Assembly: GCA_029945375.1 (NCBI GenBank)
Contig: CM057057.1
Span: forward strand, 2,790,001 to 2,854,000
DNA length: 64,000 nucleotides
From: Agaricus subrufescens
Taxonomy: Eukaryota > Basidiomycota > Agaricomycetes > Agaricales > Agaricaceae
Reading direction: 5' to 3'
Positions 1-64,000 of the stretch are shown piece by piece. Within the stretch, counting starts at the first letter, position 1; each line of letters opens with the position of its first letter. The notes beneath the pieces were generated by a model, which did no database searches, was not told the DNA's origin, and was given only the letters and a program-made list of their open reading frames with translations. Both the position numbers and the translations under genes were made by a program.

Positions 1-106
1 CCAACGGTACATGAAAGCGCGATTCCGTGCAGCGACCTATATAATACAAGACATATAACGAACGGATTGCGTACAGGCAGTCATGATACAGAATTTGAAA
101 AACATA

Positions 107-1492
107 CTAGTCAACGACCAGAGTGCCGCGGGCTCTCCGGAGACGGTCTTCCAACCCTCCCTCGCCGCTGTACACTTTCTTGTAATCTGCGCTCATGAAG
201 TTTCCTACGCCGCCAGATTTGGCAGATTTAGCCCGTTCCTCTTCCTCCCTCGCCAGCTCCGCTTTTTCTTGTTCTAATAACTTTGCCAATCGTTTCTTGC
301 GCTCATCCTGCATACTTGAAGCATTGGAAGTCATAGCAGCCAAACGTGCAGCTCGTTCTTCTGCGGAAGCCACTGTGTTCTTTTCAGGTAGACGAGCCTG
401 ACGAGGTGGTGTACGAGACCGGGGAGGTGAAGGGCGGTCTACATGGTGGCGAGGTGCGCGAGAGTTGCCGTTCGAGGGGCTAGGACTCCTCGAACGCCTG
501 CCATTATGGTACCTGGGGCTTCGACTCCTGTAATATGGTCTGGACGAGAATACGTCATGCCTGGGTCGATCCCTTCCTCTGTCACCGCGCGCGGGACTTC
601 GACCACCTTCTCGTCGGCGTGGTTCGGGACTGTACTGTCTGATCGTCCGGTCTCTGCGTTCATTATAGCGTGGTGAACGATGAAAATCACGGTCACGACT
701 CCTCGAGCGTCGAGAATAGGGGCTCGGGGACCGCCTTGATTCATAAGGACTCCGAGAATGCGAGCGTCTTCGCTCTCGCGGGCTTAGTGATCGTGAACTC
801 CTTTCACGCCGGTGTTTCCGTTCACTCTTGAGTTTCTTACGCTCTTCTTTCTCTCTTTTCCTCTCCTTTTTATCCTTCTTCGGCTTGATACCGTTTCTCT
901 CTTGCATTTCTCGTAGGCGCAAGGGATTGGAGATGAGAGCCTGATATGCAGCCTGCTCCTGCTGCTTGATGGCAAGCAATGGGTCTTCTCGAATCTTGGC
1001 CGAAATATCGCGAGCTGTGTTGGCATTTTGGACTGCGATAAAGTTCTTGTGAGATGCGCCCAGCTAAAACTATACTGTAAACGGGGTTATATCAGCACTG
1101 AAGACAGTCAACACACCTTGGCATTGTCATCGGCAGTCAACATTTTGTCAACTCTCTTTTTTCCGAGGAGATAGTCCTCCAGATCATTTGGATTCTGACT
1201 ACTTCCCGTTGCTGGCGTCGTATACATCCACTCTAGCTTTTCCTGCCGTTTCTTTCCCGTCTGCTCTTCCTGTAGCCGCTGAAGATCCTGGAGTTGACGT
1301 TCTTCTTCTTTTTCCTTTCGAAGCTGGTCAAGCTTCTTTTTCTCCTCGAGCTGTGGGAAGAATTCAGCGAGAGTTGTGAGAAGAGAGAAGATGGAGACAT
1401 GCCGCTTTCTTTTCCTCGAGCCAGACCCGCTCCTGGTTCTTCAACAGGAGCGGGTGCCAGGACTTTTTCATGTTCAAGTCTCCGCCACCCAT
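107..1492 (-). CDS. cwc25: Pre-mRNA-splicing factor CWC25
   Basis: Exons (complement) 1403-1492, 1117-1350, 107-1063; 426 aa. CWC25 joins the activated spliceosome and helps the first transesterification in the nucleus. The N-terminus carries the CIR_N signature [16 protein letters not shown] (about residues 9-24), followed by a charged helix and the family motifs LEWMYTTP and [11 protein letters not shown]. The part after about residue 150 turns into K/E-rich and then R/S/P-rich low complexity, as in other CWC25 proteins. The start is the ATG that begins [11 protein letters not shown]. The first intron has a GC donor (GCATGT) and is needed to keep the helix EEKKALEEKKK in frame. The 5' end faces a divergent gene 278 bp away. 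The family call is firm; the exact length of the RS tail follows the open frame. Confidence 0.93.
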
Positions 1493-1770
1493 TTTGAATA
1501 GCTGCGATGGATCAGGGGGAACAGTAGTGGTGGTGGTGGTTAGAGTGGAGTGTGGTTGTCACTTAGAGTCACTGTACAGGAAGCGGAGAGTCACGTGGAA
1601 GCACAGTGCGTGGAATGTGAGAAGGACATTTGGCAGAAACGCAGCTGGTTGGCGAATGGCCCAGCCAGCAGATCACCGAGACTATGGCGAACCACATCAC
1701 TCAGGTGCTGACGCTGATTCGCCGACACTTCCTGCGTCTGTCTTCCCATTCTTCCCCCGGCCCTGCTAAC
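1493..1770. promoter_or_regulatory. Divergent intergenic promoter region
   Basis: 278 bp between the divergent starts of the CWC25 gene and the voltage-sensor-like gene. It must hold both promoters. A (gtg)n-rich stretch is visible near 1525-1545. No clear TATA box was seen. Confidence 0.5.
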
Positions 1771-2575
1771 ATGTTCCGTGCCTATCCCAGACCGACCAGA
1801 TCCATCTATGCGCTCACACGCGAGGAGATCGCCAGGGGCCTAGCCAACCGCTTCGTGCATTCGCGCACCTATATCTTTCTATACCTTGGGATGGCTGCGC
1901 TCTCAGTGACGACCGTCGTCCTTAGTCTAACCGACGGGTGCCCTGGCCTCGCGTTCTATATCTTGGAAATCATCATCAACACCACGATGATCCTCGAAGT
2001 AGGGATCCGCTTCGTGGCCCTGGGGCGGGTGCGCATATTCCTCACTTTATGCATGGGGTAGCTCACGACAGTGGCGCAGCAATTCTGGAAATCGCCATTC
2101 AATATTATGGATGTTATTCTTACTGCGTTTTGTGTGGTGACTCTGCTGGTGCTGGCTTTCGCCGAGTGCGGGGCAGGGAGCAAGGAAGAAGAAGTGTTCG
2201 ATACGCTGCTTCTAGTCGCTCGCAATGTGCTTCAATTCGGAAGACTGGCTTCGGTCATGCGCCAGTGAGTCGCGGATTTCTAGCAGCGGAAATGCAATTT
2301 GATATTAATGTGGCCGGAGATCGGGCCAATCTATATTTTCTCGGCCCAAGCCCATCGACATCAATGCTGCTCGGCGGGCTGGGTTTGGGATGGAGCTGGA
2401 TATCGAGAGCGACGAGGAAGACGAGCTGAGCCGGCCCCTGGTGCGGAATCCGGTGGTGTTTGACATCGAAGCGGAGGGCGAACGAGGATCCCGGGACGTG
2501 CAGTCAGACATGCCGCGGGCAGTCCATGCAGCGCGGAACAGAGACGCGGAGGACGTGTGGGCGGCGATGGGGTAG
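1771..2575 (+). CDS. Small four-helix voltage-sensor-like membrane protein
   Basis: Exons 1771-2028, 2080-2264, 2320-2575; 232 aa. The protein has four predicted membrane helices: about residues 34-53 (YIFLYLGMAALSVTTVVL), 60-85, 92-112 (FNIMDVILTAFCVVTLLVL) and an S4-like segment about 120-145 with spaced arginines (LLVARNVLQFGRLASVMRQ). No pore helices follow; the C-terminus is acidic and disordered. This resembles the Ion_trans voltage-sensor fold without a channel domain, as seen in small fungal proteins. It probably sits in an organelle or plasma membrane; substrate is unknown. The ATG at 1771 is preferred because the upstream in-frame ATGs at 1630 and 1684 lie in low-quality coding sequence. 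Family assignment is by topology only. Confidence 0.7.
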
Positions 2576-2816
2576 ACTACGTGTCGGGCGACTGTATATA
2601 TTCTAGTTGGCACTAATGATGAGAAGGGCCGAGCGAGGAACTGAATGGGCGGACCACCTGGCAACTGGATCGGGCGCGTGGGACGGGACTCCACTGGCCG
2701 GTGACCAAGCCAACGGAAGAGAGGCCTGATTGGTTTTCTGTGATGGAACGCTTCGCTTGATATTCTCATGTCGGTCCTATAAGGGCGTCCCCTCTTTTGG
2801 CCCCCCACTCGTTTCG

Positions 2817-5742
2817 ATGTCTGCCCTCCGCGCCGAGCAGCCCGCGCGCACCTGGTGGTCGCTCTCCCCGAAGCCCTCCAAGCAGGAGCTCGCCGGCCCC
2901 TTCCCCCCCCCGGCCCGCCAGGATCTCTCTCCCTTCCACACCTCCAGCAAGCCGCTCCCGCCCCCCATGAAGGCCCCGGCCAGAAGCCTGCCCTCCTTTG
3001 CCTCCATCATCGGCTTCAAGTCCAAAAAACACCCCACCCTCGCCATCCAGGACCCCCCTCCTCCGATCCCCTACCCCCCTGCCCGCACCCGCCGTGAAAT
3101 TCCCTCTTTCCAGGCTCCCACACCAACATCCGCCTCCAAAGAACTTTCGTCCGACGGCGAACGACGTCACTCGCTGTTGACTTTGTCCGACACCGACCCC
3201 TTTGGTGCTCGCGGAGTCACCGTCCACAGCCACGAGTATCTTGCCTCTCACTCCAACAGCTCATTTCTCGACGTATCTGATAAACAGGACAAACTCTCCT
3301 TTTATGCACGGGCATCCTCCTCCTCTTCTTCTTCCAACTCGCCCACTCTTTACGACTCTCACGCTTCTAGCACCCTCAGGGCAAAGACTTCTACTTCACA
3401 TCAAAGAACTCTTTCAACTTCGTAAGCTCAAGCTTTTACCTAAAAGTCCGAGAGCTAATCCTATCACAAGCAAATCCCTCAGTAACATTCGGAGACATGC
3501 CAAGCAGGTAGACCCTGATTCTAATGCAATTGGAAGCCAACTCAATTCGCGATCCTCCACGAGGCCTCCGGGCATGGCACAGAGCAAGTCGGTCAAGCCG
3601 CCTCTACTCCAGGAAAGCCATGGTAACTCGAGAACAAGGTGTCCTTCTTCACCGGCAAGGCCACCGTCTCCGGCACACAATACAGCAATTAAAACCTCAA
3701 CTCCTTTGGCTCCTCACTCTCGCCCGTCCAGTCGACCCCCGTCAGCGGGGCATACCCCGCCTGCACCTGCGGCGCCCACGCTGAGAATACAACGCCAGAC
3801 ATCCTTCCAGCGTTCTCAACCGCCGACTGCACCCCCAACATCCGAGTTACCTCCCCCTCCAAAGGTCCCTGAGGAACCAGTGCTAGAGAACGACGACCTG
3901 AGTATTCCCCCATCCTCTGAACACTCTCTGTCGTCATCAAGTGTGTCTTTCGGGTCCTCGTTGTCCTTGAGCAGGGATTCTACCAGTAGGGAAACCTCCG
4001 ATGGAGACAAATGGTCGTTTGTCACCAATCTCAGGCCAGAACATGAACCGGAAACAAAGCGCCATATGAAGCCACCCTTAGATATACCGACTTCACCTCA
4101 ACATCTAAGAGTAAATTCACACTCCTCACCCAATCAACGATCCCCAGCTGGGGTATCACTGGCATTATCCTCGGAACACTCGGGAGTAGAGGCTTCACCC
4201 AAAATCCTCAAAAAGCAGCGATCTCACCACCGACTCGGCCTTCCTCCCCTTTCATTGGGGTTTAAGCACGTACAAGCGACAAACGCCGCCTGTGTACCAT
4301 CGTTACCTGTACTTCCGACCAACCTCCCAACGGAACCACGACGCGGAAATACCTCCTATCACACGCCAACGCCGGTGGTACCTACTCGAAAGAGGGTCTT
4401 TTCTGGATCAAGCCTTCGCCGGCCTTCAACCTCTTCTGGTGTTCCAAATTCAAGTCACGAAGACGACGTCCGTTCATTGTTTAGCTTACGCTCTGACCAT
4501 GAGATATTCACCAATGCTTCGCCACTTAAACCTTGGCCGACGAACGTATCTATCTCCGCATCATGTTGGGACGATCCACCACCCCTGAGCCCTGTCCGTT
4601 CAGATTATACGCCCCAGAAGATCATGTCCCCTGAAGACCAGGCAAAAGTTGAAGCAGAGCTCGACGATGTTTCCGTTATGAGCGCTTTATCGCCATCGAT
4701 ACTTCCTCTATCCCCAGCTCGTTCTCGGGCGACGTCGATGTCAACAGTGTTCTCTGACAGAGACAGCGAAATCATTCCATCGAGCATATTTTCCATGCCC
4801 GTTTCCGAGTCCAAGTCCATAAGGTCTCCGCAGATCTCCTCAAAATCCTTGATTTCACCCATGGATGAGATCGGTGAGACAACAGCTGGATGGTCTGTGT
4901 CTCAAGGTAAACCAAAACCGGTGCTTCCGCTCTCGCGTCGGCCATCTACCGCGTCAGGGGTTTTCAGCACTGGATTTGTCTCCCCAAAACCGATTGCACA
5001 GTCAACAGCACCGGAGTCCGAGGCATCTGTAAAAATAGACGCGCATACGGGGATCGTTGCGATCGACACTCCCACCGCCTCTGTATGCCCTCCCAAGACT
5101 CGACAACCGCAGAGAAAGAGCTCGGATGCCAACAATAAAGTTCTGACCGAACAAGTTCGGAGTTTACCCCCACCACCTCGGCCGAGGGCAAGGGCAGAAG
5201 TTGTCATCAATCCTCACGCACAACCGTACTCTCACGAGAATCCTTGTCCCGATGCCGCGGTGGAGTCTTCATCCGGCGTGGATTTTGGCCATCATCGGCT
5301 TCCTGATCTCATCGAACGACCTTCAATTCAGTCCATGCGTAGTACCCTTTCCATGCGCAGTACCTCCTCCCAAGCCAAAGGTCTTCGCACTTCACATGTA
5401 CCAACAATACCCCCTAGAGCCCCAACAAGGTCTGGATCATCCAATTCTCGAAGGGTGCGAATAGCTGCCCCACAGCCTCCACCTGTCACGATGAACAACA
5501 GCACTAGGCTATCACGTCGAATTTCTCTCCAGAGAAAACCCTCATTTTTGGACATCAGTGACAACGATGATGATGATGAAACATCCGAAGAGAACTTGAA
5601 CTTTGGATCAATCATGCGCATGAGTAAAACTCTTTCGGGTGATGCGGCTAGCTTTTCTCGGAGTGCTTATTCGACCACTTCTGCGGCTGAGAGTTTCTTA
5701 GAGTTGAGCAGAGACAGTTTTGATACAGCCAGCGATCATTAA
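2817..5742 (+). CDS. Large Ser/Pro-rich disordered protein, function unknown
   Basis: Exons 2817-3421 and 3483-5742, joined over a 61-nt intron with a good CTAAT branch site; 954 aa. No known domain was recognised. The protein is Ser, Pro and Thr rich throughout, with repeated short stretches of serine, many SP/TP sites (candidate proline-directed phosphosites), several basic patches such as KKQRSHHRLG, and an acidic DNDDDDETSEE near the C-terminus. There is no signal peptide or membrane segment. This composition fits a regulatory or scaffold protein of the cytoplasm or nucleus, but that is inference. The first ATG after the short pyrimidine-rich leader (MSALRAEQPARTWWSL) was chosen as start. 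Confidence 0.85.
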
Positions 5743-6847
5743 TCATAAGGTGTTAATGAAGTTTTATATAGACGGGTCTTGTATGAAAAAGGGAAGGAGG
5801 TTGGGCTTTTTTTTCTATTTTATTTTTATTTTATTTTTCCCCCTTTGACTCCTGCATATATTCGCCCACCGTTTCTCAACCACCCGTCTGTTTTTTTATT
5901 GAATTTTTAAGTAGTATACGTACATATCTACTATTTTGTTTCTTATGTTACCGTTGGATGCTACAGTATTCGTGTTTTACTAGCATGTTCTTTTTTCTTC
6001 TTTCTTTTTTCTTTTTGCTTTAGACCAATAGTTTCAAACGTTCAAGCTTCGGTCGTCCGTTTTCGTTATTTTTTCTCTATGCATGGTTGCGTAGAAATTG
6101 CTGTCCTCACTGATAACCTAATATGTAGTATACGCTTTTTTTCAGAAATCCAGTTCTCCTCTTTTCTCGATCAGTCTTCGTGTTTTACCCAGGGGGTTCA
6201 TAAAGAGATTTTCACATGCTGTCCTCATCATCATTTCATTAGACATAGCAGAGAAGTTGATAATGTGATCTACCCAAGTGTGAAACACAGGAGTAGTTGT
6301 TTGTTCTGGTGTTCGTTGTTAAGATGTAGAGAAAGGACATATCATTCTAAGCGAAATTGAATTGATTGTTCATGATCATCAAAGTGATATAGCGGCTATG
6401 TAATAATATGCTATAAACTATCAAGGTATCAAAGTTTGCAGTGATGGCTTTGATGGCTTTGATAAAGCGGGGTTATCATGTGGGTTTTGTTCGTCGGGCT
6501 ATTTTTAATTGCTATGCAATCTGATCAGGTCTTCGATAATCCACTTATCATTTTGATGCACCTGGAGAAGGGATTCATGAATATATTCATTAGAAGGTAG
6601 AATAGGAGCTTCGTAAACATATTGGGATCAGAAGACCCGATCGGAAGCGTCTCGTTGGCGCGCGCTAACTGAAAAGAAGACAAGCCAGGAGGTGGTCTGC
6701 AGAAGGGGAAACTAACCTGACAGTTTGTCCTCTACGAAAAGGTAATGGGGATAGATTAGAGAAAGTAAAGTTTACTAAGGCCCATTTATTAACACAAAAG
6801 CTTCTCAGAAGAGCCTGAAATCTCAAAGAAAAAAAAACACCGAGAGC
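5743..6847. other. Intergenic interval between convergent genes
   Basis: About 1.1 kb between the 3' ends of the disordered-protein gene and SLA2. It is AT-rich with long T/pyrimidine tracts (for example around 5808-5843 and 5990-6022), typical of 3' UTRs. Open frames here (for example 6079-6360 +) have no coding character. No gene, RNA or repeat was recognised. Confidence 0.6.
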
Positions 6848-9800
6848 TTATTCCGTTTCTTCTGTATGGTAACCAGCACGACGCATAGCACCCAACCGAT
6901 GTCTCGCAGCACCCAACTCCTTCTCCAACTTGAGTATCTCCACTTGCTGTTCCATCTCCCTCTTCTTAAATTCAAGAACCGCCATGTTCTTATAATCCAC
7001 ATTCTCATCATCGAGCTCCCGCGCAGACACAGTCTTAACTTGACGAACGAGAGCTTTGCAAGCTTCAGTGACCGCTTTAGCCGCTGCCTCCAACTGTTCT
7101 TGGGTCTTCGATCGAAGGTTGGCTTTGACGCGGGAGGCCGCGACGAGTTGGGCTGTGGCTGCCGCCACTTCGTTTGAAGCGACGATAAGTTGCTCCAATG
7201 AATGAGTACCCGAAAGCACACCATCGGCACTTTCGATTAGAAGGTTAGTCGCGAATGCAACGGATTTTGCAGCCGAAATAAGACCCTCGGTCCAACGATT
7301 ATTGCGTTTGTAAAACTGTTGGATGGTGCTCGATCCTTTCCCTTGTGCAACGATCTCTTGCTGAGACTCAGTCGCGGCCTGTATCAAGCGAGAGATGGCG
7401 TTCGTAATAGCCATAGCTGAGGCAAGAATAGAGTCGTGAACTTGTAAGTCGATGGCAGAGAAACGTGACGAGTCGCGTGGTCGATTCATGAGTTGATGCA
7501 GTCGTTCAGTGGCAAGTTCAATCGCCCTTGCGGCACCCAACATCTCCTGCTCGACAATGTCACCAATGTCACCGTTGGCGCGAGCCAAGCCTCCGCCCTT
7601 CTTTGCCAACAAAGACTCGACGATCTCAGAAAGTTTGGTGAGCGCCATTCGGGCTTCGCTGTTATTGCGCATGGGAATTTCTTTGCGCTTGGCAGGTTGC
7701 AAGAGGTCCATTCTGTAGGATTGTAGGTTGTCGAAGAATCTCAAACCACTATCTCCGGCGCCTTTAGCGATACTGATTAATTTATCGACAGCATCATCGT
7801 TACTTGCTAAACGAGTGATTCCCTTGGTATTTGTCATGACCTCTGACAGGGACTGGGCAAATTCGTTGGCGGACTTGATCACCTCAACGTGATCACCACC
7901 AATTTCGCCACCAAGGTAAAGGCTGTAGATGGTCGCAAACTCAGTAGCATTGCTGACCGCCTTTTCAATCATGGAGAGTGTATACTCCGGGGTCGAATTG
8001 AGATTGCCGGCTTGAGAGGGTGACTCAAGTTCGTAAATTGAGTCATCCACTTTCTGGACGCAGGCCTGCAGTATAGAATCTACATTACGAGTCAAAATCA
8101 ATTGTTGAAGGGTGGAGTGGTAAGGCCGCACCGATAATTTGATTCAGCTTCTTGCGGTTGTCCAAGATCAAGGTATCGATCTGAGCATTGGTCGTTTCGT
8201 CCACTAGACCTTGGGTCTGTTCCCCGAGGTGGTTAGATTGGAAACATGCGCTTCATTAGACAGTACGTACCGCTTGAGCATCGGAAAGTTGTTGGATGGT
8301 GCTGTCCATTCCCTCTTGTAAGATTTGGATTTCTGCATCTTTCTCATCGCGCAGATGATCCAAGTCTGCTTTGGCATTGTCCAACTTGTTCAGCAACTCC
8401 TCAATGTGGTCTTGTTTGGCCTGCAACACAAGGCGTTAGTATGTGACAGTCGAAGGACGAACCAGAAGGACAAACCCTGAGAGAATCCTCAAGTTCTGAC
8501 AACTGCCTATTATATTTCGACATAACACCCGAGACTTCTTGGTTTCTGGAACGCGACGAGTCCTCTGCGCGTTCATTGGCAAAGTTTAATTCTCGGCGGA
8601 GGCGATCTAATTCATCCTTATGCGATGACTTTTGCCGGTCGACATCGAACCGAGCACGATCTCGCTCGCGCAACATATCGGCTAACTCTAGATTCTTTGC
8701 CTTCAGATCACGCTCCATTCTCTCTACGCGATCGTTAGCTTCTTGAGCGGAGCTGGCTTTGAGCTGCAATTGTTTGAATTTGGAAAGCATATCAAGATGT
8801 TCTGTGCGGAGTTGACTATAGAGCTTGGCGAGAGCCTCATACTTGTTCCTCCATAGAGTCACTTGATCTTGTAGCTGTTTGATAAGTTCATCCTTGGAAG
8901 CTAATTGCGAGTTGACGTTAGTAGCCACTGAACCAAGTTCCGCTTCCAGGGCTTTGACACGCTACACAAATTTCAGCTTTGGTCACTAAAACGATACATC
9001 GGACTCACGCGATCGTATTGCTCTAAGAAAATCTGGTCTCGTTCATACTGGCCGCGCATAGCGAGGATTTCCTGTTGCAATTGCATAACTTCCTGATTAA
9101 CAGCAAACTGCTGCTGTTGCATTTGTGCTGCCATCAGCTGTTCTTGGGCAAGACGTTGAGCTTCTTCCTGCTCGCGCTGCCGCCGTTCAAACTCGCGTTG
9201 CTGTGCTGATTCAGCTTCTTGTCTTTGGCGTTCTTCTGCTTCACGACTAGCTTGAAGTGCCGCTTGTTGGTCCTCGTATTGCTTGAGAATGCGTGCCTGT
9301 TCGTTAATTTCGGCCGCTGTCGGTGTTGGTGTCGAAGGCTTCACAGGGGTTTTAGGTTGTTGAGGGCGAGCAGGTAGATCGGGGGCATCCCCACTGTCCA
9401 TTAGATTGGGAGGTTCCTAGATAATGGATGAGTTGCTATCCAGCTCAGTTGATCAGGCTCGTACATGTCCGAGTTTTGGAACGTTAATTAAACCAGTTAG
9501 ATACTTGAGATTAGAACATTCATAATAAAACTTTCGCAGACTATAATGTTGGCTAGCATAACGCTCTTTGAGAGGTTCCAGAGCGTCGGTATCCCCGGTT
9601 CCTTGGTATCAATGTCAGTTTTGCGCCAGCTTATTGAGAAAATAATATATACTTCGGTACATAGCACGCATCATACTGGTGATGAACCTGTAAATGCCCC
9701 AGCTTTCTTTGACCAAAGGCACGAGGGCGGATATACGACATTCATTGTTGGCAGAATACCGGAAGTGTGAAAATACCATTTTCTGAAAAGACTCGATCTG

Positions 9801-10515
9801 ATCCTGGAGGTTCATGAGGTCCGAAATGGTCTCATATCTAGTAAGGTTAATTAAATACTTTTCCGAAACGAGTGAAAGACGATCTTACCCTTCATTAGGA
9901 TCGTCTATACCCTTCAATGTGACGTATTCGTCGTAATCGAACAGTCCATTGAATTCAGGGCGCAAGCGGTGAAATCTGAGCTTTTGAAGGAGAAACTGCA
10001 CATAAGTCCTAATGAGAGGACCGTAGCCTAGCTAAGGGTGAGAACAGGGGTAGATTCGCTGGTTATGTGATACCCACCCCGGAGGCCATCATTTCCTAGC
10101 GTCCTCGCGCAAGTTTCAAGCCAAGCTGTCTGCCCGTGAGCTTCTTTGATACACTGTAAAATAACTCTGAGTGAAAGACTATAAGTATGGTGTTTGAGAC
10201 ACGCACAATGGGATGTCCTTCTTGGAGGACTTTGTGAACAGTAATCAGGGCCTTGAAGGTTTGCACCTCGTCAGATAAAATAGGCTGAACACGAAGGCCA
10301 CTCCAAAAGGATATTGAAGAATGGTAGTCCCATGTGTACACGATACATTCTGGGTGGCGGTAAGGAACGAGGAAAGAAGGATGGGTTGTTTTGAACTCAC
10401 TTCGGACATGCTTTTGTTTGGGAGCCGTCTCATCTGTACTAGTAGCCTTCTTGATATTGACGACCAGTTCTTGTTCTGCCTTATCCCTGTCTACAGGCCG
10501 TGTAGGGTAGTGCAT
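6848..10515 (-). CDS. sla2: Sla2/End4 endocytic adaptor (HIP1/HIP1R family)
   Basis: Eleven exons (complement): 10401-10515, 10207-10349, 10078-10153, 9889-10027, 9653-9837, 9465-9601, 9009-9416, 8476-8961, 8271-8420, 8132-8216, 6848-8079; about 1051 aa. Sla2 couples clathrin coats and PIP2 membranes to actin at endocytic sites. The N-terminal ANTH domain (residues ~10-270) shows KHVRKCIVYTWDYHSS, FKALITVHKVLQEGHP and YECSNLKYLTGLINVP. A Q/E-rich coiled coil follows (~300-640), then the I/LWEQ (THATCH) actin-binding module (~650-1051). The first in-frame ATG is at 10515 (MHYPTRPVDRDK); related proteins have a few more residues, and the open frame continues upstream to a possible acceptor at 10567. 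The N-terminus is the only uncertain part. Confidence 0.95.
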
Positions 10516-10750
10516 CTCATCGTCGACATCAAAACCACCAGTAGTGGTACGAGACCTGCTTCCGAACCTGGGCAAACGATTAGGGAGCTACGATGGCACG
10601 GATCAGAAGGAAAGCCGACATTTGCAGTTAATTGGGGAGCCCTTTCAGCGACAGGTTTGAGGACAAGGGGGAACGAGGTATTACGCAGTCGTGCGAAAGC
10701 CCGACCAGTCACGCTATCTTCCCTAATAATAACTAGGCCGCAAATCCTCC
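10516..10750. promoter_or_regulatory. Divergent promoter region SLA2 / SHY1
   Basis: 235 bp separate the SLA2 ATG used here from the SHY1 ATG. Part of it (10516-10567) is probably SLA2 coding sequence or 5' UTR, so the true shared promoter may be under 150 bp. No TATA box was seen. Confidence 0.5.
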
Positions 10751-11772
10751 ATGTTTTCCTTCCGGCCTCTCCTCCAGCTGCGCCCACCGTTGTTTAGACC
10801 CCATGCCATCCAGCAGGCGAGGCGGACGCTATGGTGGCGCCCAAAACCTCAAGTCCCCGCCCTCTACAAGCCCAGGAAAGAATCCTGGATCACCCCAACT
10901 ATGGTCATAGTCGGCATCATCCCATTTTTCACATTCGCGCTTGGGACATGGCAGCTAAAACGGCTCAAATGGAAAATTGACCTCATTGATGAGTTGGAGG
11001 AGAAGCTACAACTCACGCCTCTAACATTGCCGGGTAAAATTAAGTATGTACAGCCCGTTAATTTGACTTTTGCATCTGACAAAAACAGTCTTTCAGTCAT
11101 ACCTGAGTTTGTATACAGGAGGGTCATGTTGAAGGGAAAATGGGACCCGGAACACGCTATGATCTTTACGCCACGAGTTCGTGAGGGTGTCCATGGCGTT
11201 AACGTCGTTATGCCCTTGGTCAGAGAGAATGGTTCAACGATTTTGGTTGACCGAGGTTTTGTCTCTAATGCACAGCTGGACTCGAGTGCCCTTTCCCAAG
11301 AAAGCAGTCAAGTCGAAATTATTGGCATGCTTCGCACATCTCAAAAACGCAACTCATTTACTCCAGACAACCAGCCCGAGAATGGTAAATGGTATTGGAC
11401 AGACGTCGAGGCCATGGCAAATTACGCTGGTGGTGAGAAGGCTGGTGTGCAGCCTGTTTTTGTTGAGCAAATATTCGGTACGTGTTATGCAGAAGGTTGT
11501 AACCTCGAATGAACCATTTCGTAGAGGGACACGCTGGAGAAGCAAATACCCTAATAGAGAAGGGCGTACCTGTGGGCCGCCCTCCCACTATTGACCTGAG
11601 GAATTCCCATCTCTCCTACGTCATTACATGGTATGTTCAGGATGTGATCTGAGTTCACGCAACTGACCATGACTTCAGGTACTCTCTCTCGGGCTTGACG
11701 GCTCTGATGTTTGTAAGGTTGTTGGTGAACAAGGGGCGGGGCGGTGGAAAACGGATGCCTAGATTCAAGTAG
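10751..11772 (+). CDS. shy1: SURF1/Shy1 cytochrome c oxidase assembly protein
   Basis: Exons 10751-11477, 11525-11630, 11679-11772; 308 aa. SURF1 proteins help insert heme and assemble Cox1 in the inner mitochondrial membrane. The N-terminus is Arg-rich without acidic residues (a matrix-targeting sequence). The first membrane helix is near residues 50-68 and contains the family motif FALGTWQLKRLKWK. The loop shows VNVVMPL, ILVDRGFV and ENGKWYWTDVEAMA. The last exon restores the closing helix SYVITWYSLSGLTALMF. Length equals the family norm. The start is the only ATG in frame before the targeting sequence. Confidence 0.96.
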
Positions 11773-11926
11773 AATAGATAGTAGACTATTCCTGGCCAGA
11801 GCCGAGAAAGACGCGTATATCACGTGGATCGACATACTCAGCGTCACCCACCTGCAGGGCCGCTTAACGTCGGGCCTGACCACTTCTCTCTACCTCGGGC
11901 ATTTGAAATCGAAAGCGAAGAGCAAA

Positions 11927-14900
11927 ATGGAACGCTCGAGCTCACGGAGCTCCGACGACATTTTCAGCACTCCTCCCGAGAAACCACCTTCGACCCGATC
12001 ACGGATTTACTTTCCTGAAAGCTCTCATCCCACTCGACGAAGGCCATACTCCGCAGAGGGTTCCCAGAAGAACCCGCTGACAAGTCTCTCGACTCGCAGG
12101 GTCTCTTCTTTTAGTTCCTCGCGAGCCCCAGGGCAGAGTCGACGTCACCTCAACTCCAGTGACGGCCCAATCCTCAGTTCCGAGTCCTCATTGCGGGCTC
12201 GACGTCCACATCCCCTTATGCCAATGGACGAAGGCCCATCACAAAAATCTCAGGATACTGCAGGACCCGAAGCGACGATCAACGACATATTTTCTGATGA
12301 ATATGAACTTTGTGAGTGATTTATTATGCATTTGCAATGTAAATCTGATACAGGTATTAGCACACGAAGGCGGGTACCAGCATTCATCGTCCATAATACT
12401 ACGCTTATAATACCGCACCAGATCCTCGCATTCTTCAGGATGTTCAAAGGGCTCTCAGGGTGAAGGCCAAGCGAGAAGCCAAGATGAAATCGCTGTCAAA
12501 TTCTGATTATTATGCACACTCCAAGGATCAGACGTCTCCAAACAGACAAACCTTTCATTCGCGCATATCTCCATCACCGTTGAGGAAAGTGAGCACTAGT
12601 ACAGGCTCAGACATTGATTTTAGTCCTTCAACAAGACGACCACCGACACAAAGCACCCAGCATCCTGTGCCCTCTTCGTTAGACAATGGCCTGACACTGG
12701 ACTGGGGATCCTCCACCGTTTTCGAAGACAAGGTGGAAAAGCGATGGTCACTCTCCGGTCGCCGAAAGGACAGGTTACCACCTTTAGAACTGATGCAAGA
12801 TCAGCAGGAAAAGAATCATCAAGGTCTGTTAGCCATCTCTGCTTGTTATGGTATATATCATATATTTACATTTTGCCAGAGAGACTCAGCAAACTTCGAG
12901 CCTCAGCTTCGTCACGAACATTGCGTAAAGCGGAGATCACGTCCAGCCAATTACAACGGCGTTATTCTCTTCTAGAAGAGCCCCTTGGAATGAGTTCCTC
13001 TTCGTTGAACATTGCACAGGTATCTCGGTGGCATGGATCTCAACCCGAAGCAAAGCAACATTCGTTTGAAGTGACCGAACCACATACTTGGTTGAAGCAC
13101 CTTCCCCGGAAGACACCAAGACTCTCTCGATGGCACCTCTCAGCCTTAATCATAGAACAGTTTATTGCTGCTCAATCTCAGTCTTCATCCTCACAAGACT
13201 CTCGTCATATGGAACCCATCCCAGAGGATGATTCCTTGCAACCACTTTCGAGCACCTCAACACGCGAGAGTTCACTCGATCGAGTCCGCGAATCGCTCGA
13301 TGTCAGCTTACGATCGCCGCGCGACTCTTCTGATATTGACTCAAGACAAGGCGCTGGATCACCTCTCAGCAGCATAATGAGCGGCCATTCTAATCCAGTC
13401 ATCATAGTTAGTGGCTCGCCTAATCCGACAACACCTCGTCCTCCTTCGATCGATCAGACCCCTTCCATGTCTGATGAAACTGATCGTGGCACAGAAGAGC
13501 TCTCACGGACACCTGTACTGACAGACTCGAGCCCAGAGAAATTCCGTAACAATGGCACATTCTTATCGCCTGACTATGGCACTAGGCCAGAGGGAGCTAC
13601 CTTTAATAAATTACCAAAGCTTATTTTACCGGATTCTGGCGAAGACACTAACAATGAATCCGATACTCGGCTATTGCGCTCACCTGGACCGAGGTCGCGG
13701 TCCTGGACAAGCGGTGATGTGCCAAGTACGCACCAAAGAACTAACTCATCGTCTGTTTTGCGACTGCCACCGACTCCACCGGAGCTTCGGAGAGACGCCC
13801 TGAAGGACCTTGAGAACGAAGAAAACTTGCGAAAGGAATATGAACGGAAAGCAGTGTATGTGTCCATCTTTCTTTACATCTCACTTTGCTGACGTGGTTA
13901 TATGTAGTCTTCTCGCGGATGCTGTGGCTCATAATCAACGAATACGACAGCTTTTGAATCGTATATCAATCAGTGTCAAAGATTACGATGCTGTGCAACG
14001 CTCCGCCACAAATACTCTCGGAAAGAAATATCATGCTCTACCAAAGGAGCTAATCGAGACTTTCGGACACGATCCTGCTGCTGTGACTGGCTCAACGCGG
14101 CGTTTGAGAGGTTGGAGAGCAGTCGAAGACATCCATCAACGACTGATCCGACAACGACAAGTTTTAACTGCTTTCATATCTTTGGAGTCTCATCGCTCAA
14201 GTGACTTTGGGAGCATCCTGGACGATGAAGTTGCGTCTCTGACGCAAAATCTGTCTATTCTAGAGGAACAGAAAAAGACTATTGCGGGAAGGGTGCAAGA
14301 AGTGGAGAAAGCACTTGAGGATGTGCAAAAGACGTTCAAAGGTGTCAAGACCGCCTATGATATGACGGTGCCCTTGACCTCCTCTATTTATCCCGAGGTA
14401 AATACAATAATATTCGCTGAAAGCTTCCTTTGCTGATTACAGATTTGGTATAGCTTACACAAGCTATTGATATGGAAGAGAGCTATAGAAATCAATACCA
14501 ACAAGTATGGGATTTCGGAATGGATGCTTTAACACTCCTCTTGGATACTGTGACGCCTTTCTGGCGTAATTATGGTAAAACCATAGGTGAAGATGTCCGG
14601 GACTTCCTTATTATCCCCTTATACCGAAATCAATTTACGGGTGAAGCCAAACGATATCGTATCACCCGCTTTCCAAGCAGAACGCTTAATCATTGGCTCG
14701 GACTTGCGCTCTTTTTCTGTTCCACCATGATGATAACGGCATTGCAAGCTCGGATAGCATTTATATTAACGATGCATTCGATGCTTACTTGGATTCCGAT
14801 TGAAGGGATGAGGTATACCGTGATACCTTTCTTCTGGATTTCAATTTTCGTACAATGGTGCGTTGTAGCGGTGGAGTTTGGAGTTGTATTTATGGAAGTG

Positions 14901-14948
14901 GGGGTTATTGCGTGGTGGATGGGATGGTTTGTAAACTTATGCTCTTAA
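11927..14948 (+). CDS. Conserved-looking coiled-coil protein with C-terminal membrane helices, function unknown
   Basis: Exons 11927-12311, 12422-12823, 12880-13855, 13908-14397, 14454-14948; 915 aa. The first ~600 residues are Ser/Arg-rich and disordered. A basic helix (RALRVKAKREAKMK) lies after exon 1. A long helical region follows (about 590-750) with coiled-coil character (LTQNLSILEEQKKTIAGRVQEVEKA as two halves). The last ~90 residues contain hydrophobic segments (LNHWLGLALFFCSTMM; FFWISIFVQWCVVAVEFGVV) that should anchor the protein in a membrane. The layout resembles tail-anchored nuclear-envelope or ER proteins, but no family was recognised. Intron 1 (110 nt) has a weak acceptor and could hide a small extra exon. 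The start ATG lies 155 bp after the SHY1 stop. Confidence 0.75.
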
Positions 14949-15241
14949 TTATGACGGACTCTCTACTCTGAACGCATGTCTGTTCATCCACTCACTCTTT
15001 TACTTTATTTCATGACTCACATCATCCTGACATTCATTCATATAGCTATAGACGTATATATACTTTATTCACACACTTAATCTATTGTATACAATATCTG
15101 AACTGTATTAAATATTGACCAACGTAATGTTACATGTATATCAAGTGGAATAGCATATACAACAAGAAAGCGAACGGCGACAGACAATTTGACGTAAACG
15201 AGCACCCAAGAAAAATCAAGACTGATCATAAAGGAGTTTGA

Positions 15242-17085
15242 CTATGAGGCATTGACAGTTTGGGTATCAAGTGGTGGTGCATCAGCTTGCGCTGAAGATT
15301 GAGACTGAGGGGTAGATGGAACGACTGGTGGGGATACCAGCCCGGTCGTCGACACCGGGACCAACTGAGCACTTTTAGGGGGCACTTGAGGTATAGCAAC
15401 GTTAGCTTTTCCAGCATCCACGCACTCTCTACAATATCCTGACATAAAAGTATTAGAGTGGTTCAGGAAGAACTTGATGCAAATGCAACTCACGACCACC
15501 CATCAGTAATGGGACATCTGTTTTGAAACAAACGAGACAGCGGATTGGCAAAGACGCAGGCTTTGTTGAAGTTTGGTATCGGCGACGTTTTGCTTCTTTG
15601 GGTTCTTTCGTTGATTTTGCAGGTTTAGTTGGCGGCACAGCGCCGGCATCCTTCTCTTGTGTCTCGGCCGCTGGCATCGAGATTGGCGCTGAAGTAGCAG
15701 ATGCTTTTTGAGGGGCAGCTTTGGGCCTTGTAGGCCTTCGTCGAGGGCGGGCGGTGGAAGGACCTTGTTTAAGAGGCTTCAGGCTATAATTGGGCGTTTG
15801 GGCCTGTAGCAGGTAAGAAAAACGCGTTGGGCATCACTTGATTGACTTACGGCTTGCAGTTGAGTTAGCAACGCTCCTTGTGCGATTTGGTGGGGAGGGA
15901 AAACCTTGGGACGTTTTGGCTGGAGAAATGAACTCGTATCAGAGGGAAACGTGAAGAAAACATAGACAGCTTACTATTTTGGAAAGTGTAGCTGCATTTG
16001 CTGCGTTTTTGTCGCTACCTCCAATCCATCTGAGAATCAGGTCATAGACCGCATCAGGTGCCTGATTTAGCATAAATTTGACGGATTGTGGAGGAACCGA
16101 TTCGGGAGGTTTGTCCTCTGAGGTCTTGGACTCTTCAGCGGTGTTTGTTGGTTGAAGATCTGGTAGAGGAAGACGAAGGGTGAGAGAGATATCGGTCAAC
16201 ACTGAGGTTCCTTTATTCACTAAGCGCGAACACGATGCAAGAGTTCCTCTTGGTATTAACCACCGTTCATTTGGTGTTTCATTAAACTCCATAACAACGT
16301 CCCATTCTCGGACAGGTGGCAATCGGACTTTTTGTTGTTCTGTCGACAGAGTGAGGGAGGTTGGTGCCCCAGAGACTGTGACTCCTGGAAGGTGGGGGAG
16401 AGCAAAAGCGAAATTTCGGATTTGTTCTTGAGTGGCGTTGGGTTCCACTGCAAGCCGGAATTTTGTGGCAAAGATAGGATTGACAGACGCCTCGTAGTGG
16501 ATTCTGGCAACAAGGTCGGCAGATATCGTATATTCCGTTCCCCCTCCCAGCACAAGCTTTAGCTGAGCCAGTTGTTGATCATCAGAGGGTACGGTTGCTG
16601 GCGCGCTAACAGGTGAGGCAGATGGTGGATTCGTGCTGCTGGTTGATGGGAGAGGGGCCTGTACTGCTGGGGTAGCGGAAGACGATTGCATGTAATGGAC
16701 CTCGTAGAAGGACGTGTCCCGGAAGTGGTGTGGACCTATAGCAAGGTTGCACCTGCCTCTGGGCATGATGGTATGTGGTGGAGGTGGTTCAGGAGCCTTT
16801 GCACCGCGGGCTCTTGTGGTGAATTTCGGAAAAGTGTGTAGCATCCATTTTTCCCTGGCTAAGCACGATGAGAACGGTGAGATAAACGACGAGAAGGAGG
16901 TGCAGTCCGTACATTGACGCAAAGAATGGGCAATTACACCGCTGCGGCGCACATAAGCAAGGCGAATGGAAGAGATGCGACGGAGAATAACACCTTTCTG
17001 CAACAGACTTGAGGCCGATGTCGACGTCTGCAGTGTCGAGCTCCCAGTTGCGTTTCTTGCCGTAGGGGAAGTCGATCTGGGCCAT
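15242..17085 (-). CDS. Unrecognised protein with a C-terminal CxxC..CxxC motif
   Basis: Exons (complement) 16994-17085, 15975-16854, 15851-15919, 15494-15803, 15242-15438; 515 aa. The first ~85 residues look conserved (REKWMLHTFPKF, IMPRGRCNLAIGPHHFRD, FYEVHYMQ). A Pro/Ser linker leads to a globular region (KLVLGGGTEYTISADLVARI; REWDVVMEFNETPNERWLIP). A Lys/Arg/Pro-rich tail precedes CLVCFKTDVPLLMGGRYCREC, a likely four-cysteine zinc site, formed across an intron. The tail basic patch EAKRRRYQTSTK could be a nuclear signal. No named family was recognised. It faces BDP1 across 111 bp. Splice phases are consistent throughout, so the model is sound though the function is unknown. Confidence 0.8.
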
Positions 17086-17196
17086 GAGAGCAGACAGCGC
17101 AGGACCGAATCAGGAAAGTGTCGGTGTCATGTGACGCGAGCTGTAAATTTGGATGCGATTGTCAATTGACTCGCTGCCAGGGTCTTTGTCGATGAG
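17086..17196. promoter_or_regulatory. Short divergent promoter between the CxxC gene and BDP1
   Basis: Only 111 bp separate the two divergent ATGs. The interval contains tcatgtgacgcgag but no TATA box. The genes must share most control elements. Confidence 0.5.
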
Positions 17197-19047
17197 ATGA
17201 GCAGCCGAGTCCGTGAGTCTCCGTTCTCTCTGCCCAGGGCAGCGCTCACTCTTGTCTCCAGAGAAAGGCGCAACTGTTTTTCGACCTGTGCCCAAGGCAC
17301 GATCGCGCGCCCCCACCGCTACTCCCACCTCGACGCCCACACAGCCGCCCTCGACACCGTATGCCCCCGACGCAGCCACGACATCCACGACATTCCCCAT
17401 AGCACTCCCCATCCCATCTACTGCCGTTCCTGGCCGCGAACCGCCTAAACAGGTCCCACCCACACACTCAGAGTCTTCCCAGCCCCCACTGTCATCCCCA
17501 CTGCAGGATGTTGCCCAAGAGACAAACGTACTTTCGCAGGATGCGAGTGTCCCTCCTCCCGTAGTACCTTCTCATTCTCCGCCAGTCCTTGCCAGTCCTT
17601 CCAATCTTGGTGTCGGACGCCCCACAGCCGGATCAGTCAATCTATCAAGTACCCGAATACCTGAATCATCTATGATGTTTCCACATCCGTACCAGGTCCC
17701 AGCGTCTGGGCCACCTTCGGTGCCGTCAAGTTCAAGTCAACAAACCACTCTTGTCTTTTCACCTCCCGGACCAATCCTGACCGGTGTCGCAAACGTGTCT
17801 CCTTTCCAGCAGTATCATCTCCCCATGCCGCTACCTCCGCCTCATAGTCAACCCCATGGCGATACTACCGTCAACAGACCTAGGCGAAAGCAAACGCTTT
17901 TTGCTAACGATAGTGATGTTGAGATAGAGGACGGGGCAAGATCTATTTCTCCAAGTGCTACACCTCGCTCGAGGCGGTCCCGTGGACCATCTCTTCCCCC
18001 CTATGACTCCAATGCCGATCCTGGCGAGGACATTGATCCCACCATCGTTACAATGGCAACATTGTGCAGTGATACAGGCCAAGGCCGTGTCAGCAGCAAG
18101 GCGGCGGAGATCTTGAGCAACCACGCTGCATGGAAAACTAGAAACAGAGAGAGACGAGTTCGCATGCGGGCTATGATGGAAGCCAAAAAATACGGTCGAA
18201 CTGTTGATGAAGATCTTGACCAAGTGGATCGACTGAATTCTCTTGCTGAGGGGGAAGAACGGGATCCCAACAGCACTTCCTCAACAAATCCAAGAACGTC
18301 AAACGCCGACGAAGAGACCGGAATTGATTATTCTCAGCATATGGAAACAAGTCGCTTCAATGTTCAAGTTCGAATAGGACCGAACGGCGAGACTATCATC
18401 GATGAAGATTCGCTTGTCGTTGACCGAGCGGAGAATGAAGACACTTCCCATTATACACATGTGATTGAATCAGATCACACAAAATTCGTCAATTCTGGAA
18501 CGTATGGAAAACGTTATCGTGGCTCGCGTTGGAGTACTGAAGAGACAGAACTATTTTATAACGTCAGTAAATTTGGTAGTCACATATTGAGTGTTTCTCA
18601 CCAATGTCGCAGGCCCTTTCACAATATGGTGAAAATTATGAACTTATAGCTTATATATTACCTGGTCGAGATCGCAAATCATGCAAGAATAAATTCAAGG
18701 CAGAAGACAAAAAGAACCATGCACGCATAAATTATTGTCTTAACAATAGAATACCGGTTGGTAAGCCAAAAGTAGATCTATTGATGAGGGCAAAATTAAT
18801 TGCTTGGATAGACATGAAAACACTTGAACGTATGACTGGAAAAGATTTTTCTGGTCCTATTCCGGAAATTCGAGCACCTCCCCCAGTTCCTTCGAGCAGG
18901 CAAGCACAAGAACAAGAGAGTACGGAGGATGTTGGTGCCCAAAACAAAACCTGCGCCAAACAAGTCAAAAAACGGAGTCGGTCTAGAACAGGCGGGTTAG
19001 AGGACGGCGTGGTTATCATTGGCGATGTAAACGAGGTTCCAGCGTGA
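17197..19047 (+). CDS. bdp1: TFIIIB subunit B'' (Bdp1), SANT domain
   Basis: Exons 17197-17212, 17262-18562, 18613-19047; 583 aa. Bdp1 binds TBP and Brf1 on class III promoters and is needed for open complex formation by RNA polymerase III. The N-terminus KGATVFRPVPKARSRAP is a family hallmark and is reached only by splicing a 16-nt first exon (MSSRV) over a 49-nt intron. The middle is Pro/Ser rich and disordered. The extended SANT domain (about residues 425-490) shows RWSTEETELFYN joined to ALSQYGENYELIAYILPGRD and RKSCKNKFKAEDKKN, followed by the downstream helix region. The tail is basic. Identification is strong. Confidence 0.93.
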
Positions 19048-19230
19048 TGGCTATAAACTAGCGACACCTATTACTTCGGTCATAGTATTCATGAAGTCCA
19101 ATTGAAATTGCGAGGAATCGCGGGGTTACTATTTTTGGTCACGCTCACTACGTCATGATCGCTGGCTTTACAGCGGTGTCCCTGGCAAAGCATCGCAAGC
19201 TAAGCTCTTACTCTCCAGTAGCAGGTTCGA

Positions 19231-20441
19231 ATGTCCTCAAAGATCGTTGTATGCGGCGCAGGTTTCGTTGGTGTGTTATCTTGTTCATTTTCCTGTCAGT
19301 TTAAATTAAGTGGAACCCGGAGGTTTTAACATTGCTCGCCAAATCGCTGTTGCCCCGAAATTAAATGGCATAACACGTCGTGTGCAACTCTCCTCTCGCA
19401 ACCCCTACCGTCTTCATGCCAGACTTGCGAAAGAGATTCCCCAACACACTCTTTTTCCGCCAATTGCACTGGACATAACTAAACCTGATACCCTTATCCC
19501 CGCTTTTGATGGTGCTAAAGTCGTGGTCTCGCTCGTTGGATTGATGCACGGCACTCCGCAGCAGTTTGATGAAATCCAGTGGCACGGTGCAGAAAATGTC
19601 GCATATGCTGCAAAACAGGCCGGAGCAAAGCTGGTACATTTCAGTGCTATAGGCGCAGATCCCGGGAGCCATATCCCGTACGAGAGGACCAAGGGCCTAG
19701 CGGAAATGTCGGTGATGGAAATCTGTCCAAACGCGACGATTATCAGACCAAGTTTAGCATTCGGGCCCGAGGATGATTTCTTTAACGTGAGTCATTGTGC
19801 AGCTGCACAGCACTTCCTTGCGCCCAGCGGCTAATTCACTAGATAGAGGTTTGCGAAGATTGCTAGATTTCTGCCCTTCCTACCGGTATATGGAGGAGGT
19901 TCATCACGATTCCAACCGGTTTACGTTGGCGACCTGGCTCGTGCAGTTGAAATCATCTCCAGATTAGATACAACGGTTGAGAGCCGAATCTGCGGAAAGA
20001 TAACCGAAGCTGGTGGTCCAGATAGTAAGCTTAATGACTCAGCGCATTCGTTACCGTTCTCCATGATGTAACTAACCTGTAAATAGTCTTCACGTTCAAA
20101 CAGCTCATGAAGCTTGTCCTCGAATATTCGCATCGTCGTCGACCTATCATATCTTTACCCTTTACCATTGGCTACATGCAGGGTGCTATGTTGGAACGAC
20201 TTCCCATCAATCTTTTCACAGTAACTCGGGCCCAGGTGAGAAAAATTAGTCTGATAGGTTGTCGTGCTGCTGTTAAGTTCGTTGATTGATTCAATTTCAG
20301 GTCGAACAACTCAGAAGTGATAACGTCGTCACTGAGGAAGTTGGTCACAACAGATTCTCCTTCCGTGAACTGATAGAGGAAGGATGTGATCACTCACCTC
20401 TAACTTCTCTGCTGGAAATTTTGCCCCTTTATCTGTCGTAG
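19231..20441 (+). CDS. Atypical SDR, NDUFA9-like / complex I 40-kDa-like
   Basis: Exons 19231-19270, 19323-19786, 19847-20024, 20087-20235, 20301-20441; 323 aa. The protein opens with a Rossmann dinucleotide site, VVCGAGFVGFNIARQIA, made by joining exons 1 and 2. Further family features are VVSLVGLM, FSAIGADPGSHIPYERTKG and IIRPSLAFGPEDDFFN, then QPVYVGDLARAVE and LPINLFTVTRAQVEQLRSDN. This matches the NDUFA9 (complex I 40-kDa) group and related mitochondrial quinone-pathway SDRs; which of the two cannot be settled by eye. There is no obvious targeting sequence before the glycine-rich loop. It probably binds NAD(P)H in mitochondria. Confidence 0.85.
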
Positions 20442-20690
20442 ACGCATTAAATTTATTCTATTTATATCTGATACCTAGAAAACCTGATCATGACCGGAAG
20501 ATGTACCGAAGATCTAAGATTAGTAGTGGCTCCTTTTCCGTGACTTTATGTTCACTTTATTGTATATATATATTCTGACAGGCTCTGCACGACTCCACCA
20601 CATGCTCGCATCTTTTTTTCCCTGCATTGTTAACTGACTCTTGCCACATACTCACGAACACAAAGAGAGAAAACACAAAACGGCTCTCTC

Positions 20691-22624
20691 ATGACCTCTA
20701 AACAACCCTCGAATGCCTCTCATGATGAAACGGACATCAAAGATGTGGAAGAACTCCCACTGCCCCGTCCTTTCGATGATAAACACATATTTAACAAGGC
20801 GGAGAAATGGACTATCGTAGCGATAGTCTCATTTGCTGGTATTTTCAGGTAAGTCTGCTTTGGTATCCGTCTACCAATTCAGTTGACACTCATGTTTAAC
20901 AGCCCTCTCACCTCAAACATATATTTTCCGGCCATACCGACATTGTCGGGCGTTTTTCATAAGTCAATTGAGCTCATAAACTTGACAGTGAGGGACTTTA
21001 ATTTAACATTTTTGAATTTATGATAACGCATATACCAGGTCACAATGTACATGATCCTCCAAGGCATTGGTAAGTCTCCCCAATGTCAATCGTCTAATTT
21101 TGGCGCTGATGATTGCGCAGCTCCAATGGTATGGGGGACACTCTCAGACAACGTTGGCAGAAGGCCCATTACTGCAGCTTGCCTTTTGGTACTATCCCTG
21201 TCTTGTGTTGGACTGGCATTGGTCCCAACTAACGCCTACTGGCTCCTCATGGTACTCCGATGTTTGCAGTCAGCAGGGTCGGCTAGTACCATTGCAATTG
21301 GCGCTGGTGTGGTATCGGATATATCCACACCAGAGGAACGTGCAGGCTTCTTTGGCTTCTTCACTCTTGGACCTATGGTAGGGCCCGCCATCGGTCCTAT
21401 AATTGGTGGAGCATTAGCGCAAGGACTGGGATGGAGGTCTATCTTGAATATTATGGTTATATGCGGACTTTTTACTGACGATGTTTTAGATCTATCTTCT
21501 GGTTCTTATGCATAGCTGCAGCAATCTGCCTTGTCATGATAGTACTGTGAGTGTATACTGACTTCGGCGTCTTCTGTCGCTGATCAGTACGTTAGTATCA
21601 TGCCGGAGACGCTCCCAGCTGTTCGGTACAAAACTGATCCTGTGTCGAAAATGCTATACACCCCGTTTTTACCGATTGTCGGGCGGGGGCAAAAGAATCA
21701 TCAACCAAGTGATATACCCCCGAAGAAAAAGGCTCAAAATCCGTTCAAGTTGTTCGGAAAACCAGACATCCTGCTCCTACTCCTCAATAATGCTCTCATC
21801 TGTGCCGTTTTCTACGGTGTAATTGCTTCTATATCGTCGCTTTTCGACGATACTTACGACTTTCTCAACGTGACTACGATCGGGTTGTGTTTCTTAGCTA
21901 TTGGAGGTGGAATGGCTATCGGTAGTTCCCTTAATGGCAGACTGATGGACATGTGGTTTGAGAGGGAAAAGAAAAAGTTCGCCAGAGATATGGCCGCTGC
22001 TGGGAAAGAAGTTGATATGAAAGATGTCGCAAAATGTCCTGATTTTCCTTTGGAACGCGTAGGTGAATTTCCCAGACCGTGGAGCATGTGCTAATAGCTG
22101 ATATTCGTAGGCTCGACTTTTCTTCCTCCCTCCTATAATCGTTTTACTTGCCGCTTGTAATGCCGGCTATGGTTGGGCACTTGAAAAACGCGCCAGCATT
22201 GCTGTTCCTCTGATTCTCCAGGTTTTGAGTGAGTATTACTGCGCAAGTAGAAGTACGGGATGATATTAAACCACCCTGTAGTCGGCTACGGGTGCATGGG
22301 CGTGATGAACGCTTCGTCAACCATCATGATTGATCTCGTTCCTGGCCAAGGGTCCGCGATTACTGCTTGCGTAAGTACCCTCATCCTCTTGCATCTCCTG
22401 CCATAATACTCATATCTGATAACAAGAATAACCTCGTCCGATGTCTCTTGAGTGCCGCCCTAGTATCAGTCATTCAACTGATCTTCGACGGAATTGGCGT
22501 CGGCTGGACCTATATATTAATGACTGGGATAACACTCTTATCCCTTCCTGTGACTTATCTTGAACTCAAGATCGGCCCAAAAATTAGGAGAAAACGTTAT
22601 AATGCTGCAACCACGTCGAACTGA
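20691..22624 (+). CDS. MFS drug:H+ antiporter (DHA1 family)
   Basis: Nine exons: 20691-20848, 20903-20987, 21039-21069, 21121-21436, 21490-21546, 21596-22058, 22111-22228, 22282-22370, 22427-22624; 504 aa. Twelve membrane helices are visible in two sets of six split by a cytoplasmic loop with KKKAQNPFKLFGKPD. Motif A is GTLSDNVGRRPI after helix 2, and the DHA1 motif C-like GFFTLGPMVGPAIGPIIGGA is in helix 5. The match is to fungal Tpo/Qdr-type exporters in the plasma membrane. Substrate cannot be predicted. Exon 3 is 31 nt and one donor (GTCTAT at 21437) is weak, but both are needed to keep helices intact. Confidence 0.9.
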
Positions 22625-22831
22625 GTAGACAATCATTGGTAACCGAGATAGATACCTTTTCAATCTTCTTATTGGGATCACTTGTTTCATTCAGTTTTAA
22701 TCAAGTACGGACTCATTTCAGTACAAATTTAATGTACCAAATTTACTATTTTCTTCAATCTAAAATGCATTCTCGTGCAGCGTTTCTGCCTGTTGTATTT
22801 ACTACTACAATGAACGGTAGTGGTACTATCT

Positions 22832-24440
<1,609 letters not shown>

Positions 24441-24695
24441 CTTTGAAGAGTCGCATGCCAGGTGAGATCGCCTTTTATAAGTGTCCTTCGCGGCGACTGT
24501 TTGTCAGCGTGGGATGAAAGAACGACATAAACCGCAAATGTCGCAATACCATGTCGATGCGGTTTGATTGCTAATACGATATCCTCAAGATCTATCCCTT
24601 ATTTTTATCATTACCACGGTTGGGTACCGCTGGGGTATCGACGTCACACGACCCGGAGCTCCGGCACCACAGTGAAAATTCCTCCACTCTTGCCA

Positions 24696-25820
24696 ATGTT
24701 GCCCCGTATTGTACTCGAGAACCTGGAGAAGATTGAGCCGGGTGCTCAATTTTCCGGCAATCTTCCCAAAGTACAGTCATCAGCAGGTCAATCTTACTAT
24801 GCCAAACTAGGATCGCCCTCGGAGTCTGAGCAATATCTTGGTGAGGCGCGATCCCTTGAAGCTATCAACGCTGCAGCTCCTGGTCTTGCGCCAGCAATTA
24901 TTGCCTACGGCAACAGTGAAGATGAGAAACCCTTCTTTATCTCGGAGTACAAGAATATCACGGCTTTGTCCTCGGGGGCCTCTGTTACTCTAGCCGAGAG
25001 GCTCGCAACTGAGCTGCACCAGTACAAGAGCCACGAAGGCTACGGGTTTGAGATTCCTACATTTTGTGGCGCAACGCGTCAGAAAAATGGCTGGTATAAA
25101 ACCTGGGAGCAGTGCTACAGTAGTTTGATCGGGAATCTGCTGGAAGGGCTATCTCGACGAAACTACAGCGCAATTGTGGCGAAGGGGGAAAGAATACAAC
25201 ACGAGTATGTACTGTGTCATAAAGCGAGTATTGACGCAACTTATTCAAACGCAAAACGAGGGTGATTCCCAAGTTGCTTGGTACGTGAACGCTGTCTTAG
25301 TTCAGATCTTACTCTGGACCATTGCTCCAGGCAAGCTGAAGATTGAACCCGTCTTATTACATGGCGATCTTTGGGTATCACACCCTTGTTGTCCTTGGAG
25401 TGTGCTCATAAACCTGTTTTTAGAGTGGCAACGTGGGCGTCGACTCTCACACAGGAAAACCTGTCATATTTGACCCTTCATCGTACTATGGTCACAATGA
25501 AGCCGAGTAAAATCGTTTCCCAGAGAAATTGGCACCCGCTGATGCTCTCGTAGCCTTGCTATCGCTCGGATTTTTGGCGGATTCCCGCAGTCATTTTTCG
25601 AGTCATATCATAATCATTGTCCCAAATCCGAGCCCGTCTCTGAGTATAGCTTAAGGGCGGACTTGTATGAGTTATATCATTATCTCAACCACACTCTGCT
25701 CTTCGGAGTAAGTTGACTATTTCCTGAGAGTACAATGGCTCATAGATCATATAGGGAGGATATGCCACAAGTGCAGAGAGAATTATGAACAAATTGCTGT
25801 CAGAAACTACGAATCTCTAA
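24696..25820 (+). CDS. Fructosamine/ketosamine-3-kinase
   Basis: Six exons: 24696-25204, 25261-25280, 25331-25374, 25424-25506, 25554-25707, 25755-25820; 291 aa, the usual length. FN3K proteins phosphorylate sugar adducts on protein amines so that they fall off, a repair of glycation. Motifs: SYYAKLGSPSESEQYLGEA, PFFISEYK, the catalytic loop LLHGDLWSGN (made by joining exons 3 and 4), VIFDPSSYYGHNEAD (exons 4 and 5) and ARIFGGFPQSFFESYH. Exon 2 is only 20 nt and encodes the VIPKLL motif. Without the last two introns a false stop appears after GHNEAE. The gene is complete. Confidence 0.95.
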
Positions 25821-26032
25821 GCTGAGGCGGTGTTTGTTGCTGTAGATGTGATTAGTTTTAAATTTCAATAATGACAAATAAGGCTTGGTTACTCATCTTT
25901 GTCCTTGACGGTGATCGCGTCTGAAGGTTGTTCTCTGCCCACCTGACGCTGCAGCATAGTCCCATCTGTCTACGTCATCGAGATTGTGAAATACCAAAAC
26001 TAGCGTCGTAGACTTGGAAATAACTCATCTTG

Positions 26033-29000
26033 ATGGAAGCGAGCCAAGGTATGGTGTACGTGCTCGGTGGCCACTTTTTCTTTGCTTAATATCTCTCGAG
26101 ACTACAATGCTACACAAGATGGTTACGAGTATGAGGACGCGAACTATGGTGTAGATGACGAAGATAGTTATGAGGAAATCACGCAGGAAGATTGTTGGAC
26201 CGTCATCTCTAGTTTTTTTGAGCAGAAGGGTCTCGTGCGCCAGCAGCTGGACTCGTTCGATGAATTTGTTCAAAATACTATGCAAGAGTTGGTGGATGAG
26301 AATTCAGACCTCATTCTCGACCAAGCTGATCAACATACTGGACACGAAACAGACATGACTCGCCGTTATGAGATCAAATTTGGCCAAATCTATCTCTCCC
26401 GACCCACTGTTACAGAGGCGGATGGCTCCGTCGTGCCCGTATTCCCTCAGGAGGCTCGTCTACGGAATCTTACTTATTCTGCGCCACTATACATTGAAAT
26501 GCGGAAACGTGTGCTAGTGGGACGCGAGGACCCCGACGCGCCAGGTGAAATTGCGTGGGAGGCAGAGAGGGAGGACCACCCTGACGATGCGACAAAGGTT
26601 TGGATTGGCAAGGTGAATGATACGTCGTTCATAAACTATGTATAAAACTCTAAAACTTTCTTTGTTAGGTGCCTATAATGCTTCGTTCAACTTTCTGTAT
26701 TCTCCGAGGTCTCCAAGATCAAGATCTATATGACCTGAATGAATGCCCTTATGATTCTGGAGGATATTTTATCATCAACGGTTCCGAGAAAGTCTTGATT
26801 GCGCAGGAGCGTATGGCGACGAATCATGTTTACGTTTTTGCCAAAGCCCAGCCCTCACCTATCAATTTCCTTGCTGAGATTCGGAGTGCTGTTGAGAAAG
26901 GAGGAAAGACCATCAGTCAATTTCAAGTTAAAATGTTCCACAGAAATCAAGAGCGTTCAGTAAGTTTTATTTTCTATTACTATACCACATTCGCTGACAG
27001 CATGCCTTAGTTGGGTAATGTCATGAAAGCAACCATACCTTATATCAAGGTCGACATTCCGATTTGGGTCGTTTTCCGTGGCCTTGGCGTCATTTCTGAC
27101 CGGGACATTCTTGAACATATCTGCTACGATATGCAGGATGCTCAGATGCTCGAAATGCTCAAACCCTGTATAGACGACGGTTTTGTCATCCAGGATAGAG
27201 AGGTCGCGCTTGATTTCATCGGTAACCGTGGTACAACGACTGGATTATCCCGTGAGCGCCGCATTCGTTATGCCCAAGAGATTCTACAGAAGGAAATGCT
27301 ACCGCATGTTTCTATGGCGGAAGGTTCTGAATCCAAAAAGGCTTACTTCTTTGGTTATATGATCCATCGACTGCTCCTTGCGGCATTGGAACGACGAGAG
27401 TTGGATGATCGTGATCATTTTGGTAAAAAGCGCCTCGACTTAGCTGGTCCACTCCTCGCCAATCTTTTCCGAATGCTCTTCCGGAAACTAACGAAGGATG
27501 TATATCGCTATCTTCAAAAGGTACCCCGTCTTTAGGGCGTTGTTCAATTAGTTGAACTGACTTGAGTTCTTCAGTGTGTCGAAACTCACAAAGAGTTCAA
27601 TCTTGCGCTTGCTGTGAAGCACCAGACTATCACCAATGGTTTAAAGTATTCATTGGCTACAGGAAATTGGGGAGACCAGAAGAAATCGATGTCTTCGAAG
27701 GCTGGTGTCTCTCAAGTTCTCAACCGTTACACATATGCGTCCACCCTCTCCCATTTACGGCGTTGTAATACTCCTCTCGGCAGAGAAGGAAAGATCGCCA
27801 AACCTCGTCAACTCCATAACACTCACTGGGGTATGGTGTGCCCCGCAGAGACACCAGAAGGTCAAGCTTGCGGTCTCGTGAAGAACCTTGCATTGATGTC
27901 ATGTATCTCTGTTGGTTCATACTCGGCTCCTGTCATTGAATTCTTGGAAGAGTGGGGTCTGGAATCCTTGGAAGAAAACGCACACTCAACCTCGCCATGT
28001 ACAAAGGTCTTTGTGAATGGTGTTTGGATGGGTGTTCATCGTGATCCCGCTAATCTGGTCAAGACCATCAAAAAACTCAGAAGAAAGGATGATATTAGTC
28101 CTGAAGTTTCAGTTGTGCGCGATATACGAGAAAAGGAGTTGCGAATCTATACGGATGCCGGTCGTGTTTGCAGACCACTATTCATTGTCGAAAATCAACA
28201 GTTGTTACTCGGAAAGAAGCACATTCGGTGGATAAATAGTGGTTCTGATGACGAAGGGAACGAATATAAGTGGGAGCAGCTGATTAAAGGTGGTGTCATT
28301 GAGTTATTGGATGCTGAAGAAGAAGAGACAGTCATGATTTCGATGACTCCGGAAGACTTGGAGAACTCTCGTCTGCAGGCTGCTGGTGTTGATCCCCACG
28401 CTAACGATGGTGATTTCGATCCCGCCGCGCGTCTTAAGGCTGGTACGCATGCCCATACCTGGACTCATTGTGAGATCCACCCAAGTATGATTCTTGGTAT
28501 CTGTGCCAGTATCATACCTTTCCCTGATCACAACCAAGTGAGTACTTGTTCATATCTCCACACTCTAATATACTCAATGGACGCTAGTCACCTCGTAATA
28601 CTTATCAATCCGCTATGGCCAAACAAGCCATGGGCATCTATCTTACCAACTTCTTAATCCGTATGGACACTATGGCCAATATTCTCTATTATCCCCAGAA
28701 GCCTCTCGCCACTACTCGCTCCATGGAATACTTGAAGTTCCGTGAGCTACCCGCGGGTCAAAATGCCATTGTCGCTATCTTATGCTACAGCGGATACAAC
28801 CAAGAAGATTCTGTCATCATGAATCAAAGCTCCATCGATCGTGGTCTCTTCCGTAGTATCTACTATAGGAGTTACATGGATTTGGAGAAGAAGAGTGGTA
28901 TTCAGCAGCTGGAGGAGTTTGAAAAACCTACACGTGATACTACGCTTCGTATGAAGCATGGCACTTACGACAAGCTAGAGGATGATGGTTTAATCGCCCC

Positions 29001-30135
29001 CGGGACGGGTGTTCGGGGTGAAGATATCATTATTGGCAAGACAGCACCAATTCCTCCGGACAGTGAAGAGCTTGGTCAACGTACGCGGACGCATACAAGG
29101 CGCGACGTTTCCACTCCTCTGAAGAGTACGGAAATTGGTATCGTTGATCAGGTCCTGATCACTACTAATTCCGAAGGGCAAAAATTCGTCAAAGTCCGTG
29201 TCAGAGCTACCCGTGTACCCCAGATCGGTGACAAGTTTGCATCTCGTCACGGTCAGAAAGGTACCGTTGGTATCACGTATCGTCAGGAGGACATGCCTTT
29301 CACTGCAGAAGGCATTGTACCTGATGTGATCATTAATCCCCATGCTATTCCTTCTCGTATGACTATTGGTCACTTGGTAGAATGTTTACTTTCCAAGGTG
29401 GCCACACTTATCGGTAATGAAGGAGACGCTACGCCGTTCACGGACCTAACTGTCGAGTCTGTCTCAACTTTCCTGCGACAAAAGGGCTACCAGTCTCGTG
29501 GTCTAGAAGTTATGTATCACGGTCACACTGGCCGTAAGCTACAAGCGCAGATATATCTTGGGCCCACGTACTATCAGCGTCTCAAGCACATGGTGGACGA
29601 CAAGATCCATTCTCGTGCTAGAGGTCCTGTACAGATCCTCACAAGGCAGCCCGTGGAAGGTCGTAGTCGTGACGGTGGTTTACGTTTTGGAGAGATGGAG
29701 CGTGATTGTATGATTTCGCATGGAATTGCTGGATTCTTAAAGGAGCGTCTGTTTGAAGCCAGTGACGCTTATCGTGTCCATGTCTGTGATATGTAAGTGC
29801 TTGTGCCTTGAAGTATAAAGTTAATCGCTGAAATGCGTTCTTAGCTGTGGGCTCACTGCCATTGCTAACCTCAAGAAGCAAACCTTTGAGGTTATTTCAT
29901 CTTTTCTTCCCTTCCCGTTACAAGTCCTGACATACTCTTTTTCAGTGTCGCTCCTGTAAAAATAAGACGGCTTGCTCACAGATATACATCCCTTACGCCG
30001 CAAAATTGCTCTTCCAGGTATGATTCGTCTTGTTATTCCGTTGTCTATGTCACTAAATTCGCTTTATAGGAGTTGCAGAGTATGAATATTGCTGCGCGTT
30101 TGTATACTGTATCTTCTGGCCGCATTCGTGATTGA
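26033..30135 (+). CDS. rpb2: RNA polymerase II second-largest subunit (Rpb2)
   Basis: Nine exons: 26033-26048, 26119-26612, 26669-26959, 27011-27520, 27575-28537, 28588-29792, 29845-29890, 29946-30017, 30070-30135; 1220 aa. The catalytic-core beta-like subunit of RNA polymerase II. Landmarks in order: [85 protein letters not shown], and the C-terminal zinc site CDICGLTA...FECRSC. The 16-nt first exon (MEASQ) joins [11 protein letters not shown]. The protein is complete and colinear with known Rpb2. Confidence 0.98.
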
Positions 30136-30278
30136 TTTTTTTTTAGCCACGTATGTATATATTAGACCAGATTTTAACTGTACTTATAATACACGCCGCT
30201 GCGAACATACAATGTGTGCAATCGCCAGATAGACTAATTGTTTAATTGACTCCGCATAAAGCAGTAAATAGTTTGAAG

Positions 30279-32620
30279 CTAATCATCTCGCCTGGCCATA
30301 AGACCTTCCCGCTCTCCAGAACGGTGTATGTTCTCTCCTGAAAGGCGTTCAGGACGGCGTTTCTTAGTAGGATCTTCATCTTCATCATCTTCATCCCCAA
30401 TCTCGAACACAACCTGGTCGTCTGGTACTGAAGGGATATGACCACTGCGAGTACCGACGAGTGTAGCGTCATCGTCGTCGTCATCCCTCAATCGTTGACG
30501 ACGGTGAAGAGCCTCGAGATCATAATCTTCAGCGTCGTTCTCATCTTGCGCAATTTCGTCAGACATAGCCAAACGCCTGTTATTTGTTGACGGGCGCCAG
30601 AGAAACGCGATTGCGGCAAAAGAGACAAGGTATAATAAGGCAAGCCAACCGTCAAGGAGCCACCATCGGACTTTCCATTGCTTGGCTTCAAAGTCTATGC
30701 AGGGTCATCAGGTTTCAGATTTTCAATGAGGGAAGATTTCGCTTACCTTCTGCCAACCGGCCAGAAAATGCAAAGGAGGAGACGACAAAAAAGGCAGTAA
30801 TAGTGCAGACAACGAACATAAGGATGTAATGTAGACGCTTGAACATCCCCAGTTTATAGCGTTGCTTTCGTTCACGGAGATAGGTAATAGTAGCTATGTC
30901 TGATCAGTCAATGTCTAGATGCGTAGGAAATCGGACGTACTATTTAAAGAATACATAATCCAAAGAAGGAACCCGCTCAAGGTGAAGGCCAGAGGAATGA
31001 TGAACAACAGGAGCACCAATGCGGACGTTGATTCGAGAGATAATTCCACGATGCCAACAGAATACAATACTGTGGAAATGTAAAAACATGACCAACGCTC
31101 ATAGAAATGATACTTACTGCCAAAAATGAAATGAGCACAAGCTAAAAGTTGACATCTGAGCATAGTTCTGCCCAGAGATTCTTTCACCACACTCAGACCC
31201 ATCGAAACGACGAGTAGCATAAAGAACGACATGGATGCTTTTCCGGCATCAAGAATGGAAACTATTAATCATGAGCCACAGTTCGTGGGTGGAAACAAGA
31301 GGTATGTAACTCACCAACAATGAGAAAGATCGTTGAAGCCGTACTCCTGCCATGGGCATTAAGGTAACGGTAGTAGGCTAGATACACAATAAGTGGTCGC
31401 AGAATGAATGAATGCCTTGTAAATACACACCCCAGTTGGCTACCATTTCGATTACGAGAAGACCAACCAGACCTGAAAGATAGTTCTGGACCAAGTCAGA
31501 ATTAGGCGAAACCGGTGAACTGAACCAGGCTTACTTGCAAAGGTAATAAATCTTGAGAATTTCTCCAGCACAACCAACCCCAAGCCAGACCAAAGGCAAG
31601 ATATATCACTGACATGACGAAATAAAACTTGACGAAGTTTGTACTCGCATCTTGGACCGTATGAGAATAGAAACACTTACGTTAACTTTGGGATAGTCTA
31701 TAGCTTCTAATTGACCATCAAACGTATTTTTGAACAACACAACACCATTGTAGCTAGGATGATATGGAACGTCCATGTCTGCACGGGGAGATTGAGAGCT
31801 GGTTGAGACGGGTATTATGGCTGGCATGGATACTTTAAGCTAGAAAGCGTGGCGAGAGCAATAAGGTACACACCAACGCAGTAATAACCTGTCCTTTGGA
31901 CAAGGTAGTGAATTGGCCCCTGATACTGAAAAATTCCACCTGGGCTAGGATTCGGATTCTCTCTGTTCACGAGCGCATCTCTCCGCCAATGTTCTTCGGT
32001 CTTTGGCATAGGCGAGCGTGTTTCGCGATTGAAAGACTCAAGGTCAACTTCCTTGGTAGTTAAAGTAGAAGATTCCGCTGTGTCTGACGACAAGAGAACG
32101 CGGGCAGACCAAAAGCTGGTCTCATTGATCGGCTTGTCTTGAGGAAGATCAAGGATGAAATGCCCAAGTTGTTCTCGCGCGCAATCACCTCGAGCGAGTG
32201 CATCAGAGGTGCAGACATAAGTTTTCTGTGACAACATGTTCAATAAATCATAATCAGAGGGGTATTAACTTACAGGTACGCGGGTATCGTCATCTTGGCC
32301 CGGGCCAGCTTTTCCTAGATATGGTGCGTCTGTCCACTCATAGATGACCATGGCAACTTGACCCTGCGACCCTTGACCAAATGTAACTGACAGTAGAGAA
32401 TGAGGTATATTACACAAAAAATGTGGCATATCGCGTACCATTGATATACGTATTGTGACCTGCCCACATGCCACTGCATGTTTGCCTGGAATAATCTAGT
32501 GAAGAAATGAGCCACGACGAAACGCCATGAAGAGATGATCAAACCTGAATCTGTGAAAGGGACTTGGAAAGCAATAGCACGAAGAATAAGGAAGGAAAGA
32601 ATAACCAGAGGAGAAAACAT
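30279..32620 (-). CDS. ptm1: PTM1-like GOST-family seven-helix membrane protein
   Basis: Twelve exons (complement): 32545-32620, 32439-32495, 32274-32386, 31874-32225, 31681-31832, 31535-31627, 31431-31485, 31315-31377, 31118-31261, 30941-31069, 30747-30893, 30279-30694; 598 aa. GOST proteins (Golgi-localised seven-TM; human GPR107/TMEM87) act in Golgi/endosome traffic. A signal peptide (MFSPLVILSFLILRAIAF) leads to a lumenal domain with CSGMWAGHNTYINVTFG and VAMVIYEW. The seven helices follow (for example LAFGLAWGWLCW, FFMLLVVSMGLSVVK, FFVVSSFAFSGR, RWWLLDGWLALLYLV). The cytosolic tail begins RRLAMSDEIAQD and is acidic. Exon 5 sits in a weakly conserved loop and is the least sure. Confidence 0.92.
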
Positions 32621-32741
32621 GGCCGCAGGCTGCGGGGGGACTGGGAGTAGGAGTAACGCTGTATGTTTGTTTGTGTTGAATCTGAAGGGTGCTGATCCTG
32701 GTCCCTCAGGACCAACTACGCACAGCATACGCAGCTCAACC
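32621..32741. promoter_or_regulatory. Short divergent promoter PTM1-like / SNX4
   Basis: 121 bp between divergent ATGs. A 16-base palindrome-like sequence ctgatcctggtccctcagga-type (about 32691-32710) is present. No TATA box was seen. Confidence 0.4.
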
Positions 32742-34551
32742 ATGCTCGGCGACGACGAGGACGTCTTCGACAGCGTCACCTGGGAGTCTCCCTCCGCACC
32801 AGTCTACAATGACCACGAGCCTGTCTCCGCGGGCCCAGGCTTCAAGCAGAGCACCGCTGACTCGGGCGATCCACACGAGCCAAAATGGGAGGGCTATTTA
32901 GTAACTTCCGTCAAGGATCCCGTCAAGGAATTACCTGAGACCAAGGATGCCTATGTTTCGTATCTCGTTTCAGCAAAGGTGGCTTACTCGTAACAAGCCT
33001 CTGAATTCGCGCTAATCGTCCAACAAGACTAACTTGCCCATATTCTCCACATCCAACCCATCTTCACGGCGAAGGTTCCAAGACTTTGTTTTCCTCCGTG
33101 ACAACCTTGTGCGAGATTTCCCTGCGTGTGTCATTCCGGCGCTTCCAGATAAACACAGGCTTGGTACGCTCCCTTGCTTCGAACATGACTGATGAGTTCA
33201 CGCCCTTCAGAGTACATCACTGGGGATCGCTTCAGCCCTGAATTTATGGAACGTCGAAGACTGGAGTATGTTACCTTCGGAATTTTAGACCAGATTAATT
33301 AATCTGTTTTCAAGCCTTCATCGATTTTTGGAAAGGATCTCCCGACATCCTACACTCCAACGTAGTACACTCCTACGGGCTTTCTTTGAATCGACTGAAT
33401 GGGTTGGTTACTTCATATATCAACACTTCTCATTCTGAACCTTGTGCAACAGCATGTTTATATGCATCAACATATCGCCCATCCTCCAGGGCCCGAACCC
33501 TCCCCAAGTCTCATTGACAACATTTCGGATACTCTACTTAATGCATTCGCCCGAGTCAAGAAGCCTGACGAACGGTTTTTGGACATGCGTGAAGGTGTCG
33601 ACAAATTCGAGGACGGCTTGAATCATACAGAACGGCTGTATACAAGAATCAGGAATAGAACAAGCGGTAAGTCTCACCCTATAGTCCCAACTCTTCACCT
33701 TCGGGGTCTGAGGCTAAATGAGATGGAAATCCTGAATCCGGCGAAGACCTCACTGCAGATTACCACGACTTGGCTGTCGCAGTTCAGGGTTTAGGATTCC
33801 TGGAATCAGGAATAACTGATCCTTTGAATCACTTTTCCAACACACTCCTCGAGTTCTCAGCACTTCTTCGGCACACGGTGTGTTACCCCTTGTTCAAGTC
33901 TCTCTCGCCGCTAAATGATTACCATAGACACACACGACAACGGACCCTCTACTCAATCATATACATTCACTACTCTCATACTCTCATGCCAATCGTGCTG
34001 TCCTGAAGCTGCGCGACCAGAAACAGCTAGACTTTGAGGACCTGTCAGAGTATTTATCCGGGGTAACCGCTGAACGTGACCGCCTCGCTGCAGTCATTAG
34101 CGGGCATGCAGGAAGCACTGGCCTGGGCATTGGTGCCTATATAAAGGACCGTGTGGACGCACTCCGTGGCACCGACGATGATAGAAGCCGGGTAGAAAAG
34201 ATGCGAAAACTGGATGCCAAAATCAAAGAGGTCAGTTTTCTCGACTACCCTCATGGATTTACTCATAATACAATTCCGCAATAGTTGCAAGATGCTGTTA
34301 CCACAGCCCATGAAACCTCTGATGCTTTCAGCGAAGAAACACTCAGAGAGCAGGTTATTTTCCAGCACGCCAAGGACGCGGAGATGAAAGACATGCTTGG
34401 AGATTTTGCCGAGGGTCAAATTGAGTTCTACAAAGCGGTGAGATCGATATTTTCATTCTTTCACACACAGAGATCTTATCGCTGTTATTAGGCAATGGAA
34501 GAGTGGGATCGTATTATTCCTGTAATACAACGGATTCGGGTGGACATATAA
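32742..34551 (+). CDS. snx4: Sorting nexin Snx4/Atg24 (PX-BAR)
   Basis: Nine exons: 32742-32978, 33028-33163, 33211-33265, 33315-33402, 33453-33666, 33723-33877, 33928-34230, 34285-34437, 34492-34551; 466 aa. Snx4 binds PI3P, retrieves SNAREs from endosomes and supports selective autophagy. The PX domain (about 50-180) shows RRRFQDFVFLRDNL, VIPALPDKHRL and the basic RRRLDLHRFLERISRHP. The BAR region follows with DGLNHTERLYTRI, YHDLAVAVQGLGFLE, LLRHTTHTTTDP and RAVLKLRDQKQLDFEDLSEY. The stop lies 75 bp from the convergent REV7 stop. Confidence 0.95.
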
Positions 34552-34625
34552 TTTATTATCATTCGCTTGTACATTAGCTTCCTGGTCTTAATGATGAGTT
34601 TTATCAAGAAAGCAAGCGGTGCCGT

Positions 34626-35501
34626 CTAAGGAGCCAACAAATCTTTCATTCGTTGCAATTTCTCCCCAGATTCCTGAACTGCGACAGACAGCTAGTAAAA
34701 AGTCAATCGCATGTACACTCCAACTGCACTGGTGCATACATTGATTATTCCTGTATTGACAGCCCGCAACATATGCATTTCCGCATCATCAGAGGTGCCA
34801 GATGTTGTGTTTTGCGGTTCTGCTGGGACCCATGGGATTGGTTCCTGTACACGCATGAATTAACGGATTAGCTGTTACAGCGATAGCATACCTTATTTGG
34901 AGAGGCTGTGGGTACAGCTTCATCTCTCAATTCGATAATAACAGAGAATGTTATGTTATCTGTAAAACTCATTGTGAGATACCCTTTCAATAAGACTCCA
35001 TAAAACGTATACCCCCAAGTTCCATTTGACCGAGGACTGATTCTATCATGTTGATTTTGATGAGGAATGAACGAAAGTATTGTACAAGGTTGGCAGGCGT
35101 CATCGCGTTGTCGATGCTGGTACATATAAAGTCAGAGGTAACGAACCCATCAAAGGGACTGGACGAACATTGCATCCTTGTCAAAAGGCTCGACCTGAAT
35201 CATATGGTCGATGGAGAAGATGAATCGTTCCAATGCCACTTGATTCTGATCACGGATAGCGACAATGACCTTTTCTACTTTGCCCTAAAATGTAAATTTG
35301 TCTACCTATGAAATTAATGACATACTGGGGGACTCACTAATTCCATTTCATCGCGAACAGCTTTGACCGCGCCAGAGATGTACTCATTTAACGCAGGATG
35401 ACGAGATTGATACACTGGTGTCTCGTATTTCTTCCGCCGGACAAAAACATCAGCGGGATAGACTTGTCGAACGAAGAGAATCGTATGGATGGCCACTTCG
35501 A
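34626..35501 (-). CDS. rev7: REV7 (MAD2L2) HORMA-domain subunit of DNA polymerase zeta, 5' end unresolved
   Basis: Exons (complement) 35338-35501, 35169-35284, 35013-35116, 34892-34959, 34740-34844, 34626-34691; 207 aa resolved. REV7 is the HORMA adaptor for Rev3/Rev1 in translesion synthesis. Motifs: EVAIHTILFVRQVYPADVF, YQSRHPALNEYISGAV, ERFIFSID, FRSFLIKINMIESVLG, NITFSVIIELRD, and the seat-belt end PWVPAEPQ...LRAVNTGIINL. The first resolved exon starts in mid-frame after an acceptor at 35502; only about 10-15 residues should be missing. A likely upstream exon ends with a GTTCGA donor near 35552 (51-nt intron with a CTAATTC branch), but its ATG could not be fixed. Confidence 0.88.
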
Positions 35502-35843
35502 CTGTGCACCGTATGCGTGAATTAGACTAGATTCGCTGGCACACTCGAACGGTGGAACAAACTGAATTCTGCGATGCCCCTAACGGTCTCTTATTCGTTC
35601 CATTAGTCTCAACATTCATTGACAACTTGTATGATCTACCGTTGAAAGTAAGTGACCTGTTTTCGGTCATAGCATCTCAGATGTGCAGATGTGGGAGTGG
35701 TATCGTGTGGCTGTGCTGCCATATGACCAGGCCCATGACGGATCGTGCAACCAACTTTCTGTTTATCTCAAGTATCTCCGAGAGCACATGTGAACATGTC
35801 ATGGTCCCTTGACGTACCTCACCGGCCTCATCTTTTGTCCGCC
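35502..35843. promoter_or_regulatory. Interval holding the REV7 5' end and the hydrolase promoter
   Basis: 342 bp between the resolved REV7 part and the hydrolase ATG. It should contain the missing first REV7 exon (minus strand, about 35550-35690) and two divergent promoters. Open frames on the plus strand here are not convincing. Confidence 0.4.
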
Positions 35844-37958
35844 ATGGACCTGAAACCTGCAATGTGGCGAGCGCCAGTCCAACGAGCAGCACACCTCATC
35901 ACACGGAAAACCAGTTTCGTGATTATCACATTGGCTGCGCTCTGGGTTCTTGGCTTGCAGATATACGACGCTGAACTGTTTCTCTCTTTGTCTACTCAGT
36001 CTTCTCATGCCCATTCTACGAACATCGGATGTACCTTTCCTCTCCCCATTCACCTACTAAAAGAACAACCTCTATGCCCAACCGAGGGTCCTCTAAGAAA
36101 GAGTTCCAAGAAACTTGATGCTTACCTTTCGAAGCGAGTGTCAAGTTCTGATATCGATAGTTTATCTATTGCTGTCGTCACACCTCATGGAACGATATTT
36201 GAAGGTGGTTATGGTGTCCTCAAGGCCAATGAAACCGTCTCAGAGAAGCCCGTATCGAGGGATTCAATTTATCGGATCGCGAGCATCACAAAAATGTTCA
36301 CGGTTCTAGAAACTTTGATTTTACGAGAAAAGGGTGCCCTAAATCTGTGAGCGTTGCTGGTTTTCTCTTAACTTGAAAGATTTGTATCCTGACAGCGGTT
36401 TGAGTGATGATCCAGTAGAGATGTTCTTACCAGAACTGAAATATCCCGATTATGGATGGTCTGACTACCTTAATGGTGGAAGCAACAACTCTTCGAGCGC
36501 AAGGCCTCGTATTACTTTGAGACAACTTGCAAGTCATATGTCTGGTAAGTATGAATGTTCTAACTACATACGTCAGTCATGCTTACATTCTACAGGAATA
36601 GGACGGGACTATCCTCCTCTTGACATCGGAGAATGGCCTCAAGTATTAACCCTCAAACATATGCAAGATAAGAAAGACATGCCACTCCCAGACATAGGTC
36701 GTCACAATTTCGCCGAAATGGTCAAATCTATAAACACATACCCACTCGTAAATTTACCATACGACTACCCTATCTATTCAAACACTGGCATGGACCTACT
36801 TGGCCTTTCAAATATCGCCGCAAACAAACGTCATGCTGGATCCAGTTTCAAAAAGGAACCCCAAACTCATGAAGATTTAATTAAGCGTGATATCTTTGAT
36901 CCTCTCGGTCTTAATGCCAGTTTCTATCGGGTGCCGTATGGGACTCCCTTGGTTGATGATTTGGCTATTCCAAATGAAGATCATGAATGGGCTGTTAGTG
37001 TCTCAATCCCGTCTTTCTTTTTCTGAAGACTCTGGCTGAGTAAATGCAATTAGGATATGGCCTTCAATGACGCGGGCGCACCTGCAGGTGGTCAATATAG
37101 CTCTCTTGCCGACCTTGAAACAATCATGCAATCATTCCTCGATCCCGTTACAAATAACGCAGTCGTATCAGAACATGTCGTCAGAGAATGGTTACATCCT
37201 CTCTTCGCCTGGAAGAATGGTTTCCAAGAAGTCGGTGCACCTTGGGAAATTATGACTATCGAGAACAACGTGCGATTATATATGAAAGGTTCATCCCTCA
37301 CTCACCCATTTCAAATGATCAAAATCTCTTATTCATTGATTTTTAGGAGGAAACTTGCCTGGTTATCGTTCTGAATTTGCTTTGGTACCAGAATACCAGT
37401 ACGGTATCATCGTGCTTGTCACAGGGTCATATCAAAATACAGCAGCAATCGTGCGAGAAGCTGCATCATTATTTCAACCGGCCATCCGCACTTTACTCGA
37501 AAAACGGGCGAACAGTGCTTATGCCGGTCGCTGGGCCGACTCCTCTACATCAACAGACCCAGAGGAAGCCACTACCGCTCAAGTCAAGTTGATCAAGGGA
37601 GCATTATATCTTACAGAACTTATCGTTCGCGGACAGGATGTCCTAGCAATCATGGCTGAATCCGATTTCGCCCCACATAAACCGTCTCCGGTGGCTCTGT
37701 GGAACACCGGAAGACCAAACGAATTCAGGTACTGCTGTTCAAAAATCTCTCCACCTCTCCACCCTCTAATATTTCAAAATTGACAGACTGGCTTTTGGTA
37801 GAAAGTCTTCGAATAGTGATCCCAGTGCCGGATGCATGCCCTATTGGATCTCCATCGATAATGGGTTATTCAGCCGTGGTGCGCCTATTGATCTTGTTTA
37901 TTGGGAAGGAGACGAGCTCGTTTATCCATCCGGTGGCGTTCGATTGGCGCGTGTGTAA
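35844..37958 (+). CDS. Serine beta-lactamase-like (class C fold) hydrolase, membrane-anchored
   Basis: Exons 35844-36346, 36396-36544, 36596-36993, 37054-37288, 37347-37728, 37787-37958; 612 aa. An N-terminal membrane anchor (FVIITLAALWVLGLQIYDAE, about residues 30-50) leads to a beta-lactamase/transpeptidase-like fold. The SxxK motif is YRIASITKMF, with Ser as nucleophile and Lys as base. The YxN motif is YSNTGMDLLG. Other family marks are TLRQLASHMSG, GQYSSLADLE and LPGYRSEFALVPEYQYGIIV. In fungi this family includes esterases and peptidases; antibiotic resistance should not be assumed. An alternative in-frame ATG lies at 35796. Confidence 0.9.
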
Positions 37959-38245
37959 TTAATCACTGTAATACGTGAATGGACAATGGATAGTCTACTT
38001 TTGAGGACCAGTTGTTTATTGATTATGGCAGCTACTATTGATACTTTGTAGGAGGTACGTCTTCGTACAAGGCGGAGTGGTGTCTATGATAAAAATACAT
38101 GCATCTACGGTAAAAAAGTGACAATAAATGCCCAATGATTCCTGACAAGGGGGATTAGGATGGCACTTAAAATAGCGTTATCTAGAATGTGCAAAGAGAC
38201 TCTTATATGCTTATATGTTCGGACAAATCCTGGATTTAATATCGA

Positions 38246-40463
38246 TCAGGATAGCTTTGGGCGGGAGGGAGGAACAACATACCAGTCATACTTGATCATA
38301 TCGTCAGCACTCACAGCTGCACTAAATAATGACCGCGCCTCAACCCACACCCACACTTTCAACAACGCACCCAGATTGCTACGAGGAATATCTCTAATCA
38401 TTCCACTCTCCTTCGATGCCATCTGCGCTCCCAACTGTCTCAAAATCGGCAATGCACTAGCAAATAGATCCAAACCAGGATCTAATTGTCTTCCGATCCC
38501 CTCTAACAATAAAATCGAAATCACAGTGTTTATAAAGTCTCCTTCGAGTTTCACATGGTGTTCTCGAACATTTTTCAAGACTTCAGTGAGGATATCTGAG
38601 ATTTTGATTTGTCCAAGAGAAAATGTTTTCCTCTTGACGCTGAGGACTAGATGTTGCATTTTAAGAGCAAAAGTTTCGGTGTTGATGGCTAGTTCTGGTG
38701 AACGCGACCGCTCAATCATGAGATGACCAGTTTTGTAGCCGTCGAATTCAGCAACTGCGCGGAAAAGGTCGAGGAAGTTGCGTCGATTTGTCGTGTCGAG
38801 GGTTGTCACTAGCCCGGCATCAATGAACACGATCTCTGGAATGTACCCCGCTGACTGAAGGCGTTCTAGTTCTATGTGCCATTCGATTGGTTTGTCCTCG
38901 AGTTCGCGAAGGCGGGAAACGATCTTGTCCGAGTCGGAGTAGTCGGCAGGAGGGTTGAGAGTTGAAAAGATGGTATCTTCGGAAGAGGAACTCTTGTGGA
39001 AAATGTGGTTGTAAAGATTCTCTAACACCATACGCGTACTCAAAGGTTTGCAAAACTTGACCATGATGTTTCCCGGGTGCAGATCAGAGTGGACGAAGTT
39101 GTCAAGTAGGAGCATGTTCTAGGAGAAGGGTTAGATTGAAACAGACTATCATAGAGTTTGGAGACACACCAGAAACGCGTCCAGACCAACAGTAGCGACT
39201 TGATCATCGTATGGGCCGCCTCCATTCCGGAGAAAAGCTTCCATTGGAATGGCATTCTCGAATTCCTCAATGAGAACATCTTTGGTTGACCATACTTTGA
39301 GAGGCCTTGGGAAGGTGACAGGAACCTTTCTTGGGGCAAAGTTGTTCTCAAAAACGATGAGATTTTCAACTTCGTTACGAAGATCGAGTTGTTGGTTCAT
39401 CATCGAGCCAAATACTTCGACCTCTTGAGGAAGAGAGATCCATTTCATGCCTGGAAGCAGCGATATGACGGTGGCAAAAAAGTGCATGATGGAAAGATCG
39501 CGAGAGATCATCTTGGACACTCGGGGATGAAGAACCTTGATGGCAACAGAAGCAGTGGGGACAGATGGGGGAGGATCCTGAAGGATCACAGGAGCAAAAG
39601 CGCCACCTGGAGTCATCCGCTTGCGGCGGGGCCCAAGGTATGAGGGCGGTAAAAGGTCGCTCTTCAGAGTCGCCCGGTAGACCTGACAAGAGGTTAGAAA
39701 AAAAATGACAATGACATTAAAACGGCGTACTTGAGCGATGGCACCGGTACCAATCGGATGCTCGTCGAATTCTTCAAAGACCTCGTCAAAGGGCCGTTGG
39801 AAGACGCGTTCGATGACTTGTCTTGTGTGGTCTATCGAGTGCGGTTTACCCCGGGAATGCAGAGAGCCTAGCATTTCGCAGAGTACGGCAGGAAAGAGAT
39901 CCCTGCGAGAGGCGGCCCATTGTGCGAGCTAGATGGGCAGTTGAGTAAAGAGTCTGCGAGAGTAGAGGAAAGCGAACCTTGACAAACGTCGGACCGGCCG
40001 TCTCCATCTGGCGGACCAGAAAGCGATACCACCAGACGGCGCCCCATCTGTCGCCCTTGAGAAGCTTGTCAGGGTGCCCTACGAGGAGCATGGGGCTTGT
40101 GACGATAACGGGAACGAAGAGGACGAAGAGGTGGATAAAACGCCGGGCGGTGAGGATGGGCTCCCAGACATGATCGCGGAGGAGCTGGAGAATCCGGACT
40201 GGTATGGACCTCTCTGGTTCGTGGAGCGAGGGGACGAGCGGGGGCTTGGGCGGGGGGAGGCAGGGGATGAGGGTGGGGGAGGCGAAGAGGGACGGGAAGA
40301 GGGACTTGGGGCGGGGGAGGAGCCAGAGCGCGAGGCCGCCGGCGACGGGGATGAGCCAGAGGGCGCGGCGGCGGGGGAAGGGGCGGAGGACGGGGGGCAC
40401 GCGGGTGAAGAACGCGTGGCGGGCCCAGGACGAGGCGGGGCGGGCATGGCGGAGGAGGACCAT
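38246..40463 (-). CDS. mcp2: UbiB/ABC1-type kinase-like protein (Mcp2/ADCK2 group)
   Basis: Exons (complement) 39978-40463, 39731-39928, 39170-39682, 38246-39118; 689 aa. The N-terminus is Arg/Ala/Leu-rich and suits mitochondrial import; a helix LWLIPVAGGLALWLL follows near residue 40. UbiB hallmarks: GPTFVKLAQWAASRRDLFP (the KxGQ position reads KLAQ), GTGAIAQVYRATL, VAIKVLHPRV, NEVENLIVFENNF, NFVHSDLHPGNIMV and VFIDAGLVTTL (DFG position reads DAG). These proteins act on lipids or coenzyme Q at the inner mitochondrial membrane. KLAQ fits the Mcp2/ADCK2 branch better than Coq8. The 5' end is unusually G+C rich. Confidence 0.92.
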
Positions 40464-40648
40464 GGGGCGCTATGACGTCACGGCAGTCGGGTCGCCTCGC
40501 GGGTTACGTAAGGGCATAGGCGGTGGGGGCGGAGGAGCGAGGGGAGGAGGGCGCAGGGTGGGAGGCAGGGTGGAGAGGCGGGTGTGTTGGTGTCTGTTGG
40601 CCTCCGTGGCCAGCCTCCGCCCACGATCACCTCCTCTGCCCCCGGCTG
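40464..40648. promoter_or_regulatory. G-rich divergent promoter MCP2 / glycogenin
   Basis: 185 bp between divergent ATGs. Very purine (G/A) rich on the plus strand with runs such as ggaggaggg and atgacgtcacgg (CRE-like tgacgtca at 40474-40481). Confidence 0.45.
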
Positions 40649-43600
40649 ATGGCTGGCCCGTATGCCTTTGTCACCCTCGTTTCGTCAGACTCCTACCTCC
40701 CAGGCGCCCTAGCGCAGGTTGCGGCCCTCCGCGACATCCACCCCCAGCCCCCCGCCTTCCCAGAGCTCCCCTTCCAGGCCATCTGCCTGGTCACGCCCGA
40801 AACCGTCGACGTCTCGACCATCAAGCTCCTCCGCCGCTCCTTCGATCTCGTCGTCGGCGTCGAGGTTCTTGAGGCGCAAGACCCCGCCAATCTCCACCTC
40901 TTGGGTGAGTCCTTGCCTTCCCTTGCCATCCCCGCACCACTCCGATGAAATTTGCTCTTCTAACGATCTCCCTCTTCTGCCCCAAATCTCCTCTTGCCTT
41001 TACTAACACAGGCTGCCAGGCCGCCCCGACCTCACCACGGTCTTTACGAAATTGCATGTTTTCCGATTGACCGACTACTCTAAAATCATTTTTCTCGACG
41101 CCGACGTCCTCCCAATCCGCCCTCTTTCTCACCTCTTTAATCTGCCCCATGATTTTGCAGCCGCTCCAGATGTGGGCTGGCCCGACATTTTCAACTCTGG
41201 CGTTCTTGTTCTCTCCCCGGGCCACGACAGGTTCGACGACTTGACCGCTTTGCTCAATTCTAAAGGCTCCTGGGACGGCGGCGACCAAGGTCTTCTTAAC
41301 GAATGGCGCGGCGGCAACTGGCATAGACTAAGTTTTACCTACAACACTACCCCAACCGCTGCATATACGTGCGTCTCCCCTCTATCCCGTCTTCTCTTGT
41401 CCTTCTCACCCACCTCCCAGGTATGCCCCCGCTTACGAACGCTTTGGTTCCCAGATCAATGCCCTTCATTTTATCGGTCCAAACAAACCCTGGCATTCCA
41501 TCCCTTTCCGCTCTCCCTTTCTCGCCGACAATAGACCCACTTCCCTCCCCCGTTCTGCCCAACAGGCATACGACTACGAGTCTCTTGTTGACCGTTGGTT
41601 TGCTGTCTATGACAAACACTACCGTTCCCAGCCTATCCTACCGTACTCGTTTGAAGTCAAACATTATCCGTCCATATGGGATTTGCCACCTTCGTCGGCC
41701 CGTCCTGCGGGTGAAAAACATCTGGACTTGGAAGATCTTCGGAAACTCGCCATCGAAGGTATAAATGCGACTGGCTTCTTTACTCGAACAAACGGCGAGG
41801 GCGAATACCGTACTCTACCTCTTGAGGGTCGTTTTGATCTTATGCGGCCTAGGAAACCAGAGACCGAAAGCAAAAAGGATGATTCGTCACCCACTGCGGC
41901 TGTTCTTCCATCTGAGCCCTCATTATTAGAGACCGACTTTATGGTTAGTGAAAACGATCTACCCATGACACCCATGGCCCATTATATCGTCCTCCCTGAT
42001 GGTTCTCGACTACACGTCCCGCCGACACCAGGTTTTACGGCCCCTCCTGACCTTGCGATCGTGTCTAATTCTCTCCTTGAGACCTCTGAACCTATGTCCG
42101 ACTACTATGCCTCATCTGCTGGGCCAACCAGTGAATCAGACGGCGGCTCTACTGCCAAGGACCTTGGCGGTATGTCCATCAAACCTCCTCATCTTTCAAG
42201 GGCTACGCGCCGTTCATCTCATAGTGAATCCGATATGGAACTACCCACCCAGCATCCTATCAACCATGTTGCTCATCACCGTCATCATCACGAGCACGGA
42301 AAACCTTCCCATGTTCATCACACTCAGCACCAGGGTGTGTCCTCAAGATCGCAAGAAAAGCAGGACAACGCATTACGTCCTCTCTCGCCTCTTCTTGTCT
42401 CTTGGAATCCAGCTGTCGAACCGCCACCAAACAAGCGCCCACCGCTATCTGCGTTCCCAATTGATCCGTATTTCTCAAACGTTTGGGACTCTGCTCGACG
42501 TTCGAACGTCGGGCGCTATCAAAACTCTTCAGGGCACCGGCCAGATTTTTTCGAGGCTCCACCACCGCCCAAGATCCCTGAGACGTTGCGTGCGGAAGGG
42601 CATTACCGTAATGTCACTGGAGACATTGTTGCGGAACCAAATTCCATTCCGGACCTTGCAAAAGTAAAGCCAGTCTTTCCATGGGAGGATAAACCACGTC
42701 AAAAGCCTGAGCGTGTTTTCCCCGACTCGGATGCGCCGCCATCGGAACAACTCGTCACCCCAGAGAGCGTAAAACCAGTCTTTCCTTGGGAGACTAAAAC
42801 ACGCCAGAAGCCTGGGCGTGTGTTCCCCGATTCGGATACCCCGTCACTGGAACACTTCCTCAACTCAGACAACGTAAACCTCCCGCCAGCACCGGGTAAT
42901 ATATTGAAAGAACCTCCTCAGCCCAGGCCTCCCGCAAAACTGAGCTATTCAAATGCTTGGGATGTTGATCCAAGTATTCAGAATTATGCCAAACGACTGG
43001 TGCAGCCTTCTTCAAATACTCAACCATCTCGTTGGCAGGATTGGAGTGAGAAATCGGAAGCTAGCAGCCGGGATGGCGATGACGAAGACAACGCAGACGA
43101 AGATTCTGATGCTGATGAGCCCGACAGTGATGATGACGGGAAAACACGACGTCGTTCCCGTAGCTCATCTTCGGTGGCTGAAGACACCCGCCAAGTCCAA
43201 AAATCTGCTCAAAAAAGATATCGTTCCCGAGGGATTCAGACTATCCCTGTCGAAACTCAGAACCAGAGTGTCCAAGTAGCAGTTGTAGAAAATCGGAGCT
43301 GTCGAGTTTCGCAGCCTAGTAGGAATTCTAGCACTGTTGACCCTGTACGAGCCAAGCAGACTGCCCGCACCTCGCACTCGCATTCCCGATCTGGTGTTCC
43401 TCCTGCCCGCACTCCTCCTCGCACTCGGTCTGTGAGTAGTGGATCTTTGGGCATTAGCCCGTCTGGGGTGGCCACACCCCGTACTCGACGCGACTTTATC
43501 GCGCCTTCAACGTCAACTTCCTCCGCTATTTTTCCATCCAGGGCCGGTCCAGAAGTTATATCTAGAAGTGTATCAACTTCTCCTGCTCGTCCTGACGTCC

Positions 43601-43848
43601 TGACAACCCAGGAGCCTCACACTATATCGATCAATCAACGACAAATATCTAACGACTCGTCCCTTGGTTCACCTGTGTCATCCCTAGGACCGATATCGCC
43701 TCAGGACGATCAACCATTCGCACCTTCCGTTAGGAAGGGTACTAGAGTTTGGGATCCCGCGCGAGGCGTAGAGAGCTTTAAGCGTGGCTCGGAGGAAGTG
43801 CTTGCCCGGTTTCTTAAAATGGGGTCCTTTGAAGCCACTAATCGTTAA
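40649..43848 (+). CDS. Glycogenin (GT8) with long disordered C-terminal tail
   Basis: Exons 40649-40904, 41020-41368, 41421-43848; 925 aa. Glycogenin primes glycogen by adding glucose to itself. The GT8 domain fills residues ~1-270: YAFVTLVSSDSYLPGALAQ, KIIFLDADVLPIRP (DxD metal site), APDVGWPDIFNSGVLVLSP, GGDQGLLNEWRG and ALHFIGPNKPW. The remaining ~650 residues are Ser/Pro/Arg rich and disordered. The tail holds a 35-residue tandem repeat, an acidic run, and ends KGTRVWDPARGVESFKRGS..VLARFLKMGSFE; fungal glycogenin tails usually end with such a glycogen-synthase-binding helix. A decayed copy of part of this tail lies in the MAT locus (49400-49830). Confidence 0.95.
42664..42873 (+). repeat. 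Tandem 105-bp (35-residue) repeat inside the glycogenin tail
   Basis: Two in-frame copies: 42664-42768 and 42769-42873. Both begin VKPVFPWE and share RQKP.RVFPDSD. The DNA is also close between copies, so the duplication looks recent. A related VFPWE-type motif may bind glycogen synthase. Confidence 0.85.
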
Positions 43849-44333
43849 ATCAACCCAAAAACAAGCACGGACACAAAAATTTCGGAGTGCAATTGTTATT
43901 TCTTCTTTCTTTATCACATATTTTTTCCCTGTTGTTTATCTTTTCCTCACGTTTTGTCTACTATTTGCAAGCTAGTTGTCTCATCAGTTGTGTGTGTGCT
44001 CAATCCTGTTAGCTATTATTACTCTGGCTCGACATTCACTTTTTTCTCTTACCATGTCATTATTTACAGTTCATCTTGTGTATATTTTTTTGTCGATTAC
44101 TGCTTAAAGTATCATATTTTTCTTTTTTTGTCCGCTGTTCTCGTTCCCAATATGTAAACATTTGATAATTAGACTTTCGTTCACAGCCACTTGGTGTGTT
44201 GATCATGCGCATTTGTGGGGTTTCAAACGATGATGTCAACCAAGACATAGGTCTGGGTATATATATATGAGTTCCACTTTGGAGCTGAGCTGCATATACC
44301 TCCACCACACTCTCAATTTTACTCGAATACGAT
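43849..44333. other. Intergenic interval
   Basis: 485 bp, pyrimidine/T-rich 3' UTR-like sequence after glycogenin, then a tatatatatat run near 44259-44270 that could be a TATA element about 65 bp before the next ATG. No gene seen. Confidence 0.5.
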
Positions 44334-45193
44334 ATGGCCTCTGGTCGACGCGGCTCGATGTAGGTTTTTTTCTTCTCTCGTCTGTTAGAATAGTACTCAT
44401 TCTGATGTTGTTAGAGATGAAACAACTGCAAGCGGGGCTTGCGCTGATGCACCGACTCAGGCTGCCGCGAAGCAAGTAGAACAGGCAGCGAATCTTGAAC
44501 ATAGCGCTGCTGAACATGCAGCTTCTGTAGCCAAGGTAAGAATTTCTTGTCGACGTTTACGTTTTCTGTGTCCTGAATGCTGATCTCGATGCAGGAACTC
44601 GGTCCTAAATATACGGGAGAGACACCTAGTGCTGTAGGTCGGTTTGAGATGGAAGCGTCACAAGTTTTGAATAAGGCTGTTGAGGAGGGAAAGCGAGACA
44701 TCACTGGTGCTGTTGGGGCTACTGGAGCGGATAGCTCCGTTGGGAATATTAAGGAGGCTGCGGCTAAAGTGCCTCCTACTTCGCAAGTCAGTGTTTTCTT
44801 CTTACTTGTATTCAGGATATTGAATGATTTTTTTCTTAGGAGCATCTATCTTTCGCAGGTAATCAGACCGAACAGACAGAAAGAGATGCTATTGCCGCCA
44901 CGGGTTTGACTCAAGAAGGCATAATGGAAATGCTTCATAATATTGCAGAGACGGGCAGGACTACTGTACAGAAGACGGGTGATGTGGTTACGGATGCGAC
45001 GCAGAAGGTATTGGGGACGGCTGGAGTGCAAGGTGGACAGTTGAAGGATATGCCTGCGTCGTCAACTGGTATTCCTGCTGTCACCGAACACCTGCAGTCG
45101 GGGACTAAGAAGATTAGTTCTATCTATCCTGGAGCTGGGGCTGGTCATGAAGCGAAGGATGTTGCGCAGAATGAGCCGAGAAAGTCTAGATAA
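44334..45193 (+). CDS. Small hydrophilic LEA-like protein, function unknown
   Basis: Exons 44334-44359, 44415-44535, 44595-44786, 44840-45193; 230 aa. The protein is rich in Ala, Glu, Lys, Thr and Gly, with helical stretches (AAKQVEQAANLEHSAAEHAA; MEASQVLNKAVEEGKRDITG; LHNIAETGRTTVQKTGDVVT) and no hydrophobic core. This composition resembles LEA/stress-type amphipathic proteins, though no named family was recognised. It stands between glycogenin and beta-fg. Exon 4 is in frame only if the intron at 44787-44839 is removed. Confidence 0.8.
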
Positions 45194-45448
45194 TAGCTAC
45201 TAATTACTTTTGTATTTGTGCCTTGGAATTCGACCCTGACTTGGCTTCTAAATGTTTGTGTGGCCGCGGGGGCCCAAAAAGATTTACAGGAGGGGTTTGA
45301 CGTCATAGTTGTTGCTAAAAATAGTGTTGATTAAGCACAGCAACGCCAATTCGGCTCACTGTCTATCCACCACTACTCGCTCAAATTTACTATGGTCAGG
45401 AGCTTTTGAACGTTTTAAAAGGCCCTGCAGGGAACTGATTCGGCTTCG

Positions 45449-46436
45449 ATGTATCAGGACAAGTTTGTCAACCTCGCTCAACAAGGTTTCGATGCCTATA
45501 ACAAACATCATGATTGTATGGTCCCTTTTTTCTCATCAATCCTCTTTGATCTCGCCAAAGTTGACACAAAAGCGCTCTGTGTTTTCTTCTCCGATTGTCC
45601 ATCGTATAGCTGATGTGAATAAGACTGGAGGTCAGGAGTATAACTCTCCTCATCATTCTGGTCAAAGCGGTTATGGATCTTATGATCGTCCTCAATGTGA
45701 GTGTGTCCCTCCTGTGATTAGTGTAGGAAAGCGCCGTGCTAACTCAGTTCTTTTTGGATTGCTTGTTGAAGTCGACCATGATGAAGTTGTCAGGCACGCT
45801 GAAAACTCTGGACATGGGAGCTCTGATCTTTTTTCTACTGCGCTTGGGTTTGTGCAGAACAACAAGGTTTTTATCTGGTTTTTAACATTATCCGATTTTG
45901 AAATGGGGCTGACATGTAGTTGATTTCGTGTAGAAAGATCATGAGGAACCACTTGATGACGAAGAGCTTACTCGTGCTCATGATAGAGTCTATAACCAGA
46001 ATGATTCTAGTGGGTTGACCTCTAAGCTTCTCGGCAGCGCTGCTGCTTTGGAGGTCAGTGGTATTCCTATTTTCACAATCTTCCCCGAACGTTGTCTAAT
46101 ATTACCCTTCTTGCAGGTCATGAAGAAGTTCACCGGCGGTTCTTCTAGCCACGGTGGGAACAGTCAGACTCAGCTTATTAGCATGGCGATGAGCGAAGCT
46201 ACTAAGATGTTTGATAAAACGGGAGGGCATGCTTCGGGAGGCAAGCAAGATGCCGTTAATGGAGCTGCTATGACTATTATGAAGCTTCTTGTTCAGTCGA
46301 AGTTTAGTGGATCGGGAGCAATAGGTGGTAAAGACTCGGGCGGCTTGAGCGGCTTGTTGTCCTTGGTATGTTTTGTAGCTCTCTTCTACGGCTGGGAGAT
46401 ACTAACGAGGAATAGGCCTCTAAATTCACCAAATAG
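45449..46436 (+). CDS. bfg: Beta-flanking protein (beta-fg), MAT-A border gene
   Basis: Exons 45449-45515, 45610-45696, 45772-45866, 45934-46053, 46117-46365, 46416-46436; 212 aa. The beta-flanking gene marks one side of the HD mating-type locus in Agaricomycetes; its biochemical role is unknown. The protein starts MYQDKFVNLAQQGFDAY, has a Gly/Tyr/Gln-rich linker (SGQSGYGSYDRPQ), then helices FDHDEVVRHAENSGHGSSDL, EPLDDEELTRAHDRVY, GLTSKLLGSAAALEVMKKF and QTQLISMAMSEATKMFDK. It ends in a seven-codon last exon, ASKFTK. Its neighbour on the right is the HD locus. Identification rests on motif memory, position, and the matching MIP gene on the other side. Confidence 0.85.
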
Positions 46437-47302
46437 TGGGTGAATGATTGGATAGATACTCGTCTAAGTTAGATCGTCCACAAATCCTGTAACGAACCCT
46501 CTTGTCAGAAATGCTTGTCTCTGTTGAGGGAGCCTAAGGATATGTATATCAAAAGACGAGCAGCTTTATCCAACTTACTTGAAAAGGTTAGAATAGAGGA
46601 TGACAGCCCATCCTTGTCCTACCAAACAGGGTTAAATCTAGAATGACAACATATACAATCGTTGTCAAATAAAAATTCTCTTATTTTAAAAGAACGCAGT
46701 ACGTGCAGCGCCGGCCTACAAGATTGGCCTCTAAGACCCTTTTGTTCGTAGGATCTGCTTACAGGCGTGTGTAAAAAACTAGTAGGATGCAGCTCCTCTC
46801 TGGCGCAGCGACAGTGAACGAGGATATTTCCAGGGGATTTAATATCTAATTGGAGTGGTAGAGACGAGCTTTCTCTCCTGTTTCCAGCAGTTTCTGGTAT
46901 TTGCCAGAACATCATGGCTAGCAGTAACCTAGTGTTGCCAGAATGTCGACAGGTGACGTTTTGAGTGGCTGGAACAAGTGACTGTTTAAGTCAACTTGTA
47001 TGGACTTCGAACGATTTTATTAATGTAAATCGTCAGGCCTCAGCTCCGAAAAAAAATCTTCAGCGAGCTTTGGGAAATGTCGATCAGGCACATAAATCTC
47101 CACAGGGAACGCATGAGTATAGTGCGTCCAGTGTGTGGGGGGAATGTATGGAATCGACGATGGGCTGCCTTCGTTCCATGGGTCTTGATTTCGCTGTCCT
47201 GAGGAATGTGGCGTAGAGGGCTTTGCTGCCTTCTTCTGCTCTTCCTGGGGTGACTGGGTTGTTATCAGTCTTCGAAGCAGGTGAAGAATACATAAGATCA
47301 CT
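46437..47302. other. Left edge of the MAT locus, no firm gene
   Basis: 866 bp between beta-fg and the first HD2 stop. Minus-strand frames stay open from 47020 into the HD2 tail (for example ending in PYIPPTHWTHYTHAFPVEIY), so a further 3' exon of the HD2 gene may lie at about 47020-47270. A minus frame at 46619-46915 has no coding character. Confidence 0.45.
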
Positions 47303-48818
47303 TTAGGGCTTCGATAATCTCGCGCCACTAGATAGACCATATGTTCGAGGAGTGGTGGGTATGTTAAATTTCGACCAATCGACGAAACGAAATGATGGGA
47401 GAAGAGGTAACGAGACCGATGGATGTGTTTGTGGAACCAGAGAAGACGACTTGCATGAAAAATTGTCACTCGAGCGAAGATTTCCACTAAGAGGGGGCGA
47501 GGTTTTCGAAGTTGAGAGAGAGCGAGGATGCTTAAAACGGGGTGTATCTCGCCCTTCATCCATGTCGGATCGCTTGCGCTTGAGCGATAATTTCATTTTT
47601 GGTGATGTAGATTCTATTGTTGAAAACGAGACTTTGGTTGGTCGTATGAGAGCGGGCAAAGGCAAAGGCGGGGGATACGTGTATAGCCCTGTATACCATG
47701 GGGATACTGGGGACGGAGACGGACGACTACAGAACAGTCGTAATTTCACAGCTAGCATCGAGCTGAGATCATCCACAGAGATAACGGTTGATCGAGGTTG
47801 TCGAGTATTACGGGGTAAAGCGGATTTCCTATCCCAATTGGGTTCCGGAAAGTGAGTTTTCGGGGATGAAGACCAAAACGATGACGGTGTAGAATGTTTA
47901 TGCGCTACGTATGGAGGTAATTCGAGATTGGTGGAGTCGTGGTGGGTTCGCCGACAATCGTGTGATTCAAACGTAGAAGTTCCTGGAGGATACGCAGATG
48001 GTACCGCCTCAGAGGCGGCGACTTCGGGTGACGGAAGTCGCGGTCGCTTGACTGGATCGACGGGTAAGGAATACGGTGGGCAAGTTTCAGGGCTCTCAGC
48101 GAAAAGGTTGCGCGAGATTTCATCAGGGCCCGCTCGTTTTAATTCCACACCAGCCTTACGCGAGCGACGGCGTCTGTTCTGAAACTGAAGCTAGTTCAGA
48201 ACCGTCGAGTATGATTGATGCATTCTTACCCATATGCCAATCTGTTGTGGGGTATTTCGTGTCTCACGAGCAAGCCAAATTCGATCATGCGTAGAAGGAT
48301 ATGCGTTGTGTTTGAAGTACGTTATCAGAAGCGGTGTTCGTTCCTGTTGACCGATAGATAAATCACTCTCATTCCCCAAGAATTCAACATACCGAGTTGA
48401 ATTCGGACTTTCCGCGTTTAATCTGGTTAGATATAAGGGTATACCAATGTTTTACACCAGATCCATATAAAGAAATATAGCGAGCCACTTGTTTCTCGAG
48501 AATGTCGCGTGCTATTGCATTATCCAGATAGTGTTGTACAAGTCTTTGGATTTGGGTCTCTGTGCACTTCCGCAGGTCGGAGATATGTCGTTCATATGTG
48601 TGTATGAGTTGTTTAGCAACAGATTGTCTGATGCAATGAGTGCTCAAAAACGTCGCAATACTGGGAGCTTGAGGTAGCTGAATGTTGGGTGGAGACGGTA
48701 GAGTTGCCGAGCGAGGATGAGGCATTTTGGTTGAAAGAGATTCCCCAAGAACGGATAAGATACAAGGAACGTTTTTCATCCGTTGGGGTCTCTCATCGAG
48801 AACTCGGAAAGCTGGCAT
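47303..48818 (-). CDS. HD2: HD2-type homeodomain mating-type protein, copy A
   Basis: Exons (complement) 48393-48818, 48230-48343, 47303-48184; 473 aa in this model. HD2 proteins pair with HD1 from a mate to form a nuclear transcription factor. The N-terminal ~140 residues carry helical heptads (IRQSVAKQLIHTYERHISDL), the expected HD1 recognition part. The homeodomain spans about 143-200: PLLITYFKHNAYPSTHDRI, then IWFQNRRRRSRKAG; W48, F49, N51 and R53 are present. Exon 2 is exactly 38 codons and ends after the homeodomain Trp. The tail is Ser/Pro rich with KLSLKRKRSDMDEGRD as a likely nuclear signal. The 3' end is unsure: frames stay open to 47020 and a last intron is possible. No HD1 partner lies beside it. 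Confidence 0.85.
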
Positions 48819-48918
48819 GGATAAGAGGGCAGGGGCAATTTGAGACAATTCGGAGAGGAAGATCTGGTGATGAATAAACAGATGACCTATTGGCCAATAC
48901 TAAATTCAGGCTCCGCAT

Positions 48919-48936
48919 TGTGACCATTGGGTCACA
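48919..48936. promoter_or_regulatory. Inverted repeat upstream of HD2 copy A
   Basis: tgtgacc-attg-ggtcaca, two perfect 7-bp arms around a 4-bp spacer, about 100 bp upstream of the HD2-A start. A dimer-binding site is possible; no function is shown by the sequence. Confidence 0.4.
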
Positions 48937-48975
48937 TTTTATTGTTATATATATGATTGTCAGTATCCCCCCATT

Positions 48976-49068
48976 AAATAAGTGTTATTTGGCGGTTCTC
49001 ATATGCTAACTATGTTTGCGATATGAGGACCTTGCCCCACCAAAATAAAATAAAATAAGTGTTATTTG
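48976..49068. repeat. 16-bp direct repeat pair
   Basis: aaataagtgttatttg occurs at 48976-48991 and again at 49053-49068. The 61 bp between them are unrelated AT-rich sequence. The pattern may be a footprint of a small insertion or slippage event. Confidence 0.6.
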
Positions 49069-49399
49069 ACCTACCTGTAGCCTCGGTGCCTGGATCTGCC
49101 CCTTTGGGCTTTGTGAATCTTTGTGACGTTAATTCAAGTAACTAAAGCTTTGCTAATTGACCAGAATTGACTATCATAACCTCATTCAGCTTCAGGGGGT
49201 AAATTTTGTGGTAGGTTTGGACTTTTGAGTAACATGTAAGGGTACCCTGACAGCTTTAGACGGATAAGACATTGAAGTACTAGAAGGTAACACATATAGA
49301 AAGTAGTGAGAGCGACGAGTAGAGTAGTTATTTGTTTGTTTTTTCCCCGATTTCTGAACAGAGACGTTCGTTTCCGTCTAACGGGTTCGTGTGGTTGCT

Positions 49400-49830
49400 C
49401 ATCGTTGGCGACTTTCATAACAGCCGGGACGAGAATAACAAGACCATCCAGACGAAGATGCCGATACCGGTGAGTCTGGCAGTGATGGTGGCAAGGGATT
49501 CCAACTTATTGTTCCTGTAGCTCGCCTTTGGTAGCTGGGGACACCTGTCCCAGACCAGATGTCCGTCCACCAAAGGCCGGGTGCGGTTCTTGAGGGATCC
49601 AAATTCAGAGTCACGTCATCCAGATAATAATTACCTTGGAAGATCGAAAACGACCTTGGAGTCTCGTGGCCCTGCACTGAGGAACTCTCGCAGTGTAGGT
49701 CCAAGCAGAGAACTGGTACCTCGCACTCATTCTGTGAGTACACCATGAATGGGTTGGCATTAGCCCATGCAGAGTGGCTGCACTTGACACACTCTGCATC
49801 GCGACTTTATCGCTTCTAAGTAGCACCAGT
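49400..49830 (+). pseudogene. Decayed fragment of the glycogenin C-terminal tail inside the MAT locus
   Basis: Plus-strand sequence here aligns in order with glycogenin exon 3 at about 43020-43510. Shared words, all colinear: cagccggga, cagacgaagat, gttcc.gtagctc, ctg..gacacc, gaggaa.tct, ccaagcag, tcgcactc, tctgtgagta, ggcattagccc, and cgcgactttatcgc (49800-49813 versus 43489-43502). A stretch of about 48 bp present in glycogenin is missing between tcgcactc and tctgtgagta. Frameshifts and stops break the reading frame, so it is not a gene. The HD2 flanks on both sides show no similarity to glycogenin. It probably arose by duplication of DNA from outside the locus, about 6 kb away. Confidence 0.82.
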
Positions 49831-50043
49831 GTCATGCATAGGACTTTTGAAGGCCTTGGCCAATATCAGGACCCATAGAAACCTCACATGTGTATATTAT
49901 ACACTCCTTCAAGTCATCACAACAGAAGGTATTTTACATCGATAACGGCTCAACGCTTACAAAAATACATCCCCAAAGTACATATATATTGTGGTATTAA
50001 GGTATAATACAGGTATAATACAACCTAATCTAGATATACAATG

Positions 50044-51571
50044 TCAAGTGAAACAGTATCGTTCTAGTGAAATCAGCATATTCAAACCAATAGACGGTCC
50101 TGCATACACTTCGAATCTCTTTGGTCCTGAAATTTGGAGATGCAATGGAGGAGGTTCCGGAGTAGAGGGTGTATCAGGAGAGGACCAGCTGGAACAACGA
50201 GCTACGGAAGGAGGTGAAGATATTACAGGGGAAGGTGAGAGGGACGAATTGCGATAGGTTGAATGGGTGAAAGGTGAAATTGCTCGCCTACAAGGCGATA
50301 GCGTCGGTTTCGGCATAGGTCGGCGTCTGGGGAGTGGTTTGGTTGGACGCGGTGATTGTCCGTATTGCAGGGGCTCTATTGACTGGGTGTACCCTGTGAG
50401 TGCCGGATGTTGTTTCGGGTATAGGCGGTGGTATGACCAGGGTTCAAAAGTATCAGACGTCTCCTCTGCATGTTCCCGTGTGTCCGAAGATATGCGTTGA
50501 CACGGTAAGCTGCGAAGGTTGAATCTCGCCGCAAAATGCTCCACGAGTTGTTCATCGATATCGCTATCGGAAGCTTTTCGTTTGGGTGACCGTGGATGTG
50601 GTTGTGATTCACGAGGCCATGTGAGAGAGCCCACATTGAACTCTAACTTCCCTTTCGTGGGACACTGCCAAAAGGCTTTCACATCTTTCTCAACGTATGG
50701 GCGCGGCCAAGCAGAGCCAGGGGGAAGGCAAAAGAAATCGAAACCTGATGTCGAAGTCGATGACACGGGGCAAGATGTCAGTGGACCATCCTTTGTTTTT
50801 TGGCTATCAGTAGATGTGAGCCTAGAATAAGCATAAACCTACAGTCGCGATGCGTCGGTTTTTGGACGCAGGTATCTCATCACCTACTGACGTAGCGATC
50901 CTAGATGTAGAAAAACCTTTACTGGAAAAATCTAGAGGTCCCTCAAAATCGGACCGTTTGAGAGGTATTCCTTTTCTCTTCTCTCGAGTACGATGATTTT
51001 GGAACTTTTTTTTTCTTAATCAAATACTGCGCAATCGAGGTATGGGCCAACTTACCCAATCATAAATTTGTTTGACTGTCATACCTGTCTTAGTAGCTAA
51101 TACAACCTTGTCTCGGTGGGTGGGATACGCATTTTGGGCAAAGAATCGTTTTAGAAATGGCGTCCACTCCTGATAGGAAATGTCAACAAGTAATAATTCA
51201 AGGAATACATGGCGTACCTGCTTGAACACTGGCCGCTCGTCTACAGAGTTAGCCGTTTTTGAGCGTTTTTGAACCCGAATGGAAGCAGATTGTAGGATAG
51301 CTTCCAACCAAGAAGTGATTCTTCGAGAATAACGTGCGTCGAGGGTACGGTTGATACGTTGAGTGAGACCACGCAATTCCACATTAGATGAGTATTTGCT
51401 AAGCCGCCCTAAAAGATTCTCGTAGTCACTCTCATAACTCGACTGCAAATCTTTCGCAAGCGAGGCAAATACGTTCGCGGCTTCCTGAGATTCTTTGATA
51501 GTGCATCCCATTTGTCTGAGCTGCACAGCCAGGGATGGTATTGGAGGGAACTGTAAAGGGGGAGGAGACAT
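50044..51571 (-). CDS. HD2: HD2-type homeodomain mating-type protein, copy B
   Basis: Exons (complement) 51218-51571, 51056-51169, 50843-51004, 50044-50790; 458 aa. The N-terminal ~118 residues include LRQMGCTIKESQEAANVFAS and YESDYENLLGRL, the likely dimer-choice region. The homeodomain (about 119-178) reads FLKRFFAQNAYPTHRDKVV, then IYDWFQNHRTREKRKG; W48, F49, N51, R53 are kept, with His at 52. Exon 2 is again exactly 38 codons ending at Trp. The acceptor of exon 3 follows nine A residues instead of a pyrimidine tract. The basic PRSPKRKASDSDIDE is a candidate nuclear signal; the tail is Ser/Pro rich. It has no HD1 beside it. Confidence 0.9.
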
Positions 51572-51640
51572 AGTGAACAAAGTTGGGATGCAGTGCGATA
51601 TCGTGAATAGTAAATACCCATTGTCTTATGTAATTCAAAT

Positions 51641-51654
51641 ACGTCACGTGACGT
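51641..51654. promoter_or_regulatory. Perfect 14-bp palindrome upstream of HD2 copy B
   Basis: acgtcacgtgacgt, 70 bp before the HD2-B ATG. It contains a CACGTG E-box core flanked by cgtca/tgacg half-sites, so bHLH or bZIP binding is plausible. This is inference from the sequence alone. Confidence 0.5.
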
Positions 51655-51674
51655 GCTCCATGGATCGTTGTTGT

Positions 51675-51740
51675 TTGTTGTTCGGTAAGTAACGCTGAGA
51701 TTCAAAGTTGTTGTTCGGTAAATAACGCTGAGATTCAAAG
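51675..51740. repeat. 33-bp tandem duplication, two copies
   Basis: Copies at 51675-51707 and 51708-51740, identical except one base (ggtaagtaacg versus ggtaaataacg). They lie about 105-170 bp upstream of HD2-B and could duplicate a promoter element. Confidence 0.9.
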
Positions 51741-52293
51741 TCTGCATTTGGAATTGAGTTTAAGTAGTCATAGGAAAATAGCCAACCCAGTGCATCGGGA
51801 TGGCAATAACACAAGCTATCAAAAGAATATTCGATATTCTCGGCGGAGGAACCCCTGGTAACAAGCAGGTATTACCGTTCCGATGCTTTTAGTCGGGGCC
51901 GGAGTTCAGTTGTAGTTGGTGGTCAAATATTAGGAGGTTTATTGTTTTACTAGGAATTCTTCCGATCATCCCGGGAAATGCAGAGACCTTGAATTTGTAT
52001 TGGTGAACACATTGCCTGTGAGGGTATCTGACGTTCTGCACCCTCAATGGAAAGGTTAGATGCCTTCTGGTGCTTAAGGAAGATTACAATGGGTTTCTTA
52101 TCAGTCTGGGCTCACTGAAGAAAGTTCGAATAAAACGCCCCGATTATCAAAGTATAGCGCTAGCTATTGTTATTTATCCTGAAGGTATAACTTGCTCGTA
52201 ACTGGATCCTTATTGTTACATATATATATCACAAGCTCCGGGGAGAGCAACACAATCAGTTCACTCCCTATTCAATCTCTCAGACAGTTCGCC

Positions 52294-52459
52294 ATGGGCG
52301 TCGATTGTGTGGCACGTTTAGAATTCGACATCAATGGGGATACGGTAAGGCACCACTTGCTACCCTTCTAGATGAAGCTTCCTAGAGCAACAGATATGCA
52401 GATTCCAATTGTGTGGTTGTGAGATAGCCAAGTGTAATGTAGTTGTTACATGGGTATAA
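52294..52459 (+). CDS. Possible tiny two-exon gene in the MAT locus
   Basis: ATG at 52294 in a strong context (gccATGG), preceded by a tatatata run at 52221-52228. Exon 1 (52294-52344) encodes MGVDCVARLEFDINGDT and ends at a GTAAGG donor. A 49-nt intron leads to an acceptor at 52393 and then 21 codons with four Cys, 38 aa in all; an alternative acceptor at 52401 gives a 23-aa product ending IPIVWL. No CaaX box, signal peptide or known family was seen. It may be a relic of a longer gene. Confidence 0.3.
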
Positions 52460-52513
52460 TAAGGTTATGATATCAACAAATGATTGCGAGTACAAAAGGT
52501 ATGTTGTTAGATG

Positions 52514-54127
52514 TCATTGACTGCGCAAGAACATCGGGGATAAAGAATAGAGATGGGGAATCTTATCCCAGATGTCACCATACGTTAAGTCAAGATCATC
52601 AGATTGTAGGCGAATGATTGACGCAGAGGGAGAAGAGATTGGTGTCAGGCAACCAACAGAGCTGTCCATAGATGAAGTACTTGTTCTCCGCCGTAACTGT
52701 CGCGAGTTACAGCATTTCTTGTTCGAAATCAGTGATTCCATAAAGGTTGAAGGTTGCTGGCGGTAACGCAAGAAGCCAGGTTCTTGTTGACTAGGAGACA
52801 GCGTGCGGGCAACTGGTTTTCGAAAGGAGTACAAGGGTGGAGAAGACGTCCGAACTCGACGATGATTCCGTCTTAGCATAGCAGGATGGTGAGAGGGGTA
52901 TAGATGTGTATACGTCGCGGGATACCAAGGCCGCTTCGAGGCCTGCTGTGATTCGCCTTCGAGCGTTTGACACCGCCTCCTTAAATTCAGGCAGGTTTGG
53001 AAGGAATCGCAGAGAACGTCAATTGACGTTCTAGTATGGGCAGAACGCTTGCAAGTTGGGCGCCGGTACCATTCGTTCGGGTCGTACAAGGAGGTAGATG
53101 GACTTGCCTGCCCCGGTGGCGAATTTGGGTATGGAGTTGGGAAAGCATTATTTGGCGGGTCAAACTTTTCCAGAATATTGGATTGGCCAGATGTCGGCCG
53201 CATCTATCGATTACCATGGTAAGTAGGGTTACAAAATAAAGAGAGAACACCCACCGTAATTTGTACTGGTTGTGGTGGCAGGAGTAGTTCGGATTTTGGT
53301 GGTTCAGACGGTGTTTTACAGAACTGCTTCGTATCTTGGGATGTGTCTTCAACATCTTCCCATGGGAAGCTGGAGCCGACCAGCCGCGCCCTTGGTTTTC
53401 CTGTTTTTTTGGCTCGATTGCGATGGTTTTGAAACTGGCAGCAAACCATGAGATATGAATCCAATTTTGTCTGAGAGATATTTTGCATACCCAGACTTCA
53501 ATCTGGCGATGTGTTAGACCCGTTTTTTTGGCAAGAATTCCGCGGTCAGCGGTAGATGGGTAAGCGTTGTAGTCAAAATATCTCTCTAGGAGAGGCACAG
53601 AATCCTTTCAAGATGTCTAAGATGATACCGAAATTCGAACGGAAATGTTGAGAACGCACGTGGTTAAAGGTAGGTCGGGGCTTTCCAGTCGAGAGATGCG
53701 ACGATGTTCGGGATGAGGAATGTGCCGTCTCGAAAACGACCTGTTTCCAATAGCGTAGCATCGAATGATATTTGCGCATGATAATTGTTTCTGCCGCGGA
53801 AATCGAGTTCGGAGAGATTTGGGCATTTGAATTCTGGTAATGCTTTCTGAAAAATAGTTCACATCTTTCCTTGAGGCGTGTCGCAGCGGTAGTATAAGCA
53901 GTTGAAAACTTTTCCGCCATTTCCGCATCTACCCCTGATGCTTCGAGCTCAGCCGCCAGGGATCCTGGTCCAGGTAATAATTCAGCCGCGTCAAAATCAA
54001 AGGAATCAAGAGCTGCAGTAGAGCGGGGTCTTCGTTCGTCCGTATAAGGGCTATTTGACTGGAGTTCCGAGGCGATCTGACAGATACGATGAAGAGCGGA
54101 AGAGCGAGATGACGTTGAATAAGCCAT
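52514..54127 (-). CDS. HD2: HD2-type homeodomain mating-type protein, copy C (paired with HD1)
   Basis: Exons (complement) 53660-54127, 53491-53604, 53255-53434, 52514-53203; 483 aa. Residues 1-156 form the N-terminal recognition part with helices LAAELEASGVDAEMAEKF and TAATRLKERCELFFRKHY. The homeodomain (about 157-215) reads LLERYFDYNAYPSTADRGI, then IEVWFQNHRNRAKKTGK; W48, F49, N51, R53 are kept, with His at 52 as in copy B. Exon 2 is 38 codons and ends after Trp, as in copies A and B. The tail contains LYPSHHPAM (copy B has LYPKQHPAL), so B and C look like closer relatives. It is divergent from HD1, 147 bp away: the canonical pair. Confidence 0.92.
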
Positions 54128-54274
54128 CTCCAGATGGTCAAAGGTGAGAGGGAGTAGTTGAATAAGAAGAGGAGTGGAGAAAGATAGCCAGCCGTTGCTT
54201 GGGTGTGTTTGGTAAACAATGAGAAACTTGTGGGAAACTTGTTCAACCTCAACAGCCTACGCTCACTTGCCTTT
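54128..54274. promoter_or_regulatory. Divergent promoter of the HD1/HD2-C pair
   Basis: 147 bp between the ATGs of HD2-C (minus) and HD1 (plus), the normal arrangement for an allelic HD pair. It contains a purine-rich stretch (gagagggagtag) and no TATA box. Confidence 0.7.
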
Positions 54275-56222
54275 ATGCAGGCTATACGAAGTCGGTTGCG
54301 ACATATTGAAGACGAGGATGAATTAATTTCATCACTAACAGATTATTGTTCTTCCGATTTGACTTGTTTCGAGACGAACTTCCGCGATGATATCCGACAG
54401 GCTACCCCCCCTGGTCATACCGACGGTGCTATTCTCGAGCTGGTAAATGCTATCATCACTCGGTCTTGGGCTGCCCAACAATCTTCTTATGAATCAGAAG
54501 TACCTACAATTCGATGAATCTCTTCAGAACGAGGTGCAAGAGATTTTCAACCCAGATGGGCTATCCCTCACGAAATCCGAATCTAAATCCATCACTCCGA
54601 TTGTACCATCATCTCTTCCCCCTTATATCGCGCCTGCCTATCAGTGGCTCATGGAAAATATTCACTGTCCATATCCCTCTTTGGCTAAAAAGGATTCACT
54701 CGCGAAATTGTCAGGAACAGGCCGGAAAGCCATCGATGCATGGTTTATCGACGTTCGGAAACGTATGGGCTGGAGTGACTTACGCAACACACGATACCAT
54801 GGCAAAAAAAATGAAATCATTCGTGCTGCGACATTGTTTTTCCGTGAGAATCAAGATGTCGATACTGCGTTGGAGTTTGCTTCAATACACGGGGTGGCAA
54901 AGGAGCTGTATTCCGAAAAACTTGGTCATAGCAGGCTGGCTACTTATATTGGTGCGCTTATAGACACAAAAAAAAGATCCTTCCCGATGCCTCGTCCTTC
55001 AGCCACTCCTGAAGACTCATGGCCTTCACTAGGTGAACACCACAATGTTCCTAGAATGTTTTTCTCTCAGTGCACTTCCAGCATGAAATCTTCCTTATCT
55101 AAACGTCTACGGTCACAAAAAAGTAGGGAGGAGGAGCTTGAACATGATCCAAGATCGTTCAAACGTCAATGGTTGGTTTATTTCTGCTTTGGCGAACGAA
55201 TGCTCAGCACTATCAGCATGTATCCTGGACCAAGTCATATTCCAGTAGCATACAGTAATACTTCACAGTCCCCCAGCTTCGAACCAGAACCGAAGAAGAT
55301 TTTCCCAGCTGAGAGGTACAGTTAGAAAGGTTATCATAATCGTCACCACAGTACTGATCGCTTCGTAGTCCTGAGAAATACATCGAGTAGGTATATGTTT
55401 ATGAAAAAGAGATGAGGAATTAACCCGTTTCCAGGTTAGGTATCATCCCTGACATAACTGTGCCGCCTGTAGAAGTAAGGTGATTTGAACGCTTATTTTA
55501 CTCCCTTGCTCGATATCGACCAGTTCCATCTTCAGTGGTATCTTAACGCCCTGTATATCGATCACTTTCAGTCACTGATAGTTTGCTTCCGATTGTAGTC
55601 CTCAATCATCTAACGATACTCAGAACACAAGATCGGAGTCACAGTCTGTGCAAGATTCACTGGTCACTCTCGAGATTCCATCAGAGTGGTGCTTTACCCC
55701 AAAGCCCCCTCATCTGGTCACACCGTCCTGCAGTCCAGGTGACGTCGCGGCGTGTGATGCCGAAGCGTTTGATTTTGGATCATTCAATTTCGACGATATG
55801 TCTCATACAGTTGGGACTGGTTCCTTCGGTATCTATCTTTGCCAGTAAAAGAATGAAACTGACCTGATCAATCATTATCAGAACCACTTCCTGTATCTCT
55901 TTCTTCAACGTTGAGTAATACGCGCGATAATTTCCATAACGAAACGAACCAAGCATTCCTTGGCATATCAGATTATTCACTAAGTGACCCATCATCGTCT
56001 ATCTCTCCCTCCAATGTAGATGATCTGAACTTGCCTGCAACATTAAAGGGTTTAACACAACTGCCTGAACTCGACATCTTAAATTTTAACAGTGGCCCGT
56101 TGGTAGGAAGGTATCAAGTGGCTGGTTGGGATTTTGGCAGCATCGACAACTTGTTTCAGGACATCCTCCAGATTCCGCCCTCCAACTCCACTATATCTCA
56201 TGATGCTCTTTGGAAAGATTAA
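54275..56222 (+). CDS. HD1: HD1-type homeodomain mating-type protein
   Basis: Exons 54275-54442, 54498-55171, 55217-55315, 55369-55386, 55435-55479, 55599-55819, 55882-56222; 521 aa. HD1 pairs with a non-self HD2 and usually supplies the activation part. The homeodomain (about 97-156) reads YIAPAYQWLMENIHCPYPSL, DSLAKLSGTGRKAIDAWFID and VRKRMGWSDL, the HD1 pattern with RMGW after helix 3. Position 51 is Asp rather than Asn. A conserved helical part follows (KKNEIIRAATLFFREN). Basic SKRLRSQKSREEELEHD may be nuclear import. The tail is acidic/Ser rich (FDFGSFNFDDMSH; LPELDILNFNSG), as in activation domains. Exon 4 is 18 nt. The 45-nt intron 55172-55216 is in frame and may be retained; the intron 55480-55598 could hide another exon. 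Confidence 0.88.
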
Positions 56223-56622
56223 AAGAACCTACAACACTGAGTTGAGATGCAGCTCGCTCAGCAACAGCTGGAGGCTGGGAATCATTACATCGTACGTGGT
56301 CATGACTGTTTGTAGCGAGTTCTTTCACTGAATCTTTAAAAGGGATAGCCAAATTTCATAATGTATCAACGAATATGTTCATCGCCATACTACTGCAGTA
56401 ATTTCATGTTGGATCATGTCGCAGTGTTTCTTTATTGTATAAGAACTACAATCGGGTTTTGGCATCTAATGGAAACCTCCATTATCGATATCTGTTTCCT
56501 AACCTCCAAAGTGTTATTTTTGCTAGCTTTTCATCATCCGCACTATTCTCTTTTTTAAGTGCTTCGGGTTTCTATAGCACGCGCACCGTATATGCATCAC
56601 AAAATAACAGGACAACAATAAT
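56223..56622. other. Convergent interval between HD1 and MIP
   Basis: 400 bp with the 3' UTRs of HD1 and MIP. It is AT-rich; plus frames here encode only low-complexity hydrophobic text. No gene seen. Confidence 0.6.
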
Positions 56623-59064
56623 CTAATGCCTTCCAGGAAGGCCTACCTCATCCTCAATTCTCCATCTACCAACCTCTCTCATAGCTTCAGCGTCTCCTCG
56701 TTCAAGCTCCGGAGCACTCAACACCGCAGCCACCATCTGCCAAGGATCCTTCGCCCCACCCCACTTCAACACCTCCTGCTTATACTTCTCACCCAACTCC
56801 CTACTCAAAGGGTCCTTCTTAAACACCTCCTTCCATACCCTAGACGCAATCGCCCTATCAAAAAGATACGAATAATATGTCGCTCCATATCCAAATAAAT
56901 GTCCAAACTGAGTCTGGAAACTTGTACCAGCAACGTGGGGTATCAATCCCTTGGTATTATGTAAATCAGCGAGTTCTTGTGTTGTCGAAAAGGATGGATT
57001 ATTAAGAAGTGAGGGGGAGTGGTAGATTTGGTCTAGGGATGCGAGTAAGATTTGTGAGTACGTGTCGATAGAATTACATGGGTCTTCAGGAATGTGATTA
57101 ATCTGGCCGAGGGCTTGTGGTCCCTCGAGATCGAAGAGGGAGAGAACTGCTGGTGAATTGAGGAAATGTTCCATTAGAATTGAAGGGAGTTCGACAAAGT
57201 CGGTTGCGCAACGCGTTCCGGATACATTCTGGTACTCTGTGCGACCTATCATGGCTAATGACGACATATCAGAAAACAAAACTGTTTTCGAGGATATTGT
57301 TACTCACAATGCATTGCATGACCCATTTCATGGAACAATGTCGTTACTTCGTGCCATTCCAGAACAGTAGGTCCTTTAGATGCCGACGGTCTTGCAAACT
57401 CGCAGAGCAAAACCACAAGTGGTAGCTGATAGACGCCATCTTGGTTTGGTAGTTTATGCCTCTTCGAGTTTTCGAAGTCGAGGCTCTGTTTGATCAACTC
57501 CTCATAGCCTTCTGCCGTCCCATCTGCATGTTCATCATCCAGATCCGTCCTTCGGGAGCATCGCACAGTATAATGAGCAGCTCCACTAGCCTTTCCATAT
57601 CGTGCAAATAAATCAGCGTATATCCATCCGATTAAGCCTTTATCTTCATCAATGACCTCTAGTTTTTGGACGTCCGAATGCCAGACCTCGCCAGCTTGAG
57701 CGTCGGTAGGCCGAAGAGTTATACCATACAGGTGTTTGAAAAGTCTTGAGAGTCCCATAAATACAGTTCCGAGAGTTAGAGGGGGAAGTGGGATTGGGGG
57801 AGTAGGAGGTTCAGGTGGACAATAAAAATCGCGGTCCCAGGCTTGAATTATGGGTAGCGAAGAGAGGCTGTGATGGGCCTGTTTTCGGGCACTTAGAGCG
57901 CGAAGAGCATTCTCAGCAAAAGGTTGAGTGTGCCTCCTGAGAGTATCCAAGAAATTCACAACATTTTCTGTGAATGAATATCTTAATCGGTGACATTCTC
58001 GTACATCAAGGACAGACACTCACCAGGTGTTTTTGCCATCTTGTCATCCAGCGTCATATGCGCAAAACTTTGCCGACCAACCAATCTCGCCAACTCAGCC
58101 CTAGCTCTCAATAGGTTCTCTAATGTACTAATGTCCTTCTCCGTACTCGAATTTGATGCAATATATAGTCTTCTTCTTGGTTCCTCATCTGGCGCAGAGC
58201 GCATAATCATCTGCGCCTGTAACGAGCCCGGATAAACCAAGAGTTCACGTTTGGTAAAGTGAGCTTGGAGCTGCAGCCTAATCCCCATGCCCTTGTCTTT
58301 GATTCCCGCCAAATGCTCGGGTTGAATGAGAGCGGGCGGTCGAGGCGCGCTGGCATTCTCCAAAAACTCGCGCCCGAGACTGAGGATCTCAGAGGACAGC
58401 GAAACAAACTTTTGGCGTTGCTCCGGCGGAAGATTAATTGCTGACTTTTCAAAGTCGCGCCAGAATATAAGTGCAGTTTGATACTCCTCCGGACCGAGAG
58501 ATTTAACCAGCGAGGGGTCAGATAAGACTGCTTTAAGAACCTGGGCGCAAGGGACGTTAGGTGAGACTGAAGGTCAAGGAGAGAGATCCACTAGCTCACC
58601 TCGTATAGTCCGACATGGGTGTTCAACACATTCATAAACTCGCACAGCTTCTCGTAGGCATTGTTGGCGGCGGAGACCCAGTGACGATCTGGGTGAGCAT
58701 TGCGGACGAGCTCGGCAAGGTCGATGACACCACACAACAGGTCGCTCAAGCGGTCGAGATTTTTGACGACTCGAGCCAACTCGTCCCGCGAGCTGCGGGC
58801 ATTCAGGACACGGTTTGTAAGGAGCTGGGCGCGGACAAGGGTGGCGTCGGCGAGGGAGATAAAGTCATTCGGACGAGAGAGCTGAGTGTGGCCAAAGAGG
58901 CCGGTCGCGGGGAGTCTGAGGGAGGGCCGGGGGGCGTCGAAGAGGGAGAGGATGTTGGTGTCGTCCGGGGCGACGGAGGAAACATGTTTTGCGAGGAGAC
59001 AACCGCGGAATCTGAAGATGTGTTTGTGCGGCGACAAGAGCCTGGTCGCCGACCGCGCCAGCAT
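56623..59064 (-). CDS. mip: Mitochondrial intermediate peptidase (MIP/Oct1), MAT-A border gene
   Basis: Exons (complement) 58600-59064, 58024-58540, 57308-57967, 56623-57254; 757 aa. This M3-family zinc peptidase removes an octapeptide from imported matrix proteins. The N-terminus [20 protein letters not shown] is a typical matrix signal. The zinc site is [12 protein letters not shown] (HEMGH), with the third ligand region downstream ([14 protein letters not shown]). Joined exons 3 and 4 give [14 protein letters not shown]. Other marks: [34 protein letters not shown] and [18 protein letters not shown] is the classical neighbour of the HD locus in Agaricomycetes. Confidence 0.97.
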
Positions 59065-59174
59065 AAGTTTTCGCTCGCAAACACCCCACTCCCTGCCTAA
59101 ATACGGCCCACGTGACTCTATTACACTATTATCGTCCAGATCGTATGGTAAATGCAAAATAACAAGTCAAATCT

Positions 59175-60940
59175 TCATGCCTCTCCGTCCATCCCTGCCC
59201 CGTGCCCGTTCGCGGCGTCCATCTCCATCTCGCCGCTCTTCCCATTCGCTTCCGACGGTGTCGCAGAGGGTTCCACGGCGTACACCCAGAACTTGGATCT
59301 CTTCTTCCCTGCGATCTGCTCCATCGCGACCTCGTTCGGCTTCAGCGCGGCGGCCCCTGTCGCCTTCACCTTCACTTTTGCCGAGATATTTCCATCAACG
59401 CTTGGCTCCATGGTGACAGAATTCCCATCCACCGATCCCACACTGGTCGTGCTGTCCTCCGTCCGCGCCCGCTTGGGTACTCGCTCAACATCAAATGGAT
59501 CCTGGAAACCCAGTCGTGCCGACCGCCGTTCTCCTTTCCACCCTCCCCAACTCGATTCCGAGGACCCTTCTCTCTTTCCGTTCGCATTCAAGACCGCCGT
59601 CCGGGTTGATCTCCGCGTCGGAGCAGATGTTCTCTTGTTGCCTTTTCCCTCCGAGTCCTCATCATATTCAACAAACTCTTCATCGTCCTGAAACTGATAT
59701 TCTTCGTCCTAAAACAATATTCATAAATGAAAGAATCAAGGCCCACAAATGAAGTCGACTTGCCTCGCTTTCCTGATTATAATATACATAATCCGGTTTT
59801 TGTGCTTGCCGCCGCGTTCGCGTTTGACGGAGTTCCGCCTGTGCCATCAAGATTCGGGTTTGTTCAAGCTTCTTACGAACCTTGGCCACCCGCTAATACC
59901 ATCACTTAATATCGGGCTGCAAGATGTGAAGCTTGAATTAGAACTCACCGCGAGTTCGTGGTCTATATCTTCCACTCGACTCTCCAATTTTTCAATTAGT
60001 GCGGATTGTAAATTGTCATTTCTGGATCTCCTCTGCCCCTTCTTCAAAGGCGGTAACGTAGACTTCAGGTTCTCAACCACCACAGTATACTCCTCCCGCG
60101 TTGTAGAAACGGCTTTAAAAGACGAACTCAACCTCCAAGGATTAGTAGTCATATAAATCCGTGGCGAATCTAACATTGAACAAAAAAAACGTTTTCTGAT
60201 TAGATGAACCCATTTTGAACATGAAACGAGGCGGAAAATTCCGACACGGAAGAAGCATAGAAAAACACGCACTATCAATAACCCAGTATCTCGTCCTCTT
60301 TGCGTCATATCCACACGGCTGGAATCCCAAGAAATCACGGTCACGCTCTAGACCAGCAGCAGCAGAACCACCCGCAGCACCAACATCCTTTTCCTTCTTA
60401 TGCTTATGATGCACCACGCCCCATGCACGATCTATCATCGCCTTGATCTCCTGCGAATGTGTCAATTGTAACTCTACCAGCTGTCGTAGAATTTTGAGCT
60501 GAAACCACCCCGCGCACCAGAAAAAGAAAGTTTGATGTCAGGGTAAACATCGATAATATAAATGTTCAATACCCACTTTGAGATCCCAGTCAGCCGCAAA
60601 AAACCCACAGTCCATCCCTTCAAACGGATCCACATTACCCATACGACTATCATCCCAAAAGATGGTCCGTTCATTCGTCTTGAAATATTCAGCCAACACA
60701 CCCGAAACAGTAGTCGAAATTTGATCGATACTGTTCCAAACAGGAAATTACGGCGCGCGTGTGTGAGAAAACGGTTTAATGAGCTTACTATACCCCCCCA
60801 ATTACGCGAAAAAAAAAAAAGAAATAGAAAGAAAGAGAAAGGAAAGCAGATGCTCACTTCAGATTTCGCGTTTGGGGTTTAAGGTTGAGTATGAATCGTG
60901 AAAGAATTCTCGTGAGTATTTCATTGGGTTCGCGCGACAT
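59175..60940 (-). CDS. WHIM/DDT-like chromatin protein
   Basis: Exons (complement) 60858-60940, 60577-60730, 60273-60498, 59949-60169, 59764-59892, 59175-59708; 448 aa. The N-terminal half shows VSGVLAEYFKTNERTIFWDD, MDCGFFAADWDLKLKILRQL and VELQLTHSQEIKAMID, a WHIM1-like helical unit, then FLGFQPCGYDAKRTRYWVID and SPRIYMTTNPWR, which resemble the WHIM2/Rsf1-type 'LGxDRxGRxYW' motif. Such modules bind ISWI-type remodelers and linker DNA in the nucleus. A coiled coil (RVAKVRKKLEQTRILMAQAE) and an acidic, then basic tail follow. Intron 5 uses a GC donor (GCAAGT). Family call is by motif only. Confidence 0.75.
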
Positions 60941-61803
60941 CAGTGCCTCTTCCAAACTATACAATCGCCAATCACGTTCCCCCCATGCAATACGACGAAC
61001 AACAAACACCCCCCGCTCAATCAGCATCCCACTTTAACAACAAGCTTGATGTTACTCACTCCATAGCCGTTTCAAGCCCTTGTATTTTTCCTTTCAAGTT
61101 TGTGAACTTGAGGATGAATGCATAGACAAACAAACATTCCCATCGGTCCATTGGGTGCGTTGCAGTCGATGGCGGACAGACGTGTCCTTTTCGCTCCGGT
61201 CTTACGCCTGGTGCAGCCATTGCAAAAGAAAGAGCAAGAGATCAGGGGTGGCGGCCAAAACGCGCCTATGACAAGCCCTTATTGCAGAGTTGGTGGTGAA
61301 TGAAGAAACGCGGTATGATGGCTTGCTTAAGTCAACATCCTTTTAATGCTCAAATTTATATATGCCGGAACAAATACGTTACAATATCCTAAATCCCTTT
61401 CTCTTTCATTGGACAGCGCTCATCGGCCGTATGATTATCAATTTCACTAATATATTCTGTGGACTGGACAACATTATGCTTGAACTATATCGCGTCCAAT
61501 GCGTTGCAAACTGAACAGAACAGGGGTAGGTTCCATGCGACAAGATAGGGTAGATATCACCAGACGTGTGATGCACGACCTTTTTTCCTCTCAGACAGCC
61601 GCTGCAAATGAACTAATCTGGTAGATATACATACCACTCTAAAACTGAGAAACCCGACTGGACCCACGGTCAAGAACATCAAAATCGGATGTAGATTGGT
61701 TGCGGAAGCTCTATGTACATCAACCTGCGGTAACACATCAACGAAAAAATATCTGATGAGCGCACAGACCACTAACCGTCTACATAATGATAAAAGATCT
61801 TGT
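60941..61803. other. Intergenic interval upstream of the WHIM-like gene
   Basis: 863 bp between the WHIM-like ATG and the RVB1 stop, both minus strand. Only short unconvincing frames (for example 61118-61303 +). No RNA gene or repeat recognised. Confidence 0.5.
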
Positions 61804-63588
<1,785 letters not shown>

Positions 63589-63760
63589 GGCGCAACACTG
63601 GCAAGGCGCAAGGGCCGTGCAACTATCGCGCGCGACTCGCATTCAAAAAGGAAATAGTTTCTCATACGCTTTGCAAGTACGGTACAAGATAAAGTAGCAG
63701 TAGCGAGATACGAGCAAAGCATGGCCCCGACAGAGTATGGAACAGCAATGTAGCGATTTG

Positions 63761-64000
63761 TTATCCTGGCCCAACCTGAAAGAAAATTGTAAGTCTCCGC
63801 GATCCGATGAAAACTATCGAGCACTTGCCTTGGGTATATCGTGGTGCTCACTGAGTGCCTCGAGTTTCGCATTGAAGTCGTTCACTCGGTCTTTGTGCGT
63901 CTTCCCGGCCAGCTTGGCGACCCGCTCGGCAAGCTTCATGAGACGGTCAAAAAGGGAATTCATGAAAGAGAATGAACCCACTCGTTTCTTTTGGACCTCT
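63761..64000 (-). CDS. FAM32A-like protein, 3' part (cut by window edge)
   Basis: Exons (complement) 63982-64000 (runs off the window), 63829-63933, 63761-63775. The visible C-terminus joins EVQKKR, LAERVAKLAGKTHKDRVNDF, NAKLEALSEHHDIPK and VGPG, the conserved end of FAM32A, a late-stage spliceosome factor. The last exon is 15 nt including the stop. The last intron has a GC donor (GCAAGT at 63828), without which the conserved DIPKVGPG end is lost. The 5' part lies outside. Confidence 0.88.

Follow-up and report, generated by a model that had tools for sequence, protein, structure and literature searches.

A MAT-A homeodomain locus with one HD1 and three HD2 genes between candidate beta-fg and MIP borders

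In the established model, the HD1 and HD2 homeodomain proteins encoded by a single MAT-A haplotype do not form pairs among themselves. Once mates have fused, the N-terminal region of HD1 mediates dimerisation with an HD2 from the other nucleus, and this dimer turns on the A pathway, which governs dikaryon development. The active dimer is described as HD1 together with a compatible HD2 in the available part of one account (PMC3140503).

The neighbours of the HD genes are known for several species, as far as the accessible parts of the sources go. A glycogenin gene flanks MAT-A in Trichaptum (PMC8970355) and in Agrocybe. A linked beta-fg gene is absent in Flammulina (PMC3140503) and in Agrocybe; the pair of beta-fg and MIP, which the initial annotation of the DNA analysed here took as the established signature of MAT-A, is therefore common but not universal. 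Incomplete HD pairs have been described in Agaricus bisporus (PMC8305134).

Here, a window of 64,000 nucleotides (contig C1, positions 2790001-2854000) was analysed in the context of its 44.65-Mb assembly of 44 contigs; positions given without a contig are those of the window. The window almost certainly (probability about 0.96) contains a MAT-A (HD) mating-type locus, and it is from this locus that the fungus is taken to be an Agaricomycete. It looks like an ordinary MAT-A haplotype of the well-studied kind, in which the gene count alone is mildly unusual.

Layout of the locus and its border genes

Six genes lie in 45392-59064, and their order and strands (beta-fg, three HD2 genes, HD1, MIP) agree with those first proposed. 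They are listed here together with the left synteny marker and the region between the divergent genes.

40649..43848 (limits approximate, by eye), plus strand: glycogenin-like gene with Glyco_transf_8, left synteny marker
45392..46436, plus strand: beta-fg candidate, 210 aa, six introns, DUF7721
47303..48725, minus strand: HD2a, homeodomain PF00046 (E 1.2e-12), WFQNRRRR
50044..51571, minus strand: HD2b, homeodomain PF00046 (E 5.3e-13), WFQNHRTR
52514..54127, minus strand: HD2c, divergent partner of HD1, homeodomain PF00046 (E 1.2e-16), WFQNHRNR
54128..54274, no strand: 147-bp intergenic region between divergent HD2c and HD1, from the ATG coordinates
54275..56222, plus strand: HD1, TALE-like homeodomain, Homeobox_KN (E 2.2e-12), exons between 55170 and 55602 not resolved
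56623..59064, minus strand: probable MIP (mitochondrial intermediate peptidase), Peptidase_M3 (best exon E 4.8e-48)

HD2c and HD1 form the divergently transcribed HD1-HD2 pair by which MAT-A is recognised in Agaricomycetes. Their ATGs, at 54127 and 54275, leave the 147 bp between them that had been claimed. This pair, the HD domains and the border genes support the proposal of a MAT-A locus between beta-fg and MIP. So do the genes to the left, the single copy, the intron position shared by the HD2s, the divergence of these paralogues and the receptor/pheromone cluster on C13, all described below. The locus is not a chance assembly of reading frames: in Pfam, the four homeodomains gave E-values from 2.2e-12 to 1.2e-16 after splicing, DUF7721 gave 4.1e-24 and the best Peptidase_M3 exon 4.8e-48.

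A DNA search of the assembly with 47000-56300 found the locus in a single copy. Apart from the locus itself, five matches were obtained, each about 58-65 bases long and each to a short repeat at approximately 48992-49058. Located between HD2a and HD2b, this stretch of about 60 bases is 83-85% identical to five other places in the genome, and is a short dispersed repeat or the remnant of a mobile element inside the HD locus. Small open frames starting MAITQAIKRIFDILGG and MGVDCVARLEFDINGDT are found at 51802-52400, between HD2b and HD2c. The first, spliced by eye, had no match in a Pfam search, and the second is preceded by a TATA-like stretch.

The start of beta-fg required revision. It had been placed at 45449, and was moved to 45392, directly followed by a 63-nt intron, because the resulting structure of six introns fits the published description of beta-fg1, with six introns and the first right after the ATG (available part of PMC8305134). 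This best model contains one NKTGGQEYNSPHHSGQSGY stretch. The DUF7721 match was obtained with a 212-aa version of the protein that starts at 45449. A genome search for DUF7721 gave two matches, both of them exons of this gene, and no other DUF7721 gene was seen; no link between DUF7721 and beta-fg was found among the papers searched. The gene is a candidate beta-fg by its structure, size and motif, compared with the published description, and by its position and occurrence as a single copy.

At the other border, the ATG of MIP was read at 59064, precisely where it had been placed. Peptidase_M3 was matched in three of the four exon ORFs, the N-terminal ORF having no match. All 12 matches in PDB were M3 peptidases, with thimet oligopeptidase first and neurolysin also among the best, while NCBIfam returned the oligopeptidase A and Dcp models only, far below cut-off. 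Given that the PDB matches indicate the M3 family, the choice of MIP over another member of the family draws on position and on a leader-like N-terminus, and the gene is probably MIP.

The left flank comprises the glycogenin-like gene, an ABC1 kinase and RPB2; SURF1 and an I/LWEQ (SLA2-like) gene follow at a greater distance. Glyco_transf_8 was matched in the ORF 41007-41534 (E 1.2e-11). The long ORF 41332-43848, which had no Pfam match, was assigned to the glycogenin-like gene by eye, as was the start of that gene.

The homeodomain genes

All four spliced homeodomains score above the Pfam cut-offs; that of HD1 is TALE-like and those of the HD2s are typical. Comparison with PDB, carried out for HD1 and, among the HD2s, for HD2c alone, gave a similar division. 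HD2c matched typical homeodomains, with DUX4 and engrailed among the best 60 of 140 sequences at E 0.01, and the best matches of HD1 were TALE homeodomains, though weak ones (Meis2/Meis1, E 0.0004-0.0005). Both motifs named in the initial annotation were recovered: WFIDVRKRMGW in the HD1 reading frame, and WFQN.R as WFQNRR, WFQNHR and WFQNHR in HD2a, HD2b and HD2c once an intron separating W from F is removed.

This intron splits the motif in all three HD2s, and each HD2 model has an additional intron just before the homeodomain, with borders chosen to bring the three proteins into register. The first intron has four candidates in HD2a and is optional in HD2b, where it is in frame; in HD2c it is a 55-nt intron picked by hand, outside a candidate list that offered two others. 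A third intron is present in the models of HD2b (seven candidates) and HD2c (three candidates). The gene models were built from the sequence alone, with several introns chosen by the authors among candidates, and under these choices no frame is broken in the HD models, 55170-55602 of HD1 being left aside. Pairwise identity among the HD2s is only 25-26% (BLASTP alignments of 334-360 columns), which marks them as old paralogues rather than recent copies.

In HD1, the first intron (54443-54497, 55 nt) was preferred among seven candidates. The middle of the gene, 55170-55602, permits 160 possible splice chains, and the HD1 protein used in domain and BLAST searches omits it. The HD1 homeodomain (54700-54770) has Asp where Meis has Asn (WFIDVRKR versus WFINARRR), at a site that we take to be the DNA-contacting homeodomain position 51.

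The profiles for the mating-specific regions did not detect this gene. The HD1 protein had no match in Pfam to Mating_N, the dimerisation domain at the N-terminus of HD1 proteins, and reached 12.2 bits with Mating_C (cut-off 22.5, E 0.1), and neither profile found the HD1 of the locus when the genome was searched. This weighs only slightly against the MAT-A reading, because these regions evolve fast and the Mating_C search matched nowhere in the genome. The sole genome match to Mating_N, at C12:734187 (20.9 bits, cut-off 21.4), was rejected as an HD1 elsewhere; its frame resembles a protein methyltransferase by eye.

The genome was also searched exon by exon for a second HD cluster, using PF05920, PF00046, the HD1 protein and the HD2c protein. 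No second HD1/HD2 cluster was seen in the assembly, at a limited sensitivity, since the six-frame searches with PF00046 and PF05920 did not detect HD2a. The homeodomain of HD2a is split by an intron, and the gene was found with the HD2c protein alone (E 1.6e-5). Three candidates were set aside as probable non-mating regulators: a TALE gene on C8, which looks CUP9/TGIF-like by its translation, and, by eye from their translations, a homeodomain gene at C1:2520382 and three homeodomain exons at C1:3143671-3144738. The remaining matches were on C3 (1100555 and 2493684) and C2 (1747416, E 0.15, with the HD2c protein only). The three exons on C1, about 300 kb to the right of the HD locus, encode homeodomains that lie in tandem inside 1.1 kb of the same strand. 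An intron seems to interrupt each of these homeodomains, and the three perhaps belong to one gene.

Unpaired HD2 genes and mating specificity

The MAT-A locus presumably sets one of two mating specificities, and dimerisation, self-incompatibility, allelic variation and a function for unpaired HD2s are presumed here as well. Specificity would lie with the single HD1 and the three diverged HD2s. As for HD2a and HD2b, which have no HD1 next to them, they would be active solely together with an HD1 brought in by the mate. It is tempting to speculate that this is an HD1-limited haplotype, with a single HD1 and three old, diverged and functional HD2s; for two of these the original HD1 partner would be gone, and they would depend on the HD1 of the mate. 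This proposal is tentative, and its chances are somewhat below even.

A partly degenerate locus is a serious but rather doubtful alternative. HD2a and HD2b would then be non-functional leftovers of HD1-HD2 pairs, and HD2c-HD1 alone would set specificity; this is a variant of the MAT-A reading and does not exclude it. Degeneration would fit the failure to see an HD1 or an HD1 relic beside HD2a or HD2b: tblastn with the four HD proteins of the locus gave no HD1 match in the two gaps, and no match at all below E 0.18, a search in which a diverged relic could be missed. The region before the homeodomain, measured to the Pfam starts, is also shorter in HD2a (about 102 residues) and HD2b (about 109) than in HD2c (about 147) and in functional HD2s of C. 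cinerea and S. commune (130-150, in the available part of PMC8305134), and a truncated extra HD2 appears in the accessible part of the Trichaptum study (PMC8970355). However, the models of HD2a, HD2b and HD2c all have an uninterrupted frame down to the stop and retain WFQN-R. Furthermore, HD2a has an in-frame ATG at 48818, 31 codons upstream, and this possible alternative start would give about 133 residues before its homeodomain.

A likely MAT-B locus was found on C13. The 17 STE3 receptor exon matches are spread over three contigs, with 12 on C13, and three have a stop inside (an intron or a defect). They group into about six genes. Four of these are on C13, in the intervals 549890-552331 and 659642-663929, and the gene at C13:659642 covers only profile positions 2-175 of 292. 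A scan for CaaX motifs covered the unspliced frames of six 10-kb pieces, with C13:559801-649999 outside the scan. Four frames ending in CaaX were found, and two of them, both on C13, look like pheromone precursors:

C13:548444-548623: pheromone-precursor-like frame, MDSFAPF...CIIA
C13:668035-668160: pheromone-precursor-like frame, MDSFATL...CVIV

These two frames sit outside the two groups of STE3 genes, which are about 107 kb apart. The other two, at C13:651350 and C7:2293066, do not look like pheromone precursors. A MAT-B locus on a separate contig is consistent with tetrapolarity, and contig separation is no proof of free segregation. That the fungus is instead bipolar, a further variant of MAT-A in which mating type depends on the HD locus only and the receptor cluster no longer plays a part in mating, is unlikely: bipolarity is published for Agaricus bisporus and for further Agaricomycetes that have these border genes (available part of PMC8305134), but the receptors on C13 are clustered and there are two pheromone-precursor-like CaaX genes on that contig, the presence of which does not by itself show function.

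Comparison with described loci

As a complete and well-bordered MAT-A haplotype of one mushroom, the locus is useful for the design of mating-type markers. Its likenesses to other loci are drawn from the accessible parts of the published accounts. Agaricus bisporus (PMC8305134) shares mip1, the divergent HD1-HD2 pair and beta-fg on the far side, and the var. bisporus reference also has an additional HD2. It differs in having two beta-fg copies, compared with one here, and one additional HD2, compared with two. In Trichaptum (PMC8970355), MATA likewise has bfg and glycogenin on one side and MIP1 on the other, and some strains have lost one bHD gene (bHD1) or gained an extra HD2 (xHD2); unlike the present locus, its basic plan is two HD complexes, and its xHD2 is truncated.

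Flammulina velutipes matA3 (PMC3140503) also combines one HD1 with more than one HD2, including an HD2 without an HD1 partner. However, the sequenced strain has two HD2 genes rather than three, its subloci are 73 kb apart, and no beta-flanking gene is near the HD genes. The HD locus of Hypsizygus marmoreus (PMC8686365) resembles this one in its Mip and Bfg borders and its unequal numbers of HD1 and HD2, whereas its reference shows the opposite imbalance, with three HD1 and two HD2 genes.

No published case of the exact arrangement, unpaired and with three HD2 to one HD1, was found in a literature search, which says little. The 3:1 ratio is another example of gene loss and retention at MAT-A loci and raises no new question. 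With HD genes that lack a partner already described in Flammulina, Agaricus, Trichaptum and Hypsizygus, this ratio varies a familiar theme.
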